Source: a virus. From it: a stretch of DNA of 64,000 bases. Position 1 is the first letter of the stretch, and the number at the start of each line of letters is the position of its first letter. Made by a program: the position numbers and the translations under genes. The stretch covers positions 1 through 64,000 of the IMG/VR virus record IMGVR_UViG_3300029319_000029. One strand, 5' to 3'. Shown here one piece after another: positions 1 through 64,000 of the stretch. Under the pieces are notes generated by a model, which was given only the letters and a program-made list of their open reading frames with translations, was not told where the DNA came from and searched no databases.

Positions 1-135
1 TTCGGTTGTCTTGAGGCTGAGGATGTGATGAGGTCGATGTTAAAAGAGGCTAAAGAGGAAGCGTTCACCGGCCCTCAAGAAGAGGTGGCTCAGTTAGAGG
101 AAATGGTCGATATACATTATATTGAAAATAATTAA
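1..135 (+). CDS. C-terminal end of an unknown protein (partial)
   Basis: An open frame enters from the left edge and gives 44 residues before TAA at 133-135. The visible part is acidic and probably helical (many Glu, Ala, Met), with no motif I recognise. The last codons and the stop run straight into the A-tract of the promoter at 144-172. The same arrangement recurs after other genes in this window. Confidence 0.6.
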   Translation, partial: FGCLEAEDVMRSMLKEAKEEAFTGPQEEVAQLEEMVDIHYIENN

Positions 136-143
136 AAAAAGGC

Positions 144-172
144 TTGACTCGTATTGATTTATTTCGTATATT
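144..172 (+). promoter_or_regulatory. sigma-70-like promoter, cassette copy 1
   Basis: TTGACT (144-149), a 17-base spacer and TATATT (167-172), preceded by a run of seven A. The downstream bases AAGGTGTA match the start region of the other copies. It would start transcription near 179-180 and drive the tRNA-like and tRNA-Gly leader. Confidence 0.8.
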
Positions 173-198
173 AAGGTGTAAGATAAATAAGACTTAGT

Positions 199-277
199 GT
201 GTCTGAAAAGCGGTCTTAGACCGAGAGTGGTGTAACTCCGGAGGTTACAACGTTGGGTTCGATTCCCACCAGGCGCC
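199..277 (+). ncRNA. tRNA-like element, cloverleaf incomplete
   Basis: A canonical T arm is present: loop TTCGATT at 258-264 closed by GGG/CCC. The bases 199-205 (GTGTCTG) pair with 270-276 (CAGGCGC) as a 7-bp acceptor with two G-U pairs. An anticodon-like hairpin at 232-248 (GTAAC/GTTAC, 7-base loop) would present CGG, but position 33 is C instead of U. The D arm does not fold and about six extra bases lie before the anticodon arm, where a perfect CGGTCT-T-AGACCG palindrome sits. This could be a decayed tRNA (Pro-like) or a different tRNA-mimicking RNA. Confidence 0.35.
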
Positions 278-297
278 CAAAAAATTAAAAAAAAGGC

Positions 298-326
298 TTG
301 ACATTAACAAAATAATGTCGTATATT
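298..326 (+). promoter_or_regulatory. sigma-70-like promoter, cassette copy 2
   Basis: TTGACA (298-303), a 17-base spacer and TATATT (321-326), preceded by AAAAAAAAGGC. GTATGATA follows the -10 box as in other copies. It lies just upstream of the tRNA-Gly. Between it and the tRNA I see only a 7-bp inverted repeat (407-413 with 437-443) and no gene. Confidence 0.8.
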
Positions 327-467
327 TATGTATGATATTTGATTGATAAATAAAGATTTGATCGTGAGTGGTTTTGTAGTTTTCTTCTCTAATTGAAAAC
401 GAGGACATTTCAGACTTTTCATTTTAATTCAGAGTACTGAAATAGGCGGGTGGGACATTTTTGATTT

Positions 468-539
468 GCGGTGGAAGTATCAAGGGTGATACGCTTCTAT
501 TCCATAGAAGAGGGTGGAGTTCGATTCTCTAACACCGCT
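468..539 (+). tRNA. tRNA-Gly (anticodon TCC)
   Basis: A full 72-nt cloverleaf can be drawn. The acceptor GCGGTG pairs with CACCGC (position 7 is G-A). The D stem is GTAT/ATAC with GG in the loop. The anticodon stem CTTCT/AGAAG encloses ATTCCAT, giving U33 and anticodon TCC for GGA codons. The T stem TGGAG/CTCTA carries the loop TTCGATT, and the discriminator is T, as expected for glycine. CCA is not encoded. It is transcribed from the promoter at 298-326, and no other gene lies between it and the small gene at 682. Confidence 0.85.
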
Positions 540-547
540 CAATAACT

Positions 548-626
548 GACCTGAGAGGCGCCTTAGGTCGAAGCGAATAGGATGTGATGACATCACTGTT
601 CTATTTCAATAGTCAGGATTCGCTTC
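548..626 (+). other. strong inverted repeats after tRNA-Gly
   Basis: GACCT (548-552) pairs with AGGTC (565-569). Directly after it GAAGCGAAT (570-578) pairs perfectly with ATTCGCTTC (618-626). An inner GTGATG/CATCAC hairpin (584-596) lies inside the second arm. There is no T-loop sequence, so this is not a tRNA. No U-run follows, so it is not a simple terminator. It may be a processed RNA or a leader of the next gene. Confidence 0.5.
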
Positions 627-681
627 GTAAATTTAAGCGGTGAGCTAAAAAATAATCAGCGCTAATAACTGGAGAAAGACA

Positions 682-891
682 ATGGACACAGATGAGTTCG
701 ATAATATGACCAACGCACAACAGGCGGACTACCTGATTAAGAGGGTGAGCAGAAAGATAAGTGAGGTGCGCACAGGAGAGTTCTGGACGAAGGATTATGA
801 CGAAGGTGAGATGGAGATGATGTTAACCGCTATGTGGGAGGGATACGAACGCACAGGCGACGACAAAGGGGTTGTGGTGGGTTTTAGCTGA
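682..891 (+). CDS. small acidic protein of unknown function
   Basis: 69 aa, starting at an ATG preceded by GGAG (ACTGGAGAAAGACA). It is rich in Asp, Glu and Met, soluble and probably helical. Nothing in it matches a family I know. It is the first protein gene after the promoter/tRNA leader, so it may be expressed early. Its base composition is less A+T-rich than the following genes. Confidence 0.65.
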   Translation: MDTDEFDNMTNAQQADYLIKRVSRKISEVRTGEFWTKDYDEGEMEMMLTAMWEGYERTGDDKGVVVGFS

Positions 892-977
892 TGATAACTG
901 GAGAATCTGACATTGTGTCGGATAACTGGATATAATGGCTACCTGCACTAATTAGTCGTTAACCCAAGCAATATGAC

Positions 978-1022
978 AAAATGACAGACCGCTCATACCT
1001 ATTTTCATCGAGGTGTCATTTT
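978..1022 (+). other. 9-bp inverted repeat in a gene-free gap
   Basis: AAAATGACA (978-986) pairs with TGTCATTTT (1014-1022) in the gap 892-1058. A-tracts and T-tracts flank it, so it can form a hairpin with a large loop that ends in T residues. It may be a weak terminator or attenuator before the following small-gene run. The rest of the gap (892-977) holds only a short hairpin-forming stretch and no convincing gene. Confidence 0.4.
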
Positions 1023-1058
1023 TGCCACTATAAGAATTAATAAACTAAGGTATCATTT

Positions 1059-1208
1059 ATGATAGACACAAAACAAATAATAGAGCTATTGGAGAACATC
1101 GACCAGCTTTTAAACGACGGCAACATCGATGACGCTCAAATAGAAATAGCGTTATGGTTAAGAACCTTTTACAAGTTACAAGCACAGCAAAAGGAATCAC
1201 TACTTTGA
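1059..1208 (+). CDS. 49-aa protein of unknown function
   Basis: ATG at 1059 with an AAGG site about eight bases upstream, stop TGA at 1206-1208. The product is a charged amphipathic helix-rich peptide (starts MIDTKQIIELLENIDQLL). Its stop overlaps the proposed TTG start of the next gene (TTGA), the usual coupling in this region, which supports it as a real gene. Confidence 0.55.
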   Translation: MIDTKQIIELLENIDQLLNDGNIDDAQIEIALWLRTFYKLQAQQKESLL

Positions 1209-1465
1209 AATTCATCTATCTCAACCTATATAAATTTAATCAATCCAAACCCATATGTGAGGTCAACGATGTTCTGGTACAATGGGATGAATGTGATTTA
1301 TCCAAACTACCACCATTGATAGAGCCCGGCACAGCATCTATGATTTCACACGGGAAGTTTTCCAAATACAATGATGAGGATTTACCCACAACCTTTAGGG
1401 ATACCGATGGTAACGAACATCTAATAGCTGATATAACTATGTACAAATCTTCTAAGCGTTATTAA
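1205..1465 (+). CDS. 86-aa protein of unknown function
   Basis: The frame can be extended upstream to ATG 1154, but that would overlap the previous gene by 55 bases. TTG at 1205 overlaps its stop as TTGA and has AAGGA about ten bases upstream, so I prefer TTG. The product (86 aa) begins LKFIYLNLYKF and contains an EVNDVLVQWDE segment and a C-terminal DGNEHLIADI strand. It looks like a small beta-rich protein; I do not recognise the family. Confidence 0.55.
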   Translation: MKFIYLNLYKFNQSKPICEVNDVLVQWDECDLSKLPPLIEPGTASMISHGKFSKYNDEDLPTTFRDTDGNEHLIADITMYKSSKRY

Positions 1466-1570
1466 ATGGATTACAAATTAATTATAGGCGATGGTTGGAT
1501 TTTTATAGCCGTCGGTCTTTACATCATTTATAAATACATCAAATCAGTAATGGGGTATGATGATGATTGA
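1466..1570 (+). CDS. 34-aa single-span membrane microprotein
   Basis: ATG at 1466 follows the previous stop at once; TGA at 1568-1570. Residues about 6-23 (IIGDGWIFIAVGLYIIYK) form one membrane span, followed by a short charged tail ending GYDDD. Its end overlaps the next start region, as do all genes here. Confidence 0.5.
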   Translation: MDYKLIIGDGWIFIAVGLYIIYKYIKSVMGYDDD

Positions 1571-1778
1571 ACAAATAGAACGTAACCTATCCCAACGTGC
1601 GGGCTTAGGTTTTTTTATCATGATAGTCATTGGCTTTTTAGCCTTAGTGATTAACCAACCCTACATAACAAACCTCAAGTTTTCCTTTATGGGTTTTTTT
1701 ATAGCGCTTGTTTTGGTTAGCTTTTTTTTGTTAGGTATGTGGAAAGTAAAGGAGGCATTGGAATCAGATGGAGATTGA
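1557..1778 (+). CDS. 73-aa protein with two membrane spans
   Basis: Three successive ATG codons (1557, 1560, 1563) could start it. Two hydrophobic segments (about residues 18-35 and 43-62) are separated by a short loop, with a charged C-terminal tail. It overlaps the genes on both sides by 11-14 bases, indicating translational coupling. Function unknown; an inner-membrane protein is the safest reading. Confidence 0.6.
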   Translation: MMMIEQIERNLSQRAGLGFFIMIVIGFLALVINQPYITNLKFSFMGFFIALVLVSFFLLGMWKVKEALESDGD

Positions 1779-2109
1779 CCACGTAGCGATTCAGGTTGAC
1801 GACATAAAGGAATCAATAGATTATTATAAGGGTTATGGAGCCAAGCTTATATATTGGGGTAGAAAGAATAAATACACACCATTCGATATTAAACACGATT
1901 GGGCCTTTTTACAATTCGATAACATTAAACTGGCTTTGGTCTCAGGCGAATCACATCCCTATCACATAGCCTTTGCCGTTGATATGTTGGATAGTATGGA
2001 GACCACAAAACATAGGGATGGTACTGAGAGTTATTATACGACCGACCCCAGCGGAAACAAAATAGAAATAATAAAATATCCAGAGGGATATTTAGAGGAG
2101 TTACAATGA
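1768..2109 (+). CDS. VOC (glyoxalase/bleomycin-resistance) family protein
   Basis: 113 aa, the length of a single vicinal-oxygen-chelate domain. It opens with EIDHVAIQVDDI, where His5 is the usual first metal ligand. A second His lies in YHIAFAV, and the classic end motif DPSGNKIEIIKYP carries the Glu ligand. Such proteins are metal-dependent lyases, dioxygenases or drug-binding proteins; the substrate cannot be read from sequence. It overlaps the following gene by four bases. Confidence 0.75.
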   Translation: MEIDHVAIQVDDIKESIDYYKGYGAKLIYWGRKNKYTPFDIKHDWAFLQFDNIKLALVSGESHPYHIAFAVDMLDSMETTKHRDGTESYYTTDPSGNKIEIIKYPEGYLEELQ

Positions 2110-2336
2110 CCATAATGGAAGCCTTTAAGATTATGTCTGAGCACTTTGACGACAATGAGGAGTTGGGTGCTTATATCAGAATGTTGACCACCATACCTGA
2201 GGGTTCTTTGGATTTGAATGGATTCAACATAGACCTCAAACATTTTGCCGATGAGTTTCACGAGGGTAGGAGCGGTGATAACAATAATTTAACTTTAGAT
2301 GATTTATTAAACAACGTAGGACTTAGAAAACAATGA
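2106..2336 (+). CDS. 76-aa acidic protein of unknown function
   Basis: Coupled by an ATGA overlap to the VOC gene upstream. It is acidic and soluble, with an N-terminal helix (MEAFKIMSEHFDDNEEL) and a C-terminal LDDLLNNVGL helix. No family recognised. Confidence 0.6.
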   Translation: MTIMEAFKIMSEHFDDNEELGAYIRMLTTIPEGSLDLNGFNIDLKHFADEFHEGRSGDNNNLTLDDLLNNVGLRKQ

Positions 2337-2407
2337 TATACTTTTTAATGTTACTCGCAATAACGTGTTTGGTTGGCGCATTATATATGTTGATGAACAA
2401 TGATTAG
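2333..2407 (+). CDS. 24-aa membrane microprotein
   Basis: ATG overlaps the preceding stop (ATGA) and TAG lies at 2405-2407, overlapping the next start at 2400. Almost the whole product is one hydrophobic segment (MIYFLMLLAITCLVGALYML) with an MNND tail. Overlap on both sides argues that it is translated, but its size limits certainty. Confidence 0.4.
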   Translation: MIYFLMLLAITCLVGALYMLMNND

Positions 2408-2801
2408 GGAGATAATACGACCCTTATTACAAGAGATATACCAAGACGATGGTTGGAAGATGTTGGTATGTTGTATGTTGGTTAACCTAACCAATAGAAA
2501 ACAGGTGGATACTATTAGGGATAAACTATTCAGTAGGTATCCAACACCTAAAGATATGATGAGAGCTAAACATACAGATTTAGTAGATATAATAAAACCA
2601 TTAGGATTATACAACACACGAGCTGACCGTTTGATAAAGATGAGTGAGGGTTATGTTAACGGATTCAAATCGGTGGATGAGTTATATGGTATAGGACAAT
2701 ACGCTAAAGACTCGTGGGATATATTTCAAAATAATAATTTAAACGTAAAACCAACCGATAAGGTTTTACAAGAATATCTTAGACAAGAGAGCAATCAATG
2801 A
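2400..2801 (+). CDS. MBD4-like HhH-GPD DNA glycosylase
   Basis: 133 aa. LVCCMLVNLTNRKQV (about 22-36), then IIKPLGLYNTRADRLIKMSE (64-83), the helix-hairpin-helix ELYGIGQYAKDS (94-105) and VKPTDKVLQEYL (116-127) follow the order of the catalytic domain of MBD4, a thymine/uracil mismatch DNA glycosylase. Asp120 in PTDK aligns with the catalytic Asp of the family. There is no Cys4 iron-sulphur cluster, again as in MBD4 and unlike endonuclease III. It would remove a damaged or mismatched base; the exact base is unknown. It overlaps neighbours on both sides. Confidence 0.75.
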   Translation: MIREIIRPLLQEIYQDDGWKMLVCCMLVNLTNRKQVDTIRDKLFSRYPTPKDMMRAKHTDLVDIIKPLGLYNTRADRLIKMSEGYVNGFKSVDELYGIGQYAKDSWDIFQNNNLNVKPTDKVLQEYLRQESNQ

Positions 2802-3109
2802 TGTATTTTTTATTAGGTGTACTAGCACCCATATTTTTAAATCTTTTACATATGTGCATCAACATATATGTTTGTGTCGCAAGAGGAAGCGTTATGAGTT
2901 TAGCTTTTAGCGGTGCTGGATTCTTTACCAAAAGTATGGGTATGGTTGTAATAATGTATTTGGGAATAGAGACATTTGGACTCAACTTTAAAATTTTTAT
3001 ACCACTACTTAGTTTGTTTTTTCTGATGACGCATTTTATTGAGGCGTTTGTCATACAACACTACATACAACAAAACGTACCAAAACATTTACAAGACTTA
3101 CAACTATGA
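2798..3109 (+). CDS. 103-aa protein with about three membrane spans
   Basis: Hydrophobic stretches at about residues 3-27, 40-58 and 64-86 give three membrane spans with few charges. It overlaps the glycosylase by four bases and the next gene by four bases (ATGA). No family assigned. Confidence 0.6.
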   Translation: MMYFLLGVLAPIFLNLLHMCINIYVCVARGSVMSLAFSGAGFFTKSMGMVVIMYLGIETFGLNFKIFIPLLSLFFLMTHFIEAFVIQHYIQQNVPKHLQDLQL

Positions 3110-3243
3110 GAGAACGAATCACACTCTGGTTTTTTCATAATGTGATGTTGAGAATATTTGGTATTTGGTATGGCAGGCATTTAGCTAAGATTAGGGATAA
3201 TGGTGAGTTTGGTAGAAAACATAGACCACCGAATTCGGTCTGA
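3106..3243 (+). CDS. 45-aa basic protein of unknown function
   Basis: ATG at 3106 overlaps the preceding stop; TGA at 3241-3243. The N-terminal half is hydrophobic/amphipathic (WFFHNVMLRIFGIWYGRH) and the rest is basic (KIRDNGEFGRKHRP). It may be a membrane-surface peptide. Confidence 0.5.
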   Translation: MRERITLWFFHNVMLRIFGIWYGRHLAKIRDNGEFGRKHRPPNSV

Positions 3244-3251
3244 AAGGAAAC

Positions 3252-3470
3252 ATGCAAAAAAACAAACTCAAGAAAATCAATCTAACTCAGTTTTATATTC
3301 AATTGATGACCGCATCAATATTTGCTTTTATGTCAATCAGAGATGAGGACATCCTAAAAATGATGATAGCTTTTTTATTATTATTTAATTGGGGTTTGGG
3401 ATACTGGCGTCACAGAATAGTTCGTAGAAGAATTAATAACAATATGAATCCGTGGACACAAAGAGATTAA
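3252..3470 (+). CDS. 72-aa small membrane protein
   Basis: AAGGAA lies just upstream of the ATG. There are one or two hydrophobic segments (about 14-29 and 36-52), a basic RHRIVRRRINNN cluster and a short tail ending WTQRD. The stop codon leads directly into the promoter at 3479, closing this gene run. Confidence 0.6.
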   Translation: MQKNKLKKINLTQFYIQLMTASIFAFMSIRDEDILKMMIAFLLLFNWGLGYWRHRIVRRRINNNMNPWTQRD

Positions 3471-3478
3471 AAAAAGGC

Positions 3479-3507
3479 TTGACTTTAATAATAAATTTTT
3501 TTATATT
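3479..3507 (+). promoter_or_regulatory. sigma-70-like promoter, cassette copy 3
   Basis: TTGACT (3479-3484), a 17-base spacer and TATATT (3502-3507), with the AAAAAAGGC lead that is shared with copies 1 and 2. It begins directly after the TAA of the gene at 3252 and should drive the run 3537-6836 that includes phoH and uvsE. Confidence 0.75.
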
Positions 3508-3536
3508 AGATTAAATAATCAGAAAGTAAACGTAGA

Positions 3537-3746
3537 ATGAAAAGAAAAAAGAAAACTCCTAAAAGAAAAAAGTGTAGCAGCTGTGGAAAAATAAGGGAGG
3601 TATCTTTGACAAAAACTATAGTTCCAGCTTATTTTGATTACCAAAATATACCACCTTATCAAAAGGGTAAGAATAAAATAAAGCGTGAGGATTTAAAGGG
3701 TGACAGAAAATGCATAATCAAATATTTTTGTGAGGAGTGTAGATGA
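3537..3746 (+). CDS. small zinc-ribbon protein
   Basis: 69 aa with a very basic N-terminus (MKRKKKTPKRKK), then CSSC at about 13-16 and CEEC at 65-68. The two CxxC pairs would bind one zinc ion. First gene after the promoter at 3479. It may bind nucleic acid; no partner can be named. Confidence 0.6.
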   Translation: MKRKKKTPKRKKCSSCGKIREVSLTKTIVPAYFDYQNIPPYQKGKNKIKREDLKGDRKCIIKYFCEECR

Positions 3747-3886
3747 AGACTAAAGTAGAAATGGCGTTTGAAATTGTTGAGATAATATTAACGCTCATAG
3801 CAGGTGGTCTTATATTGTATGTGTTGTTTGGATTCTCACAGGGTATGGCTGCTTGGAACGAACTACATAATTTGATGAATAGATGA
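3743..3886 (+). CDS. 47-aa single-span membrane protein
   Basis: The ATG overlaps the preceding stop (ATGA) and the TGA at 3884-3886 overlaps the next start. One span at about 13-31 (IILTLIAGGLILYVLFGF) lies between a charged N-terminus and a polar tail. Function unknown. Confidence 0.5.
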   Translation: MKTKVEMAFEIVEIILTLIAGGLILYVLFGFSQGMAAWNELHNLMNR

Positions 3887-4089
3887 ACTGGTTTTATTTT
3901 CATTGTATTTTAAGTATTGTCATACTTATTGCTGACCACAACGGAACCTTAGAACCGACCATAAATAAGTTTGAGGAAAGTATTGGTATCAGAACAGAAA
4001 CCGTTAAGGACACAATAGATACGACACCACCATATTACATACCACCGATAGAAAAGGGGGAAGAGGATGACGAAGAAAAGAATTTATAA
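3883..4089 (+). CDS. 68-aa protein with N-terminal membrane/signal segment
   Basis: A hydrophobic N-terminus (WFYFHCILSIVILIA) is followed by an acidic, Pro-rich tail ending KGEEDDEEKNL. The tail overlaps the start of phoH, whose ribosome site (GGGGGAAGAGG) lies inside this gene. The C-terminal part would face away from the cytoplasm if the segment is an uncleaved anchor. Unknown function. Confidence 0.55.
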   Translation: MNWFYFHCILSIVILIADHNGTLEPTINKFEESIGIRTETVKDTIDTTPPYYIPPIEKGEEDDEEKNL

Positions 4090-4810
4090 GTCATCAATTG
4101 GAGCTATTCCAAAGATTGTAAACAACATAAGTTTTAAGACACGTAATCAAAAAATATTTTATGACATAATAAGTGAGGAGCAAACTCAATTGGTATTATG
4201 TCACGGAATAGCTGGAACAGGTAAAACCTATATTTCAGTTTACAAAGCATTACAGGATGTTTTACGTCGTGGAACTGGTTATGACAAATTGATAATAATA
4301 AATCCAACTGTTGACGTTGGTAACGAAGATAAGTTAGGTTATCTACCTGGCGAGTTAGATAAAAAGATTCAACAATATAATGAATCAACCTTTACCATTT
4401 TAGATAAGATAGTTGGTAAAGATAAGGCTACAAAATTGTTAGCTGATAACAAAGTTGAGATTAGCGTTTTAAATTTTTTACGTGGGGTCAACTTAGAAAA
4501 TTGTTATGTGATATTGGATGAGGCGCAAAACGTATCACCAATGCAAATTAAAACTTTGATGACCAGAATATCTAATAATTGTAAAATGATAATGCAAGGT
4601 GATTTATCCCAATGTGATAAGTATAAAACTAATGGTGTGACAAACTATGAGAAGAGTGGATTCTATGATGCATGGTTTAGACTCAAAGGTGTTGAGGGTG
4701 TGAACCATATGGAATTCGATAGAGAGGATTCGGTTAGACATCCATTAGTAAAAAGGATTTTAAAAACTTACGAAGATGAACATCTAATAAATTTAAGTAA
4801 TAATAAATAA
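4067..4810 (+). CDS. phoH: PhoH-like ATPase
   Basis: 247 aa, the size of phage PhoH proteins. Walker A GIAGTGKT at 47-54, Walker B VILDEAQN around 148-155 and the family's MIMQGDLSQCD and INPTVDVG segments are all present. PhoH proteins are P-loop ATPases, predicted RNA helicase or RNase partners, and are common in marine phages; their exact role in infection is unsettled. A purine-rich ribosome site precedes the ATG. Genes up- and downstream are on the same strand, with uvsE ten bases later. Confidence 0.92.
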   Translation: MTKKRIYKSSIGAIPKIVNNISFKTRNQKIFYDIISEEQTQLVLCHGIAGTGKTYISVYKALQDVLRRGTGYDKLIIINPTVDVGNEDKLGYLPGELDKKIQQYNESTFTILDKIVGKDKATKLLADNKVEISVLNFLRGVNLENCYVILDEAQNVSPMQIKTLMTRISNNCKMIMQGDLSQCDKYKTNGVTNYEKSGFYDAWFRLKGVEGVNHMEFDREDSVRHPLVKRILKTYEDEHLINLSNNK

Positions 4811-4820
4811 GAGGTTATAA

Positions 4821-5816
4821 ATGAGATATGGTTATGCATGTATCAACATGCGATTGTCCTACCCACAGAAATATGGTGGAAAAGAAAAAGGAGTTAAACC
4901 AATAACAACAGGCCGTAGTATGATTAAGAGAACTTTTGAAACCAAAGGTTTGGATTATGCTTCAGAGCTCACATTATTAAATGTAAAGGATTTAGATACT
5001 ATTATAGATTATAACGTTATGTATGGTTATAACTTTTTTAGGATAACAAGCGGTTTAGCTCCGTGGAAATCTGAATATAGTTGGGATGACCTTAAGGACA
5101 TAGAGGACATTCGATGGTATCTTCATTCAGTAGGTATTAAAGCTGAAACGCATGATGTTCGTATCACCAGTCATCCAGGCCCTTTCAATGTTTTGACCTC
5201 ACCACACGAACACGTTGTTAAGAATTGTATAGGAGATTTAACTGACCACGCTGATGTATTTGATATGATGGGATTAAGTCGTACACCTTATAATAAAATA
5301 AACATCCATTTAGGTGGAGCTTATGGAGATAAGGAATCTGCTATGGAGAGGTTCTGCAAAAATTTTGAACAACTACCCGAATCGGCTAAAACACGCCTAA
5401 CCGTAGAGAACGATGATAAGGCTTCGATGTATTCGGTTCAGGAGTTATATGATGGAATATATAAGCGAATCGGTATACCGATTGTATTTGATTATCACCA
5501 CCATAGATTCTGCGATGGTGGGCTTACAGAGCAAGAGGCTTTGGAACTAGCTATGTCTACCTGGCCCAAAGATATTGTGCCAGTAGTTCACTATTCCGAA
5601 AGTAGAAGTAAAGAACAAATGGATGAATCGATTAAACCACAAGCTCACTCTGATTATGTTTACGATTATATCGATACATATGGTAACGATGTTGACATTA
5701 TGATTGAGGCTAAACACAAAGAGTTAGCTGTTGATAAATACAAAAAATTACACCAAAGGGTTCATCAAAGTAATTCTCTTTTTGACAAAAAATCTAATAA
5801 TTATATCTATGGATGA
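4821..5816 (+). CDS. uvsE: UV damage endonuclease UvsE/UvdE
   Basis: 331 aa. It begins MRYGYACINMRLSYP, the usual UvdE opening, and has NIHLGGAYGDKESAMERF, RLTVENDDKASMYS and IPIVFDYHHHRFCDGG, which hold the metal-binding His, Glu and Asp residues of this TIM-barrel enzyme. UvsE nicks DNA 5' of pyrimidine dimers and starts alternative excision repair. It follows phoH closely, and its stop overlaps the next gene by eight bases. A protective role against sunlight damage to phage DNA is inferred. Confidence 0.9.
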   Translation: MRYGYACINMRLSYPQKYGGKEKGVKPITTGRSMIKRTFETKGLDYASELTLLNVKDLDTIIDYNVMYGYNFFRITSGLAPWKSEYSWDDLKDIEDIRWYLHSVGIKAETHDVRITSHPGPFNVLTSPHEHVVKNCIGDLTDHADVFDMMGLSRTPYNKINIHLGGAYGDKESAMERFCKNFEQLPESAKTRLTVENDDKASMYSVQELYDGIYKRIGIPIVFDYHHHRFCDGGLTEQEALELAMSTWPKDIVPVVHYSESRSKEQMDESIKPQAHSDYVYDYIDTYGNDVDIMIEAKHKELAVDKYKKLHQRVHQSNSLFDKKSNNYIYG

Positions 5817-6330
5817 AATAAAGAAAATAGAGGAATGGATAGTCAATTATTTAGAAAAGCCAAACGAAAATTTCGGTGGTATGCCTGTTTGTCCTTTTGT
5901 AAAGAAAGAAAGAATAACAGAAAAATTATTAATAGATGTTTGGAAGCCTGAAGAAAAATCTTTTTTACAATTATTAGAAAAGTTAGATAAGTCTGAAAAA
6001 TATACATCGGCACTTTTGGTTTGTAAAGATACCGAAGATATTAAATGGGAAGAGGTAGATAGAAAAAAATTCCAAAAAACAATTCAGTTGTTAATGAAAG
6101 AAAAAGGTTACGACAATCTTAAGGCTTTATGTTTTTCACCTTTTGAAGAACATACCGCAGCTGGCGAAGAGACTAGAAAAGGTTCACCATATTTTTTAAT
6201 TAACATAGCTGAGAGTAAAGAGTTGAACGAAGCGCACAGAGCCCTATGGAAAACAAATTACTTTGATAACTTTACGGAAAAGGAGATTAAGGAATTAAAA
6301 GTATATCCAAAAAATAAAAAGATATTATGA
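5809..6330 (+). CDS. conserved-looking protein with PxCPF motif, unknown function
   Basis: The frame is open further upstream (to 5731, inside uvsE), but ATG 5809, overlapping the uvsE stop, is the sensible start and gives 173 aa. Visible features are GGMPVCPFVKK near residue 22, a CFSPFEEH segment, ETRKGSPYFLINIA, and a C-terminal EAHRALWKTNYFDNF. It appears globular and cytoplasmic. I cannot name the family or reaction. Confidence 0.6.
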   Translation: MDEIKKIEEWIVNYLEKPNENFGGMPVCPFVKKERITEKLLIDVWKPEEKSFLQLLEKLDKSEKYTSALLVCKDTEDIKWEEVDRKKFQKTIQLLMKEKGYDNLKALCFSPFEEHTAAGEETRKGSPYFLINIAESKELNEAHRALWKTNYFDNFTEKEIKELKVYPKNKKIL

Positions 6331-6836
6331 AGTGGAGTAAACGCCATAGAAAAACTTTTGGTAAGAAAACTAAAGAGAACGACCCAACGACTAATAACTT
6401 TAGATATCCACCTAAACCAGATTCGTATTACACAAAAGTGCCAGGTCATTGTAGATGGTGTAATAAAATGATTACCAAAGAAGATGGTTCTATAAACGAG
6501 AGACGCAATTGGCATGAGGATTGCTCTGATGAATATATGTTTTATTTTCACTCAGCCGCCACAAGAGATAAAGTTTATGAGAGAGATAGAGGTAGATGTA
6601 ATTATTGTGAGAAAAATTATATGGCGTGGGAAGTTGACCACATTAGACCGTTAGCTGAACAAAAAGGTTTAAAGCCAGAGGAGTTGGATTGGTCATATTG
6701 GCATATGGATAATTTACAAACATTATGTTACAAATGTCACAAAGAAAAATCTGGTAAGGAATTAAAAAATAAGTTTAAGATGATTAGAGAAAAAAAATCA
6801 AAAGTTCAAATAAAAAAACTTAAGACTTTTTTATAA
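6327..6836 (+). CDS. HNH endonuclease
   Basis: 169 aa. An N-terminal Cys/His cluster (CRWC...HEDC) is followed by a C-terminal HNH domain: CNYC, EVDHIRPL with His105, DNLQTLCYKCHKEKSG. The two CxxC pairs would hold a structural zinc and the His-Asn-His residues the catalytic metal. It may be a free-standing homing nuclease or a phage DNA-processing enzyme. It overlaps the gene at 5809 by four bases. No intron is evident nearby. Confidence 0.85.
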   Translation: MKWSKRHRKTFGKKTKENDPTTNNFRYPPKPDSYYTKVPGHCRWCNKMITKEDGSINERRNWHEDCSDEYMFYFHSAATRDKVYERDRGRCNYCEKNYMAWEVDHIRPLAEQKGLKPEELDWSYWHMDNLQTLCYKCHKEKSGKELKNKFKMIREKKSKVQIKKLKTFL

Positions 6837-6856
6837 ATGTTTTTGAAAAAATTATT

Positions 6857-6865
6857 ATATTTATA
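6857..6865 (+). promoter_or_regulatory. ATATTTATA motif (late promoter candidate)
   Basis: ATATTTATA in the short gap between the HNH gene and the lysis genes, 22 bases before the holin-like ATG at 6888. The same nine bases recur before structural genes later in the window. A late-expressed holin/endolysin pair would fit. Confidence 0.45.
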
Positions 6866-6887
6866 TTTGTTAATATGGAGAAAGTTA

Positions 6888-7169
6888 ATGGATAAGGTAA
6901 AAGAAAAAATAAAAAAAGGGTTTGACCCACAAATAGATATATTGCATGGTGGGGATGGTTTACCAGATTGGATGCAATATACGATTACCATTATGATGTT
7001 CGCAACTTTAGGTGGAGTGTTGTGGTTACTATTTCATCCAGTTTTAGATTTAGATGAAACCCATAGAGATTTATTAAATATATTATTAGGTAGCTTTATC
7101 GCATCATTTGGAAAAGTTATTGATTTTTGGTTTAAGCATGATAAGAAAAAAACTAACACGAATACTTAG
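6888..7169 (+). CDS. holin-like membrane protein
   Basis: An upstream ATG at 6837 is possible, but ATG 6888 is preceded by GGAG and gives 93 aa. Two membrane spans (about 28-49 and 62-80) lie between a charged N-terminus and a Lys/Thr-rich tail, resembling small class II-type holins. It sits directly before the endolysin gene, which supports a role in making the membrane lesion for lysis. The holin call rests on topology and neighbourhood only. Confidence 0.6.
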   Translation: MDKVKEKIKKGFDPQIDILHGGDGLPDWMQYTITIMMFATLGGVLWLLFHPVLDLDETHRDLLNILLGSFIASFGKVIDFWFKHDKKKTNTNT

Positions 7170-7200
7170 TTTTTTATTATCATTAGTAAGGAGTAATTTT

Positions 7201-7698
7201 ATGAAAGTAGAAAAAACATTAACAACATTTGATGAGATTATACAAATCACATTAGACCACGAAGGTGGGTATGTTCACGACCCAAAAGATTTAGGTGGTG
7301 AAACTAATTATGGAATAGCTAAAAGATTTTATCCCGATGTTGATATTAAGAACTTAACAGAAGAAGGCGCTAAGGAAATTTATAAAAAAGATTATTGGGA
7401 TAAAAATAAAGTAGACCAATTACCTGACGACTTAAAACACATCTTCTTTGATATGTGCGTAAATCAGGGTAGGGGAACTGCTGTAAAAATATTACAGCGA
7501 GCAATCAATGGTAAGGGAGGTGATTTAACCGTTGATGGTGGATTCGGGCCAGGAACAAAAGCGGCTTTAGAAAAATATAAACCATCCACCGATAGAGTTC
7601 GTTGTTATAGGCTTAAACATTATTATGATTTAGTTAATAAAAAGCCAGAGCAAGAAAGATTTATTTATGGTTGGTATAGGAGAGCTTTATCAGTTTAA
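7201..7698 (+). CDS. GH108 family endolysin (N-acetylmuramidase)
   Basis: ATG 7201 has GGAG upstream and is chosen over an earlier ATG inside the holin-like gene; 165 aa. ITLDHEGGYVHDPKDLGG with catalytic Glu21, then ETNYGIAKR, KKDYWDKNKVDQLP and a C-terminal DGGFGPGTKAALEKYK peptidoglycan-binding-type segment are typical of glycosyl hydrolase 108 enzymes. It would cut the glycan strands of the host wall at the end of infection. No signal peptide, so export depends on a holin. Confidence 0.9.
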   Translation: MKVEKTLTTFDEIIQITLDHEGGYVHDPKDLGGETNYGIAKRFYPDVDIKNLTEEGAKEIYKKDYWDKNKVDQLPDDLKHIFFDMCVNQGRGTAVKILQRAINGKGGDLTVDGGFGPGTKAALEKYKPSTDRVRCYRLKHYYDLVNKKPEQERFIYGWYRRALSV

Positions 7699-7710
7699 AT
7701 AAAGATTGTT

Positions 7711-8166
7711 ATGAAAGAAGTTGAAAGGGGTGCGGGTATTATTACCTACACCTTATTGAATGGAAATAAACCACTATTCTTAATACTTAAAGGTGGTGCT
7801 ACAATTTGGGGATTTCCAAAAGGACATATAGAGGACGGAGAACTTCCGTTACAGGCTGCTAAAAGAGAAACCTATGAGGAGACAGGTATAAATCCATCAT
7901 TCTTACATAGTGATTGGAAAGTGGTGGATAGGTTTATGGTTCGTAAAAATTTAACAACAGGTAAGGTATACAAAATACCTAAGTTAAAATTTGTTACTTA
8001 CTTCTTAGGAAGAACAAATAATCTAAAGGTTAAGTTATCAGATGAACACACAGATTATAGGTGGGTTCCATATAGTGTAGCCAGAAATATGTTGAGATTC
8101 AATAAAGACCTTTTGGAAAATGTTATGAGTTATTTAAAATTATATTACAAAGAAATAGAGGCGTAA
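7711..8166 (+). CDS. Nudix hydrolase
   Basis: 151 aa with a complete Nudix box (GHIEDGEL...RETYEETGI) matching GX5EX7REUXEEXGU. The N-terminal ERGAGIITYTLLNG and WGFPKGHIEDGE segments resemble the diadenosine-polyphosphate (NUDT2/MutT-like) branch. It would hydrolyse a nucleoside diphosphate linked to another group; substrate not determined. The final A of its stop is the first base of the next start (TAATG). Confidence 0.88.
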   Translation: MKEVERGAGIITYTLLNGNKPLFLILKGGATIWGFPKGHIEDGELPLQAAKRETYEETGINPSFLHSDWKVVDRFMVRKNLTTGKVYKIPKLKFVTYFLGRTNNLKVKLSDEHTDYRWVPYSVARNMLRFNKDLLENVMSYLKLYYKEIEA

Positions 8167-8387
8167 TGTTTGAAAGAGAACAGAAAAAATTAGTGAAACA
8201 TTTTGATGGTATAAGTGCTGTCATACAAGAATTAAGAGTTATATTAGATGAGTTATATATGAATGAAAAACTTGAGGATGACCATAATCCGGCTTATTCT
8301 AAAGTCATAAATTCACTTGACAAACTCTACATAATAAGAAGAGATTTTGAAGAATTAAGAGATAAGGTTAGGAGAAATGATGTTTGA
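8166..8387 (+). CDS. 73-aa helical protein of unknown function
   Basis: Its ATG overlaps the last base of the Nudix stop. The product is charged and almost wholly helical, with heptad-like repeats (ISAVIQELRVILDELY...LDKLYIIRRDFEELRDKV), probably a small coiled coil. No family assigned. Confidence 0.6.
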   Translation: MFEREQKKLVKHFDGISAVIQELRVILDELYMNEKLEDDHNPAYSKVINSLDKLYIIRRDFEELRDKVRRNDV

Positions 8388-8457
8388 ATTTATGGTGGTT
8401 TCGTTACTAATTTACATAGCTATTAAAATGACGGATAATAACAGACCGAGGTTTTAA
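8380..8457 (+). CDS. 25-aa membrane microprotein
   Basis: ATG 8380 is preceded by GGAG and overlaps the previous stop; TAA at 8455-8457 overlaps the next ATG (TAATG). One hydrophobic segment (FMVVSLLIYIAI) is followed by a short basic tail. The ribosome site and both overlaps support translation despite the small size. Confidence 0.45.
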   Translation: MFEFMVVSLLIYIAIKMTDNNRPRF

Positions 8458-8606
8458 TGAACGATGTGTTACATTTTTTAAAACATTTAGTAGGATTGTG
8501 TGGAGAGTATTCCCACCCAAGTTTAATTTTGACTGGTGGAGTTTTTATTACGACGTTAAGTTTGTATTGGAAAAAAATAATTGATTACACAAAAGACTTT
8601 TTTTAA
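8457..8606 (+). CDS. 49-aa single-span membrane protein
   Basis: Starts in the TAATG overlap and ends in another TAATG overlap at 8604-8608. One hydrophobic segment (LILTGGVFITTLSLYW) is flanked by a polar N-terminus and a KKIIDYTKDFF tail. Function unknown. Confidence 0.5.
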   Translation: MNDVLHFLKHLVGLCGEYSHPSLILTGGVFITTLSLYWKKIIDYTKDFF

Positions 8607-8824
8607 TGGATTGGTTCGTTAAAGACGATGCCCCAAAAGAAGTTAAAATAGCCTTAGAGGCTTTTTTAGAACAATCACGTATAATCGTTGAATATGATTT
8701 AGATAACATGCCCGCAGAATATATGATAAATTTATTTAGAGCTATATCTAAATATCCACAATACGATTATTTGGTTGATGAGATTTTAGCTATTATAATT
8801 TCAGAGTTAGGAGAAACAGTATGA
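8606..8824 (+). CDS. 72-aa acidic protein of unknown function
   Basis: Translationally coupled on both sides. It is acidic and helical (KEVKIALEAFLEQSRIIVEYDL...YLVDEILAIIISELGE) with no recognised domain. Confidence 0.6.
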   Translation: MDWFVKDDAPKEVKIALEAFLEQSRIIVEYDLDNMPAEYMINLFRAISKYPQYDYLVDEILAIIISELGETV

Positions 8825-9111
8825 GTAAATATAAATCGAAAGATGGTATAGAATTAAGTCTTAGCGCGGACAATTCTACCAATAACCTTATAAAAGAGGT
8901 GGTCACCGAAGCTATTAAGATGGGTGATAAACAAAGATATTGGAGTTCACAATGGAGAGACATAAGAAATTTTCTAATTGAAAATTTTGATATTATGGCA
9001 CCACCTTATGGTAAAAGCGGAACCGTCAATAAGAGGAATAATCCTTATCCGTCATTGGAGATGCCGTGGGATGAATTTGAGAAAAACCTCAATCCAGAAA
9101 AGAATCTTTGA
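8821..9111 (+). CDS. 96-aa protein of unknown function
   Basis: ATG overlaps the previous stop; AGGAG lies about ten bases upstream. It has an N-terminal strand-rich part (KSKDGIELSLSADNST) and a Trp-rich centre (RYWSSQWRDIRNFLIENF). No family recognised. It ends just before the ATATTTAT motif that precedes the ASCH gene. Confidence 0.6.
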   Translation: MSKYKSKDGIELSLSADNSTNNLIKEVVTEAIKMGDKQRYWSSQWRDIRNFLIENFDIMAPPYGKSGTVNKRNNPYPSLEMPWDEFEKNLNPEKNL

Positions 9112-9120
9112 TATTTATCT

Positions 9121-9381
9121 ATGAATGATGTTTTACATTTGATATTGATGAAAGACCCTTTTGATAGAATACTAAGTGGAGTTAAGAGAATAGAATATCG
9201 TGATAAGACAGATTATTGGAAAACTCGCTTAGAAAATAAAAAGTTTGATAAAATACATTTTAGAAATGGTTATCAGAAGGACGCTAGGCAAATGATAGTC
9301 GAACATAAAGGTATGGATATCACTAATCAATATGAAATCAAACTTGGTAAAATTTTAAAAACGGAGAATATAAATGAGTAA
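9121..9381 (+). CDS. ASCH-domain-like protein
   Basis: 86 aa. HLILMKDPFDRILSGVKRIEYRDKT (two adjacent parts) is the ASCH signature: a hydrophobic strand, then a Lys/Gly turn and IEYR. A later FDKIHFRNGY strand completes the small barrel. ASCH proteins bind RNA or modified nucleosides, and some are amidohydrolases. No Shine-Dalgarno is visible and an ATATTTAT motif ends three bases before the ATG, so the message may be leaderless. Confidence 0.65.
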   Translation: MNDVLHLILMKDPFDRILSGVKRIEYRDKTDYWKTRLENKKFDKIHFRNGYQKDARQMIVEHKGMDITNQYEIKLGKILKTENINE

Positions 9382-9868
9382 GAAATTAAATGTCAGAGAG
9401 TATCAAGCAGAATTAATCAAAGTTGTAGATGGTGATACAATTGATTGTTATATTGATTTAGGTTTCAATATCAAAATTAAAAAAAGAGTTAGATATATGG
9501 GTATCGATACTTGGGAGAGTAGAACAAGAGATTTAGCTGAAAAAGAAAAAGGTTTGGCTGCTAAAGCAAGAAATAAAGAATTGTTAGAAAGCGGTGTGTT
9601 TAAATTGAAATCTTTTGGTACAGGTAAGTTTGGTAGAGTTTTAGGTGAAGTCTTTGTCTCACCTGATTATGTTGGGGAACATATTATTGAATGTATTAAT
9701 AGTGTTGACAATGATATCGATTTATCAATAGATGGATGGGTAAGCGTTAATGACATATTAATTGAAGAGGGACATGCGTATGATTATGATGGTGGAAAGA
9801 AAAAAGATTTCAAAGCTGAAATAAAAGACGAAAAAGAAAAAAGTGAAAATAATGTAAAGGATGTATGA
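9374..9868 (+). CDS. staphylococcal-nuclease-like protein
   Basis: 164 aa. ELIKVVDGDTIDCYIDLGF, RYMGIDTWE and FGTGKFGRVLGEVFV give the order of the SNase (thermonuclease) OB-fold, including the DGDT metal motif. It ends in an acidic/Lys-rich tail. No signal peptide, so it acts inside the cell, perhaps in host DNA or RNA breakdown. It overlaps the ASCH gene by eight bases. Confidence 0.85.
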   Translation: MSKKLNVREYQAELIKVVDGDTIDCYIDLGFNIKIKKRVRYMGIDTWESRTRDLAEKEKGLAAKARNKELLESGVFKLKSFGTGKFGRVLGEVFVSPDYVGEHIIECINSVDNDIDLSIDGWVSVNDILIEEGHAYDYDGGKKKDFKAEIKDEKEKSENNVKDV

Positions 9869-10083
9869 TGGAAGTAGTCGTAGCAAAAAGAAAACCGCCA
9901 GGTGATAAATGGGAATTTGATGGAAACATTATAGATAATTTGACCGATACACTTAATAAGATTTTTCTTAAAAGAAACGTATCAACATTTGTGGTAAAAG
10001 CAAGAGAGGGAGAGATATGTATTGATGATGGAGTTCCTATTATCGAACCAACCAAACCCTTAGATTTATATGGAGAAAATTGA
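9865..10083 (+). CDS. 72-aa protein of unknown function
   Basis: Starts in an ATGATG overlapping the SNase stop; either ATG could serve. It has a basic N-terminus (VVVAKRKPPGDKWEF) and a REGEICIDDGVPIIEP strand region. No family recognised. Confidence 0.55.
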   Translation: MMEVVVAKRKPPGDKWEFDGNIIDNLTDTLNKIFLKRNVSTFVVKAREGEICIDDGVPIIEPTKPLDLYGEN

Positions 10084-10085
10084 TA

Positions 10086-10667
10086 ATGAATAGTTTTTTG
10101 AGTGGACTTATTTTATTCAGTAGTTTTTCAATGAGAACACCAAATGATGTTGAGGTTGTCAAAGACGATTATGAAATATCAATTGGTTTTAAAACTGATA
10201 AGTTATATGCCAAAAGAGATTGGGAAAGAGAGCGTGGTGAAAAATATATTGATGAAGAGTTTTGGTTTATATTTGAACCTAAAAAAATACCATTGTATAT
10301 GAAACCAGCGCACGTCAATAAGTCATCTCGAAATCTTAAATACTCTAAGTTAGATACGAGATTTAAAAAAAGTATCTTTAGTTTAGGACACACCGCTTTA
10401 GTGGCAGAGGATAAAACAGAGCAGGGATTATCTTTAGGTGTGCAATATAAAAAACAAATTAATGGCAGTCTATCTTTTGAATCAAAATTCGATGCTTACT
10501 ATTTTAGAGATGAGATAATGAATCAACAAAGATTTGACATTGAGGAATACTTATCTCTCAATTATAAGATATCGGAGAAATTGACATTATCTAATATCTT
10601 AGATTACAATGATGTTAAAGGCGTTAAACATTACAAATTTAAAATTGGCATTGAATATAAATTATGA
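10086..10667 (+). CDS. probable exported beta-barrel-like protein
   Basis: ATG 10086 has GGAG about ten bases upstream (a TTG at 10080 is an alternative); 193 aa. The N-terminus is hydrophobic (MNSFLSGLILFSSFS), like a short signal peptide. The rest is a series of alternating strands (LSLGVQYKKQING, LSFESKFDAYYF, LTLSNILDYND, YKFKIGIEYKL) ending in an aromatic/hydrophobic strand with a C-terminal Leu, as in outer-membrane barrels. It may alter the host surface during infection. The family is not recognised. Confidence 0.5.
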   Translation: MNSFLSGLILFSSFSMRTPNDVEVVKDDYEISIGFKTDKLYAKRDWERERGEKYIDEEFWFIFEPKKIPLYMKPAHVNKSSRNLKYSKLDTRFKKSIFSLGHTALVAEDKTEQGLSLGVQYKKQINGSLSFESKFDAYYFRDEIMNQQRFDIEEYLSLNYKISEKLTLSNILDYNDVKGVKHYKFKIGIEYKL

Positions 10668-10981
10668 GTTTTATAATTAAATTAATTTATCCATTTTTAG
10701 TTATAAAAGAAACAATAAAAATATTTTTCCAAACTTTAAGGTTTAGAAAAAAATTAAATAAGACAACAAAAGTCTTAGATAGCGTTATGATTCGCACATC
10801 TCATAACAAAATAACTTTAATATGTAATAACGAAAAGCAGGTGGATAGGGTTAACAAAATATTCAGTAAAAAAAATTCAAAAACTTTTCTAACAAACTAC
10901 GAAGAGTGGGATGAGGATAAAGATAAAAAATTTATTTTAACTTACGAAATTATGAATGAACAAAAACCTATGATTAACTAA
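10664..10981 (+). CDS. 105-aa basic protein of unknown function
   Basis: It overlaps the previous stop. The N-terminus is hydrophobic/amphipathic (FIIKLIYPFLVIKETIKIFF), followed by a basic region and an acidic turn (YEEWDEDKDKK). It could be membrane-associated. It is the last gene before the 500-base gene-free region. Confidence 0.55.
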   Translation: MSFIIKLIYPFLVIKETIKIFFQTLRFRKKLNKTTKVLDSVMIRTSHNKITLICNNEKQVDRVNKIFSKKNSKTFLTNYEEWDEDKDKKFILTYEIMNEQKPMIN

Positions 10982-10999
10982 AAAAAATAAAAATGTATT

Positions 11000-11027
11000 T
11001 TGAGATTTTTCTCGATATATATATAAT
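11000..11027 (+). promoter_or_regulatory. sigma-70-like promoter before the gene-free region
   Basis: TTGAGA (11000-11005), a 16-base spacer and a perfect TATAAT (11022-11027). A transcript would start near 11034, at the left edge of the structured region. It lacks the A-tract and GGTATGA parts of the repeated cassette, so it is a different promoter. Confidence 0.55.
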
Positions 11028-11033
11028 GTTTTT

Positions 11034-11440
11034 TGACAATTTGGAATTTTGAAAAGTACGAAGAGTAATTAACTTCGTATGGGATTGGCTGAACAATGGG
11101 TAACCTTTAGAAGCCCATAAGGCAATCCGCTCCAAGACTTGTGGTGAGTTGGTATTCGGCTAAATGTTGACAATACCCTACGATAGTAGTTGGAGAAGGT
11201 ACTTTCAGAATAAATAAAGAAGCGATTCTTTAGACCTTGTTATGGGTAAGGGTAAAACTGAAATCCCATCTTGTGGCTGAATCAATCTAAACTCAGAGAG
11301 ATAAAGCAATACTACAGAGGTTATACTCACTTTGACGTGGACTAACCATTCATAAGGAGAATCATCGTAACTGATGGGTAGTAGGTACAAGGGCAAATAA
11401 AATCTGAGCGGAAAGTTGTTGGTAATCGCTAACCCAACAT
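11034..11440 (+). ncRNA. candidate large structured RNA, about 400 nt
   Basis: No gene on the + strand between 10981 and 11501, yet the stretch is less A+T-rich than its surroundings and full of stems. TACGAAG/CTTCGTA at 11057-11079. GGATTG (11082-11087) pairs with CAATCC (11123-11128) around ATGGG/CCCAT (11096-11118). CTCCAA (11130-11135) pairs with TTGGAG (11190-11195) around GGTATT/AATACC (11151-11177). AAGGT/ACCTT (11196-11238) encloses a perfect 7-bp stem at 11215-11232 capped by a GCGA (GNRA) tetraloop. ATGGG/CCCAT at 11242-11269, GGTTA/TAACC at 11319-11347 and GTTGG/CCAAC at 11418-11438 follow. ATGGGTA occurs three times. It does not look like tmRNA or RNase P RNA. Function unknown. 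Confidence 0.6.
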
Positions 11441-11465
11441 CCCCTAAAATTTCAAAAAAAAAAGC

Positions 11466-11495
11466 TTGACAAATACAGGTTATATTTCGTATATT
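11466..11495 (+). promoter_or_regulatory. sigma-70-like promoter, cassette copy 4
   Basis: TTGACA (11466-11471), an 18-base spacer and TATATT (11490-11495), preceded by AAAAAAAAAAGC. The expected start point is at about 11501-11503, so the next gene's ATG (11501) lies at or just before the start of the message. Confidence 0.8.
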
Positions 11496-11500
11496 AACGT

Positions 11501-12025
11501 ATGAATAAATGTAAAAAATGTAACGTTCAGTTAGAAGACCAAAGAGCACATTTAGGTTATACAGAATGTTTAGATTGTAGTGAGGTGGAGGCTTATTCTG
11601 CTCACACAGTTTATCCTCACAAAACAGGTGGTTATGTACAACCCGTTTCTAAAACCACATCCAATAATCTCAAACGCATAGATAGACGTAGTGTTGGCAC
11701 AACGCGAAAAGGTAAAGGTATTTACGTTGATAATAGTTGGGATAGGTGGTTGGATAAATATTACGAAAATCTATATAACCCAAAACCAAAAAAAGTATTT
11801 GTGGACACACCATCCACTCTTAAGCATATAGATTATGATACCCTTTTTAACAAAGCTATTATTCACTATAAGGAGAATGGTTATCAGCTTACTATGGATT
11901 GGTTAAAGAGTTTATTTAATGAAGACAAAATATCATTAGGTAATAAATCTAAGATAGTCAATGAAATAAACAATTGGGAGGTGTTACCAAAAAGGTTAAG
12001 AAAATGGGCGATGAAGATAGATTAG
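11501..12025 (+). CDS. zinc-finger protein of unknown function
   Basis: 174 aa. The N-terminus MNKCKKC and a CLDC about 20 residues later give a four-Cys zinc site. The rest is Lys/Tyr-rich with KPKKVFVDTPSTLKHIDYD and a helical C-terminus. The zinc site begins at residue 4, so ATG 11501 must be the true start. It lies on the predicted transcription start, so this gene is probably translated from a leaderless message. It overlaps the Mom-like gene by 22 bases. Confidence 0.65.
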   Translation: MNKCKKCNVQLEDQRAHLGYTECLDCSEVEAYSAHTVYPHKTGGYVQPVSKTTSNNLKRIDRRSVGTTRKGKGIYVDNSWDRWLDKYYENLYNPKPKKVFVDTPSTLKHIDYDTLFNKAIIHYKENGYQLTMDWLKSLFNEDKISLGNKSKIVNEINNWEVLPKRLRKWAMKID

Positions 12026-12756
12026 ATATATCAAAGTTATCGATTAGAGAGATAGACAGAAAGATAGCTAAAGACATGATTGTTAAAAATCATTACTCTC
12101 ACCGATGGACTAAGGTTAGTGTAGCTTTAGGTTTATTTTATTCTGATGGTTCTAGCCATAAGTTCTTCGATGAGCCAGATGAAAAACTCATAGGAACTAT
12201 ATGTTATGGTGACCCAATCGGCAGACATTCCGGCGCGTCAATATCAACTGAGATACCAAGAGAGAATGCATATGAGTTAGTAAGATTATTTATACACGAT
12301 GGATATGGTAATAACATCGAATCATATTTAATCGGTAAAAGTTTTAAATGGTTAAAAGAAAACAAACCAAATATAAAAGGATTGATATCTTATGCAGACC
12401 CACAAGAGGGACACGTCGGAACAATCTATCAGGCCACCAATTGGATTTATCAAGGTAATAGAATTAGACCAAATGATAGTTGGTTATTTAAATGGGAAGA
12501 GGATGGTGAGTGGCAACATGGCAGAACAATCTTTCCATATTATGGAACTAACGATATAGAAAAGTTACGTGGTTTAGTTCCTAAAGATTTTTGGGTCAAA
12601 AAAGAATTACGAAAGCACAGATATGTTTATCTGTTAGGTAGTAAATCTGAAATAAGAAAAGCACGTAAAGGTTTAAAACATCCTCAACTTAGGTATCCAA
12701 AGACAAGCGATATAGAGGACGTAGAAATAAAAAAAATAGAGGTTACTAAAAACTAA
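12004..12756 (+). CDS. Mom-like DNA adenine modification enzyme (GNAT fold)
   Basis: 250 aa from ATG 12004 (AAGG upstream); the open frame extends to a TTG at 11974. Early IVKNHYSHRW, then LIGTICYGDPIGRH, ELVRLFIHDGYG and the block LISYADPQEGHVGTIYQATN and NWIYQG match the Mom family of phage proteins. Mu Mom is about 231 aa. Mom uses a GNAT-like fold to convert adenine in phage DNA to N6-carbamoylmethyl-adenine and so blocks host restriction. The gene overlaps a zinc-finger gene and is followed by a polymerase-like gene. Identity is by motif only. Confidence 0.75.
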   Translation: MGDEDRLDISKLSIREIDRKIAKDMIVKNHYSHRWTKVSVALGLFYSDGSSHKFFDEPDEKLIGTICYGDPIGRHSGASISTEIPRENAYELVRLFIHDGYGNNIESYLIGKSFKWLKENKPNIKGLISYADPQEGHVGTIYQATNWIYQGNRIRPNDSWLFKWEEDGEWQHGRTIFPYYGTNDIEKLRGLVPKDFWVKKELRKHRYVYLLGSKSEIRKARKGLKHPQLRYPKTSDIEDVEIKKIEVTKN

Positions 12757-12776
12757 TTTGATATTTATAAGTAACT

Positions 12777-14483
12777 ATGGTTACAAACAAAGACTTACAT
12801 ATAAATTTAATTTCAAAAAAATATCCGCAAAATATACAGAATCTAATTAAAAGATTTAGACGACCTTATCCATCAGATATGGAATATATAAGAAGATTGG
12901 ATAAGGAATATAAAATAATTCGTGACAAAGGTTTTGTGGATACGTTTCAACGTGTATCCGATATTATAGATTTAATAAAAGAAAAAAATATACCTCACGT
13001 TTTACGTGGTTCAGCTGCATCATCACTCGTATGTTATCAGCTTGGTATATCAGATATAGACCCAATAAAAGAAAAGATACCATTGACAAGATTTATGAAT
13101 CTATGTAGGGATACACAACCTGATATCGATTTAGATGTTCCACATTGGATTAGAGATTTGTTAATTGATGAGTTTCACGAAAAACATCCAAACAAAGTTG
13201 CACGTATTTCTAATAAAGTGATGTATAAACCAAAGTCAGCTATGAGGGAAGCGATAAGAAAATTCGGTCACCGAAAGTTTCTACCAAAACGATATGATAT
13301 AAATAAAATTTTTCCTGACCCTTATGTTAGGAAGAATGTAAAAAACTATGCTAAATCTTTATTAGGTAAACAAAGGCAATGGAGCTTACATTGTGGTGGT
13401 CTAATTGTTTTCAATGACAAAGTTCCACAGGACCTATGGTTACAAAAAGAAAGAAAACAAATAGTATTGGATAAGTATGATGTTGAGGAACAGAATTTAA
13501 TCAAAATAGATTTATTATGTAATCGTGGATTGTCACAGTTATGGGAGCTCTCAGATAAACCTGTTAGTGAGTATCCACAAGATGATAAGTTGGCATCAGA
13601 AGTTTTATGTAGAGGTGAGGTGTTAGGATTGACACAAAGTGAATCACGTACTATGAGAAAGACGGTGTTGGCTTTACAACCAAAGAACGTTTACGATATG
13701 GCTCTGGCTCTGGCTCTAATCAGACCAGCCGCAGCTGATGGTGGTAGGAAAGCAGCTTACTTTAGAAGTGGTGGTAAAGGTAAAAGACAAATCATAACCG
13801 ACGAGGATGCGATAGAATATATTTCAGATAGTATCGGTTGTAGTATGGACTTCGCTGATAAATACAGAAGAGGTTTTAGTAAACAGATTCCAAGTGTGAT
13901 GAACGAGTTTTTATTTAGACTAAAGGATAAACGTGGTAACATAGAACAGGCCGATATCCTAAAAGAACTCAAACACTCACCGAAGTATTCTTATTGTAGA
14001 GGACACTCACTAAGTTATGGTCAGTTGGTATGGGCTTTAGCATATTGGAAAGCCAGAGACCCACAAAGATTTTGGAGAGCAACTTTAAAACATTGTAACT
14101 CCAGCTTCAGACGATGGGTGCATAAACGACAAAGTATTTTATCAGGAAATATAATCTACAATAAGATACAGGGAACACCAATGAAACAATTTGAAAAAAC
14201 TGGCTGGTGGGATAATGGTGATTTTTTATCTAATGACTTTGGATGTGATGAATCGCAAGGTGTTACATACTTTAATGGTGTTGTGGCTAACTCACGAACA
14301 ATCTATAGATATAAGAAAAAATTAATATTGATGAGCATAGGAGTTGGTAACAATCAATACAAAGATTTATTAATAGATAAAAAGATTTTTAGTGGTGGTA
14401 AACAATGGAAATTTATATCAGGTTGTGGGATAACTAAAAAACAATTTAATTCTGAATTTATAGAGGTTTCACATTTAATATGA
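12777..14483 (+). CDS. DNA polymerase III alpha-like protein without PHP domain
   Basis: 568 aa, half the length of bacterial DnaE. VLRGSAASSLVCYQLGISDI (palm, Arg77-Gly-Ser), QPDIDLDVPHW with Asp116/118/120, LHCGGLIVFNDKVP, IKIDLLCNRGL with Asp245, GLTQSESRTMRK, LALIRPAA and SYCRGHSLSYGQLVW correspond in order to the palm and finger parts of C-family polymerases. The N-terminal PHP domain and the C-terminal OB/tau-binding part are missing. The catalytic acids are kept, so it may still polymerise. An ATATTTATA motif lies eight bases before the ATG and no ribosome site is visible. Confidence 0.8.
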   Translation: MVTNKDLHINLISKKYPQNIQNLIKRFRRPYPSDMEYIRRLDKEYKIIRDKGFVDTFQRVSDIIDLIKEKNIPHVLRGSAASSLVCYQLGISDIDPIKEKIPLTRFMNLCRDTQPDIDLDVPHWIRDLLIDEFHEKHPNKVARISNKVMYKPKSAMREAIRKFGHRKFLPKRYDINKIFPDPYVRKNVKNYAKSLLGKQRQWSLHCGGLIVFNDKVPQDLWLQKERKQIVLDKYDVEEQNLIKIDLLCNRGLSQLWELSDKPVSEYPQDDKLASEVLCRGEVLGLTQSESRTMRKTVLALQPKNVYDMALALALIRPAAADGGRKAAYFRSGGKGKRQIITDEDAIEYISDSIGCSMDFADKYRRGFSKQIPSVMNEFLFRLKDKRGNIEQADILKELKHSPKYSYCRGHSLSYGQLVWALAYWKARDPQRFWRATLKHCNSSFRRWVHKRQSILSGNIIYNKIQGTPMKQFEKTGWWDNGDFLSNDFGCDESQGVTYFNGVVANSRTIYRYKKKLILMSIGVGNNQYKDLLIDKKIFSGGKQWKFISGCGITKKQFNSEFIEVSHLI

Positions 14484-14716
14484 AAAAAGATATAACTAAA
14501 ATGTCACGTGATGAACTATTAGCAAGAAGAGTTTGTTGTGGCAAAGGTTGTTACAACTGTCCTTATGACCCACCCCATCAAAAGGGTAACAAGTTAGTTA
14601 GACCGATTGAAAAACGAGTCAGAATGGGTGCACATTCTAAGGGTGCTAAATCATCACATTGGGATATGGACTATATGACCACAGAAGAAATCGAAAAATT
14701 ATTTGAAAAAAAATAA
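14480..14716 (+). CDS. small Cys-motif protein (CCGxGCxxCPY type)
   Basis: 78 aa. RRVCCGKGCYNCPYDPPHQKG resembles the CCGNGCxxCPY motif of small bacterial proteins grouped as DUF5522, a probable metal site. The rest is basic with a C-terminal TEEIEKLFEKK helix. It overlaps the polymerase stop. Its own TAA runs into the next promoter's A-tract. Confidence 0.6.
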   Translation: MKKDITKMSRDELLARRVCCGKGCYNCPYDPPHQKGNKLVRPIEKRVRMGAHSKGAKSSHWDMDYMTTEEIEKLFEKK

Positions 14717-14724
14717 AAAAAAGC

Positions 14725-14754
14725 TTGACACATATCATATTTCTTTTGTATATT
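14725..14754 (+). promoter_or_regulatory. sigma-70-like promoter, cassette copy 5
   Basis: TTGACA (14725-14730), an 18-base spacer and TATATT (14749-14754), preceded by AAAAAAAAGC directly after a stop codon and followed by TAGGCGTA. It would drive the 68-aa gene at 14780. Confidence 0.8.
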
Positions 14755-14779
14755 TAGGCGTAAATAATAAAGGAAATAT

Positions 14780-14986
14780 ATGACTTTCATTTTTAAAAAG
14801 AAAATAAACGGAAACAACGAATTAAAAGTTGAATATGCTTTTAGTTCTGAGTCTAATAAAATTAAGGTTGTTCAGAGTTCATTTAACGGTGAATATCACA
14901 ACGTTAGTTGGATGACTAATGAACATAGATTAAATCTAATGGATGAATTAGAACGTCATTATTTAGATGTATCTAAAAATAATTAA
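14780..14986 (+). CDS. 68-aa protein of unknown function
   Basis: AAAGGAAA precedes the ATG. A basic N-terminus (TFIFKKKINGNNELKVEYAF) is followed by strands and a C-terminal helix (RLNLMDELERHYLDV). It sits alone between two promoter cassettes, so it has its own message. The last codons and the stop (AAAAATAATTAA) belong to the repeated cassette. Confidence 0.65.
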   Translation: MTFIFKKKINGNNELKVEYAFSSESNKIKVVQSSFNGEYHNVSWMTNEHRLNLMDELERHYLDVSKNN

Positions 14987-14994
14987 AAAAAAGC

Positions 14995-15024
14995 TTGACA
15001 CGTATTGCATTTATTTTGTATATT
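14995..15024 (+). promoter_or_regulatory. sigma-70-like promoter, cassette copy 6
   Basis: TTGACA (14995-15000), an 18-base spacer and TATATT (15019-15024), then AAGGTATGA. The in-frame ATG at 15030 lies on the transcription start and is not the likely translation start of the next gene. Confidence 0.85.
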
Positions 15025-15047
15025 AAGGTATGAAAGATAGGAGAAAT

Positions 15048-17156
15048 ATGAAAGATTCAACAATGAAACATTTCAATCCGATGGCTCTGAGGGAAAAATA
15101 TTCCGCTAGTAATGTTCAGAGAACAAACCCGTTTAGTTCTTTTTGGGCTGATAATGAATGGGATAGTAGGAGAACTGATTTCTTAGATGACGAACCTCAG
15201 AAGAAAGGTGTTGACCACGTGGCTCTTGCATCTTATAGAAGAGCTATTTCAAACTTTGTTACAATCGTAACCAATCAATCAGACATACCAGTCATTTTTC
15301 AATCCAATGATAATTCATTTACAGATGGTAAAAAGGTTGTCATTGGTTCTAAGATTGATGAGAAAAATTTTGACCCTGTTGTTGGTCTGGCTCTTCACGA
15401 AGGTTCACATATTAAACTATCAGATTTTTCATTTTTAAGAAACTTAGAAAACAATATACCGCAGGAGATTTATTTACTTGGTGAAAGTAAGGGTTATGAT
15501 AAATGGGAGATTGTTTCACATTGTAAAAATTTACTTAATTATGTTGAGGATAGGAGAATCGATTATTATGTGTTCTCTACCTCACCTGGCTACAAAGGTT
15601 ATTATCATTCAATGTATGATAAGTATTTTCATTCCAAAGTAATTGATAAGGCTCTCTTAACCGATGAGTATACATCTTTAGATTGGGACTCTTATATATT
15701 TAGAATACTCAATCTAACTAATAAGAACACTAGACTAAATGTTCTGCCGGATTTAGATAAAATTTATAATACTATTTTTGGTAATGGTAGAGTTAAAAAA
15801 CTAAATGACACAGCTGAGACATTTGATGTGGCTATTGAAGTAGTCAATCTGATTTACAAAAATTTACTTGATGGTCTAGAAAGCACAGATGAATATGGAG
15901 ATACGAAAAATCAACCAGCATCAGATGTTAAGAAAAATAAAGAGAAATATGGTGAATCACCTAATGAACTTTCTGATTCAGAGTTAAATGATTTAATCGA
16001 GGCGATTGAAAATAATGACGTTGGTTCAGGTGATGGTGAGCCAGTTACCTTAACTGAAGCTCAGAAAAAACAATTAAATAGAGCCATTAAAAAACAAAAT
16101 GATTTTGTTGATGGTAAACCCTCAAAAGTTGGTAAGTTATCTAAAAAAGATTCATCTATTGTTAAGACTATGGAAGAAGCTGGTGTGGATAGAGTTACGG
16201 CGGGTGAGGGTATGAAAACTGAGTATGATTATACAATTGGTGATTATGTTAAAGGTAAAGGTTGTCAGGTTATTGTTGTTAGAAAACTAACTCAGGCTAT
16301 GATTGATGATAATATATTTCCATCAGTTGTTTCTTCTTATAATAGATATAAAGATACATCAATTATTCAAAATGGTATTTCACTTGGTACTAAGTTAGGT
16401 AGAAAGCTACAGGTCAGAGGTGAGTCCAGAGAAACAAAGTGGACTAGACTTGATAGTGGTAAAATTGATAAGAGATTGATTGCTGAGGCTGGATTTGGTA
16501 ATGAGAGAGTTTTCTCAACCTCTTTTATCGATTCTTATTCTGACGCTTTTCTTCACATCTCTGTTGACGCTAGTGGTTCTATGGGTGGAGATAAGTGGAT
16601 AAACGCAATGACCTCTGTTATCTCAATTTGTAAGGCGGCTTCAATGATTCAAAACTTGGATGTTGTAGTTTCATTAAGAAGCACACACAGTAATGATAAT
16701 AGATGGAATTCAAACTCAACCTCCCCATTAATTCTAATCGCTTATGATTCTAGAGTAGATAAGTTTTCAAAGGTTAAGAAAATGTTTCCTTATCTTCATC
16801 CAGGTGGAACCACACCAGAAGGGTTGTGTTTCGAAGCTATTATGAATGATATTATCCCAACAACAAATGATTTGGATTCATACTTTCTAAACTTTTCCGA
16901 TGGGATGCCAATGTTTTCATCCGATACAATTTCGTATTATGATGATGACGCTGTTAATCACACTAAAAAAATGGTTAATGAGATTAGAAGCAGGGGTATT
17001 AAGGTGTTGTCTTACTATATCGGTGGTGAGTATGAAAGAGAATCTACTCAGGCTGATTTTAAAACTATGTATGGTAAGGACGCTAATTTTATCAATGTAA
17101 AAAGTGTAGTTGATGTTTCAAAAACAATGAACAAAAAATTCTTGGAGAAGAACTAA
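15048..17156 (+). CDS. VWA-domain protein with HExxH-like motif (CobT-like)
   Basis: 702 aa from ATG 15048, chosen because AGGAG lies five bases upstream; an ATG at 15030 is in frame but lies on the promoter start. LALHEGSHIKLSDF (His117-Glu-x-x-His121) is a zinc-peptidase-like motif. A long acidic linker follows, then a C-terminal von Willebrand A domain with the MIDAS DASGSMGG (507-514). The pair with the MoxR/CobS ATPase downstream mirrors CobS-CobT of cobaltochelatase and MoxR-VWA chaperone systems. Marine phages carry such pairs; the substrate is unknown. Confidence 0.8.
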   Translation: MKDSTMKHFNPMALREKYSASNVQRTNPFSSFWADNEWDSRRTDFLDDEPQKKGVDHVALASYRRAISNFVTIVTNQSDIPVIFQSNDNSFTDGKKVVIGSKIDEKNFDPVVGLALHEGSHIKLSDFSFLRNLENNIPQEIYLLGESKGYDKWEIVSHCKNLLNYVEDRRIDYYVFSTSPGYKGYYHSMYDKYFHSKVIDKALLTDEYTSLDWDSYIFRILNLTNKNTRLNVLPDLDKIYNTIFGNGRVKKLNDTAETFDVAIEVVNLIYKNLLDGLESTDEYGDTKNQPASDVKKNKEKYGESPNELSDSELNDLIEAIENNDVGSGDGEPVTLTEAQKKQLNRAIKKQNDFVDGKPSKVGKLSKKDSSIVKTMEEAGVDRVTAGEGMKTEYDYTIGDYVKGKGCQVIVVRKLTQAMIDDNIFPSVVSSYNRYKDTSIIQNGISLGTKLGRKLQVRGESRETKWTRLDSGKIDKRLIAEAGFGNERVFSTSFIDSYSDAFLHISVDASGSMGGDKWINAMTSVISICKAASMIQNLDVVVSLRSTHSNDNRWNSNSTSPLILIAYDSRVDKFSKVKKMFPYLHPGGTTPEGLCFEAIMNDIIPTTNDLDSYFLNFSDGMPMFSSDTISYYDDDAVNHTKKMVNEIRSRGIKVLSYYIGGEYERESTQADFKTMYGKDANFINVKSVVDVSKTMNKKFLEKN

Positions 17157-17728
17157 TGAATTATAAAATTGGAATAGATGTTGATGGTGTCTTAAGAGAT
17201 TTCTGTGATGCGGTCACCAGAGTTGTTAAAAGAGATTTTTCACATTATATTAAAGATGACTTTACCGAAATTGACGATTGGAGATTAGCTAATTGTTTCA
17301 ATTGTGAAAAAGAGGATTTACAATCAATATACTGGCATAGTCATGCTGATGAAATTATGGGTAACGCGAATCCTATGTATGGTTCAATTAAAAAGATGTA
17401 TGACTTATTTGAGTGGGCTGATAAAAAAGGTCATTCATTAAGTTGTGTTACATCGCAAAAACCACACGCAAGACATTATACTTTAAGTTGGCTAGGTAAG
17501 TATGGATTGAATTTCGATACGATTTATTTCAGAAGAGGTTTTGAAAAGCCTGATGTTCAGGTTGATTATTTGGTTGATGACTCTCCTAATAACTTTAATT
17601 ATTGGATTAAAAAGAGAGGTATGCAAGAGGGATTCATATTGATGGACTCCCCATATAATCAGCATTTAAAATCTAATTATAGAATCAAAGGTTTAGATGA
17701 GGTACAAAAAATAATTGAAAATAATTAA
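17156..17728 (+). CDS. HAD-family 5'(3')-deoxyribonucleotidase-like protein
   Basis: 190 aa. GIDVDGVLRDFCDAV is the HAD motif I (DxDGV), CVTSQKPHARHYT the region of motif II, and YLVDDSPNNF motif IV. The short alpha-helical cap fits the 5'(3')-nucleotidase (NT5C) branch. It would dephosphorylate nucleoside monophosphates. It shares one base with the VWA gene stop (TAATG). Its last codons (GAAAATAAT) are the same as those of the gene at 1-135 and belong to the next promoter cassette. Confidence 0.8.
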   Translation: MNYKIGIDVDGVLRDFCDAVTRVVKRDFSHYIKDDFTEIDDWRLANCFNCEKEDLQSIYWHSHADEIMGNANPMYGSIKKMYDLFEWADKKGHSLSCVTSQKPHARHYTLSWLGKYGLNFDTIYFRRGFEKPDVQVDYLVDDSPNNFNYWIKKRGMQEGFILMDSPYNQHLKSNYRIKGLDEVQKIIENN

Positions 17729-17736
17729 AAAAAGTC

Positions 17737-17766
17737 TTGACTTGTATTGGTTTTTTGTATTATCTT
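17737..17766 (+). promoter_or_regulatory. sigma-70-like promoter, cassette copy 7
   Basis: TTGACT (17737-17742), an 18-base spacer and TATCTT (17761-17766), followed by TAGGTATGA. The upstream ATTGAAAATAATTAAAAAAA matches copy 1 exactly over twenty bases. It drives the ATPase gene. Confidence 0.75.
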
Positions 17767-17797
17767 TAGGTATGAATTATGAGAGGAAAAATAACAA

Positions 17798-18961
17798 ATG
17801 AATAATGTAATCGTTAAAATAGAAAAAAGTGGTAACAGATTCAATGCGTGGGATGCTGATGGAAACAAACACACATCCGCTATTGGAACTGGCACCAGAA
17901 AAAGAGCTTTCGAAGCTGGTATGGCTTTGGAGAGAAGAACTGGCAAAAATGGTAGGATTTATTGGTGGAAAGTTCCAATGAGTCAATTTGAATCTACATC
18001 AGCGCCGGTCTTCGATACCAGCTCTGTTGAGATTCCTTCTGACCACGCTGAAGTTCTCAATTTTATCCATAGTTCTTTTAGTCTAAAACCAAAGAGTTTG
18101 GTTATGAAAGAATTAAAATGGAAATATTTGATAAGGTCAGCGGTCAGAGGTAAGAATATTTTGATGACTGGTCCCGCTGGTTGTGGTAAGACAATGGCTG
18201 CTAAGTCTTTGGTTAATTCTTTAGATAGGCCTGACTTTTATTTCAATATGGGTTCAACGCAAGACCCGAGAGCTACCTTAATTGGTAATGTTCACTTTGA
18301 TAAAAAGAAGGGTACTTACTTTTCTGAGTCATTGTTTGTAAAAGCTATTCAAACTCCTAACGCTGTCATTTTGCTTGATGAGTTGAGTAGGGCACATCCT
18401 GATGCTTGGAATATTTTGATGACGGTTTTAGATAGTGGTCAGAGATATTTGAGACTTGATGAGTCAAATGGGCAGGAAACAATTAGTGTTGCTGAGGGTG
18501 TTACTTTTGTAGCGACGGCTAACATTGGTAATGAGTATACATCTACGAGAGTTATGGATAAGGCTTTGATGGACAGGTTCACAATTGTTGAGATGGATGT
18601 TCTTACTGATGAAGAAGAGTTTGGATTACTTAAGTATATGTTTCCGCATGTTGACCCTAACTTATTACAGGCCGTCTCTGAGATATCTCACACTACGAGA
18701 ATGGAGTCAAAGTCAGATACGGGTAAAGTATCGACAGGTATTTCGACCAGAACTTCGGTTGAGATGGCTGGATTACTTTACGATGGTTTTGGTATCGATG
18801 AGGCAGCTGAGGTAAGTGTCTATCCACAATTTGCTGATGATGGTGGGATGGATTCGGAGAGAACTTTTGTAAAGCAGTTGGTACAAAAATATGTTTCTGA
18901 TGGTTCATCAGATGATTTGTTTAATGAAGATAAGAAAGATGAGGATAATAATGGAATTTAA
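17798..18961 (+). CDS. MoxR/CobS-type AAA+ ATPase
   Basis: 387 aa. A roughly 60-aa N-terminal segment is followed by an AAA+ core: Walker A GPAGCGKT (125-132), Walker B AVILLDELSRAHPDAW, sensor 1 VATANIGNEYTST and an arginine-finger region ALMDRF. The DELSRA and ANIGNEY signatures are those of the MoxR/CobS clade. It probably works on or with the VWA protein at 15048. It has its own promoter, so ATPase and partner can be made in different amounts. Confidence 0.85.
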   Translation: MNNVIVKIEKSGNRFNAWDADGNKHTSAIGTGTRKRAFEAGMALERRTGKNGRIYWWKVPMSQFESTSAPVFDTSSVEIPSDHAEVLNFIHSSFSLKPKSLVMKELKWKYLIRSAVRGKNILMTGPAGCGKTMAAKSLVNSLDRPDFYFNMGSTQDPRATLIGNVHFDKKKGTYFSESLFVKAIQTPNAVILLDELSRAHPDAWNILMTVLDSGQRYLRLDESNGQETISVAEGVTFVATANIGNEYTSTRVMDKALMDRFTIVEMDVLTDEEEFGLLKYMFPHVDPNLLQAVSEISHTTRMESKSDTGKVSTGISTRTSVEMAGLLYDGFGIDEAAEVSVYPQFADDGGMDSERTFVKQLVQKYVSDGSSDDLFNEDKKDEDNNGI

Positions 18962-19106
18962 AGTTGATGTAAAACCAAAATCAAAAATTAACGAATTGAT
19001 TTTTGATTGTTATGTCACCGCTATCACCACCATAATGAAAAAAGGTGGTGATGCAAAGGCGGCCATAAATAGGTTGAATCATTTGATTCAAATAAATAAA
19101 AAATAA
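18951..19106 (+). CDS. 51-aa basic protein of unknown function
   Basis: ATG 18951 (GGATAATA upstream) overlaps the ATPase stop by 11 bases; longer readings run inside the ATPase gene. The product is a short strand plus helices (SKINELIFDCYVTAITTIMK, then GGDAKAAINRLNHLI). Unknown, but placed to be made with the ATPase and closed by the terminator that follows. Confidence 0.5.
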   Translation: MEFKVDVKPKSKINELIFDCYVTAITTIMKKGGDAKAAINRLNHLIQINKK

Positions 19107-19133
19107 TTAATTTTTTATTCTCTCTCATAAAAA

Positions 19134-19174
19134 GAGGTGGTGGGGATTCGACCCCTCATCACCTCAATTTTTTA
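19134..19174 (+). terminator. rho-independent terminator
   Basis: GAGGTGGTGGGG (19134-19145) pairs with CCC-T-CATCACCTC (19153-19165) around a loop that includes ATTCGA, with one bulged T and one G-T pair. AATTTTTTAA follows. It ends the MoxR/VWA unit. The upper part resembles a tRNA T arm but there is no tRNA here. Confidence 0.8.
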
Positions 19175-19205
19175 ATATTTAACATTCATAGTAAAAAGGA
19201 TAAAA

Positions 19206-19493
19206 ATGAAAAAAGAAAAATGGAGTGAATTTGAAAAATACATTGTGATGTGCGATACTGGAAAAAAAATAAAAACGGATAGCACTTATTCTGGTTTTTT
19301 AAAATTCTTAGATGTAAAAAACATATTAGAACTTATATCAAATAATGATAAATCTACTTTTATTTATAACGGCCAGGTTTATCAAAAGCCGATTAAGCAA
19401 AGTGAAGCATATAAAGCTTTACTCGATATTCAATCGCAAAAGTATAATACTGATATAAAAAAAGTTGCTAACTTTATGGGAATATCCATATAG
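19206..19493 (+). CDS. 95-aa protein of unknown function
   Basis: AAAAGGATAAAA precedes the ATG. A charged N-terminus (KKEKWSEFEKYIVMCDTGKK) is followed by helices and FIYNGQVYQKPI. No family recognised. First gene after the terminator; no clear promoter seen. Confidence 0.6.
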   Translation: MKKEKWSEFEKYIVMCDTGKKIKTDSTYSGFLKFLDVKNILELISNNDKSTFIYNGQVYQKPIKQSEAYKALLDIQSQKYNTDIKKVANFMGISI

Positions 19494-19501
19494 TTATTAA
19501 T

Positions 19502-19723
19502 ATGAATATATTAGTGTATACTACTGAATGGTGTCCTGGTTGTGTTATAGCAAAAAAAGCTTTAAAAGAACGAGGATACGATTTTACAGAAATAGATATT
19601 GAGGTTGCTGGCATATCACGCACACAACTCAAAGAGATTATGGGTGGTAGAATGGAAGTTCCATCAATTGTGATTAATGGTAAACCGATTGGTGGAGTTA
19701 ATGAATTAATGAGGATAATATGA
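19502..19723 (+). CDS. glutaredoxin
   Basis: 73 aa, the size of small phage glutaredoxins. TTEWCPGCVIAKKAL holds the CPGC redox pair (Cys11, Cys14), VPSIVINGKPIGG the cis-proline and glutathione-binding GG. It would reduce disulphides, for example to supply electrons to ribonucleotide reductase. It overlaps the next ATG (ATGA). Confidence 0.9.
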   Translation: MNILVYTTEWCPGCVIAKKALKERGYDFTEIDIEVAGISRTQLKEIMGGRMEVPSIVINGKPIGGVNELMRII

Positions 19724-19884
19724 AAGCTACAGGTTTTAGATTTAAAATAAATGACATATCAAAAAAGATTGATAGGATTGATAGCAAACTAAAAGAGTTA
19801 GAAAAATATATCAAAGAAAATAAAGTTGAACCTATCAGATATAAAATTCCGTATGATAATGGAAACACAAATGTCAGTAGATAA
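19720..19884 (+). CDS. 54-aa coiled-coil protein
   Basis: ATG overlaps the glutaredoxin stop; TAA at 19882-19884. A helix with heptads (INDISKKIDRIDSKLKELEK) is followed by a short Pro-containing tail. Unknown. Confidence 0.5.
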   Translation: MKATGFRFKINDISKKIDRIDSKLKELEKYIKENKVEPIRYKIPYDNGNTNVSR

Positions 19885-20062
19885 AATAAAACTACAGGTA
19901 TTAAAAGACTATCCAACATTCGATGGGATGTTATATAAGGATGATATTGTGTATGTTGAAAAGAAATATGAGTCATTTTTGGGTGAGAAAAAAATTAAGG
20001 TATATGACGCTACAGGTAAATTATTTTTTATCGAAACTATATTACTAAAAAAAATTATTTAA
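19871..20062 (+). CDS. 63-aa protein of unknown function
   Basis: Start at ATG 19871 or the in-frame ATG 19859; an earlier ATG (19826) would lie deep inside the previous gene. The product is mixed helix/strand (MSVDKIKLQVLKDYPTFDGM, KKIKVYDATGKLFFIET). Unknown; the overlap with the previous gene supports co-translation. Confidence 0.45.
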   Translation: MSVDKIKLQVLKDYPTFDGMLYKDDIVYVEKKYESFLGEKKIKVYDATGKLFFIETILLKKII

Positions 20063-20079
20063 TTTTAAATTAAAACATT

Positions 20080-20153
20080 ATATTTATATTTGAATTCGAC
20101 GCTCAAATGAGGTCGATACTAAGATGAGATTAGATGTCGTAAGAATCAATCTC
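20080..20153 (+). promoter_or_regulatory. hsp20 leader: ATATTTATA motif and two hairpins
   Basis: ATATTTATA at 20080-20088, then TCGAC/GTCGA (20096-20116) and GAGATT/AATCTC (20126-20153). The untranslated leader before hsp20 is about 90 bases, much longer than others here. The ribosome site (AAAGGAG) is not clearly paired, so a thermosensor is not shown. Confidence 0.4.
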
Positions 20154-20186
20154 AAGTTTGACTAACGTAAACAAAGGAGAAATAAA

Positions 20187-20660
20187 ATGACTAAAGTTGT
20201 TTTCAATCCAAACGTCCCTATGATTGATAGGGATTCATTCCTAACCCCATTCGATAAAATGTTTGACCAAATAGTAAACGCTCAGTTTCCTGAGATTACT
20301 AAAACCGTTGGTGTTAATCCGATGCAGGGTTCAGCTTATCCTAAAGTCAATGTCTATGAGTACGATGATAAAGTAGGTATCGTAGCTGAAATTCCTGGCC
20401 TAGACAAAAAACAATTAGAGGTTTTTGTAGAGGATGGTGTATTAACAATTTCGGGTGACAAGCACAGCGCGTTTGAAGATAATGGTGCTAAAGTTCTCAG
20501 AAGAGAATTAAAGCAATCATCGTTCAAACGTCAATTCGAATTAGGTGAGTTATTGGATGGAGAAAATATATCAGCTAACTTTAAGGATGGTATATTATCA
20601 GTTAGTGTTCCGAAAGTAGAACCGACTAAACCGACTAAGCATACCGTTAAAATATCGTAA
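20187..20660 (+). CDS. hsp20: small heat-shock protein Hsp20
   Basis: 157 aa with an alpha-crystallin domain: YPKVNVYEYDDKVGIVAEIP, GLDKKQLEVFVEDGVLTISG, a charged loop, and the closing FKDGILSVSVPK with the conserved G-x-L. It holds unfolded proteins during infection or capsid assembly. Hsp20 is common in marine T4-like phages. A strong AAAGGAG site precedes the ATG. Confidence 0.9.
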   Translation: MTKVVFNPNVPMIDRDSFLTPFDKMFDQIVNAQFPEITKTVGVNPMQGSAYPKVNVYEYDDKVGIVAEIPGLDKKQLEVFVEDGVLTISGDKHSAFEDNGAKVLRRELKQSSFKRQFELGELLDGENISANFKDGILSVSVPKVEPTKPTKHTVKIS

Positions 20661-20849
20661 TTGAAAATCATCAATTTAAATGATGATAGGTATGTGATTT
20701 GTGGAACAGTTTCGGCTGATAAGGTTATGAACAAATCTGCCGAATTCCTAAAAAAGAAGTATAGTTTAGCCGATTCTGTTCTGCGAAGAGGAGACACTTT
20801 TTACATTTGTATGAAAATGATTGAGGGAGAATACGAAGATTTAAAGTAG
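20661..20849 (+). CDS. 62-aa protein of unknown function (TTG start)
   Basis: The frame starts with TTG directly after the hsp20 stop; no ATG lies near the start. The product has a strand-helix-strand layout (KIINLNDDRYVICGTVSADK, FLKKKYSLADSVL, TFYICMKMI). The start codon is uncertain. Confidence 0.45.
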   Translation: MKIINLNDDRYVICGTVSADKVMNKSAEFLKKKYSLADSVLRRGDTFYICMKMIEGEYEDLK

Positions 20850-20870
20850 TATATACAATATTTATTTTAT

Positions 20871-21746
20871 ATGTTTGAAAGAATTAAAAACTTTTCCACT
20901 CTATTAGGATTTAGCGCATTATTCATAGCTGGTTGTGCGGCTTTTTACTCTGTGTTTGGATTATCAAAACTTTTTGCTGGTTCAGCCATAGCCGTTATTT
21001 TTATGGCAAGTAGTTTGGAGTTAGGTAAATTAGTGGCCGCTTCCTTTCTATATAGGTTTTGGGATGATATAAATTTAGCAATAAAAACTTATCTAATTAT
21101 CGGTGTCATAACATTAGTGTTGATTACATCCGCTGGTATCTTTGGTTTTTTATCTAATGCTTATCAAGGTGCGACCGTTCAATTTGAAAAACAATCTAAT
21201 GAATTATTAGCGTTAGAAGATAGGTTGGAACAATTAGAGGATGATAGAACTTTTCTAAAAGATGAGTTTGAACAATCTGTTGATGATTTACCTGAAAATT
21301 ATATCACCGCTAAAAGAAAATTAAGAGAACAATTTAATCCACAAATACAAAAGTTAAATGAACAGATATTAAATGTTAAATCTAGAAAATCAGATTTAGA
21401 AATATCTTTAATAGAGACTGGAGTGGATGTTGGGCCAGCGATATATTTGGCTAGAGTTTTTAATACCGATATCGATTCTGTTGTTAAGTTTTTTATCTTT
21501 ATATTAATATTTGTTTTTGACCCGATGGCTGTATGTTTGATTATAGCTTATAATAAATCGTTAGAAAAAAATAAAAGTGGTGTTGAAAAGATTTTTGACA
21601 AATATAAAAGTAAAGCAAAGGTTATTAAAAGTAAGAAAAAAATTGTTCCAAATAAAAAAAAAGAAATAGTTATAAAAGAGGTGGATGAAAATAATAACAA
21701 AAAAAATCTATCCTCTCCTAAAGGTGGTATCAAACCATCTAGCTAA
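20871..21746 (+). CDS. four-span membrane protein with coiled coil
   Basis: 291 aa. Hydrophobic spans at about 8-28, 32-50 and 70-94 are followed by a long coiled coil (EQSNELLALEDRLEQLEDD and a second half), a fourth span near 195-222 and a Lys-rich cytoplasmic tail. SLELGKLVAASFLYRF in span 2 is striking. The layout recalls membrane proteins with periplasmic or cytoplasmic coiled coils found in phages; I cannot assign a function. ATATTTATT ends four bases before the ATG and no ribosome site is seen. Confidence 0.65.
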   Translation: MFERIKNFSTLLGFSALFIAGCAAFYSVFGLSKLFAGSAIAVIFMASSLELGKLVAASFLYRFWDDINLAIKTYLIIGVITLVLITSAGIFGFLSNAYQGATVQFEKQSNELLALEDRLEQLEDDRTFLKDEFEQSVDDLPENYITAKRKLREQFNPQIQKLNEQILNVKSRKSDLEISLIETGVDVGPAIYLARVFNTDIDSVVKFFIFILIFVFDPMAVCLIIAYNKSLEKNKSGVEKIFDKYKSKAKVIKSKKKIVPNKKKEIVIKEVDENNNKKNLSSPKGGIKPSS

Positions 21747-21759
21747 ATTGGAGAATTAA

Positions 21760-21945
21760 ATGAATAACACAGATGAACTCTTTAAAGAGTTTGAGGTTTT
21801 ATGGAAACAATTCAATGACAATCATAAGTTATTTAAAGAAAAAAATAATAAGTCCGCAGCCGTCAGAGCTAGAAAAGCTATAGGTGAATTTAAAAAGTTA
21901 ATTACAGATTATAGGAAGTTATCGGTATCAGAATCTAAAAACTAA
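21760..21945 (+). CDS. histone H1/Hc1-like small basic protein
   Basis: 61 aa. The core NKSAAVRARKAIGEFKKLIT resembles the NKAAGTRARKALQELK block of small Hc1-like proteins common in Bacteroidetes and some phages. An acidic helix precedes it. Such proteins bind DNA. It is preceded by GGAG. The resemblance is short, so this is a moderate call. Confidence 0.55.
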   Translation: MNNTDELFKEFEVLWKQFNDNHKLFKEKNNKSAAVRARKAIGEFKKLITDYRKLSVSESKN

Positions 21946-21949
21946 ATAT

Positions 21950-22022
21950 GGGGCTGTAGTTCAGTTGGGAGAACGCTTCCCTTGCACGGAAGAGGTCGCA
22001 GGTTCGACTCCTGTCAGCTCCA
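21950..22022 (+). tRNA. tRNA-Ala (anticodon TGC)
   Basis: 73 nt, all four stems perfect. The acceptor GGGGCTG/CAGCTCC contains the G3-U70 pair that marks alanine tRNAs. D stem GTTC/GAAC, anticodon stem CTTCC/GGAAG with loop CTTGCAC (anticodon TGC), T stem GCAGG/CCTGT with loop TTCGACT. Discriminator A; CCA not encoded. It lies four bases after the Hc1-like gene and before a terminator, so it is probably cut from that message. Confidence 0.95.
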
Positions 22023-22050
22023 CATCAAGCAGCAACCATGCATTTATGGC

Positions 22051-22083
22051 AAAAAAAAAGGGGATATAAAATCCCCTTTTTTA
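22051..22083 (+). terminator. bidirectional rho-independent terminator
   Basis: GGGGAT (22060-22065) pairs with ATCCCC (22071-22076), flanked by nine A on the left and six or more T on the right. It can stop the tRNA message on the + strand and the gene at 22101-22322 on the - strand. Confidence 0.9.
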
Positions 22084-22100
22084 TATTCGCAAGTAATCTG

Positions 22101-22322
22101 TTACTTACGGAATAAACCCACCAACACCAACAAGGCGACGAGCCCAGCGAATCCTGAATCGCCGAACTTGTTTATGATAGATGTTAGGTTACCGATAACA
22201 TTTACACCAAAGACGCCAGTACCGAATATTACTTCAGATACAGCACCTATGGTTACAAAAGATATCATCAAATGAACTAAGTCATCAATATATCTTTTTA
22301 CCATTGTTATGATTTCCTTCAC
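22101..22322 (-). CDS. 73-aa membrane protein on the minus strand
   Basis: GTG at 22322 is preceded by GGGAG six bases upstream; an in-frame ATG at 22304 is the alternative. Two hydrophobic segments (about 17-36 and 56-71) are joined by a Gly/Asn-rich loop (FGTGVFGVNVIGNL). It ends just before the shared terminator. One of only two convincing minus-strand genes here. A small holin-like or membrane-modifying protein is possible; no family recognised. Confidence 0.65.
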   Translation of the reverse strand: MKEIITMVKRYIDDLVHLMISFVTIGAVSEVIFGTGVFGVNVIGNLTSIINKFGDSGFAGLVALLVLVGLFRK

Positions 22323-22431
22323 GGTTATCTCCCATTTAGTTAATAAGATTACTAAAAGCTTTCAGTAGTAATAACTATCAATTATTGATAATTATCCTCT
22401 AATATATATTGAATCTTTTTTATACCAAATC

Positions 22432-22440
22432 ATATTTATA
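22432..22440 (+). promoter_or_regulatory. ATATTTATA motif before the baseplate unit
   Basis: ATATTTATA, 31 bases before the first gene of the tail/baseplate block (22472), in the divergent gap 22323-22471. AAGGAA lies just before that ATG. The rest of the gap is A+T-rich with no gene. Confidence 0.5.
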
Positions 22441-22471
22441 TATGAGTTATAATATCTAATAAGGAAATATT

Positions 22472-22861
22472 ATGAGCGCTGATTACGAAATATTTGAAGG
22501 AAAAACTTTATCCTCTTTATTTCAGGACATATATTCCAACTCCCAATATAATCGAAAACAACTCGATGTACTAACAAAAGAGATAGTTGGATTTATTAAG
22601 GACGGAGATACCGCAGTACAGATTGTGCCTATGATAAAAGAGTATTTAGAAATAAACGTTAAGAATGATGAGATGTTAGTTAAGATGGCAAGCATAGTCC
22701 AAAAAATAGTAGCGGCAGAAAGTAAAGGTAGTTCAGAAAATGAATTTGGTTTATCGGATTCAGAAAAAGAACAATTACTAAAGGGTATTGATGATGTGGT
22801 CGTTGATTTACAAAAGCGTTCAGATGAAGTTACAACAGAAATAAAATCAAAGATAAACTAA
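22472..22861 (+). CDS. tail/baseplate-region protein of unknown function
   Basis: 129 aa, mostly helical and acidic (LTKEIVGFIKDGDTAVQIVP, then SDSEKEQLLKGIDDVVVDL). First gene of the late structural block and joined by a shared base (TAATG) to the spike-like gene. Probably a virion or assembly protein; no homology recognised. Confidence 0.6.
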   Translation: MSADYEIFEGKTLSSLFQDIYSNSQYNRKQLDVLTKEIVGFIKDGDTAVQIVPMIKEYLEINVKNDEMLVKMASIVQKIVAAESKGSSENEFGLSDSEKEQLLKGIDDVVVDLQKRSDEVTTEIKSKIN

Positions 22862-23892
22862 TGTCACGATTTAATTTAGGAAAAAATACAAGTAAACCCA
22901 CACCTAATGGGGGAGCTGATTACAATTGGGTTGAGAATAGAATAAACGAAGTTTTAGATTATAGATTATTCGACCATTATGAGTTAGACCCTGCTGAAGT
23001 CACATCGATTATACTTACGGATGAAGATATAAAAAATGCTGATGTTGACCCAAGATACTATGGAGCAATCACAGTCAATTTTTTAAATCATTTGAATAAT
23101 GAAGGTATTCAACCAGAGGGTGATGATTTTATATTTCCGTTAGAATCCCACATAAAAGATTACCCATTAAAGGGAGAGCAGGTTTTAGTTTTTACACATC
23201 CAGATTTAGACCGTAGTTTTTACATCAATGCAAACAATAGTTACAATTTATCAAACAACAATATAAATTTTGGGGCTTCAACATATGGAGATAAGACACG
23301 CGTCAATGATAGGTTGGAATTCAATACATTCAAACCTGATGTTACTAAGGCTAGACATATTAAAGTAAATGAGGGTGACATTGTATTTGAGGGTAGATTT
23401 GGTCAATCAATTAATTTAGGTAATATTAATAATGAACCTATAATAAAAATAAGGGCTGGACAAAGGACGGATTTAAATCTAAGTGGACAACAACCTATAG
23501 ACGAAAGTTGGAATAATGATGGTTCATCAATTTATATAACAGGTTTTGATGGTGAAACTACCAATGATGAAAGTATTAATGGAAAAAAAATACTAATAAA
23601 ATCGGATGGTATATTTATTAATGGTAGAAATAATGTAGGGATGAGCGCTAATCAAATCAGTCTAAATTCAGAGAACGTAAATTTAGGAAGAGGTGATAAA
23701 CAACCATTAGTAAAAGGTCGTGAATTAGTTTCTATATTACAAGAATTAATAACAGCGCTGAATACATTTGCTACTGTACCAGTTTTGAATCCCGGTACTT
23801 TGCCAGGCAACGCGGCGTCATTAGCTACAGCTGTTACCAGGGTAAGTAGTAAGTTAAGAAATATTTTAAGCGAAGAAGTTCAAACCGCATAG
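22861..23892 (+). CDS. baseplate central-spike (gp5-like) protein
   Basis: 343 aa. An OB-like N-terminal part (YPLKGEQVLVFTHPDLDRSF) is followed by GDIVFEGRFGQSINLG and EPIIKIRAGQ, segments found in gp5-type spike proteins of marine T4-like phages. The C-terminal half (DESINGKKILIKSDGIFING, SANQISLNSENVNLG) looks like a beta-helix spike. No lysozyme domain is visible. The protein would form the needle that meets the host membrane. The call rests on motif memory and the adjacent gp25/gp6. Confidence 0.6.
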   Translation: MSRFNLGKNTSKPTPNGGADYNWVENRINEVLDYRLFDHYELDPAEVTSIILTDEDIKNADVDPRYYGAITVNFLNHLNNEGIQPEGDDFIFPLESHIKDYPLKGEQVLVFTHPDLDRSFYINANNSYNLSNNNINFGASTYGDKTRVNDRLEFNTFKPDVTKARHIKVNEGDIVFEGRFGQSINLGNINNEPIIKIRAGQRTDLNLSGQQPIDESWNNDGSSIYITGFDGETTNDESINGKKILIKSDGIFINGRNNVGMSANQISLNSENVNLGRGDKQPLVKGRELVSILQELITALNTFATVPVLNPGTLPGNAASLATAVTRVSSKLRNILSEEVQTA

Positions 23893-23900
23893 GAGTTAAA

Positions 23901-24356
23901 ATGAATAAAAAACAGTTTATAAAAATAATCTCTGAAATTGTAAGACGAGAGGTCAAAAAAGAAGTTAATAGGATATTTATTAATGAACAAAAACAATCCA
24001 TTAATTTATCTGATTCGGTTACAATTCAAAAAGAAGAACCACAAAAAAAAGAAAAGAAATTGGTGAACGACCCGATTCTTAACAAAATATTAAATGAAAC
24101 AAAAGGTGGTATTCCGCAAGGTGAAAACGCACCATATCCAACAATGGGTGGTGGCACATATGACACAAGCAGAATGGGTGAGTTAGTGGCTAGAACTATG
24201 GGTAGAGAAGTTGAGTCAAATGAGGTGGCTAGAAATATGAATGCAGTAGAAACTATTAAGAGTAAGGGTGTAAATCCAGATTCAGTACCTGAGGATGTAG
24301 TGAATGCTATGACACGCGACTACAGTGCTTTAATGAAAGCGATGGATAAAAAATGA
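23901..24356 (+). CDS. structural-region protein of unknown function
   Basis: 151 aa with AGGAG upstream. A helical basic N-terminus (KKQFIKIISEIVRREVKKEV), a Gly/Pro-rich centre (APYPTMGGGTYDTSRMGE) and a helical end. It lies between the spike-like and gp25 genes and overlaps gp25 by four bases, so it is probably a baseplate or assembly factor. Confidence 0.55.
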   Translation: MNKKQFIKIISEIVRREVKKEVNRIFINEQKQSINLSDSVTIQKEEPQKKEKKLVNDPILNKILNETKGGIPQGENAPYPTMGGGTYDTSRMGELVARTMGREVESNEVARNMNAVETIKSKGVNPDSVPEDVVNAMTRDYSALMKAMDKK

Positions 24357-24829
24357 GCTCCTTAGCAAAAGACTTAGACCCTAATACTTATATTGGATTA
24401 CAATTACCATTAAAACCATCTAATAATATTACTTTCTTTTCATCGACACAAACCTATTTAGAACAAGCTAAATATAGCGCAGCTAATTTGTTGAAAACAA
24501 TGAAAGGTGAAAGAGTAGGTCAACCAAACTTTGGTTCCAATTTACATAATTTGTTGTTTGAACAATATAATGATGTGGAGGAGTTTACGGAAAGAGTTAA
24601 GACTGAAATTACGGAGGACTTCAACACATGGTTGCCTTATGTGAATTTAGACGATACAAAAATTTTTCAGGATAATAATAATCCTAATCTATTATATGTT
24701 ACATTAACAATTAGTTTAAAATACAATCCGCAAGATTCTGAGGAGGTGACTGTGAGTTTTGGTGGAGCATCTACCGTTAGTAGTGTTGGAGTTGGTGGTG
24801 GTGGTGCCACAGGCGGTGGTGGGTATTAA
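24353..24829 (+). CDS. gp25: baseplate wedge protein gp25 (GPW/gp25 family)
   Basis: 158 aa. AKYSAANLLKTMKGERVGQP followed by NFGSNLHNLLFEQ is the gp25 core (the E-R-x-x-x-P-x-F-G-S pattern), with an NLLYVTLTISLKY strand later. A Gly-rich tail (VGVGGGGATGGGG) is added at the C-terminus. gp25 starts tail-sheath polymerisation on the baseplate. It is followed by gp6, the order seen in many contractile tails. Confidence 0.9.
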   Translation: MSSLAKDLDPNTYIGLQLPLKPSNNITFFSSTQTYLEQAKYSAANLLKTMKGERVGQPNFGSNLHNLLFEQYNDVEEFTERVKTEITEDFNTWLPYVNLDDTKIFQDNNNPNLLYVTLTISLKYNPQDSEEVTVSFGGASTVSSVGVGGGGATGGGGY

Positions 24830-24841
24830 TAGGAGATAAAT

Positions 24842-26848
24842 ATGTCATATACGGCAACAAAAACCGATGTTAAAAAAGATATTAGATATTTAAACAAAGA
24901 CTTCTCTTCGTTTAGAAGTTCTTTGATTGAGTTTGCTAAAACATATTTTCCAAATAATTATAACGATTTCAACGAAGCGTCTCCTGGTATGATGTTTATT
25001 GAGATGGCCGCTTATGTCGGAGATGTATTATCATATTACATAGACAATCAATTTAAAGAATCTTTGCTGGCTTATGCGGAAGAAAGAAAGACTTTGTTCG
25101 CATTAGCGCAAACTTTTGGTTACAAACCACGTTTAAGTTCACCATCAAGCGGTGATTTAGATTTCTTTCAGTTAGTTCCCGCTATCGGTGGTGAGGGTGA
25201 TGTGCAGCCAGATATGAGATTTGCGTTAACAATTAAAGAAAATTCTTTGGTTTCATCAGTTTCAACTGGCACAATATTTAGAACACTTGAAGATGTAAAT
25301 TTTAAATTCAGTAGTTCTCTAAGTCCAATGACTATAGATATTTTTGAAAAAGATGACTCCACTAATTTACCGACTAAATATCTTTTGAAGAAGTCTGGTA
25401 AGATTGAAAGTGGTAATATTACTGAGGAACAATTTACGTTTACCGATGCACAAAAATTTGATAGAGTAAAATTAGCTAATAAAGGGGTGATTGAAATTAT
25501 CAGCGTCACCGATAGTGATGGTAATAATTGGTCAAAGGTTGATTCTTTGGCGCAAGAAACTGTTTTTGAAGATGTAGAAAATAGTATGGATGCTGATGGA
25601 AACTTAGGTCAGTTTAAGGACGACGCACCTTACTTACTGAAGGTTGTAAAAACCCCTCGTCGTTATACCACTTATTATCGTGAGGATAACTTTACCGAAT
25701 TAAGATTTGGTGCTGGTGTGTCAGATAATCCAGATGAGGAGATTATTCCAAATCCTGATAATGTTGGTTCATCATTACCTGGTGGAGTTTCTAATTTAGA
25801 AACATCTTTTGACCCATCAAATTTTTTAAAAACACGCGCTTATGGATTAGCTCCATCTAATACAACTTTAACCGTTAGATATTCTTTTGGTGGTGGGATA
25901 CAAGACAATTCTCCACAAGACAGTATTACCCAAATAAATAGTATAACCTTTGCTATACAAGATTCAAATTTAGATTCGACTCAAGTTCAAGCTGCTAAGG
26001 AGTCAGTTGGTGTAAATAATCCAAATCCGACCAAAGGTGGTTTAGGCGCAGAGACAGTTGAGGAAATAAGAGAAAATACCAAAGCATTTTTCCAAGCACA
26101 AAACAGAGCCGTAACAAAGCAAGATTACATAGGTAGGGTTTATGCCTTACCTTCAAGATATGGGAATGTAGCTAAAGCATACATAGTGCAAGATGACCAA
26201 TTGAATGAATCACCACAAGCGCGTGAATCAGACGAATTTATTACCGAAGATGACATTGGAAAAACTGTTCGGGCAATATCAGAAAGGATTCCAAATCCAT
26301 TAGCTCTTAATCTATACGTTTTAGGTTACAATCAAGTTAATAACTTAGTGCCAGTAAATCGTGCGGTGAAAGAAAATATAAAAACCTATTTAAGTTCGTT
26401 TAGGTCGTTGACCGATGCAGTAAATATTAAAACACCATATGTGATTAACATCGGTGTAAAATTTTCTGTTGTAACAAAAGTTGGTTTCAATAAGAATGAT
26501 GTGGTTTTAAGATGTGTTGAGGAAGTTAAAAGATTTTTTGATATTGATAGATGGCAAATAAATCAACCAATAGTTTTAACAGATTTAGCTTATAAGTTAT
26601 CTTTGATTGATGGTGTTGGTTCAATTGTTCCACCACAAGACAATAACCCAAATAATTTACCTATATTGATAGAAAATAAATTTCAAAAATCAGGTGGTTA
26701 TTCAGGTAATTTATACGATATAAATGATGCAACGGTAGATGGTATTATTTATCCCTCATTAGACCCGTCAATATTCGAAGTTAAGTTTCCAAACGTCGAT
26801 ATAGAGGGTAGAGCAATTGGAAATAATATTGGCACTACAACTTACTAA
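24842..26848 (+). CDS. gp6: baseplate wedge protein gp6 (BaseplateJ-like)
   Basis: 668 aa, close to T4 gp6 (660 aa). IRYLNKDFSSFRSSLIEFAK, EASPGMMFIEMAAYVGDVLS and YYIDNQFKESLLAYA are the hallmark N-terminal blocks. TKQDYIGRVYALPSRYGNVA is the BaseplateJ core block. A Val/Ile-rich C-terminal domain follows. gp6 dimers form the ring of the inner baseplate. AGGAG-like GGAGATAA precedes the ATG. Confidence 0.92.
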   Translation: MSYTATKTDVKKDIRYLNKDFSSFRSSLIEFAKTYFPNNYNDFNEASPGMMFIEMAAYVGDVLSYYIDNQFKESLLAYAEERKTLFALAQTFGYKPRLSSPSSGDLDFFQLVPAIGGEGDVQPDMRFALTIKENSLVSSVSTGTIFRTLEDVNFKFSSSLSPMTIDIFEKDDSTNLPTKYLLKKSGKIESGNITEEQFTFTDAQKFDRVKLANKGVIEIISVTDSDGNNWSKVDSLAQETVFEDVENSMDADGNLGQFKDDAPYLLKVVKTPRRYTTYYREDNFTELRFGAGVSDNPDEEIIPNPDNVGSSLPGGVSNLETSFDPSNFLKTRAYGLAPSNTTLTVRYSFGGGIQDNSPQDSITQINSITFAIQDSNLDSTQVQAAKESVGVNNPNPTKGGLGAETVEEIRENTKAFFQAQNRAVTKQDYIGRVYALPSRYGNVAKAYIVQDDQLNESPQARESDEFITEDDIGKTVRAISERIPNPLALNLYVLGYNQVNNLVPVNRAVKENIKTYLSSFRSLTDAVNIKTPYVINIGVKFSVVTKVGFNKNDVVLRCVEEVKRFFDIDRWQINQPIVLTDLAYKLSLIDGVGSIVPPQDNNPNNLPILIENKFQKSGGYSGNLYDINDATVDGIIYPSLDPSIFEVKFPNVDIEGRAIGNNIGTTTY

Positions 26849-26859
26849 AGGAGACTAAA

Positions 26860-27981
26860 ATGCACTTTTTTGAATTCGCGCAAAAAGATTCAACTTTATA
26901 TGAGGGTCAAGCCACGCAAAGTGTTAATACAGGTTTAGATGAAATATTAGAAATCAGAAAAGATATGGATGACTCTGGTCAGACCATAAATGTAAGTAGA
27001 GTTGTTATTCAATTTGATATAGCTAATATATCTTCATCGGTGGTCAACGGAACAATTCCGGCCGACGCTAATTATTTCTTAAATTTATTCGACGCCGCAT
27101 CAACAGAACTAATTACAAGTCAATCTTTGTACGCTTATCCAATAAGTCAAAGTTGGGTGCAAGGAGAGGGTAAATTAAGTGATAGTCCAGAGACAACAGA
27201 GGGTTGTAGTTGGAGATATAGAGATGGAGAAATTACAGGCACACAATGGGTTAGTGGTAGTAACAGCGCTGGTGGTAGATGGGTAAGTGGTAGCACTTAT
27301 GAGGCATCCCAATCTTTCGACCACGAAACATCAGATATGAGAATGAATGTTACCGATATAGTAAAGCATTGGTTATCAGGTTCTCACGATGGAGTCGTAT
27401 TACACAATAATGGATTTATCGTAAAAAGAAGCGGTAGTATTGGTAACTCCGATACAAATGTTGAGGAGGGTAACACAGATAGATTTGGACAATTTAAATT
27501 TTTCTCACGCGATACTCATACTATTTTTCCACCAAAATTAGAAGTTGAGTGGGATGACTCAACATTTGATACTGGCTCATTAAGTGCATTATCAGCAGAT
27601 GATGTAGATAACGTTACAATCTATATGAAAAATCTTAGAGATGAATACAAAGAAAATAGTATAGTAAAATTAAGAGTTGTGGGTAGAGAAAGATTTCCAG
27701 CTAAAACTTTTTCAACAGGCTCACAAAATTTATCAGTAAAGTTTTTACCAAGCGGTAGTCAATATTCAATAAGGGATGCTTTTTCAGAGGACACATTAAT
27801 TGGATTTGGCACGGGCTCACACTTAAGTTGTGATGGTAATGGTAATTTTTTCAGATTGGATATGAACGCGTTTCAGCCTGAAAGACACTATAGAGTTTTA
27901 TACAGAATTGTTAGTGGAAGTGGAGCTACCCGCACCGACCAATTTATTGACAATGATTTTATATTTAAAGTGAGTAGATAA
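26860..27981 (+). CDS. structural protein with DNRLRE-like domain
   Basis: 373 aa. MRMNVTDIVKHWLSGSHDGV followed by VLHNNGFIVKRSG fits the DNRLRE/jelly-roll type of secreted and viral proteins, with Trp-rich SWVQGEGKLSD before it. Many SGS/GSG turns suit an extended virion protein. Downstream of gp6, it is probably part of the baseplate or proximal tail. AAAGGAG precedes the ATG. Confidence 0.6.
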   Translation: MHFFEFAQKDSTLYEGQATQSVNTGLDEILEIRKDMDDSGQTINVSRVVIQFDIANISSSVVNGTIPADANYFLNLFDAASTELITSQSLYAYPISQSWVQGEGKLSDSPETTEGCSWRYRDGEITGTQWVSGSNSAGGRWVSGSTYEASQSFDHETSDMRMNVTDIVKHWLSGSHDGVVLHNNGFIVKRSGSIGNSDTNVEEGNTDRFGQFKFFSRDTHTIFPPKLEVEWDDSTFDTGSLSALSADDVDNVTIYMKNLRDEYKENSIVKLRVVGRERFPAKTFSTGSQNLSVKFLPSGSQYSIRDAFSEDTLIGFGTGSHLSCDGNGNFFRLDMNAFQPERHYRVLYRIVSGSGATRTDQFIDNDFIFKVSR

Positions 27982-27984
27982 TAA

Positions 27985-28791
27985 ATGCCTTATACAAATG
28001 AAGAGCTTCAGTCTTATGATTTTTTTCAAAATTTAAGAGAACAAGATAAAAGAGAATACTACGATAAGATAAGCGCTGCTTATGGGGAGAGTGTCGTATC
28101 TCGTTCTTTGTCTCGTCCGATAAGAAACTCAGCAGGGACTTTTGTTTCATTTGAAGAGGAGGTCGATGAGTCGATGATAGGTCAAGTAAGAAATACACCA
28201 TCCGAAATATTAGTGGTTGGCCCACCTAATACACAATCCCCACCTGACCACGAGTCTACAACTGTTAGATATAGAAATGACATTACTCTCGAAAGAATTA
28301 TAAATAGAAGCATAAGTTCTTTATCAGTTGGAGATGAGGATTTAGGCGTAGCCACATTAGACCCTTTACCTGATGAAGGTGAACAAACAATTCAGTTACA
28401 GAATGGTATGATAATATCAGATAGGGATTTATCACAAAGATATCTTTTAGCCGATAATAGAAAAAGAAACTTTTTGAATATAGAGATATTCAAATCTTAT
28501 GAAGATATACTTTATCCAGGCGGTGTGGTTGTAGATGATATACCCATCATTAGAATTAGATTAAATGATTTGAATGCCATACCAAATGGTGCTAATATAC
28601 CATTTTACTTTTCCGAATTACCAGAGACAAATCAAACTGGTGAACAGACTAGCGGAGGTTCGACTGATGGTACACAAAACTCTGATGATTTTAGTGAACC
28701 AACCACACCAGGTGAAGAAGATAATGGAGGTGGTGGGGGAACAACAAACACCGAAACCGCGAGTGGTGGAAGTGGCGGAGGATATAACTAA
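27985..28791 (+). CDS. tail/baseplate protein of unknown function, Gly-rich tail
   Basis: 268 aa. A helical charged N-terminus (DFFQNLREQDKREYYDKISA), a central part with IPIIRIRLNDLN, and a low-complexity C-terminus of Thr, Asp and Gly (about residues 220-268). Its stop overlaps the next gene (TAATG). Probably a virion part because of its place; no family recognised. Confidence 0.6.
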   Translation: MPYTNEELQSYDFFQNLREQDKREYYDKISAAYGESVVSRSLSRPIRNSAGTFVSFEEEVDESMIGQVRNTPSEILVVGPPNTQSPPDHESTTVRYRNDITLERIINRSISSLSVGDEDLGVATLDPLPDEGEQTIQLQNGMIISDRDLSQRYLLADNRKRNFLNIEIFKSYEDILYPGGVVVDDIPIIRIRLNDLNAIPNGANIPFYFSELPETNQTGEQTSGGSTDGTQNSDDFSEPTTPGEEDNGGGGGTTNTETASGGSGGGYN

Positions 28792-30479
28792 TGCCTTTGG
28801 AAAACAGAACGAGATTTAATAAAAAAGATTTTGATTTAATAAGGCAGGGTAAATCACGTGTAATAGGACAAATTGATTCTTATAACAAACCATCATTTGG
28901 AGATGACCCACGAGATTTTATAGAATTAAACATCTATGATTTGGATGATAATTTTATACAATCACACAAAATAACTAATGAAAATTTTAGTGTTAATAAT
29001 GGAAATGTAGAATTAAAACCAGGTGGTGACCTGAGGTCTTTAGGTTATCAAAGCGGTGAATATAAAATTGAATATAATTTTTTCAGAGAACTAGCAGGTT
29101 CGGAATCCAAGTTATTAATCGATGAAGAATCTAACATTTATGATGGGCCTTTTGAATTTGATGCTTTTGGTAAGATAATTGCTAGTGATGGTACAAGCAG
29201 AAAATTGGAGTTGGTGGATAATAAATTTTTCGTACACGAAATTTCTGATGATAGGACTGAGGTCAGAATAGCACCATTAAGAATCAAAAACGAAAAATAT
29301 TTGGGTGATTTTGAAAATTTACAATCGGATAACACATATGTGACATCCGACCCCATAAGGTTAAGTGAGGGATTTGATTTTGTATCATTGGGAAAAGGAT
29401 TGGATGAACTAACCCCTAATGGTGGTTTGGGGCAGGGTGATTCAACACTATTAAATTTAGAACTAAAAGGTAATGATGTTGGGTTCACTCCAGATATGGT
29501 GGGCTCCGAAATATCAATTAATGACGTTTATTTTCACGGAAATGATGTTGAAAACTCAATTGATTTTGCGCCCGATTTTTTCTTAACACATAACGTAAAC
29601 TTTGGTCAAAACGTTCCACGAAATAGTCGTAATTTTGTTGGTGTTAAGTTTCCTCCTTTGGAGGGTTCGAATCTACCCCAAGTAGATGATAGACCATTTA
29701 TTCTTAGAGGCCCGATAGGGGAAAATATAACTTATAATATAGATGGTGTAAAGGGGCCAGACCTTCTCAATAAAGACCAAATGTATAATATGCACTTTAA
29801 AAAGTTTCCTATTGGTAAAGGTGGTAATGCAAAAAAAGAATTAGCTGAAGAGGTCTTCAGAACTAATGGTAATAATTTTTTCAAAGGTAGAGCGTTTGCC
29901 TCTCTAAAGGGCGCAGACCAAAATGGAATTTATTTTACAGCGTATGTTGATTCTTCGACCGACCTACAACCAGAGTCTATAGAGTGGAAGTTTACAAATT
30001 TAGGTAGGCCAGACAACAACGCATTCAAAGGAAATGTTGTTAGTAAAAAAGCCAACATAAGACAATTTTATAGCGAAATATCAAAACTACCCACTTCGGT
30101 GAGTAGTAAGTTAGGATTCACCACACGTAATATATTTGGTAGAAGTCAGATTGGTAAAAATCCACTTTTTATTGATGCGGCTGGATTACCAACCACCATA
30201 GACGAATTTGGGGCTAGGGTGGTATCTAGTGACGGAATACTTTCGGTGGCCGATAAATTTTATTCTACGATTATCCAATTCACACAACCAGGTATTTATG
30301 ATGCGGAGGTTGCGGTCACATTTAATTATGGAATTAGAAAAAGAGTTTTAAGAGCTAAAAAACGAAAATACTTTATGGTTATCCCAAGATTTGGTAAAGA
30401 GGGTGATAACGACACAATAGATGACTTTCGGTCTGCAAAAAGTTTTATTAGAAGTGTTAACGAACAGGATGAGGGTTAA
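28791..30479 (+). CDS. 562-aa tail/baseplate protein of unknown function
   Basis: A beta-rich soluble protein without signal or membrane segment. Visible stretches: FIELNIYDLDDNFIQSHKIT, GEYKIEYNFFRELAGS, PGIYDAEVAVTFNYG near the C-terminus. The Ig-like look of the last strand fits virion scaffolding. It is followed after five bases by the 1562-aa gene. Function unknown. Confidence 0.6.
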   Translation: MPLENRTRFNKKDFDLIRQGKSRVIGQIDSYNKPSFGDDPRDFIELNIYDLDDNFIQSHKITNENFSVNNGNVELKPGGDLRSLGYQSGEYKIEYNFFRELAGSESKLLIDEESNIYDGPFEFDAFGKIIASDGTSRKLELVDNKFFVHEISDDRTEVRIAPLRIKNEKYLGDFENLQSDNTYVTSDPIRLSEGFDFVSLGKGLDELTPNGGLGQGDSTLLNLELKGNDVGFTPDMVGSEISINDVYFHGNDVENSIDFAPDFFLTHNVNFGQNVPRNSRNFVGVKFPPLEGSNLPQVDDRPFILRGPIGENITYNIDGVKGPDLLNKDQMYNMHFKKFPIGKGGNAKKELAEEVFRTNGNNFFKGRAFASLKGADQNGIYFTAYVDSSTDLQPESIEWKFTNLGRPDNNAFKGNVVSKKANIRQFYSEISKLPTSVSSKLGFTTRNIFGRSQIGKNPLFIDAAGLPTTIDEFGARVVSSDGILSVADKFYSTIIQFTQPGIYDAEVAVTFNYGIRKRVLRAKKRKYFMVIPRFGKEGDNDTIDDFRSAKSFIRSVNEQDEG

Positions 30480-30484
30480 GAATT

Positions 30485-33400
30485 ATGCCAATCAAATACC
30501 CATCATTTAGAAGTAACACAGGCGGACAAACTGATTCTGCTTTAGATTTACTACAAAATAGTGCTATTGTACCACTCACATCAGAACATCCAAATGCTAA
30601 AAATGTTAGATTGGTAAACGGTGTTGTTTATGGAACCGCAACTATAAGAAATGAAGAACAAGCACCCTCATTTCCAATTACATTTGAGTTAAGACTGAAT
30701 TACATTGAAGGTGATACACCTGATATATACAAATGGAGCGTTGTACACCCTAATGGTGAAGTAGTAAACTCCGACCAATCAAATAATAATAGATTTGAAA
30801 AAATATTTTTTGTTGAACAAAATGGAGCTGGTTTAGGTGAGTATGTTGTTCGTGTAAATGCTTCTTCATCCACAAATCCAGATATAAAGTTAGTTTATGA
30901 ATTACCAGTACAAATAGTAGAACCGAATATTACCAGAGCTTTTGTAGAAAATGGAATCTTCTCACCATATAGAGGAAAAATAATCGAATACATCGACCCA
31001 ACAAAAGTAATTGTTGATAGGTCTATAAATGACTATGCAAAAATTTTAGCTGGGGTAAAACAAACCAATCTGGCTGCTAAACCAAAATGGGTAATAAAGA
31101 AAAAATTTCAGAACATAAAAGACTTTACGACATTGTTACGTTTCGGTAATGATAGAACATCACTTGCAATAAATTACGAATCTGATACAAATACCTTTCC
31201 AAATCGACCTAACTCGATAATTTACAAAACATATAATCCAATCGATGAATCCGTAAACGTAAAAGATAATGCTTATGTGGTAAGGGAGATGATTCCACCC
31301 ATAGTTGAGAGAATAAAACTCGTTGAATTTCAAGAATCAGATTTAGGTGATTTTGTTTTAAGACAACCTAATAAAGATTCCTTAGAAAGTCCTGTGCAAA
31401 AAAGACCAACTGATTTTAAAAATTATAATACATTGATAGGTTCGGGCTCAACATTTGTAGAAAACACTTTGAGAAATAATTTACTTAGTGGTAGCACATC
31501 AGTAAATCTAAACATAGATTATAATAACTACGAAAATTTCACCCACTTTGGTTCAGCTAATGAAAGAATTAAAAATTTCAAATTAAAGTTAGAATCCATT
31601 CAAAGTTATAATGAGGAGAGCCAATCATTATTATCTTTTAGTGGAAGTGATAACGATATTAGAAGCATAGAGAATAAACGTGATGAGGTTATTAACAATT
31701 TTGACGGATATGAAAGATATTTGTATCAACAAAGTTCTTCGGCTTCTACAAGTTCTTTAGGTCAGTTTTTTGATACAGCGTGGCCGAAAGTATCTGGCGC
31801 AGGGACTTTAGCCAATCCATATAGAGTTGCTAATACAACATCATCCCTATCTACAAACTGGTATAGTCTCAATACAGATTCCGCTTCTTTGTATGATGAT
31901 AGTAACCCGACCCGTTTAGTAAATTTATTACCCGAGCACGTCAAAGCCGACCCTGAGAATGAAACTTTTTTAAAATTTATGGATATGGTTGGACAATATT
32001 TTGATGAGATATGGGTTTATATAAAAGCACTTAGTGATGTCACAGATAGAAGACAAAGGATTACCGAAGGATTGGCGAAAGATTTAGCTTATGATTTAGC
32101 TAAGTCATATGGTTGGGAATTAAATTCTGGTAAAGACTTATTAGAATTATCACAATATAAATTAGGTTTAAATCCTAGCGGTTCTTCCTATCCCACATAT
32201 TCAGTAACCGCGGAGGAGGATATTGAGAAAGAAATTTGGAAACGTATATTATTAAATATACCATACTTTCTTAAAACAAAAGGAACTGCTAAGGCATTAA
32301 AAGCGTTGGTGGCTTGTTATGGAATACCATCAACAATATTAAGAATTAGGGAATATGGTGGTCTCAATTTTTCAGGTAGTGAGGCTACGTTTGATATTAA
32401 GAAAAAGTTTACAAAATCATTAGATTTCAAAGGTGAACAATTTGTATCATCATCGTGGGAAAATGTAAATTCTGTAAAACCTCATACAGTTGAGATAAGA
32501 TTCAAATCTCCAACAGGTTCAAATCAGACTTTAGTTCAAAAAGATAATAAATGGGCATTACGTTTAAAAGATAATGGTTCTATTGATAATAAGGGATTTG
32601 TTTCTTTTATGATATCTGGCTCTAACGGTTATAAAGAAATTAGTTCTTCGTTGTTACCGATTTATGATAATGATTTTTATTCGGTGATGTTAAGAAAAAA
32701 GATTATCTCACATAATCATATTTCACCATTTACACAATCATTAGCAGGAACTATTTTTGCCGATGGTGCAAGAAACGGAACTTTAACATCACATAGCGGT
32801 TCTGAAAAACTAAGTGAGTTTAGTCTCAGACATACAGCTACTGCGGAGGATTCTTTTACTCTTAATCATAAAGGCGTTGGCGCATCATTTATATCAGCTT
32901 CTTTAGGTAAGGAGGTTGAATTTTCAGCGCAAGTCGCCGCTAGCGCTAGTAACAATATGGACAAAGGTGATGCTAAAGTACAATTACAATTATTTGAATT
33001 AGATTCAGCTGAAAATGTGTTAGAGTTTGCTGAAACAGATTTTGAACATATAACAACAGATTTTAAAAGATTGCAGGTTAGAAGAACGGTTAGTAATCCT
33101 CGCACAATTACTTTATCTCTAAGGTTAAAAAATCAAAGAGAAAATGATACTGTCTTTTATGATAATTTAACCTTAGTCACAGGCAGCACTGCTTATGGTT
33201 TAGATGATGATATTAGTGACGATGTTTCCACCGCTTATAATTATGAATTGTTTGTAAAAAAATATGATGCTGGGAGAAGTGAGATACAATATGAATCAAA
33301 AAATACTTTATTGATTGATGGTTCGGTTGAGGCTTCACATTCTTATAATGGTAGTTGGTCAGGTAGTGGTCATTTATTTATAGGTGGTAGTGGTAGCGCA

Positions 33401-35173
33401 GAGTTTGGCGCACCACTCAGCGGTTCATTAATGGAGTTTAGATTATGGACAACTCCTTTAATGGAGAGTAAATTCGATAATCACGTAGCGGCTCCAAAAG
33501 CAATCAATGGAAATCACCCATCAGCATCTTTCACAGAACTGCCTGTTAGATTTTCTTTTGATGATAATAAAAATTTGAGCACAGGAAGCGGAGATACAAA
33601 CATACCTAATGTCGCTCCTGACCAAACAACATTTTCTTCGACTGGTAGTTCTTTTATTACGGGTAGCGCAGTTGATTTTGCTGATGAGGTAAACTTTTCT
33701 TCTGTAGAGGAAGAAATGAAAATGTTCGTACCCAACGCCGGGCCAAACCGTAGAAACGCTAAAAAAATTAGAATTGAATCATCTACAATTTCTACAAGTT
33801 CTTTAGAGACATTGGATTCTGGAAGTAGAGGGGAAGTTGATAGAGTATTGAATAGAAAAAATAAAGAAACAATCGCCGAATTTGATGAGCTTGATGTTGA
33901 GAGTAATAAATTAGGATTGTATTTTTCACCTGTAGATGTCGTAAATGAAGATATAATTTTGTCTGTGGGTGATTTAGATTTTAATCAATTTTTGGGTGAC
34001 CCACGTGACCAATTTGAGTTAGAGTATAGAGAACTAAAAGATATTTCAAATAAATATTTTCAAAAATATTCTGGTAAAAATAATTTTTGGGATTATTTAC
34101 AAACTGTAAAATACTATGACCAATCAATGTGGCAACAATTTAAAAAACTAATACCAGCAAAAGCTAAGGCTACATTAGGAACATTGATTGAGGGTAATAT
34201 TTTTGAAAGACCTAAAGAGATTATTGGTAAACTACCAAGTCAAGAAAGAGTTGATTTAGAAACCGAAATCAATGTTGGTATTTTAGAGGTCACACAATCA
34301 GATTTTAGACCTGTTATTAGTTTACCTACACAGAGTGTTCCTACTTTCGACGGAACGATATCTGAAAGTAGATTAAGAGAATCATCGATATATTACCTCA
34401 ATGAATCGGCATCATTACAAACATCCGTTTATGACAGTAGAGAGGGTAGATTCTATGTAACCGCATCAGTCCGTTATGGAAATCGAAGTTCAGCCGATGA
34501 ACCTACAAAATTTTTCTCAGAGGCAGTTTATGAGTTCGTGAGTGGTTCTCAATTTTCGGAAAGATATGAGATAAAGGATTTATTTTTCTCAGCATCATCT
34601 GGTCAAGACCAATATGATTCGTTTTTATCAGGTTCATTAAAGCCAACAACTTCAACAAATGGTGGGGCACATTCATCATCTTTTTCACCATCACCTTTTG
34701 AACCTATATCTAGAACTACAACCGCTCAAAGAAGATTATTTTTTGAAGGAATTAAAAATACACCCGATACAACTATTGGCGCTGTAGGGGGTAACTATAA
34801 TGTTCAATCAACAGACCCGATTGAGGTCTTTGGTACGGCTCCGACTTCGGTCGCTAAAGCTCCTCCGGGTTTAGGTGGAGATTCTAGATTGGTAATTAAT
34901 AAGAGCGATAACGTCAGACAAGCAGATAGAAGATTTGGTAGGGGATTAGGTTTAAACGTACCATTAGCTCCAGCAACAGTTCCTACACCAGAAAGTGAAT
35001 CACAATTTGATGAATCCGAAACCGCTGGTATAGCACCTCAATATTTAAATACATCGAATGAGGGTCAGAGTGAAATAGATATTTCTCCAACATCTGAGGA
35101 CAGAAGAAATAATACTGAGGAATATTATGAGAACAGATTTACAGGTGGAGAGGATAACTTTGGAAAGGGATAA
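30485..35173 (+). CDS. 1562-aa tail/baseplate protein with LamG-like domain
   Basis: One of the largest genes. The N-terminus begins PIKYPSFRSNTGGQTDSALD; an Ig-like ITFELRLNYIEG strand region follows. Around 480-640 is a block FLKFMDMVGQYFDEIWVYIK and IPYFLKTKGTAKALKALVAC that resembles tail protein I/baseplate wedge connectors. About 640-1110 are concanavalin/LamG-like repeats (GHLFIGGSGSAEFGAPLSGS). A disordered acidic C-terminus ends the chain. It may be the wedge organiser (gp7/gp10-like) carrying carbohydrate-binding domains. This role is inferred. Confidence 0.6.
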   Translation: MPIKYPSFRSNTGGQTDSALDLLQNSAIVPLTSEHPNAKNVRLVNGVVYGTATIRNEEQAPSFPITFELRLNYIEGDTPDIYKWSVVHPNGEVVNSDQSNNNRFEKIFFVEQNGAGLGEYVVRVNASSSTNPDIKLVYELPVQIVEPNITRAFVENGIFSPYRGKIIEYIDPTKVIVDRSINDYAKILAGVKQTNLAAKPKWVIKKKFQNIKDFTTLLRFGNDRTSLAINYESDTNTFPNRPNSIIYKTYNPIDESVNVKDNAYVVREMIPPIVERIKLVEFQESDLGDFVLRQPNKDSLESPVQKRPTDFKNYNTLIGSGSTFVENTLRNNLLSGSTSVNLNIDYNNYENFTHFGSANERIKNFKLKLESIQSYNEESQSLLSFSGSDNDIRSIENKRDEVINNFDGYERYLYQQSSSASTSSLGQFFDTAWPKVSGAGTLANPYRVANTTSSLSTNWYSLNTDSASLYDDSNPTRLVNLLPEHVKADPENETFLKFMDMVGQYFDEIWVYIKALSDVTDRRQRITEGLAKDLAYDLAKSYGWELNSGKDLLELSQYKLGLNPSGSSYPTYSVTAEEDIEKEIWKRILLNIPYFLKTKGTAKALKALVACYGIPSTILRIREYGGLNFSGSEATFDIKKKFTKSLDFKGEQFVSSSWENVNSVKPHTVEIRFKSPTGSNQTLVQKDNKWALRLKDNGSIDNKGFVSFMISGSNGYKEISSSLLPIYDNDFYSVMLRKKIISHNHISPFTQSLAGTIFADGARNGTLTSHSGSEKLSEFSLRHTATAEDSFTLNHKGVGASFISASLGKEVEFSAQVAASASNNMDKGDAKVQLQLFELDSAENVLEFAETDFEHITTDFKRLQVRRTVSNPRTITLSLRLKNQRENDTVFYDNLTLVTGSTAYGLDDDISDDVSTAYNYELFVKKYDAGRSEIQYESKNTLLIDGSVEASHSYNGSWSGSGHLFIGGSGSAEFGAPLSGSLMEFRLWTTPLMESKFDNHVAAPKAINGNHPSASFTELPVRFSFDDNKNLSTGSGDTNIPNVAPDQTTFSSTGSSFITGSAVDFADEVNFSSVEEEMKMFVPNAGPNRRNAKKIRIESSTISTSSLETLDSGSRGEVDRVLNRKNKETIAEFDELDVESNKLGLYFSPVDVVNEDIILSVGDLDFNQFLGDPRDQFELEYRELKDISNKYFQKYSGKNNFWDYLQTVKYYDQSMWQQFKKLIPAKAKATLGTLIEGNIFERPKEIIGKLPSQERVDLETEINVGILEVTQSDFRPVISLPTQSVPTFDGTISESRLRESSIYYLNESASLQTSVYDSREGRFYVTASVRYGNRSSADEPTKFFSEAVYEFVSGSQFSERYEIKDLFFSASSGQDQYDSFLSGSLKPTTSTNGGAHSSSFSPSPFEPISRTTTAQRRLFFEGIKNTPDTTIGAVGGNYNVQSTDPIEVFGTAPTSVAKAPPGLGGDSRLVINKSDNVRQADRRFGRGLGLNVPLAPATVPTPESESQFDESETAGIAPQYLNTSNEGQSEIDISPTSEDRRNNTEEYYENRFTGGEDNFGKG

Positions 35174-35213
35174 CTTTAAAACATAAAAAAATGGTATAAA
35201 ATTAATTAACACC

Positions 35214-35274
35214 ATATTTATATAAGAAGTGTTTTAAGCTATCAAAAAGAATTTTTCGAAATCATATATTTATA
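35214..35274 (+). promoter_or_regulatory. two ATATTTATA motifs
   Basis: ATATTTATA at 35214-35222 and 35266-35274 in the gap 35174-35294. The second lies 20 bases before the ATG at 35295, with GAGGAG between. An ATGGT/ACCAT pair upstream may be a weak terminator for the 1562-aa gene. Confidence 0.5.
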
Positions 35275-35294
35275 CATAATGAGGAGATTAAAAT

Positions 35295-35903
35295 ATGGGT
35301 TTTCTTGACAATACATCGACAACCGTTGACGCTATATTGACCAAAAAAGGTCGAGAGTTGTTAGCGAAAGGTGATGGACAATTTAAAATAACTAGATTTA
35401 GATTATCGGATGATGAAATAGATTATTCATTATACGATACCACACACCCAAATGGGTCGAATTTTTTTGGCGCGGTAATTGAAAACATATCTTTGTTGGA
35501 GGCTTTTCCAGTTGGTAAATTAAAATACTTTCTAATCAACGCCAGTGAGGGCGCGACAGCAGCTGGTGTTATTAATATGGATACCTCAACAATTACTTTG
35601 AGAGCTAGCCAATCAACAACCTTTAGCCCAACCACCGAAAATGTAGCTGATAATTCTTATATATTTACATTGAGTAATTCATCCGCTGGTGTATTAAGAG
35701 GGGGTTCAGCTGGTGGAGGCGGTAATCAAACAGCTGGCACTACTGTTACTGCCAGAGGTAAAACTATTACATTTGTTGCAGCTAGGTTAAATCAAGATTT
35801 AAACGCAACTATAACCATAGAGGGAGTAAATTCTGGCGCTAGAGTTAGCATACCATTAGCAATAAAAGCCGCAACATCAGGTGGTACAACACCACAAGTA
35901 TAG
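35295..35903 (+). CDS. virion structural protein of unknown function
   Basis: 202 aa. It begins MGFLDNTSTTVDAILTKKGR and has LSDDEIDYSLYDTTHPNGSN, an N-terminal block that I associate with uncharacterised structural proteins of marine phages. The C-terminus is a Gly-rich linker and an Ig-like domain (ITFVAARLNQDLNATITIEG). GAGGAG lies upstream. It is probably exposed on tail or head; not tail tube or sheath by sequence. Confidence 0.6.
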   Translation: MGFLDNTSTTVDAILTKKGRELLAKGDGQFKITRFRLSDDEIDYSLYDTTHPNGSNFFGAVIENISLLEAFPVGKLKYFLINASEGATAAGVINMDTSTITLRASQSTTFSPTTENVADNSYIFTLSNSSAGVLRGGSAGGGGNQTAGTTVTARGKTITFVAARLNQDLNATITIEGVNSGARVSIPLAIKAATSGGTTPQV

Positions 35904-35912
35904 GAGTAATTA

Positions 35913-36995
35913 ATGTTTCAAATATTTGATGAAGAAAACGATGTAATAAGAGACCAAGCCTCAACAATATCATCTGGTATGTGGTCGGAAGGTGTTGGTA
36001 ATTTACAAGATACAACTGGCGGTGGAGCACATACATCCTCTGTACAAAGCGCCAGCAACGGAGATTATTTTGTAGAGGTCTACAATAAACCATTAACAGA
36101 TACCACTTCAGAAAGACAATTTGCGATAGCTTATGGTCATAAAGGTGGTAGTGGTTCTTTGGGTACGATTGGTGCTACAGGCGATAGGGTAACAGCAGCT
36201 ATTTATGGACAATTTAATAATTTAATAAATCCGCCTGAGACCGAAACATTTTCATTCAAAGGTAATACAAAAGCGCAAAATGATATTTATGTCATTACAA
36301 TCAACAGAGCTAGATTAAGAGAGAAAATGGATCCTGGTAATTGGGAATTAAGATTGGGTGCTAGTGGTTCAGCCGCTCAACCAGCAGGAGGAAAATTATT
36401 ACAATTAATCGATGATAGTAGCACTAATACTAATCCAAATTCAGGTGAATTGGGTGTGGAGTTCAACATTGTGAGTGGTAGTGTTGCAGGTGGTTCAACC
36501 ACTATAGATACTGCGGCTGATTCCGAAACAACGCATGGTTCATATGGATTTTTCTATCCAGAGGTTGGAATATTAATATTAAATCCAAGCGCTTTAAGTG
36601 GTAGTCATTATCATTTAAATACGGTCACCGCATCAAATACAGCAAACAATAACCATATTACAATGTTCAACGCTGTTAGCTCAAGTGGAGCTTATTCCGA
36701 TGGTACAACAGGAATTTATTTTGCTGCTAGAAGAGAAGAAAAGGTTACTTCTAATCATTACTTTGTAAGAGTTAAAAATAAAGACTTTAATTTTAGTCAA
36801 AACCCAACATACGTTAGTGGTTCTGATGGTAGTCTTAAGATAGACGCTTTTAAAGGTAACTCGAAGACATTCATAACTACTGTAGGTTTATATGGTGAAC
36901 AAAATGACGATTTGTTGGCTGTAGCAAAATTGAGTAAACCTATTCTAAAGGATAAGACAAGAGAGGCACTTATCAAAGTAAAGCTTGACTTCTAA
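35913..36995 (+). CDS. virion protein, paralogue A
   Basis: 360 aa. The C-terminus TFITTVGLYGEQNDDLLAVA and KLSKPILKD matches that of the next gene (TYVTGIGLYDDFNNLLAIGK, LAKPVKND). The central part is rich in Ser/Gly turns. Both look like beta-structured virion proteins. AGGAG precedes the ATG. No known family. Confidence 0.6.
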   Translation: MFQIFDEENDVIRDQASTISSGMWSEGVGNLQDTTGGGAHTSSVQSASNGDYFVEVYNKPLTDTTSERQFAIAYGHKGGSGSLGTIGATGDRVTAAIYGQFNNLINPPETETFSFKGNTKAQNDIYVITINRARLREKMDPGNWELRLGASGSAAQPAGGKLLQLIDDSSTNTNPNSGELGVEFNIVSGSVAGGSTTIDTAADSETTHGSYGFFYPEVGILILNPSALSGSHYHLNTVTASNTANNNHITMFNAVSSSGAYSDGTTGIYFAARREEKVTSNHYFVRVKNKDFNFSQNPTYVSGSDGSLKIDAFKGNSKTFITTVGLYGEQNDDLLAVAKLSKPILKDKTREALIKVKLDF

Positions 36996-37010
36996 ATCTA
37001 AGGGCTTACA

Positions 37011-38117
37011 ATGTTCAAAAATATAGAACCAGAAGATGTAGCCATAAGACCCTTCCAAGTTCACAAAAAATTCACATTCACAAATAATGATAGCGGTAGC
37101 GGTGTTTATGGATTAATAGGTGTTAGTGGTAGCACTTATAACTTCAAAACTTCAACTGCCGATTCACAAAGTTTTGGCGTTCGCAATGAGTTATCAGCTA
37201 GTTTAAACAAAAAACCATACTTAGCTACTTTTTACAAATTAGCAACTTACTCAACAATTAATCAACTATACTATAAAGATTTGGATGTGCATGGCCAATC
37301 AATAAATTTAGAGCATTGGTTAAAACCGTCTTCAAGCTTTGACTCATCATTTATTTCGTCTTCAGATGCGGTTGGAGAAATATCCAATCGTTACAGGTCC
37401 AGAGTCTTACATAGCCAATGTAATGTCGTAACAATTCCAAGACAATTTTATGGTGAGAAAATACAACCTAACTCTGTGGTTTTAAATGACGATAGTACGG
37501 ATTCAACACTTATAATCAAAGATGATGGTTTAGGTAATTTATACGATAACCAATTTTCAGCTAGCTATAGTATAGCATCTCAATCGGTTGGAAGTGATGG
37601 GCAAATTAGTGGTAGTGTTATAGGTAATGTTATTTATGAGCATGGTCTGTTAATTATAACTGATACTGGCTCTTCTTATGAAAATGTTGGCGCGACAACT
37701 GGCACAGATGGTTGGGAGGTTAATTTCAAATCTACACAAACTATTTTTGAAAGAGAATATTTATGTTCTATACAACCGAACGAATTAACACGCACAACTA
37801 ACGTCAGTTTATTTCCAGGCAATAGTGGTAGTTGGCAAGTGGGTAGTGGTTCTTTGATACCAAGAAAAGCAAATGCCAGTTCCTCTAACATTTGGAATTA
37901 TTTAGACATACCTCCGGGTAGCTCTTCCTATAAAGAATTCTATGCTGGTACGGGTAGTTACAAACCTATGGTGACAGGCTCAGATTTTTCTACTTATGTT
38001 ACAGGTATTGGTTTGTATGATGATTTTAACAATTTATTGGCGATTGGTAAATTAGCAAAACCAGTCAAAAATGATAAAGAAATGGCGATGAGTTTTGTCA
38101 TAAGATTTGATACATGA
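37011..38117 (+). CDS. virion protein, paralogue B
   Basis: 368 aa; shares the C-terminal GLY-x-x-x-N-x-LLA-x-x-KL-x-KP block with the gene upstream. The N-terminus (FKNIEPEDVAIRPFQVHKKF) and many SGS motifs suggest an extended virion protein, perhaps arising by duplication. It overlaps the next gene by four bases. Confidence 0.6.
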   Translation: MFKNIEPEDVAIRPFQVHKKFTFTNNDSGSGVYGLIGVSGSTYNFKTSTADSQSFGVRNELSASLNKKPYLATFYKLATYSTINQLYYKDLDVHGQSINLEHWLKPSSSFDSSFISSSDAVGEISNRYRSRVLHSQCNVVTIPRQFYGEKIQPNSVVLNDDSTDSTLIIKDDGLGNLYDNQFSASYSIASQSVGSDGQISGSVIGNVIYEHGLLIITDTGSSYENVGATTGTDGWEVNFKSTQTIFEREYLCSIQPNELTRTTNVSLFPGNSGSWQVGSGSLIPRKANASSSNIWNYLDIPPGSSSYKEFYAGTGSYKPMVTGSDFSTYVTGIGLYDDFNNLLAIGKLAKPVKNDKEMAMSFVIRFDT

Positions 38118-38326
38118 TAAAATTTTCCATATCTGCTGCTGGAGAACAATCGTTGAAAAAGATATGTAATCATTGTAAATGTGAAATACAGGATTTAAAT
38201 ATGGATGATATTTTGGTGAAAGCTGATACAGATTTAATAATAAGAGATTCTCAGGGAAATGAAGTGACTCGCACAGAGATACCTGATGAATTGACAAATT
38301 GTAAATGTGAGAATTGTAATGATTAG
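38114..38326 (+). CDS. 70-aa zinc-ribbon protein
   Basis: CNHCKC near residue 18 and CKCENC near the C-terminus would bind zinc. The centre is acidic (DDILVKADTDLIIRDSQGNE). It overlaps genes on both sides. Possibly an assembly or regulatory factor; unknown. Confidence 0.6.
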   Translation: MIKFSISAAGEQSLKKICNHCKCEIQDLNMDDILVKADTDLIIRDSQGNEVTRTEIPDELTNCKCENCND

Positions 38327-38708
38327 TTTATCAAATTTTTTATTAGAAAGAATTGATTATCATCACGTAGCATCCCAATTGGTTAAACATTATGGTTTGA
38401 AAAGTAGAATCAAATTTGTTAAAAGTAGATTAAAGGGTGATTATAATGTCGATAAGGACATTATTAATCTTCGTCCACAATATAAGACCATCAAAGATTT
38501 TCTAATTACGGTATTGCATGAAATTGACCACGCCTTAGATGCAAAGAGATTGGGAAAGAAAAAGTATAAAGAACAATATAGTTTGGAGGGTGAGCTAGCA
38601 ATCCAAAAAGGTGGTGATTTTCACGATGATAATTACTATGAAGAGAAGGCTGAAAAATGGGCTAGAGCGAACTATAAAAAGTGGATGAAAAAAATAATTG
38701 ATTTTTGA
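38319..38708 (+). CDS. small zinc metallopeptidase-like protein
   Basis: 129 aa from ATG 38319, which overlaps the previous stop; an earlier start is possible at 38307. FLITVLHEIDHALDAKRLGK contains HEIDH, the HExxH zinc motif, and a later EEKAEKWARANYKKW helix may give the third ligand (Glu). The layout resembles minimal ImmA/IrrE- or SprT-like domains. Substrate unknown. Confidence 0.65.
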   Translation: MISLSNFLLERIDYHHVASQLVKHYGLKSRIKFVKSRLKGDYNVDKDIINLRPQYKTIKDFLITVLHEIDHALDAKRLGKKKYKEQYSLEGELAIQKGGDFHDDNYYEEKAEKWARANYKKWMKKIIDF

Positions 38709-38765
38709 TTTTTTCAAGACTATTTATCTAAAAAGTTTTAAAAGTTTAGAGAAAAAGATTAGTAT

Positions 38766-39101
38766 ATGAAATCTCGTTCGGCAAAGAACAAAGGTAAAAG
38801 GTTACAAAATAAAATTCGTGATTTAATTTTAGAAAAGTTTGACAGCTTGGAAAGTGATGATGTTCGTTCAATAACGATGGGTGATAGCGGAGAAGATATT
38901 TTATTATCCCCAGCTGCACGTAAATTATTTCCTTTTAGTGTTGAGTGTAAGAATCAGGAAAAATTAAATATTTGGTCAGCGCTTGACCAAGCAGAACAAA
39001 ATAGTGGTGAACATACACCATTGGTTATTTTTAAAAGAAATCGTTCAAAAATATATGCGGTTTTGGAAATAGAAAAGTTATTAGAATTACTAAATGAATG
39101 A
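38766..39101 (+). CDS. putative PD-(D/E)XK nuclease
   Basis: 111 aa. A basic N-terminus (KSRSAKNKGKRLQNKIRDLI) is followed by MGDSGEDILLSP and FPFSVECKNQEKLNIWSALD, giving the E/D...ExK core of this nuclease fold (GED, VECK), then a VIFKRNRSKIYAVL strand. Small phage resolvase-like nucleases look like this. It overlaps the primase gene by eight bases, so a role in recombination or repair is likely. Confidence 0.7.
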   Translation: MKSRSAKNKGKRLQNKIRDLILEKFDSLESDDVRSITMGDSGEDILLSPAARKLFPFSVECKNQEKLNIWSALDQAEQNSGEHTPLVIFKRNRSKIYAVLEIEKLLELLNE

Positions 39102-40044
39102 AACAAAAATCATATCATTACTTAATAGGGTATTAAATGGTAATGGTAAAAAACTAACAAAGCAAAATGAGTATATGTTTTGGTCACCATTCATATCCCA
39201 TCACAAACCAAAGTTACAAATTAATGTAAATACAGGTAAATGGCATTGTTGGGTAAGTAACAATGGTGGTCATAATCTCTATAATCTTTTTAAAAAACTT
39301 AATGTAAGCACAAAATATTTTAGCGAACTAAAAGAACTTACTAAAGATGATGATTGGCAATTTAAAAAACAAATAAAAAAAGATAATAAAACCTTTCTAA
39401 GTTTACCAAATGAATTTAAACCATTTTATGATTCGAAAGATTCCATAGTAAAAAAACATGCGTTAAAATACCTTAATAATAGAGGTGTTACATCCGATGA
39501 TATATTAAAGTATAATATTGGTTATTGTGATAGTGGCACCTACGTTAATAGAATTATTATCCCATCTTATGATTGTGATGGTAATTTAAATTTTTTTGTA
39601 GGTAGGGACTTTTATAATAGTAAGATGAAATATAGAAACTCACCGACATCAAAAAATATTATAGGATTTGAATTATTAATTAATTGGAACGAACCAATTA
39701 CATTAGTTGAGGGGCCGTTAGATGCCATAACTGTTAAACGTAATTGTATACCATTGTTCGGTAAAACTATTATGTCACAACTTTATCATAAAATTATTAG
39801 TGAGAATGTAAAAGTAGTGTACATATGTTTAGACAATGATGCTATTTCAGATAGTCTAAAAATTATAGATAAACTCCTCAAAGAGGATATAGATGTCCGA
39901 TTTATCAAACTAAACGAAAAAGACCCAAACGATATAGGGTTTGAAAGTTTTCTACACCAACAGAAAAAAGCAGAGAAGATGGATTTTTATAGTTTGATAA
40001 AACATAAATTAAATGAAAAACCAATGAGGCTATTAGTTGATTAA
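39094..40044 (+). CDS. gp61: DNA primase (DnaG/gp61-like, TOPRIM)
   Basis: 316 aa. An N-terminal nucleic-acid binding part (INVNTGKWHCWVSNNGGHNL) resembles a degenerate CHC2 zinc finger. LNNRGVTSDDILKYNIGYC and a TOPRIM core follow: ITLVEGPLDAITVKR with Glu206, VYICLDNDAISDSLKI and NEKDPNDIG. It would make RNA primers for lagging-strand synthesis together with a helicase not in this window. Its end overlaps the Mre11-Rad50 gene. Confidence 0.85.
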   Translation: MNETKIISLLNRVLNGNGKKLTKQNEYMFWSPFISHHKPKLQINVNTGKWHCWVSNNGGHNLYNLFKKLNVSTKYFSELKELTKDDDWQFKKQIKKDNKTFLSLPNEFKPFYDSKDSIVKKHALKYLNNRGVTSDDILKYNIGYCDSGTYVNRIIIPSYDCDGNLNFFVGRDFYNSKMKYRNSPTSKNIIGFELLINWNEPITLVEGPLDAITVKRNCIPLFGKTIMSQLYHKIISENVKVVYICLDNDAISDSLKIIDKLLKEDIDVRFIKLNEKDPNDIGFESFLHQQKKAEKMDFYSLIKHKLNEKPMRLLVD

Positions 40045-43000
40045 AAAAGAAAACCTAAATGTTGATTTTAAGGAATTAAAATACATACATCACATTTCCG
40101 ATATACAGATTAGGAATTTAAAAAGACATAAAGAATACGAAGAGGTTTTTGAAAGAACCTATGAGGAAGTAAGAAAGAACAAAGACAATGCGGTAGCGTA
40201 TATCGGTGGAGATATAGCTCACTCAAAAACAGAGATGTCACCTGAGTTAGTAGACCAATTATCTAGATTATTCAAAAATTTATCCGATATATGTCCGACT
40301 TTAATTATAGCTGGTAATCACGATTGTAATTTAAATAATCGGTCTCGTTTGGATGTTTTGACTCCGATAGTCAACAATCTAAATCATCCCAATTTATATT
40401 ATTTAAAAGATAGTGGAATTTATACATGCGCTGATACAAAATTTGTTGTGTGGGATTGTTGGAGCGATGAAAGTGATTTCATTACCTCTGATAAGGTAGA
40501 TGGCGATACTAAAGTAGTTTTATTTCACGGAACTGTTGATAGAGCACAAACAGACTTAGGTTTCAGATTACCATCCGATGTTCATATAGACAAATTTAAA
40601 GGTTATGATTTAGGTTTATTAGGAGACATACACAAAAGACAATTTTTAAATGATGAGGAAACGATAGCTTATTGTGGTTCATTGGTTCAACAAAATCACG
40701 GTGAGGGTTTATCGCATGGGTATTTATTATGGGATGTACCAAAAAGAAAATCAAAATATATAGAGATACCCAATGATTATGGTTATTACACCATTGATAT
40801 AGATAATGGTGAACTACCTGAAATAAAAGACATGCCCAAAAAAGCAAGATTAAGAGTTAGGGTTTCAAATACAAATGGTACAGAATTAAAAAAATGTTTA
40901 TCGATTGTTCACAAACAATATGGAATATATGATATTACGGTGACACGCACAGATGGATTAGAGCTAAATAGAGGTGAAGTAAAAGAAAAAATAGATGTGG
41001 GTGATATCACCAATCCTAATTATCAATATGAACTCATAGAAAACTTTTTAAAAAGAAATAGCTATGTTGATGATGAGACACTACTTAAAATAAAAAAAAT
41101 TAATGATGATTTAAATTTATCTATGCCTGAGGAGGATATCTCTCGTAATGTTGATTGGGTAATTAAGAAATTTGAATTTGAAAATATGTTTAGTTATGGT
41201 GATAAAAATATAGTTGACTTCACAAAAATTATGGGTATCAATGGTTTATTCGCACCAAACGCTAGTGGAAAGTCATCACTATTAGATGCTTTATCATTTT
41301 GTCTATTTGATACTTCATCACGTGCACCCAAAGCCGAAAATGTACTAAATAATAAAAAGAATAATTTTTGGTGTAAACTAAACTTTGAAATAAATGATAT
41401 CAACTATTATATAGAACGTAGAGGTAAGAAATCAAGAAATGGGCATGTCAAAGTCAATGTAGATTTTTGGATGGTAGATGAGGTCGGAGAAAAGGTTTCT
41501 TTAAATGGTGACCAACGAAGAACAACCAATTTTAACATCAAAAAAGTAATTGGAAGTTATGAGGATTTTATTCTCACAACCTTATCATTACAAAATAATT
41601 CGACTGTTTTTATCGACAAAACACAAAAAGAAAGAAAAGAATTATTAGCACAATTTATGGGTATTGGAATATTCGATAAACTTTACACAATGGCTAATCA
41701 AGACATATCGGATATATCAGCTATACTAAAAGATTTTAAGAAAACAGATTACGATAAACAATTATCAGATACACAAAAAGAGATTGAACAAATATCTAAA
41801 ACATATAAATCCTTAATAAAAGAAAGAGACAATCACTTAGGTGAAGAAAAACAACTCAATAAGGATATTTTAGATTTAACAAAAAAACTAAAACCTTTAG
41901 ATGATTCGATTACAAATATTGATGAATTAGAAAAAACTAAAAACGAATTTTCAAAATTATTATCCGAAAATAAAAGTGGTATGGACTCAATTGTTAGCGA
42001 TGCTATTCAGACAAAATCTAAGAAGGCTGATATAGAATCAGAGATAGAAATTCATTTGGAAAACAAAGTAGAAGAAAAATTTCAACAATTAAAAAAATAT
42101 GAATTAGAAAATGAAACTCTAAACAATGATATTGAAAAATTAAAAATAGATGTAAGTCATAAAAAAGATAAGAAAAAACTTATAGATTTAATCTCACATT
42201 TTAAAGAAAATCACGATGTTAATTGTAAATATTGTGCCGAAAACGAAGTTCTTTCATCCACAAAACAGACCGAAGAGTTGATTGAAAAGGACGCTATTTT
42301 AGCCAGAAGCTATATTGAGAAAAGAAAACAATTAGACACAAAATTAGATGAGTTGAAAAAAATAAAAAGCCAAAAAAATGATTACGATGATTTACTAACA
42401 GAGCTTAAAAACATTACTGATGTACAAAATAATTTAGTATCACAGCAAACTTTATTGATAGAAAAAAATAAAAATTACGAAACTCAAATTAATGTTATCG
42501 ATGAAAAGATACAAAAGTATTATGAGCAAGAAAATGATATAAAATATAATAAGGAAATCGAAAATGACATTAGTGATTTAAAGGAAACAATTGATTCGTT
42601 ATCATCGTTAGTTCAACAATTTCAAAACAAAGTTAATGATACAAACGGCAGGATAAAAATTTTAGAGACAGAAAAAAACAATATTATGGATACCATAGTT
42701 AAAGTCGAAGAGTATGAATCTAAATATCAGGCCTACAAATATTATTTAGATGCGGTGAAAAGGGACGGTGTTCCTTATGAATTGATTATGAAAGCGTTAC
42801 CGACGATTGAAGGTGAGGTAAATAATATCTTATCACAATTAGTTGACTTTGGTATAGTTTTACAAATGGATGGTAAAAACATAAATTGTTTGATAGTTTA
42901 TGATGATGATAATATCTGGCCGTTAGAATTATCAAGTGGTATGGAAAGATTTATCAGCTCCCTCGCAATTAGAGTTGGATTAATTAATGTATCTAATTTA

Positions 43001-43207
43001 CCACGAACTAATTTCCTAGCCATAGATGAGGGTTGGGGCACAATGGATTCAGACAACTTAAACTCTGTGTATAATCTGTTTCAATATTTAAAATCACAAT
43101 TTCAATTCACATTAATCGTTTCACATATTGAATCAATGAGAGATGCTGTTGACTCTTTATTAGAGATTAAAAAAGAAAATGGTTATAGTAATATTAACTA
43201 TGTATAA
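40037..43207 (+). CDS. gp47-gp46: single-chain Mre11-Rad50 (gp47-gp46 fusion)
   Basis: 1056 aa. N-terminal Mre11/SbcD phosphoesterase: HISDIQIRN (22-24), YIGGDIAHSK (Asp59), AGNHDCN (93-97), LFHGTVDRA, LLGDIHKRQ. Then a Rad50/SbcC part: Walker A APNASGKSS (406-414), long coiled coils with a zinc hook CKYC (730-733), signature LSSGMERF (965-972) and Walker B FLAIDEGWG (Asp997-Glu998). In T4 and relatives gp47 and gp46 are separate proteins that resect DNA ends for recombination-dependent replication. Odd points: the fusion itself, and Gln24 where motif I normally has His (DxH). Start is TTG 40037, overlapping the primase stop. Confidence 0.9.
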   Translation: MIKKENLNVDFKELKYIHHISDIQIRNLKRHKEYEEVFERTYEEVRKNKDNAVAYIGGDIAHSKTEMSPELVDQLSRLFKNLSDICPTLIIAGNHDCNLNNRSRLDVLTPIVNNLNHPNLYYLKDSGIYTCADTKFVVWDCWSDESDFITSDKVDGDTKVVLFHGTVDRAQTDLGFRLPSDVHIDKFKGYDLGLLGDIHKRQFLNDEETIAYCGSLVQQNHGEGLSHGYLLWDVPKRKSKYIEIPNDYGYYTIDIDNGELPEIKDMPKKARLRVRVSNTNGTELKKCLSIVHKQYGIYDITVTRTDGLELNRGEVKEKIDVGDITNPNYQYELIENFLKRNSYVDDETLLKIKKINDDLNLSMPEEDISRNVDWVIKKFEFENMFSYGDKNIVDFTKIMGINGLFAPNASGKSSLLDALSFCLFDTSSRAPKAENVLNNKKNNFWCKLNFEINDINYYIERRGKKSRNGHVKVNVDFWMVDEVGEKVSLNGDQRRTTNFNIKKVIGSYEDFILTTLSLQNNSTVFIDKTQKERKELLAQFMGIGIFDKLYTMANQDISDISAILKDFKKTDYDKQLSDTQKEIEQISKTYKSLIKERDNHLGEEKQLNKDILDLTKKLKPLDDSITNIDELEKTKNEFSKLLSENKSGMDSIVSDAIQTKSKKADIESEIEIHLENKVEEKFQQLKKYELENETLNNDIEKLKIDVSHKKDKKKLIDLISHFKENHDVNCKYCAENEVLSSTKQTEELIEKDAILARSYIEKRKQLDTKLDELKKIKSQKNDYDDLLTELKNITDVQNNLVSQQTLLIEKNKNYETQINVIDEKIQKYYEQENDIKYNKEIENDISDLKETIDSLSSLVQQFQNKVNDTNGRIKILETEKNNIMDTIVKVEEYESKYQAYKYYLDAVKRDGVPYELIMKALPTIEGEVNNILSQLVDFGIVLQMDGKNINCLIVYDDDNIWPLELSSGMERFISSLAIRVGLINVSNLPRTNFLAIDEGWGTMDSDNLNSVYNLFQYLKSQFQFTLIVSHIESMRDAVDSLLEIKKENGYSNINYV

Positions 43208-43403
43208 CCCTTTTTCCAACGGGCATTCTAAACGTCCCTAACTTCTCAGGTTGTTTCTCAGTCTCCCTTTTTAATTTCAAAACATATTGATTCAGGACTG
43301 CGCTCATCGTTGTACTTTCCTCTTTAACATATTTCCTAAACCAGGCTATAAGTTCATCTTCTATAGTAAAAGAATATTTACCTTTCATACCGATATTATC
43401 CAT
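43194..43403 (-). CDS. ribbon-helix-helix-like regulator on the minus strand
   Basis: 69 aa. GKYSFTIEDELIAWFRKYVK and TTMSAVLNQYVLKLKRE give a strand-helix-helix pattern typical of MetJ/Arc-type DNA binders. Start is ATG 43403 or 43388 (AAAGG lies between). TATAAATA lies upstream on this strand. The 3' end overlaps the Mre11-Rad50 gene end by 14 bases. A repressor acting on the late region is possible. Confidence 0.65.
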   Translation of the reverse strand: MDNIGMKGKYSFTIEDELIAWFRKYVKEESTTMSAVLNQYVLKLKRETEKQPEKLGTFRMPVGKRVIHS

Positions 43404-43412
43404 ACTTCGTTA

Positions 43413-43451
43413 ATATTTATAAGTATAAAATTTTAAAAAAAAATATTTATA
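43413..43451. promoter_or_regulatory. two ATATTTATA motifs in a divergent gap
   Basis: ATATTTATA at 43413-43421 and 43443-43451. The second lies 21 bases before the fibre ATG. The first reads as TATAAATAT on the minus strand, just before the ribbon-helix-helix gene. The gap 43404-43472 is otherwise only A and T tracts. Confidence 0.5.
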
Positions 43452-43472
43452 TTATATCAAATAGGATAACAT

Positions 43473-46400
43473 ATGCCCGTATTAAAACGTTTTTTAATTG
43501 ACCAAAGATTAAGAGATTTAGATGTTGCCGTTGAGGACACATCACCAACCTCTGATTATTTCGGTGTCTTTGATTTAGAAAGAGAGATACCGCAGGGGAG
43601 AAGTACGTTTCAGATATTAGGTTCTGATTTTATTAAAGATAACGTAGAGGTAAAAGTAGAGCTTATCAGTTCTTTAGGTCTCCCTATCTATACAGAGCCA
43701 ATATTCTACAAAAAAGATAATCCATCCAAACACATTATGATTGAGGTATATGAGGACACAGCGCCAGGTAGAGCAACACTTTATATAGCCGGACAATTGA
43801 ATCCAAATTTAATAGATGTACCAAGCGGATATGAGGATATTTACAATGTTCGTTGGCAAACAGATATTTTTATTAATCCAAATTTAGACAATACCCAACC
43901 CATTATATTTTATGGACAAACGCCAGAATCTCAACCATCAATGGAGGTATCTGAGATTACAAAAGGTTATGTTATAAAGACTGAAGCCACAAAGTCAATT
44001 GAAACAATAAGCGCTGAAGGGCAAGGTTCTGAGGCTGACCCACGTGGAGGTTCAACTGTAAGAAAATTTCCTGATGATATGGGTGAGGGTCACATAAGGG
44101 ATTTTCGAAAGTATGAGGATTCAGGCCCATTCTCATCATTGTACAAATCTTATAGATTTGAGGGTGACCCAACTTCTTTTGCCTCCTCAAACTCACCAAC
44201 AGGAGATACTGGTTTTGCTAAGTATAATTCATACAGAAATACATTGGAGGGGACTGGCACAGGTACTGATGTAAGATTAGCTAAAAACCAAAAAAGAAAC
44301 AGGCCACGAAACACACAATCGGATGGTAATAAATACGTTTCAGATTTTTTAAAATTTGATTCAAATTTTAGTAAAAGAAAAGGATTTGGTGGAACCTCTA
44401 AAAATGAAGATAGAGGCCCTCAAAACAATGCAGAGGAAAACGATTCTACAAATTCACCACCATTTCAATTATTTAAAAGGTTAACAGGTAATTTTTCTTC
44501 ATCAGTTGTTGGTGGGACTTTGTTTGTGGACAATCCACAAGTATCCGAAGAAATAGAGGGTATTGATGGTCAGAACTTTACCTCTTCAAGCTTTACATCA
44601 TCAATCGTATCTATAATTAATACACAACAGATAAAGTTATCTAGACCATTTTCAATCAAAGAAGAGTCTAGCGGATTGTTGATACCTGTCCCATTCACTT
44701 GTGATGAATTCAAAATCGAAACTCCATCCACAGATACAGGCTCCGCTTCAACAACCTACTTCCGTTCTTTTGCGGATATCAATTTAAAAAATATGAGAAC
44801 TTTTTCAGGTGATATTTCTACAATAAAAGCCTATGGTCGAAGTCAGGGCTCAGCAGGTGATTATGAATTATTAACAGAAAAATTAGTTGAAGCGCCAGAA
44901 AAACTGATTGACCCATTTTCACCAAGCGGTTTTCAAAGAATAGGATATTTTACAGGACAACATACCGTCACAAATAACTATAGAGCCTTTCACGATACAG
45001 GTGATTATCAAACTGGTGGTGCTGGCTATCCATCATCTGCTTCAATAGGAGCAGTGGGGACTAACTCATTAGGATTTGTACAATATACATCATCATTTGA
45101 AAATCCCGCTACAATTGATACAATCTATATTTCTGGTTCGACCTCAAAATTCAATGAATCATTAAGAATTGAGACACTCAGCACCAAACCTATGAAGTTA
45201 GTTAAAAACGTTCAATATGTTTTGAGGGGTAGATTTTGGGGTAAAAAGACGCCTAAAATTGCATATGTCGAAACTGAAGACGGTGGTACGGCGAAACAAA
45301 ATATAGATGGTGGTAGAGCTAGATTAGAATTTTTTATAAGCAGTAGTAAATTACCACCTGAGACACCGATTCCTAAAGGAGGTAGTCCAAACAATCCGCA
45401 AGGAGTCTATGGTGAACCTTTAAAAGATATCTCAACCCGAGATCCAGGAGATTCAATTGTCTTGGAGGTTAATGAGAATAGAGGTTTTGAAAGCTTTGGA
45501 TTAATTGAACAAATGTTTGAACCATCATTTATTCCCGATACCGCTGATGCTGATGATTGTTCTTTACAAATTAGGGTCGATTCTGGCGAGTGGTATATTT
45601 CAGACTTATCAATACGCCCAGCAACAGAAACAGGCTTTAGTCCTGATGAATTTAGATTCATAGCCCCATTACCACCATTGGTAAAAAGGCCGGATATATT
45701 TGATTTTATGGTTGAATATTATGATATCAATAATAATCAATCTGCTGTGACATCTTTTAAGGATGACGTGTTTTTTGAGGGTCAAAATTTTACAATACAA
45801 GGAACTGATAATTTATTGACTGGCTCATTGTTTATGGGGCAAGTTGTAGATACAGGTATTGAGGCGGCTGGAGTAAACTCAGCTTACATTAGGTCGGTAG
45901 GGTACGCTGGATTTGAAAGTTCTAGCGTGAGTGGTATTGGTGGTTTCGCTATATTTAGTGGTTCTGTCTCAGCGTCATTTAAAACCACAGAAAGTTATGA
46001 TGGTGTTGGTTTAGAACTTCACGATGGAAGTAGTGGGTCATTTAGATTCAGAACTTTAACACCAGATGGTACATCCGAATTGGATATCAAAACAAATAAA
46101 TTCTTTTTTGGTAGAGAGGGTGTACAATTTATTAGTGGTTCCGATGATAAGATAGAGATAAGCTCTAGTAACTTTCATTTGGATAACGATGGTTCCGTCA
46201 CAATGCAGGGAACCATTACGGCGACCGCTGGTGGTACGATTGGTGGATTTACCATTGGTTCGGATAATTTAACAGCCACAAACTTCATACTAAATACTAC
46301 AAATAAATCATTAACTTTAGGAAGCAGTAATACGATATTCATCGCCGATGCAGATACAGGCATTCAATTAGGTAATGCTACTTTTGCTAGTGCACCATTT

Positions 46401-49004
46401 AGTGTTACCACCGCAGGTGTTCTTAAAGCTGAGTCAGGCACAATCGGAGGATTTACTTTAGGAAGTACAACACTAACTGGTGGTAAATTGATTTTAAACG
46501 CCACCGATGGCACTATAGAATCAACTGGATTTGCTAGTGACGTAGCGGGTAGTGGTTTTAGACTGACCGCACAAAATGGTGGATTTTTAGAGGTTGAAAA
46601 CGCAAGAATTAGAGGAACATTAAAAACAGCAGTATTTGAAAAAGAAACGGTCAACGCAGTCGGTGGACAATTATATGTCGCAAACTCAACCGTTCTAACA
46701 GGTTCAGCTGCAGCTCCAAATGGAATACATACAGCAGCACAAACTACAATGTCGGTCGAAAATGTTACTGGTTTTGTAGCGGACGAAATATTATCTTTGA
46801 AAAAAGTAAGTAATACTGGCTTCGCAACCGAGTATGTTAAAGTTGTAAGTGCATCACGAAGTGTACCATCAAGTGATACAAACTTATCTGGCTTACTATT
46901 TGTTACAAGAGGTTTTGGCGCAGGCACCACAGGTATCACAGGTTCATTAGGACAAACGCCTGGAAATGCACAATCATATAGTGGTTCTCAAGTGGTCGTA
47001 TCAACAGGTAAAACCAATACTGGTTATATTAGGTTAAATGCAAATCCAAACGATACTTTCACACCTTTCATTGATATTGTTGAGAGGACGGGTAGCGGTG
47101 TTTATGATGTTGATTTGAAAGCTAGATTGGGCGATTTGAGTGGATTAAGTCAAGAAAGACTGCAAGGAACAAGCCCATCAAACGCTGGTTTTGGATTGTA
47201 TTCACAAAATGTATTTTTAGAGGGAGGTATTGTAGCCAACACTGGTTCAATCGCCGGTATAAAAATGCAAAACAATAAATTGTTTATTGGAACTGGCAAT
47301 CACGGAAATTCTAATACCGCTTTTTTTGTTGATAACTCAGGTCAATTCAGTTTAAAGGACAAATTGGTATGGGATGGAACCGATTTAGCAATTGAGGGTT
47401 CGATAACAATAACAGGCGGCCCGACCGCGGCAGAGCTCACATCCCTCAAAACCGCTACAGGTTCTTTACAAAGTAATATTGATAGTGGGGTAGCGGATGC
47501 TAAATTAGCGGCCGCACAATCATCATCAGCCTCAGGCTCCATTGGTGTAAATGCTGCAACCACCGCTGAAGCAAATGCTAAGGCAGCGGCAGCGGCATCA
47601 TCATCAGCATCTGGTTCTATATTGTCCGCATCATTGGGAGCTAAAATAAATCCATTCGAAACCCAAGTTAAATTAACTAGCGCAGGGGTAGAGGTATTAA
47701 CAGATAGTGGAACCTCATTGTCTAATTTTGGAACCACTATGAGGATTGGACAGGTCAATGAATCACACATAGCAATTTCCTCAACTGGTTCAGATTTTTT
47801 TGATGCTGATGGTGCTAGCAAAAGAGTTCAAATACAAAATGATGGTAATGTTACAATAAATGCGCCTGACGGAAATTTTAGGGTTGTAGCAAATTCAGAT
47901 GGAGTCGTTGTTAGAAATACTTCAAACCATTTAACATTTCTAAACCAAGAAGGTTTACACGTTACCCAAAGTGGTGTGGGAGTCGCAAACTTTGGTGCTA
48001 CAAGCACAGTCGGTAGGCGTGATAAATCACATACGGCTATTTCATCAACTGGCTCAGATTTTTATGATGGTGATGGTTCTACCAAAAGAGTTCAAATACT
48101 AAATGATGGTAATTTTTTAGTTAACGATAGTAGTGGGAACAACAGAGTTATAGCAAATTCAAGCGGAGTAAAAACTTTAAATGATTCAAACAACTTATCA
48201 TTTATAAGTTCAGCAGGTTTACACGTTACACAGAGTGGTGCTGGGGTCGCACAATTCGGTTCAACCACACGCATCGGTCAAACTTCGGGTGTAAACACAA
48301 ATATTTCGATAACTGGAGATTCCTTATCATTCAGAAGTGGTAGTGTGGATATCATAACAATTAGTGGTTCTGGTCAGATTGTCGGTGATGATATATTGAT
48401 TGAACGTTCAAGATTATTTGGATTTGGTGGTGATGGTGATATTGTTTTAAACGCGGGTGGAGGAACTTCTGCCGTTGGTAAACACCAACCACCAGATGGT
48501 ATAGCAGATTTAGGCCCACACCAATCCAGCACCAGATTTGATAATGCTGCTGGTGAGACTGTTTGTACGAGAAGCGGTAATACGTGGACTATGCAGGGAG
48601 ATTGGTATCCTTATTCATTGAATTTAGATGATGATAGTGGTGCTATGAGATTGGTGACAAATGGATTCAGATTATTCGTATATGATTTATTGACAATTGA
48701 TGGACAATCCATACTGTCCCACAACGGAGGGCAAGGAGAAAATGGTGGGAGTTCGGATGCATCACTCCCAAACTTCGGAGAGGGTGGTGCTGGTGCGGCT
48801 GAAGGCACATTAGCAGGTGGTGCCACAGGTGGTGATGGTGGAGCTGGTGGTTCAGGGGTTGGACAAGGTGTTAAAGGTGGTGGTGGAGGCGGTGCCGGAG
48901 GTGGTGCCGGATTAATTTTAATATCGGCAAGAAGAATTAAAAACAGCGGAACCATACAGGCGACTGGTGGGCAAGGTGGTAATGGTGGTGCAGCTGGACT
49001 TTAA
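43473..49004 (+). CDS. 1843-aa tail fibre
   Basis: The longest gene. The N-terminus (VLKRFLIDQRLRDLDVAVED) is a probable attachment domain. After about residue 900 come GTIGGFTIGSDNLT and GTIGGFTLGSTTLT repeats typical of fibre shafts. Ala/Ser-rich coiled coils lie at about 1340-1400, two perfectly spaced 88-aa repeats at about 1419-1594, and a C-terminal Gly-rich segment (GGDGGAGGSGVGQG, LILISARRIKNSGTIQATGG). The beta-helical shaft and Gly-rich end suit a receptor-binding fibre. ATAGGATAA precedes the ATG. The host receptor is unknown. Confidence 0.8.
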   Translation: MPVLKRFLIDQRLRDLDVAVEDTSPTSDYFGVFDLEREIPQGRSTFQILGSDFIKDNVEVKVELISSLGLPIYTEPIFYKKDNPSKHIMIEVYEDTAPGRATLYIAGQLNPNLIDVPSGYEDIYNVRWQTDIFINPNLDNTQPIIFYGQTPESQPSMEVSEITKGYVIKTEATKSIETISAEGQGSEADPRGGSTVRKFPDDMGEGHIRDFRKYEDSGPFSSLYKSYRFEGDPTSFASSNSPTGDTGFAKYNSYRNTLEGTGTGTDVRLAKNQKRNRPRNTQSDGNKYVSDFLKFDSNFSKRKGFGGTSKNEDRGPQNNAEENDSTNSPPFQLFKRLTGNFSSSVVGGTLFVDNPQVSEEIEGIDGQNFTSSSFTSSIVSIINTQQIKLSRPFSIKEESSGLLIPVPFTCDEFKIETPSTDTGSASTTYFRSFADINLKNMRTFSGDISTIKAYGRSQGSAGDYELLTEKLVEAPEKLIDPFSPSGFQRIGYFTGQHTVTNNYRAFHDTGDYQTGGAGYPSSASIGAVGTNSLGFVQYTSSFENPATIDTIYISGSTSKFNESLRIETLSTKPMKLVKNVQYVLRGRFWGKKTPKIAYVETEDGGTAKQNIDGGRARLEFFISSSKLPPETPIPKGGSPNNPQGVYGEPLKDISTRDPGDSIVLEVNENRGFESFGLIEQMFEPSFIPDTADADDCSLQIRVDSGEWYISDLSIRPATETGFSPDEFRFIAPLPPLVKRPDIFDFMVEYYDINNNQSAVTSFKDDVFFEGQNFTIQGTDNLLTGSLFMGQVVDTGIEAAGVNSAYIRSVGYAGFESSSVSGIGGFAIFSGSVSASFKTTESYDGVGLELHDGSSGSFRFRTLTPDGTSELDIKTNKFFFGREGVQFISGSDDKIEISSSNFHLDNDGSVTMQGTITATAGGTIGGFTIGSDNLTATNFILNTTNKSLTLGSSNTIFIADADTGIQLGNATFASAPFSVTTAGVLKAESGTIGGFTLGSTTLTGGKLILNATDGTIESTGFASDVAGSGFRLTAQNGGFLEVENARIRGTLKTAVFEKETVNAVGGQLYVANSTVLTGSAAAPNGIHTAAQTTMSVENVTGFVADEILSLKKVSNTGFATEYVKVVSASRSVPSSDTNLSGLLFVTRGFGAGTTGITGSLGQTPGNAQSYSGSQVVVSTGKTNTGYIRLNANPNDTFTPFIDIVERTGSGVYDVDLKARLGDLSGLSQERLQGTSPSNAGFGLYSQNVFLEGGIVANTGSIAGIKMQNNKLFIGTGNHGNSNTAFFVDNSGQFSLKDKLVWDGTDLAIEGSITITGGPTAAELTSLKTATGSLQSNIDSGVADAKLAAAQSSSASGSIGVNAATTAEANAKAAAAASSSASGSILSASLGAKINPFETQVKLTSAGVEVLTDSGTSLSNFGTTMRIGQVNESHIAISSTGSDFFDADGASKRVQIQNDGNVTINAPDGNFRVVANSDGVVVRNTSNHLTFLNQEGLHVTQSGVGVANFGATSTVGRRDKSHTAISSTGSDFYDGDGSTKRVQILNDGNFLVNDSSGNNRVIANSSGVKTLNDSNNLSFISSAGLHVTQSGAGVAQFGSTTRIGQTSGVNTNISITGDSLSFRSGSVDIITISGSGQIVGDDILIERSRLFGFGGDGDIVLNAGGGTSAVGKHQPPDGIADLGPHQSSTRFDNAAGETVCTRSGNTWTMQGDWYPYSLNLDDDSGAMRLVTNGFRLFVYDLLTIDGQSILSHNGGQGENGGSSDASLPNFGEGGAGAAEGTLAGGATGGDGGAGGSGVGQGVKGGGGGGAGGGAGLILISARRIKNSGTIQATGGQGGNGGAAGL
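47727..48254 (+). repeat. tandem 264-bp repeats inside the fibre gene
   Basis: Two units (47727-47990 and 47991-48254) of exactly 88 codons and the start of a third (from 48255). Each begins F-G-x-T-x-x-x-G, continues with HTAISSTGSDFYDGDGSTKR or close variants, and ends HVTQSGxGVAxFG. Unit divergence shows the duplication is not recent. Confidence 0.85.
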
Positions 49005-49022
49005 AAAAAATAGGAGAACAAA

Positions 49023-49559
49023 ATGTCTACAGGTGGTGAATTAGGCGCCGCGGGTGGTAGAGGTAGTACCACATTTGCGGCTACAAGAATTGATGTGCTT
49101 GACCCTCATGTTCTTATTATGATGAGGGATGTGATGGGTGATATCGACTCCGCTCCTCGACTCAAACCTAACGGAGGCGCTGGTGGAGGAGGAGGTGGTG
49201 GAGGTGGTGCCACCGATGGCGGTACAGGTACTGCCGGTACGGCTGGTGAAACACCATCGGCTCGGACGAGTGTCATAGTCCCTATGCCAGCAACCAAAGG
49301 AGCAGGTGGTAGTGGAGGTGATGGTGGTGCCGATGGTGGGCCCGGAACTAGCGGTGGTGGTGGCGGCGCCGGCGCTGGTGGTTCAGGAGGTGTGGTTGTC
49401 ATAATAACCCAATCGAATGATACCGATGTTGGTTTTGGAACTTCTAAAATAACTGTGGCTGCAGGTGAGGGTGGACAAGTCGGAGGAAGTGCTTCAGGTC
49501 AAAACGGAGAGACTGGACAAGATGGGCCAGATGGTAAGGTAGTTTATATTAGGGTATAA
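49023..49559 (+). CDS. glycine-rich fibre-tip-like adhesin
   Basis: 178 aa, very rich in Gly. Blocks such as GGAGGGGGGGGGATDGG and GTSGGGGGAGAGGSGG alternate with strands (VVVIITQSND, SKITVAAGEGG). This resembles the distal adhesins (gp38 type) of T-even phages, where Gly-rich motifs form polyglycine helices that bind the receptor. TAGGAG precedes the ATG. It echoes the Gly-rich end of the fibre 18 bases upstream. Confidence 0.65.
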   Translation: MSTGGELGAAGGRGSTTFAATRIDVLDPHVLIMMRDVMGDIDSAPRLKPNGGAGGGGGGGGGATDGGTGTAGTAGETPSARTSVIVPMPATKGAGGSGGDGGADGGPGTSGGGGGAGAGGSGGVVVIITQSNDTDVGFGTSKITVAAGEGGQVGGSASGQNGETGQDGPDGKVVYIRV

Positions 49560-49570
49560 ATAAATTTATT

Positions 49571-49599
49571 TTGACAAAGTTACAATATATTTATAAATA
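49571..49599 (+). promoter_or_regulatory. late promoter candidate with TATAAATA
   Basis: ATATTTATA at 49587-49595 overlaps a perfect TATAAATA (49592-49599), the T4 late -10 sequence, with a TTGACA at 49571-49576 upstream (spacing 15, short). It lies 18 bases before the oxygenase ATG. Confidence 0.5.
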
Positions 49600-49617
49600 G
49601 TTATAGAAAGGTTCAAT

Positions 49618-50286
49618 ATGATAGATAAAAAAATGGAACTTACAGAATCAAAGGAAGCGCAGAGTTATATTCAAAAAAGAAGTAATGATTTTGAAATAAT
49701 AACAAATAACGATAAAATACCTTATTTATTGGCTAAAAACTATTTTACCAAAAAGGAAATGGATTTAATTTTATCTGAGTTGAGATTTCTGACTCCTAAG
49801 ATGACGTTTCAAGATGGTAAAAATCTACCAACCAAAGATTATAAAAAAAATACACAAATAGGATTGGATGATTTATATACTGATAGAACCACATCAAATA
49901 TATTATCTTTGATGAATAAAATTTATGGTGACGTTGAGTTGTTAAAAAAACTCAATGATTTACATTGGTTTTATACTACTTGGAGATATACAAACTTAGA
50001 TAACACTTTTGTAGCTTATTATGAGAATACCGATTATTATAAAGCTCATAGGGATATAGCCGTTATATCAATTATGTATTGGATATGGGAGGAGCCAAAA
50101 TCTTTTACAGGTGGTGATATCTATTTATCAGATTACGATATTGATATACCTTTGGAAAGAAATCAACTTCTTATAATTCCATCCTCAACCAATCATGCCG
50201 TTCAACCAATTAAAATGAATGATGATATAAAAAAATTATCAGGTATGGGAAGATATTGTATAGCTAGGTTTTTAAAACTCCAATAA
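49618..50286 (+). CDS. 2-oxoglutarate/Fe(II) oxygenase
   Basis: 222 aa. YYKAHRDIAVISIMYWIWEE gives the HxD iron motif (His144, Asp146). IPSSTNHAVQPI gives His193, and GRYCIARFL gives the 2OG-binding Arg212. The FTGGDIYLSDYD strand is typical of prolyl-4-hydroxylase-like phage enzymes. It hydroxylates a protein or base; the target is unknown. It has its own promoter-like motif and AAGG site, directly behind the Gly-rich adhesin. Confidence 0.88.
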   Translation: MIDKKMELTESKEAQSYIQKRSNDFEIITNNDKIPYLLAKNYFTKKEMDLILSELRFLTPKMTFQDGKNLPTKDYKKNTQIGLDDLYTDRTTSNILSLMNKIYGDVELLKKLNDLHWFYTTWRYTNLDNTFVAYYENTDYYKAHRDIAVISIMYWIWEEPKSFTGGDIYLSDYDIDIPLERNQLLIIPSSTNHAVQPIKMNDDIKKLSGMGRYCIARFLKLQ

Positions 50287-50321
50287 TCTTTATCATATTT
50301 TATATATAATTTCTGATTTAT

Positions 50322-50330
50322 ATATTTATT
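50322..50330 (+). promoter_or_regulatory. ATATTTATT motif
   Basis: ATATTTATT, 34 bases before the ATG at 50365, in an A+T-rich gap; AAAGGAG lies eight bases before that ATG. Confidence 0.4.
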
Positions 50331-50364
50331 GTTGTATAACTACATTCATTAAAGGAGTTAAATA

Positions 50365-50676
50365 ATGGCAGGTGATTGTTATTCAGCCAACGGTAGACAA
50401 ATTATTGGTATGGACGATTCCGCTAGATTAGTTCACGGTGTTGGTATTCTACCGAGAGATGGAAAACCTTTCGGTCATTGTTGGGTAGAATATAAAGGTA
50501 TTTGTATCGATAAAAGTAATGGTAAAAATTTTAAGATACCAAAAAAGAAATACTATGAACTGCTCAAAGCACCTGTAAAGGGATATAAACTTTATAAATA
50601 CACTCCTGAACAAGTAGGTATAAAAGTATTGAAATTTGAACATTGGGGTCCTTGGGATTATAAACCACCGAGATAA
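50365..50676 (+). CDS. small protein of unknown function found in many phages
   Basis: 103 aa. MAGDCYSANGR, LVHGVGILPRDGKPFGHCWVE, ICIDKSNGKNFKIPKKKYYE and HWGPWD form a pattern that I have seen in uncharacterised phage proteins. Cys5, His and Cys (GHCWVE) could form a Cys-His catalytic pair, but this is speculation. A strong AAAGGAG site is present. Confidence 0.6.
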   Translation: MAGDCYSANGRQIIGMDDSARLVHGVGILPRDGKPFGHCWVEYKGICIDKSNGKNFKIPKKKYYELLKAPVKGYKLYKYTPEQVGIKVLKFEHWGPWDYKPPR

Positions 50677-50679
50677 ATT

Positions 50680-51141
50680 ATGAAAACATTCCACGTAGAT
50701 GAACCGAGAGAAATCGGTAAGAAAAAAGAAAGATTATCATCAAGAGAAAAAATGATGGTAAAAAAAGATATGAGTGAAAGACTTAATATCACAACAGAAC
50801 AAGCCACTAAAATATTAGATAACTTTTGTATATTTTGTCATACACCTGTAAATGAAGATTTGAGAAAATGGTTTGGTAAAGGCGGTCAAGGCGGTGCTGG
50901 TGGAGGAGGCTGGGATAGATATTCCTCAACTGGCAAAAGATTGGGTAAATGTGGTGGTGGTAAAGAGGGAGATGCTTACGCGGCATGTTTATCAAAATCA
51001 AAAGCTAAGAAACTTGGTAGAAAAGGCATAGCGGCATTCGTAAAACGTAAAAGAGCAGCACAGAAAAAAGGGGGTGACCCAAAGAAAGGTGGTGAGAGAC
51101 GTAAAGGTCAAAAGACCATAAAGGTAAAAACTGGAACATAG
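50680..51141 (+). CDS. basic Cys-containing phage protein
   Basis: 153 aa. A Gly-rich KWFGKGGQGGAGGGGWDRY, then GKCGGGKEGDAYAACL and a very basic end (KAKKLGRKGIAAFVKRKRAA). The W...G.CG...AC pattern resembles the DUF5872-type module of phages and giant viruses. It could coat DNA or be packaged. Upstream ribosome site is weak. Confidence 0.55.
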   Translation: MKTFHVDEPREIGKKKERLSSREKMMVKKDMSERLNITTEQATKILDNFCIFCHTPVNEDLRKWFGKGGQGGAGGGGWDRYSSTGKRLGKCGGGKEGDAYAACLSKSKAKKLGRKGIAAFVKRKRAAQKKGGDPKKGGERRKGQKTIKVKTGT

Positions 51142-51142
51142 T

Positions 51143-51763
51143 ATGGCCGAAGATTTAAGAGACAGATTAAAAAAGATTAAAGCCGCTGAAAAAAGAAAAA
51201 AAGAAAATTATGTGGTTGAAAGATTTAGTTGTGGTTGTGTCCATATTTCAGAACTAAAGCTCAACGAAAAAAAATGGAGCATGAAATACAAACGTAGTAT
51301 TGATTGTAGTAATCCAAAGGGATTTTCACAAAAAGCACATTGCGCTGGTAGAAAAAAGAGAAAAAGAGAGGACATTATGAGTAAGCATGATTCAATCAAT
51401 GAGTATATTGTTGAAAATTATTATGACTATGTAAGCTTCATAAAATTTATGAAAGAAAACTATGTTGGTAAAAGTTTACAAGAGGCTGAGTATCAGGGAA
51501 GAAAGGTTGAGTTAGGAAAGGTCAAAAGAGGTGGAGATAAAAAGTTTTTCGTTTATGTAAGAGACCCTCAGACAAAAAATATTAAAAAAGTGTCCTTTGG
51601 TGATACCACTGGTTTATCAATCAAAACAAAAGATCCAGATAGGAGACGTAATTTTAGAGCACGTCACAATTGTGATAATCCCGGCCCAAAGACTAAGGCT
51701 CGTTATTGGAGTTGTAGGATGTGGAGTGGCCCGAACGCTATAAAAAATATGTTAGGAAAGTAA
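51143..51763 (+). CDS. basic Cys-rich protein, possibly capsid-associated
   Basis: 206 aa. SIDCSNPKGFSQKAHCAGRKKRK in the first half and HNCDNPGPKTKARYWSCRMW near the end are Cys/His modules that often occur in structural-region proteins of marine phages. It shares its last base with the next ATG (TAATG). Function unknown; zinc or DNA binding is possible. Confidence 0.55.
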   Translation: MAEDLRDRLKKIKAAEKRKKENYVVERFSCGCVHISELKLNEKKWSMKYKRSIDCSNPKGFSQKAHCAGRKKRKREDIMSKHDSINEYIVENYYDYVSFIKFMKENYVGKSLQEAEYQGRKVELGKVKRGGDKKFFVYVRDPQTKNIKKVSFGDTTGLSIKTKDPDRRRNFRARHNCDNPGPKTKARYWSCRMWSGPNAIKNMLGK

Positions 51764-54700
51764 TGAAAAGATTAGTTGAATCTTTGGTCGAACCATTTAT
51801 AAATGAATCCAAAAAAAGAGTCCCAAGAAAAAAAGGACAACATCGTGGTTCAAAGTCTCATTCTGATTTATACACGGATGAAAACCCAAAAGGAACAATA
51901 AAAGGATTAAAGTTTGCGACTGTAAAGGATGCTGAAGCATCTGTGCGTAAAATTAAGTCCAGCGGTCGTTCCCACGCTCATAAGATTCAAGCCGCAGTGG
52001 CTATGGAACAGAGAGCAAGAGAAATGGGTAAGAAATCCCAAGCAGCAGTTTATCGTTCTTATATTAATAAGATGAAAAAGAAAACCAAAAAGAAAAACGA
52101 AGATATTAACATACCTGTTGAAATCGGTGATACCATTCTTACAGGTAGATTTAAAAATAAAAAGGTTGTGGTTAAATCAATTGAAAAAGATGAACACGGA
52201 ATGCCAACTATCAATGGTAAAAAAATTACTACATTTAGGGTTTTAAAAAATAAAACAAATCAGAAAAATGAGTCATCAATCACATCAAATATAAAGGGTG
52301 TTAAGGGTTATTCTCCGTTTGTTGAAGATGGACAATTTGATAATTATGTAGCACATCTGAAAAAGATATTTGAAAAAAATGGTGAAAAATTTATTCTAAA
52401 AGAGGGTGTAAACGACCCTGGTATTTTAAAGGCAGTCTTTTTGGCAGGTGGGCCAGGTAGTGGTAAGACGTATATAACGAGAGGGTTGTTTGGTATACCA
52501 AAATCGATAACACTTTCAGCTTTTGGATTAAAGGTTGTAAACTCAGATACGGAGTTAGAAAGAATGTTGAACAAATATGGATTTGGTACGGACTTAGATG
52601 CTATGCCTGATGAAATATTTAGACAATTGACCGACCCAAGCTATGAGGATTATAGTGGGTTAAGAACACGAGCAAAAGAATTGACTCAAGCTCGTAAAAA
52701 ACTCTATACTGATGGTAGATTGGGGATGATTATAGATGGTACGGGTCGTAAATTTAAGGAAATATCCAAACAGAAAAATGAGTTAGAAAAAATAGGCTAC
52801 GATACCTATATGGTTTTTGTTCATACAAAGTTAGAAATAGCTCAAAAAAGAAATATGGCAAGAGCTAGAAAATTAAGTCCTGAGTTAGTTGAAAAATCTT
52901 GGAATGATGTTCAGGCTAACAAAGGAGCTTTTCAAGGTTTGTTTGGTTCATCTAATTTTTTGTTAGTAGATAATTCTCAAACATTGGCGGAAAAAGCAGC
53001 TGAGAAAAAATTTCAAATGTTAGTTAGAAAAGGGGTTGGTAAATTTATAAAAAAACCTATAAAAAATTATCGTGGTCAGAATTGGGTTAAGAAACAAAAA
53101 TTATTAAGAAAAGAAGTTCTGCTAAAAATAAAAGAAATGATGAATTATCCAAATCTTTTAAGACCCGTAGCACAGGTGCCCGCTATTCAAAAAGATGGTG
53201 AACATAGGTATTACAATCCTGATACCACTAAGAAAAAAAAGAAAAAAAAAGAGAACACATCCGTTCCATACGGTAGTGGTTATGAAAAGATAAAAGAACA
53301 AAAACAAATCAAAAAGATTGTTGGTATTTATGGTGGCAGATTTCAACCATTTGGCCCTCATCATAAAAAAACATATGAGATGTTAAAGAAAAAAGTTGAT
53401 GATGCATATATAACAACGTCAAATATCAAACAACCCCCACGCCATCCTATGAACTTTAAAGAAAAAGTTCGTCATATGATAAAGATGGGTATTCCAAAAA
53501 ATCGTATAGTCCAAGAAAAATCACCTTATGTAGCAAAAAATGTTTTGTCAAAATACGACCCACAAACCACCGCAGTTGTCTACATATTTGGTGCCAAAGA
53601 TAGTGGACGTTTAACTAGCGGAAAATATTTTCAGGATTATAAAAAGAATAAAAACAATTTAAACGGTTATGAGGATAATGGATATATTTTAACAGCCCCT
53701 CACGTCTCAATAAACATAGCTGGTAAGGAAGTTAGTGGAACCACAATGAGACAATTGTTAGGTTCACCTGATATGGAAAAGGATAGAGAAAAATTATTCA
53801 AAAAAGCTTTTGGGTACTTTGATAAAGGTATCTATAATATGATGACTAATAAGTTTAAAAAATTGTTTGAACAATTTAAATTAACCAATGAAATCATAGA
53901 TGAGTTTTTAATTGAAATTGATGTAAATAAAATAATTAAAGAAAGCACAACAGGCGGTTCTCCTACCGATGATGGGCCTCCGACGTTTTATAGAGGATTT
54001 AATGATTATAAGAAAAATGTTACAAACTGGATTGATGATATGTACGCTGGAGCTGGTTGGAAAATACTAAATTATATTTTGGGTAAGGGTGCTTTGAATC
54101 CAGATTATGATTACACATTAGAATATAATGTTGTACCAGCCGTAGCTTATGGTAGGAAACAATCTGGTGAATATGGTACTAGGTTTGGAGTTAACAATCC
54201 AATACAATCCTATAAAAATTACATAGAGGAAACTGTTTTAAAAAACTTAGGGTTTACATTATTAAAGTGGATGGGTATCACACCTGATGGTAAGTCTTAT
54301 ACTGGTGTTGAGGTTGAGACACCTGTTTTACCAGGAGTTGGATTAGATAATGTTGGTAATACAACCACAGATAAATTAAAATTAAAAGAATCAATCAACT
54401 TACAAGAAGAATTAAGATTATTAATTGAGGGTGGTGCCTATGGTCATATGAACCATCCGTTTGATGATAAGGATTTAACGTTTGGTGATTTAAAGAAAAT
54501 AGTTGATTTAGGTCTGCAAGGAAGATTAGATTTAGAGGAAACACCTACAGAAAAAACAGACGGACAAAATCTTATGATAACCCTTAAAAAAGATAAATTA
54601 TTAGCAGCCAGAAATAAAGGACAGATTAAGGGTAAGGGCAAAAAAGCTTTAGATGTTGTTGGTATTGCTAGGAAGTTTCAAGGAAGAGGTGATATAAAGG

Positions 54701-55650
54701 ATGCTTTTGTTTTTGCTATGCAAGATTTAAAAAAGATGGTTGGTAAATTATCAGATGCACAAAAGAAAAAAATATTTGATGAGGGTGGTAATTTTGTAAA
54801 TTTAGAAATTATTTATCCCCCTACCAAAAATGTAATAGATTATGATAAAAGACTATTACAATTTCACGGTGTTACAAAATATGATGAAAATGGAAATCCA
54901 AAAGGTAATGTCACCGATGGTGGTAGAATATTGGCTGGTATGATAACCCAAGTAAATGCTAACATAGGAAAAAAGTTTAAGGTGCAAAAACCAAACTTTT
55001 TAACATTGAAAAAAAGTCAAAACTTTGGAAAAAAACGTGATATTTATTTCAATAGAATTGATAAACTTAAAAATCAATTTGCATTAAAAGATACCGATAC
55101 TCTAAATGAGTATCATCAAAGTTATTGGATGGAATTCATATTCAACGCAGCAAAACAATATAAGTACGCAATACCAAATAAGGTTTTAATGAACTTAACA
55201 AAGAGATGGGCATTCTTTGACAAATCATATAGCGTTCAAAAAATCAGAGCAGATATTGATAATCAAAAGTTTTTAGATTGGTTTTTATCTACGGATAAAC
55301 AAGACCACACCAAAATGGTAAAAGAGAATATGAGACCATTTGAAATTTTATTTTTTGAGTTGGGTGCCGAAATATTAAAAAATATAAGTAATTTTTTAGC
55401 GGCTAATCCAGATAAAGCAGTTCAAACAATCAGAAAGGATGTTGTTAAAGCGATAAATGTTGTAAGAAAGGGTAAAGATTTAAAAAAATTAAATACTCTA
55501 AAACAACAACTAAGCAAACTAAATGCGATTGGTGGTTTTAAATCAATAGTTCCATCAGAGGGATTGGTTTTTAAATACAAAGGTAAAACTTATAAATTTA
55601 CCGGCGCTTTTGCTCCAATAAATCAAATAATAGGTTTAACAACTTTTTAA
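51763..55650 (+). CDS. kinase - cytidylyltransferase - ligase-type fusion protein
   Basis: 1295 aa from ATG 51763 (an open frame to 51721 lies inside the previous gene). A Lys-rich N-terminal module (GTIKGLKFATVKDAEASVRK, SHAHKIQAAVAMEQRA) precedes a P-loop kinase with Walker A GGPGSGKT (229-236) and MIIDGTGRKFKEI. A nucleotidyltransferase of cytidylyltransferase/NMNAT type follows: YGGRFQPFGPHHKK (GRFQP at 525-529) and VSGTTMRQLL (657-666). The C-terminal domain has EKTDGQN (KTDG, 931-934), VNLEIIYP (1012-1019) and EGLVFKYKGKTYKFTG (1266-1281), which resemble motifs I, III, IV and V of RNA/DNA ligases. It may be a virion-carried RNA-repair or NAD-related enzyme. No substrate is known. Confidence 0.75.
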   Translation: MKRLVESLVEPFINESKKRVPRKKGQHRGSKSHSDLYTDENPKGTIKGLKFATVKDAEASVRKIKSSGRSHAHKIQAAVAMEQRAREMGKKSQAAVYRSYINKMKKKTKKKNEDINIPVEIGDTILTGRFKNKKVVVKSIEKDEHGMPTINGKKITTFRVLKNKTNQKNESSITSNIKGVKGYSPFVEDGQFDNYVAHLKKIFEKNGEKFILKEGVNDPGILKAVFLAGGPGSGKTYITRGLFGIPKSITLSAFGLKVVNSDTELERMLNKYGFGTDLDAMPDEIFRQLTDPSYEDYSGLRTRAKELTQARKKLYTDGRLGMIIDGTGRKFKEISKQKNELEKIGYDTYMVFVHTKLEIAQKRNMARARKLSPELVEKSWNDVQANKGAFQGLFGSSNFLLVDNSQTLAEKAAEKKFQMLVRKGVGKFIKKPIKNYRGQNWVKKQKLLRKEVLLKIKEMMNYPNLLRPVAQVPAIQKDGEHRYYNPDTTKKKKKKKENTSVPYGSGYEKIKEQKQIKKIVGIYGGRFQPFGPHHKKTYEMLKKKVDDAYITTSNIKQPPRHPMNFKEKVRHMIKMGIPKNRIVQEKSPYVAKNVLSKYDPQTTAVVYIFGAKDSGRLTSGKYFQDYKKNKNNLNGYEDNGYILTAPHVSINIAGKEVSGTTMRQLLGSPDMEKDREKLFKKAFGYFDKGIYNMMTNKFKKLFEQFKLTNEIIDEFLIEIDVNKIIKESTTGGSPTDDGPPTFYRGFNDYKKNVTNWIDDMYAGAGWKILNYILGKGALNPDYDYTLEYNVVPAVAYGRKQSGEYGTRFGVNNPIQSYKNYIEETVLKNLGFTLLKWMGITPDGKSYTGVEVETPVLPGVGLDNVGNTTTDKLKLKESINLQEELRLLIEGGAYGHMNHPFDDKDLTFGDLKKIVDLGLQGRLDLEETPTEKTDGQNLMITLKKDKLLAARNKGQIKGKGKKALDVVGIARKFQGRGDIKDAFVFAMQDLKKMVGKLSDAQKKKIFDEGGNFVNLEIIYPPTKNVIDYDKRLLQFHGVTKYDENGNPKGNVTDGGRILAGMITQVNANIGKKFKVQKPNFLTLKKSQNFGKKRDIYFNRIDKLKNQFALKDTDTLNEYHQSYWMEFIFNAAKQYKYAIPNKVLMNLTKRWAFFDKSYSVQKIRADIDNQKFLDWFLSTDKQDHTKMVKENMRPFEILFFELGAEILKNISNFLAANPDKAVQTIRKDVVKAINVVRKGKDLKKLNTLKQQLSKLNAIGGFKSIVPSEGLVFKYKGKTYKFTGAFAPINQIIGLTTF

Positions 55651-55653
55651 AAT

Positions 55654-56205
55654 ATGGGAAGAAATCCAGTAGATGATGTCTCACCAAAAGAAAGGGAGAG
55701 ACAATTAAAATATTTAGACTCGGTAATCAAAGGTGAAACGCCAGAGAAAAGGGTTATGGTTGGGTATGAAAATAAAACTGATAAAAAGAGTGGTGACCAA
55801 ATAGATAAATTATCAGAGATAATGAAAGAAGCACGAATGCCGTGGTTTTGTCCTGAGTGTAAGAAGACGATGAAAAAAAGATTAGATGATAAAATGTGGA
55901 GAATATATGGTCATTGTTTTGATTGTCAAATTGAAGCCGAAAATAAAATGAGAATTGAGGGAACGTATGAAGAATGGGCAAAGGGTAAAGTAAAAAATAA
56001 TACCAAAGCATATCTCAGCGATTTAGAAGAAGATATAAAAAGATTTAGAAACCAAAAATCTCCTGAGTTTTTTAATCAAAACAGACCTGATGGATATTCG
56101 GTTGATAAAGAAAAATGGAATATATCTAAAAAAGATAAAGAGGTAATTAATAAATTAGCTGACGATGCTCTTAAAGACATTAAGAAAATGAAAGAAAATC
56201 TTTAA
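55654..56205 (+). CDS. zinc-finger protein near packaging genes
   Basis: 183 aa. CPECKKTMKKRLDDKMW and CFDCQIEAENKM provide two CxxC pairs. Around them are charged helices. The gene lies just before the packaging block; a small-terminase role is possible but not shown. No clear ribosome site. Confidence 0.6.
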   Translation: MGRNPVDDVSPKERERQLKYLDSVIKGETPEKRVMVGYENKTDKKSGDQIDKLSEIMKEARMPWFCPECKKTMKKRLDDKMWRIYGHCFDCQIEAENKMRIEGTYEEWAKGKVKNNTKAYLSDLEEDIKRFRNQKSPEFFNQNRPDGYSVDKEKWNISKKDKEVINKLADDALKDIKKMKENL

Positions 56206-56209
56206 TTAG

Positions 56210-56218
56210 ATATTTATT
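56210..56218 (+). promoter_or_regulatory. ATATTTATT motif before the packaging block
   Basis: ATATTTATT, 21 bases before the ATG at 56240, with GGAGG between. Possible late promoter of the terminase/portal unit. Confidence 0.45.
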
Positions 56219-56239
56219 AATGAATTACTGGAGGTATCA

Positions 56240-56551
56240 ATGAAAATAAAAAAAGCTTGGATAGCTATCGTTGGAGTATTGACAATGGCGTTGACTGCTT
56301 TTTTAGGTGCTCGAAGAGATAAGAAAGTTAAAGAGCTAAAAAAAGTAATCAATAATTCTAAAAAGGTAGAAAAGGGTATTACTTCAGAAATAAAGACTTT
56401 AGAAAAAGATAAGAAAACAAACAAAAAACAAATTACTAATTTAAAAAGAAAACTCACAAATACAAAAAAGAATACGGTAAAAATGCAAAAAGCATTTGAT
56501 AATGACGATGCAGAAAAAGCAGCTGAGTATTTGAAAAAATTTGTGAAATAA
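56240..56551 (+). CDS. membrane-anchored coiled-coil protein (spanin-like)
   Basis: 103 aa. One N-terminal membrane span (WIAIVGVLTMALTAFLGA), then a charged coiled coil (KKVKELKKVINNSKKVEKGI and more), ending in KKFVK. GGAGG lies upstream. This is the layout of an inner-membrane spanin (Rz), but the place in the head block is unusual. Confidence 0.5.
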   Translation: MKIKKAWIAIVGVLTMALTAFLGARRDKKVKELKKVINNSKKVEKGITSEIKTLEKDKKTNKKQITNLKRKLTNTKKNTVKMQKAFDNDDAEKAAEYLKKFVK

Positions 56552-56564
56552 TTAGGAGAATCAA

Positions 56565-56885
56565 ATGTCTGACCGATTTTCAACTGGATTGGCAACACAT
56601 TTCAAATTTATAGATAGAGCACAACCATCATCATCAGCTCAAGCTACTGGTAAATATAACAGAATAAAGACGGTAGATGGTTCGAGCGGTATTGACTTCT
56701 TCGCTACGGCTTCTGAAAGAGGAGCAGCTGCTTTTACAATAGAAGATGCTGGTTCATTATTCATTACCGCGGCAAAGGGTGGTTCGATAGCTGCTAGTAC
56801 ATTGACTGGCTCTTTAGATACTGTATTTGAAATTGGTGTTCAAAGAGTGAGTGGTAGCGGTAGTGTCAATTTACTATTCCCATAA
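56565..56885 (+). CDS. 106-aa virion-like protein of unknown function
   Basis: AGGAG before the ATG. Rich in Ser, Ala and Gly, with strands (ASERGAAAFTIEDAGSLFIT, VFEIGVQRVSGSGSVNLLF). It could be a head decoration or fibre-type small protein. Its stop shares a base with the next ATG. Confidence 0.55.
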   Translation: MSDRFSTGLATHFKFIDRAQPSSSAQATGKYNRIKTVDGSSGIDFFATASERGAAAFTIEDAGSLFITAAKGGSIAASTLTGSLDTVFEIGVQRVSGSGSVNLLFP

Positions 56886-57268
56886 TGAGAAATTTATTTA
56901 AGATATTCTGTATTTTTTTTATGTGTTTTTGTTATGCGCAACAAAAACCTTTGTTAACCAATGAACAAATAGTAGAGATTGCTAATAAGATGAAAGAGAT
57001 GGAATCTGAAATAAATAATCAAAAACTATCAATTGGTTATTTGGAGGATTTGGTAAAGGAATATGAGGAGCAAACAGCTATCGATTCTTCTTTATTAAGT
57101 CAGAAAGATTTACAAATATCTGTGTTGAAAGAAAGAGAAGATAATTACGAACAACAAATTAAATTAGTGAAACCAAAATGGTATGATAACAAATATCTTT
57201 GGTATACTTATGGAATCGCTAGCGCAATAATTCCTATTTATTTAGCATCTCAAATACCTGGACTATAA
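56885..57268 (+). CDS. exported coiled-coil protein with C-terminal anchor
   Basis: 127 aa. A signal peptide (MRNLFKIFCIFFMCFCYA) ends in YAQ-Q, a cleavage context common in Bacteroidetes. A coiled coil (VEIANKMKEMESEINNQKLS and onward) and a C-terminal span (YLWYTYGIASAIIPIYLAS) follow. With 56240 it could form a spanin-like pair, although the C-terminal anchor is atypical. It is coupled to the terminase gene. Confidence 0.55.
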   Translation: MRNLFKIFCIFFMCFCYAQQKPLLTNEQIVEIANKMKEMESEINNQKLSIGYLEDLVKEYEEQTAIDSSLLSQKDLQISVLKEREDNYEQQIKLVKPKWYDNKYLWYTYGIASAIIPIYLASQIPGL

Positions 57269-58848
57269 TGGAAACAAATGATAAACAACTAAAAGATGTA
57301 ATCAAAAAAGAATACATTAAGTGTGCGCAAGACCCGGTATATTTTTTAAAAAAATATGGGATGATACAACATCCTATGAAAGGTAAAGTTCCTTTTAATT
57401 TATATGACTTTCAAGAAAAAACTTTATCGGAGTTTTCTGTAAATAGATACAATATTATTTTAAAAGCTAGACAATTAGGTTTATCCACTTTAACAGCAGG
57501 TTACTCTTTGTGGATGATGACATTTAAACCTGATAAGAATATATTAGTGATTGCAACAAAACAAGATACGGCTAAAAATTTAGTTACCAAAGTAAGAGTG
57601 ATGCACGCTAATCTACCAAGTTGGTTAAAACAACCATGCGTTGAAGATAACAAATTGAGTTTAAGATACAAAAATGGTTCACAAATAAAAGCCATATCTA
57701 GTAAAGAGGAGGCTGGTAGGTCAGAAGCGTTATCACTTCTGATTATTGATGAGGCAGCTTTTATCGATAAGATAGATGGTATTTGGGCTTCGGCACAACA
57801 AACACTATCAACTGGTGGACAATGTATAGCCCTTTCAACACCTAATGGTGTGGGTAATTGGTTCCACAGAACTTGGATGGATGCAGAGGATGGATTAAAC
57901 GAATTTAATTTTATAAAATTACATTGGACATTACATCCTGAAAGAGATAAGGATTGGAGAGATAGACAAGATAGTCTCTTAGGCCCGTCTATGGCGGCAC
58001 AAGAATGTGATTGTAACTTTATTACTTCAGGTAGAACAGTAATAGATGGTGTTATTTTGGAGGAGTTCAGAGAAAAAAACATAGAGGAACCATTGGAAAA
58101 ACGTGGTATCGATGGTAATTTATGGATTTGGGAGCCCGCTAATTATACAAAAGATTATTTAATATGTGCTGACGTTAGTAGAGGTGATGGCACAGACTAC
58201 TCCGCTTTTCACATAATTGAACTTGAGGAAGTAAAACAGGTCGGTGAATACAAAGGAAAAATATCCACACGAGATTTTGGAAATCTATTAGTCAATGTAG
58301 CGGCTGAGTTTAATAATGCTTTGTTAGTTGTTGAAAATAATAACATAGGTTGGGCTGCTCTACAACAATGTATAGACAGAGGATACGATAATTTATTTTA
58401 CACATCCAAAGATTTAAAATATGTGGATACACAACATCAGATTTCAAACAAATATAGACAAGCAGATAAAAACTTAGTTCCTGGCTTTACAATGTCAATG
58501 AAAACCAGACCATTGGTAATTGCAAAGTTGGAGGAATATTTCAGAGAAAAATCATTAACCATTAAATCACAAAGGTTAATTGATGAATTATTTGTTTTTA
58601 TTTACAATGGTCAAAAGACAGAGGCAATGACTGGCTATAATGATGATTTAGTTATGAGTTTAGGCATTGGCCTGTGGATAAGAGATACGGCTTTGAGATT
58701 AAAAGCAGAGGGTATCGCATTACAAAAGAAAACCCTAAGTAGTATAACATCAAATCAAGGAGTTTATTTAGCAGATGATAAAGAAGACGACGCTTGGCAG
58801 TGGGATGTTAAGGGACAAAAAGAATCATTAAATTGGTTAATTAATTAA
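57268..58848 (+). CDS. gp17: terminase large subunit gp17
   Basis: 526 aa. ATPase domain: the deviant Walker A ARQLGLST (67-74) and Walker B LLIIDEAAF (Asp161-Glu162). Nuclease domain: ICADVSRGDGTDYSAF with Asp302, LLVVENNNIGWAAL and YNDDLVMSLG with Asp459/Asp460. It packages DNA into proheads and makes the cuts. T4 gp17 is 610 aa, so this is a compact version. It shares its first base with the preceding stop and is followed after ten bases by the portal gene. Confidence 0.93.
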   Translation: METNDKQLKDVIKKEYIKCAQDPVYFLKKYGMIQHPMKGKVPFNLYDFQEKTLSEFSVNRYNIILKARQLGLSTLTAGYSLWMMTFKPDKNILVIATKQDTAKNLVTKVRVMHANLPSWLKQPCVEDNKLSLRYKNGSQIKAISSKEEAGRSEALSLLIIDEAAFIDKIDGIWASAQQTLSTGGQCIALSTPNGVGNWFHRTWMDAEDGLNEFNFIKLHWTLHPERDKDWRDRQDSLLGPSMAAQECDCNFITSGRTVIDGVILEEFREKNIEEPLEKRGIDGNLWIWEPANYTKDYLICADVSRGDGTDYSAFHIIELEEVKQVGEYKGKISTRDFGNLLVNVAAEFNNALLVVENNNIGWAALQQCIDRGYDNLFYTSKDLKYVDTQHQISNKYRQADKNLVPGFTMSMKTRPLVIAKLEEYFREKSLTIKSQRLIDELFVFIYNGQKTEAMTGYNDDLVMSLGIGLWIRDTALRLKAEGIALQKKTLSSITSNQGVYLADDKEDDAWQWDVKGQKESLNWLIN

Positions 58849-58858
58849 GAGGTAAAAA

Positions 58859-60691
58859 ATGGCTGATAAAAATCTATTCAGTAGACTTAGAAGATTATTT
58901 TCCACAAACGTAATTGTAAGAAATGTTGGTGGTAAAAAACTCAAAATAGCTGATACAGAAAAAGTACAGGCAGTTGCACAACGTCAGCTTGTAGATAGAT
59001 ATAATAGATTATATAATAATATGTCAGGTATGAGTGGTTACAATCAATCACTTTATCAAAAAACTATGAGGCTTGGATTATTCAGAGATTATGAAGCTAT
59101 GGATAGTGACCCAATAATCGCATCTGCTTTGGATATTTATGCTGATGAATCTACTCTTAAAGGTGAGTATGGGAAGGTTGTAAAAATAACAACAGATAAT
59201 AGTAATATACACGACATACTTCATAACTTATATTATGATATTTTAAACATTGAATTCAATTTATATCCGTGGGTGAGAAATTTAGTTAAGTATGGTGATT
59301 TTTTCTTAAAGCTAGACATTAGTGAAAAATTTGGTATAACTAATGTTGAACCTATATCAGCGTATGATATTACAAGAATTGAGGGGGATGACCCAACCAA
59401 TCCTCATTATGTAAAATATGTTTTAGAAACAGGAGATAAACGTCATTCTTTACCTGGTGGTAAGGAACAATCTGAATTTGAAAATTATGAAGTAGCTCAT
59501 TTTAGAATGTTAGCTGATTCAAACTTTTTACCCTATGGTAGGTCACAATTAGAGGGTGGTAGAAAGATATGGAAACAATTATCTTTGATGGAAGATGCTA
59601 TGTTAATCCATAGGATAATGAGAGCTCCTGAGAAGAGAGTCTTTAAAATCGATATTGGAAATATTCCTCCAGCAGAAGTTGACCAATATATGCAAAAAAT
59701 TGTAAACAAAATGAAAAAAGCACCTGTATTAGATGATAACGGGCAATATAATTTAAAATATAATATTCAAAACCTAACAGAAGACTTTTTTATGCCTGTA
59801 AGAGGTGGAGATAGCGGTACTCAAATAGAGTCTTTGGGTGGATTGGATTTTAACGCCACAGATGATATTGAATATCTAAGAAAAAAATTAATGGCAGCCT
59901 TAAGAATACCATCCGCTTTTATAGGTTATGAGGAGCAAGTTGAGGGTAAAGCTACTTTAGCAGCGCAAGATGTTAGGTTTGCTAGAACAATCGAAAGAAT
60001 CCAAAGAATTATTGTTAGTGAGTTAACAAAAATTGGTATCGTTCATTTATATGCGCAAGGTTACACCGACCAAGATTTAGTTAATTTTGATTTAGAATTA
60101 ACAAACCCATCAACCGTTTATGAACAAGAAAAATTAGAATTGTTAGGAAATAAAATTAGTTTGGCTAGAGATATGATTGGTGATGGTTTATTATCAAGCG
60201 AATGGGTTTATAAAAATATATTTAATTTTACAGACGAACAGCAAAAAGAAGAGCAGGATGGTATTATAGAAGATTTTAAGGAAAAATTCAGACGTTCTCA
60301 AATTGAAAATGAAGGTAATGACCCATTGGAGAGTGGACAGGCGCAAGGAACACCATCGGATATGGCTATGGGTAGAACTGGACATGAACTTAATGATAAA
60401 GGTGGCGCACCAGAGGGTGGATTCAAAGGAGCTGGTAGACCGAAAGAAATTTCACATTATGGAAAAGATGGAAGTGCTAGGGGTAGAGACCCAATAGGAA
60501 AACATGACCTCAAAAAAGCTGGTTCACATGCTCCAAAGTATGGAACTGAGTATAGAGGTGGTTTAGCTTTAGCACATTTTGATAAGTTAAAGGGTGTTTT
60601 TAACAAAAAAGATAGGACTTTGATTAACGAAACAACCGAAGTTGAAAAGGAATACGAATCCGAACTATCTTCCTCTTTATCTGATACATAA
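58859..60691 (+). CDS. gp20: portal protein gp20
   Basis: 610 aa, near T4 gp20 (524 aa) plus a longer C-terminus. TMRLGLFRDYEAMDSDPIIA, SALDIYADEST, EVAHFRMLADSNFLPYGRS, RIMRAPEKRVFKIDIGN and ALRIPSAFIGYEEQVEGKAT are the core portal blocks. The C-terminal 100 residues are Gly-rich and charged. The dodecamer is the DNA channel and head-assembly starter. AAGAGG precedes the ATG. Confidence 0.93.
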   Translation: MADKNLFSRLRRLFSTNVIVRNVGGKKLKIADTEKVQAVAQRQLVDRYNRLYNNMSGMSGYNQSLYQKTMRLGLFRDYEAMDSDPIIASALDIYADESTLKGEYGKVVKITTDNSNIHDILHNLYYDILNIEFNLYPWVRNLVKYGDFFLKLDISEKFGITNVEPISAYDITRIEGDDPTNPHYVKYVLETGDKRHSLPGGKEQSEFENYEVAHFRMLADSNFLPYGRSQLEGGRKIWKQLSLMEDAMLIHRIMRAPEKRVFKIDIGNIPPAEVDQYMQKIVNKMKKAPVLDDNGQYNLKYNIQNLTEDFFMPVRGGDSGTQIESLGGLDFNATDDIEYLRKKLMAALRIPSAFIGYEEQVEGKATLAAQDVRFARTIERIQRIIVSELTKIGIVHLYAQGYTDQDLVNFDLELTNPSTVYEQEKLELLGNKISLARDMIGDGLLSSEWVYKNIFNFTDEQQKEEQDGIIEDFKEKFRRSQIENEGNDPLESGQAQGTPSDMAMGRTGHELNDKGGAPEGGFKGAGRPKEISHYGKDGSARGRDPIGKHDLKKAGSHAPKYGTEYRGGLALAHFDKLKGVFNKKDRTLINETTEVEKEYESELSSSLSDT

Positions 60692-60715
60692 TATGAATAA
60701 TTATTATGTTTCTTT

Positions 60716-60724
60716 ATATTTATA
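60716..60724 (+). promoter_or_regulatory. ATATTTATA motif
   Basis: ATATTTATA in the gap 60692-60773, about 50 bases before the ATG at 60774. GGAG lies before that ATG. Possible late promoter for the prohead unit. Confidence 0.45.
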
Positions 60725-60773
60725 TATGAATATTTGTATATGAAAGTGTATGAAAACTTTTTTGGAGTAATTT

Positions 60774-61640
60774 ATGAAGCAGAGTGTTAAACATTCAAAG
60801 ATAAAAAACACAGGTATTCTTTTCGAGTTATTGACTCGTCAAGTAACAGCCGATATTTTGAATGCAAACGAAAAAAGTTCTAAAGCCGTTAAATTAGTTA
60901 AAAGATATTTTAATGAGAGAACTGAAATTGGAAAAGAAAACCAATTATATAATATATTAATCAATAAAAATTTTAAATCAGAAAATAAAGCTACCTATTT
61001 AGTAGACGCGGTAATTAAATCACGCCAAAGTATAAATAATTCAGTTTTAAAGAGAGAAAAATTTAATTTAATAAAAGAAATCAAAGAAAATTACAATTTA
61101 TCGGATTTCTTTAAGGTTAGAATCCCTAATTATAAAATTTTAGCCTCAATTTATAAAGTTTTCCACTCATCAAATAATCATAGTGATGTGATTCCAGTCA
61201 CAGAGGGTAGATATACAATTATAGAATACATCACACGCGATAATAATACTCTTAACGAAAATAAAAAAGGTTCAAAATTAAAAGAAGAAGATAAAGACGT
61301 TAGATTATTATCCTATCAATTATTAGTTGATAAATTCAACGCCAAATATAGTTCCTTAAATGACCCCCAAAGAAAATTATTGAGAGAATATGTAAACAAC
61401 ATATCCAATACTAATTCCTTAAAAGAGGTGGTCAGCTCTGAGGTATCAAAGGTTACTAAAATATTAAAAAACTATTTAATAAAAGTTGATGACAAAGTTA
61501 CTAAAATAAAATTGACTGAAGTTATCAACCAAATACCAAACCTAAAAGTTGGTAACGTAGTTAAAGATAAGCAAATAGTAAATCTTATGAGATATTATGA
61601 GTTAATTAAGGAGCTTGAAAATGTCATTGAGAATAGATAA
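60774..61640 (+). CDS. head-region protein of unknown function
   Basis: 288 aa, lysine-rich, all helical (KHSKIKNTGILFELLTRQVT, KLVKRYFNERTEIGKENQLY). No membrane segment. It lies between portal and prohead protease and overlaps the next gene by 20 bases; a core/scaffold role is plausible. Family not recognised. Confidence 0.6.
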   Translation: MKQSVKHSKIKNTGILFELLTRQVTADILNANEKSSKAVKLVKRYFNERTEIGKENQLYNILINKNFKSENKATYLVDAVIKSRQSINNSVLKREKFNLIKEIKENYNLSDFFKVRIPNYKILASIYKVFHSSNNHSDVIPVTEGRYTIIEYITRDNNTLNENKKGSKLKEEDKDVRLLSYQLLVDKFNAKYSSLNDPQRKLLREYVNNISNTNSLKEVVSSEVSKVTKILKNYLIKVDDKVTKIKLTEVINQIPNLKVGNVVKDKQIVNLMRYYELIKELENVIENR

Positions 61641-62268
61641 ATTAAAAGAAATAATTAGAGAGTTAATTAATCAAGCGCTCGAAGAGGCTTCGGTAACAGG
61701 TAATATAGATGGTGGTGAAGGCCCCCCAAAAACTCCTTACGCATTTCAATCAAAACCAAAATCCAAAAAAGATAAAGATAAAGAAAAGGCTATAGCCACA
61801 GCAGGAGGTTATATGAAAGTCAAAGAAGCTAAATTTGCAGTTAAATTTATGTTAGGTAATGATGCAAGCGACACCGCAACTGTTGTTGTTGACGCAGGTT
61901 CGCCAGGTGAAGCGAAAATGTTGATATCAAAAAATTTAAGAAAAGGTGTTAAGGCTATTGTAAGTGTTAATAGAGTTCAACCAGCTAAAGCCAAAGTAGT
62001 TACACAAAAATTAGAATCTATGAAAGAGGGAAGATATCACGATTGGAGAAATGACGAATCGATGACTCCAAAACAAAAGATTGGTAAATCTGTAAGAGAA
62101 GTTAGAGACGCCCTACAAGAATTAGATAAAGTAATCAAAATGAATTTAAAGCTAAAAACAGAATTAAATGTTGATTCAAAAAATTATTGGAAAAATACAC
62201 ATAAAGCTTTAGGAAAAATTTCAGAAAGATTAGTAAAATTAGCTACAAAAGTAGGGAGTCTAAAATAA
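61621..62268 (+). CDS. probable prohead core/internal protein
   Basis: 215 aa from ATG 61621 (a TTG at 61615 is in frame). An N-terminal helix, then ASVTGNIDGGEGPPKTPYAF and a Lys-rich stretch, a small strand domain (TATVVVDAGSPGEAKMLISK) and long C-terminal helices. The GNIDGGEGPPKTP element recurs in head-region proteins of marine T4-like phages as I remember them. It precedes the protease, so it may be a substrate. Confidence 0.55.
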   Translation: MSLRIDKLKEIIRELINQALEEASVTGNIDGGEGPPKTPYAFQSKPKSKKDKDKEKAIATAGGYMKVKEAKFAVKFMLGNDASDTATVVVDAGSPGEAKMLISKNLRKGVKAIVSVNRVQPAKAKVVTQKLESMKEGRYHDWRNDESMTPKQKIGKSVREVRDALQELDKVIKMNLKLKTELNVDSKNYWKNTHKALGKISERLVKLATKVGSLK

Positions 62269-62879
62269 TGGATAAAAACTTATTGGTTGAATATATACCA
62301 TTTGACGTATCAAAAAAACAAATATCAGAATCTATAAAAGAAAACAACGGAAAACTCATCGTTAAGGGTGTATTGCAAAGAGCCGAAGCCAAAAATCAGA
62401 ATGGTAGAGTATATCCGAAAGAAATCCTTATGAGAGAGGCTAAAAATTATAATAATAATTTTATAAAGGAAAATAGAGCTTTGGGAGAGCTTGACCATCC
62501 AGATAGTTCGGTTGTGAATTTATCAAATGCATCTCACAATATCATAGATATGTATTGGAAAAACAACGACTTGATGGGAACAGTTGAGGTATTAGGGACT
62601 CCGAGCGGTAACATATTAAAAGAATTATTTAAGAGTGGGATAAAATTAGGTATTTCAAGCAGAGGCATAGGTTCTGTTGAAGCTATAGAGGAGGGTGATG
62701 CGCAACAGGTACAAAGTGACTTTGAATTAATAGCTTTTGATTTTGTTTCCAACCCATCTACACATGGAGCTTTTATGTATCCAATGAATGAATCGGTTGA
62801 TAAGAATAGACCAGCAGCTGAGTGTGGAGTTTGGTGTAAAACTGAAAAAATTATAAATGATATCATAAGTGGCATATAA
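62268..62879 (+). CDS. gp21: prohead core protease gp21
   Basis: 203 aa, the size of T4 gp21. LIVKGVLQRAEAKNQNGRVY, ALGELDHPDSS with catalytic His77, KLGISSRGIGSV with the Ser130/131 nucleophile, and FDFVSNPSTHGAFM are the S77-family assembly-protease marks. It cleaves core and capsid proteins during head maturation. It shares one base with the gene upstream (TAATG) and overlaps the next (TAATG). Confidence 0.93.
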   Translation: MDKNLLVEYIPFDVSKKQISESIKENNGKLIVKGVLQRAEAKNQNGRVYPKEILMREAKNYNNNFIKENRALGELDHPDSSVVNLSNASHNIIDMYWKNNDLMGTVEVLGTPSGNILKELFKSGIKLGISSRGIGSVEAIEEGDAQQVQSDFELIAFDFVSNPSTHGAFMYPMNESVDKNRPAAECGVWCKTEKIINDIISGI

Positions 62880-63181
62880 TGGCTGACAATAGACAAATGC
62901 TTAATAAATGGAAAGACTTCAGATTAAGTAGATATCAACAATTGGATGAAGAAAAAATTAAAATGGGCTTTGCCGGATTTGATAATTATTTTAAATTCAT
63001 CGAAAGAGATATTAAAAAAGTCGGTGATAGCATAAAAAGATTGATAAAAGATTTGGCTAAAGATACAAAGGATGGAGAAGCCGATTATAAAAAACAAGTG
63101 TTAGAATTACAGAATTTTTACAAAAAATATGTGATTGAGATGGATGTAAAATTTAAACAATTTAAAAGGAAAAACACATGA
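62879..63181 (+). CDS. small helical head-region protein
   Basis: 100 aa, charged and helical (FRLSRYQQLDEEKIKMGFAG, a coiled-coil end KKYVIEMDVKFKQFKRK). Directly after the protease and overlapping the next gene, so it is probably a core component. No family recognised. Confidence 0.55.
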   Translation: MADNRQMLNKWKDFRLSRYQQLDEEKIKMGFAGFDNYFKFIERDIKKVGDSIKRLIKDLAKDTKDGEADYKKQVLELQNFYKKYVIEMDVKFKQFKRKNT

Positions 63182-63774
63182 TTAAGTTAATACCTTTATT
63201 GGAACAGGAGCAAGAAAAAGAAAAACCATCTCATTTTGGTGGTGGTAAAAACATTACGGTTAAAGGGTATGAAACTCAACACTTTGATATTTGTCAATCT
63301 GCCGTTATGCTATTTGAAAAACTAGATAAAGTTGATAATGATTTAGCCGATGGATATATTAAAAAAGCCGCTAAAAATTTAGACCATTTATTTGAGATGG
63401 AAAAGCAGGTGGTCAATGGAGAGGAATTAGACCACGACCCTATAGAACACTCTGTCGAACTTTGTAATATCGCTTCATTTCAATTAGGAGTTGTCGGTGG
63501 AATTATTGGTGATAACTTTGAAAGAGATACTAATTTTATTAAAATGCATGTTATGGTAATTTTTAACAGAAAAGATGATATAAAAATTAAAGATAAGGTC
63601 GAGGAAAAATTAAATATATTTTTAGAGAAGAATGTACCAACTAATCCATCCAAATGGAGTTATTATAAATCTCAAGCGAAAAAGAAGTTTGATGTTTATC
63701 CATCAGCATACGCAAACGCTTGGGCTGCTAAACAATATAAAGCAGCTGGTGGTAGTTGGAGAAAAGAAAAATGA
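63178..63774 (+). CDS. head-region protein with KKFDVYPSAYANAW module
   Basis: 198 aa. The N-terminal three quarters are helical and acidic. The C-terminus NPSKWSYYKSQAKKKFDVYP and SAYANAWAAKQYKAAGG is a module seen at the ends of many phage structural-region proteins; its function is unknown. Probably a prohead core or capsid-associated protein. Confidence 0.6.
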   Translation: MIKLIPLLEQEQEKEKPSHFGGGKNITVKGYETQHFDICQSAVMLFEKLDKVDNDLADGYIKKAAKNLDHLFEMEKQVVNGEELDHDPIEHSVELCNIASFQLGVVGGIIGDNFERDTNFIKMHVMVIFNRKDDIKIKDKVEEKLNIFLEKNVPTNPSKWSYYKSQAKKKFDVYPSAYANAWAAKQYKAAGGSWRKEK

Positions 63775-64000
63775 TTAAGTTAGCTGATTTTTTTAAAGAT
63801 ACCCTAAATGAAGGGCCGGACGATGTAAGAAAGGCTAAAAGACAATTACAAATGTTGTCCAAAGAAGAAGCCAAGCTTAGAGATAGGATGTTCAAAATAG
63901 AACAGATTTTATTACAAGACCCAAGACCAGAGAATCAAAAGTTGCGTACGGATTTGAAAAAATCATATAAGGATGGTGTTACTAAATTTATGAGAGACGC
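63771..64000 (+). CDS. probable scaffold/core protein (partial, runs off the window)
   Basis: ATG 63771 overlaps the previous stop and the frame is open to the end of the window (76 codons). LADFFKDTLNEGPDDVRKAK and onward form a charged coiled coil with no motif. From its place after the protease it may be the gp22-like scaffold, with the major capsid gene expected next. Confidence 0.5.
   Translation, partial: MIKLADFFKDTLNEGPDDVRKAKRQLQMLSKEEAKLRDRMFKIEQILLQDPRPENQKLRTDLKKSYKDGVTKFMRD

Follow-up and report, generated by a model that had tools for sequence, protein, structure and literature searches.

A modular head-region protein of a T4-related marine phage as a candidate capsid-packaged polyprotein with RNA-repair and nucleotide enzymes

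In phage T4, the first ten residues of the internal protein IPIII form a capsid-targeting sequence (CTS), and the prohead protease gp21 cuts after L/I-x-E (PMC9026906). Polyvalent proteins are multi-domain proteins delivered with DNA, and their release by embedded metallopeptidases has been proposed in the passages on these proteins in Iyer et al. (2017; PMC5512222). An embedded peptidase is a common theme of polyvalent proteins and not strictly required. NMNAT-like proteins of cyanophages have been detected by mass spectrometry in the virions of S-SCSM1, S-CREM2 and S-SZBM1, and the cyanophage authors pointed out that NMNAT could be lysate carry-over (PMC10665884).

The locus considered here lies in a stretch of 64,000 nucleotides of viral DNA (the window), which makes up the greater part of a viral record of 66,980 bases. 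The portal protein marks the phage as T4-related and as nearest to Microcystis phage Mel-JY01 and the Flavobacterium phages 'immuto'. A single open frame encodes a protein of 1295 aa (Table 1). Family HMMs built on the window protein, from which the module limits are taken, give the module order N-KOW-KIN-CYT-MID-LIG. A sequence-only reading of the frame had claimed kinase, cytidylyltransferase-type and ligase-type domains on the strength of GGPGSGKT (aa 229-236), GRFQPFGPHH (aa 525-534) with VSGTTMR (aa 657-663), and KTDG (aa 931-934), NLEI (aa 1013-1016) and EGLVFK (aa 1266-1271). All these motifs are found at these positions, and the kinase, NMNAT-like and ligase-type domains are each backed by Pfam, profile, fold or conserved-motif evidence. 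The N-terminal leader, module N, the KOW-like module and the domain MID were absent from that reading. Pfam matches on the 1295-aa protein include AAA_33 (3.6e-7), Zeta_toxin (6.7e-8) and CTP_transf_like (2.6e-4); because each is above its curated cut-off and the catalytic residues are invariant in 42 LIG homologues, the motifs are not due to chance. Direct PDB sequence searches with the whole protein and the LIG profile gave chance matches only (stretches of ribosomal protein eS6 and others), the NCBIfam scan gave nothing useful, and the promoter scan stayed at chance level. A structure model from KOW to MID (pTM 0.39), which places a disordered linker at aa 460-513 before CYT, was used for domain limits and disorder, its fold matches counting as support for KIN and CYT only.

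Table 1. Features of the modular ORF and its head-gene neighbours (positions in the window; a slash marks a predicted cut)
Feature	Position	Strand	Remarks
Whole ORF, modular fusion protein, 1295 aa	51763..55650	+	Same-order homologues L007, L012, L015, L016, L024
Leader MKRLVESLVEPFINE/S, aa 1-15, predicted capsid-targeting sequence with L/I-x-E cut site	51763..51807	+	
Module N, basic, aa 20-113	51820..52101	+	End KKNE/D; also in separate cyanophage proteins
KOW-like module, aa 114-165	52102..52257	+	Weak Pfam KOW, E 0.076; family HMM; beta fold in model
Predicted cut site ILKE/G before KIN, aa 211-214	52393..52404	+	P3 I/V/L/M in all 20 contexts
KIN, P-loop kinase of AAA_33/Pnkp/PSTK/zeta class, aa 215-450	52405..53112	+	Walker A 52447-52470
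Predicted cut site KIKE/Q before CYT, aa 509-512	53287..53298	+	End of disordered linker
CYT, HIGH-superfamily NMNAT-like nucleotidyltransferase, aa 520-700	53320..53862	+	GRFQPFGPHH 53335-53364; VSGTTMR 53731-53751; PF01467
Predicted cut site IIKE/S before MID, aa 724-727	53932..53943	+	Low-confidence model segment
MID, domain of unknown function, aa 735-870	53965..54372	+	Family HMM
Second predicted site LKE/S before LIG	54382-54390	+	
Predicted cut site LLIE/GG before LIG, aa 886-889	54418..54429	+	Disordered in model
LIG, predicted Rnl2-like ATP-grasp-type RNA ligase domain, aa 890-1295	54430..55647	+	
LIG motif I KTDG	54553-54564	+	
LIG motif III-like NLE	54799-54807	+	
LIG motif IV EGLVFK	55558-55575	+	
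LIG motif V-like YKFTG	55591-55605	+	
Terminase large subunit, gp17-like	57268..58848	+	PF03237 3.1e-12
Portal protein, gp20-like	58859..60691	+	PF07230 6.6e-74
Prohead protease, T4 gp21 family (S77)	62268..62879	+	PF03420 4.4e-30; T4 gp21 phmmer 7.2e-24
Leader-bearing head-region gene, start MIKLIPLLE/Q	63178..63774	+	

LIG has the nucleotidyltransferase motifs I, III, IV and V (KxDG, NLE, EGhVF and YKhTG), which are invariant or nearly so. In the 42 diverse homologues the invariant residues are K, D and G of KxDG, A-R-N-K, the Glu of NLE, the Glu-Gly of EG, and K-x-T-G. The AlphaFold2 model of this domain has a mean pLDDT of 88.5 and a pTM of 0.84, and its 24 best fold matches in the PDB are all RNA or DNA ligases (T4 Rnl2, T4 Rnl1, Palaeococcus, Naegleria and others), with E-values from 0.02 upward and TM-scores of 0.37 at most. 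We think that these low scores are caused by a long helical insertion that LIG carries between the NLE (III) and EGLVFK (IV) motifs. A fold search of BFVD gives RNA ligases after the close relatives. In Pfam, the C-terminal third of the window protein has no match of its own, including none to PF09414 (RNA_ligase), and this family is weakly matched by 26 of the 42 LIG homologues (best E 0.0029; next family 3). Alignment of LIG with an Rnl2 set by hhalign gave E 0.0045 at a low probability of 7.8, compared with 0.32 for an unrelated control, and paired motif I and the next strand (EKTDGQNL...KLLAARNKG with EKIHGTNF...KVTCAKRTG of the Rnl2 set). Searches by phmmer with T4 Rnl1, Rnl2, DNA ligase and Alt found no relatives. 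An RNA-ligase fold for the C-terminal third is supported with reservations, its fold scores being marginal. We call LIG a divergent Rnl2-like RNA-ligase domain, a putative member of that family with a predicted sealing activity. A capping enzyme, also suggested earlier, was dropped, as neither guanylyltransferase specificity nor a phosphatase partner was seen.

KIN has the P-loop kinase fold and a Walker A motif. Its nearest relatives by profile are L-seryl-tRNA(Sec) kinase (PSTK) and Clostridium thermocellum Pnkp, and by fold zeta toxin, Pnkp and adenylate kinases (TMt 0.66-0.69 for Clostridium thermocellum Pnkp); PSTK, Pnkp, zeta and adenylate kinases match at a similar level. No 3'-phosphatase domain is found beside the kinase in the 1295-aa protein. 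CYT holds a HIGH-type and an SGTxxR motif, has archaeal NMNAT 1f9a as its nearest PDB entry by profile (E 4.2e-7), and matches NadM/NMNAT by fold; it is NMNAT-like, with NMN as the predicted substrate. MID has no PDB match.

The nearness of CYT to archaeal NMNAT, and the arrangement of NMNAT with a P-loop kinase described in jumbo phages (PMC7824862), would suit a counter-defence in which the NMNAT-like module is the main enzyme and replenishes the NAD+ that NADase defences of the host drain. The kinase and LIG would then be side cargo, or LIG would use NAD+ as adenylate donor and CYT would recycle NMN. We regard this explanation as unlikely: KIN is like Pnkp, PSTK and zeta kinases and not specifically like riboside kinases, the scanned proteins showed no phosphoribosyltransferase, and CYT is missing from some members. 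A NadR reading of the kinase with NMNAT was set aside, the kinase not being specifically NadR-type, and survives only as this rival.

The family is very common in ocean phages. At least 595 LIG relatives were found in IMG/VR, and 3 records in the phage reference collection; a viral scan seeded by the jumbo-phage LIG alone returned nothing, and the relatives were then obtained with an alignment query. LIG and MID have no Pfam family of their own despite this abundance in ocean viromes. The search of 84,980 genomes gave two MAG contigs, which are probably phage, so no cellular LIG homologue was found among them. LIG is the last module, at most 12 residues from the C-terminus, in 129/129 distinct proteins, and the remaining modules are ordered in 13 different ways among 55 complete proteins, for example KOW-KIN-N-CYT-MID-LIG (L018) and KIN-KOW-CYT-LIG (L112). 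A search for the domain order of the window protein in other phages, proposed in the sequence-only reading, found it in five relatives (Table 1). In Pelagibacter phage HTVC008M, neighbouring separate genes bear KOW, KIN, and CTP_transf_like with DUF5824, the CTP_transf_like match being slightly below its Pfam cut-off. Insertions in some relatives include a poly(A) polymerase/CCA-adding head domain with an RNA-binding domain (L171, L151, L138), an HD domain with the CCA-adding domain (L151), Zn_protease (L009) and ROS/MUCR (L114).

Kinase and ligase in a single chain are known among RNA-repair enzymes. This general precedent, the fact that CYT with LIG is the commonest core, and the CCA-adding domains in relatives speak for a single undivided RNA-repair enzyme of several domains that is produced late, works in the cell and has linkers that are plain flexible tethers. 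Such an enzyme seems to us rather unlikely, given the varying module order, the many members without a kinase, the parts found as separate genes, and a protease-type motif in the linkers (described below) that plain tethers would not need. The fixed three-part order of a single enzyme, as first supposed, is not what the relatives show, in which modules are shuffled, split and swapped, in some cases for CCA-adding enzyme domains.

In 122 of the 124 loci that could be tested, the terminase gene follows shortly after this gene; the portal is downstream of the LIG gene in 94/97 loci and the S77 protease in 46/48. This synteny indicates a conserved head-operon gene and not a stray fusion. In the window as well the ORF lies among head genes, as had been recognized, with terminase gp17, portal gp20 and, 7 kb downstream of the ORF, the S77 protease gene.

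Leaders of the family have 10-17 residues and end in a hydrophobic-x-Glu triplet (e.g., MNKLTEWLTKPFLEE/, MNRLVKQLITPFITE/ and MSLKKLVEEITKPVIDE/). They precede whichever module is first, be it N, KOW, KIN, CYT, MID or LIG, and in split fusions each piece can start with its own leader (L096, L126, L009). The simple pattern [LIVF]xE with E at position 10-20 is present in 49 of 56 distinct family leaders. T4 IPII and IPIII start with MKTYQEFIAE/A, and the family leader resembles this capsid-targeting sequence, which makes capsid targeting a prediction from sequence. Similar starts occur in the NMNAT-like proteins of S-SCSM1 (MKSFLQFLKE/A) and S-CREM2 (MKNFSSFLTE/A) and in four of their relatives (MRSFLTFLTE/A, MKSYKEFLSE/A, MKKFSAFLNE/A and MKKFSDFLSE/A), near the T4 sequence. 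In cyanophage proteins the leader pattern was found in 3/17 virion proteins vs 1/78 others (a small test). In the same phage as the ORF, further small genes beside the protease start with MIKLADFFKDTLNE/, MIKLKNILTE/ and MIKLKDLLSE/, and a second multi-module ORF contains a DUF3008 module and has borders of the forms INE/ and VNE/. The start of this second ORF, MPAVSQQQQKFMGIV, is like that of the cyanophage virion protein S-SCSM1 gp93, MPAVSKAQQRFMGMV. The T4-CTS-like leader and the precedent of the cyanophage virion proteomes speak for the predicted packaging in the virion, which had been guessed earlier.

A Glu is found in a fixed register before most modules: KOW (17/17, at position -1), KIN (20/20), LIG (54/65), N (11/13) and MID (24/34). 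At P3 of the LIG border Glu there is I or L in 54/54 cases, I, L or V are usual at that place for the other modules, and [ILVM]xE precedes MID in 96% of distinct homologues. Another residue stands in place of the LIG border Glu in 11/65 contexts (Met or Cys in those seen), the Glu register before CYT varies (best column 50%), and the N-to-KOW border of the window protein is KNE, not L/I-x-E. The border Glu of most modules is kept across different preceding modules, and the inserted PolyA_pol, Zn_protease and ROS/MUCR modules likewise have a Glu in front of them. In non-redundant linkers [IL]xE was seen 100 times vs 35 in shuffles (z 12.4); of the linker controls, [IL]xD and [IL]xQ were at expectation and [IL]xxE was raised less (z 5.9), all these counts coming from related sequences, so that the z-scores overstate independence. 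Inside modules [IL]xE was seen 111 times vs 159 expected. [ILV]xE lies within 40 residues at 152/166 junctions, vs 22% of windows of the same length inside modules. Relative to expectation, the motif reaches 1.17 and 1.42 in other proteins of this phage and of T4, 2.8 in the gp21 substrate gp22, and 3.15 in the linkers of this protein. From KIN onward, the predicted sites are in or at the edge of segments disordered in the models. Two observations weigh most for the putative cutting: the site persists when a module has a different neighbour, and module interiors avoid it.

Against cutting it may be said that the conserved Glu might merely have survived from gene fusion and need not serve as a site today. 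A further explanation is a plain mosaic of head-gene cassettes, in which recombination between small leader-bearing genes would have fused the modules, leaving Glu motifs as relics in a protein that serves head assembly and not as enzymes in the cell; the several small leader-bearing genes beside the protease and the borders of the second modular ORF would be in keeping with this origin. We find this mosaic very improbable, as diverse family members have retained the catalytic residues of kinase, NMNAT and ligase, and relics would not keep a motif depleted in modules and enriched in linkers.

A polyprotein fits better than a single enzyme, since the modules are shuffled, split and swapped and the flexible linkers are rich in the motif. 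We lean, at a little better than even chance, to the view that the ORF of this T4-related marine phage encodes a polyprotein that is packaged in the capsid and delivers enzymes of RNA repair together with nucleotide enzymes. From the computed domains, shuffling, leader, motif pattern and gene location, its packaging, cleavage, activity and role may be predicted as follows. The leader MKRLVESLVEPFINE would direct the precursor into the prohead, like the capsid-targeting sequence of T4 internal proteins, and the S77 prohead protease would cut after L/I/V-x-E in the flexible linkers, stripping the leader and freeing the N, KOW-like, kinase, NMNAT-like, MID and RNA-ligase-like parts inside the head. 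Injected together with the DNA, the freed modules would be at work in the cell before any phage gene is expressed. RNA repair is proposed as their likeliest task because of the kinase and ligase and of the CCA-adding domains in relatives, such enzymes being treated as partners in the repair of host-cleaved tRNA in a review of jumbo phages, where NAD+ replenishment is also discussed (PMC7824862). When anticodon nucleases of the host have cut tRNA or other RNA, the kinase would put back 5' phosphates and the Rnl2-like domain would reseal the break; relatives bring in CCA-adding enzyme domains. The NMNAT-like module would restore NAD+. RNA repair leaves the NMNAT-like module and MID unexplained. 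The chance falls somewhat short of even that this is a true dsDNA-phage polyprotein, from which the head-maturation protease frees enzymes one by one in the capsid. The host would then receive a ready-made toolkit for RNA repair and nucleotides at time zero, and shuffling between phages would exchange its cargo.

If true, tailed phages would have a polyprotein strategy that relies on the prohead protease, and RNA repair enzymes present in the virion before phage expression could counter anticodon-nuclease defences of the host without delay. It would also offer a rule for reading any T4-related genome: virion cargo is to be expected where modules bounded by [ILV]xE follow a leader next to an S77 protease.

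Among known systems, T4 IPI-III and Alt share with the ORF a short N-terminal peptide ending in L/I-x-E and an S77 protease in the same genome; they are injected with the DNA, as is predicted here (PMC9026906, PMC5694885). The T4 internal proteins are single units, whereas five or six modules stand here behind one leader, with a site at most borders. S-SCSM1 gp91, S-CREM2 gp154 and S-SZBM1_140 have the HIGH-type nucleotidyltransferase, and the first two T4-CTS-like leaders; these proteins were seen in virions and are encoded by separate genes without a ligase. The CYT family HMM misses S-SCSM1 gp91 and S-CREM2 gp154 at E 0.01. T4 Pnkp/Rnl1, Rnl2 and bacterial Pnkp resemble the ORF in a polynucleotide-kinase-type P-loop domain and a KxDG ligase-type domain with the superfamily motifs, and differ from it in that here there is no phosphatase, the ligase-like domain has a large helical insertion, an NMNAT-like module lies between, and the gene has a late head-gene location.

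Polyvalent proteins, as presented in the passages of PMC5512222 devoted to them, occur in phages and conjugative elements and likewise carry several enzyme domains of unrelated kinds on a single chain. Their domains are shuffled among elements, and entry with DNA and processing are proposed. For them the proposed processing is by embedded zincin metallopeptidases, whereas the ORF has the motif of a separate T4-type prohead protease and a CTS-type leader. The window protein has no peptidase domain in Pfam, and among the relatives scanned Zn_protease occurs in L009 only. The same passages contain no combination of RNA ligase, NMNAT and kinase, and the literature searched, which covered few subscription journals, holds no description of a leader and prohead-protease borders with such a cargo.

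The modules of the 1295-aa protein also occur as separate genes or in other settings. In the SAR11 phage HTVC008M, the KOW-like module, the P-loop kinase and CTP_transf_like+DUF5824 are encoded by adjacent separate genes located away from the head genes, and the free-standing kinase begins with MIPFILKE↓G (arrow, predicted prohead-protease cut site). The same kinase module is found in a 778-aa protein of Agrobacterium phage Atu_ph07, which starts with MKWNDLNE↓A and has EVTE↓G directly ahead of the kinase and unassigned domains on both sides of it. In three relatives (L171, L151 and L138), a CCA-adding/poly(A) polymerase head domain lies within the same chain, preceded by a VDE, INE or IKE border, and one of the three also has HD. 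Flavobacterium phage immuto has, at almost the same position upstream of terminase, the unannotated 841-aa protein immuto26A_192 with leader MKKLIRIVE↓A and borders ESLNE↓D; none of the modules searched for was found in it.

The cyanophage virion protein S-SCSM1 gp91 is matched by 562 phage records, and leaders in this cytidylyltransferase family (L185-L188, L177, L178) are close to the capsid-targeting sequence of T4. Across the whole family, such a leader may be predictive of virion enzymes.

Near the prohead protease, a second modular head-region ORF (371 aa, DUF3008 module first) has borders ESINE↓D, KKNE↓D and ESVNE↓A/V, and looks like another internal-protein polyprotein. Four small genes downstream of the protease share a MIKL...LxE↓-type start and likely encode more packaged proteins. 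The window also carries a probable 2OG-Fe(II) oxygenase gene (PF13640, 4.5e-5, slightly below cut-off).

Coordinates of the features (L176, source record reaching past the window)
Feature	Locus	Position
KOW, kinase, CTP_transf_like+DUF5824 genes	L003	106050-109011
778-aa protein	L088	7302-9638
CCA-adding relatives	L171	829-6555
	L151	1709-6115
	L138	3-3476
immuto26A_192	L189	2386-4911
371-aa ORF	L176	4028-5143 (record 64028-65143, directly beyond window)
Small genes	window	63178; 63771
	L176	5148; 5441
Oxygenase gene	window	49618-50286
LIG residues 894-915	window	about 54442-54507

Ahead of motif I, the Rnl2-like ligase module (LIG) has a strongly conserved segment, GHMNHPFDDKDLTFGDLKKIVD, in which a His and an Asp are invariant or almost so. 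This candidate segment might bind the nucleotide donor; judged by eye, it resembles the Ia region of NAD+-dependent ligases.
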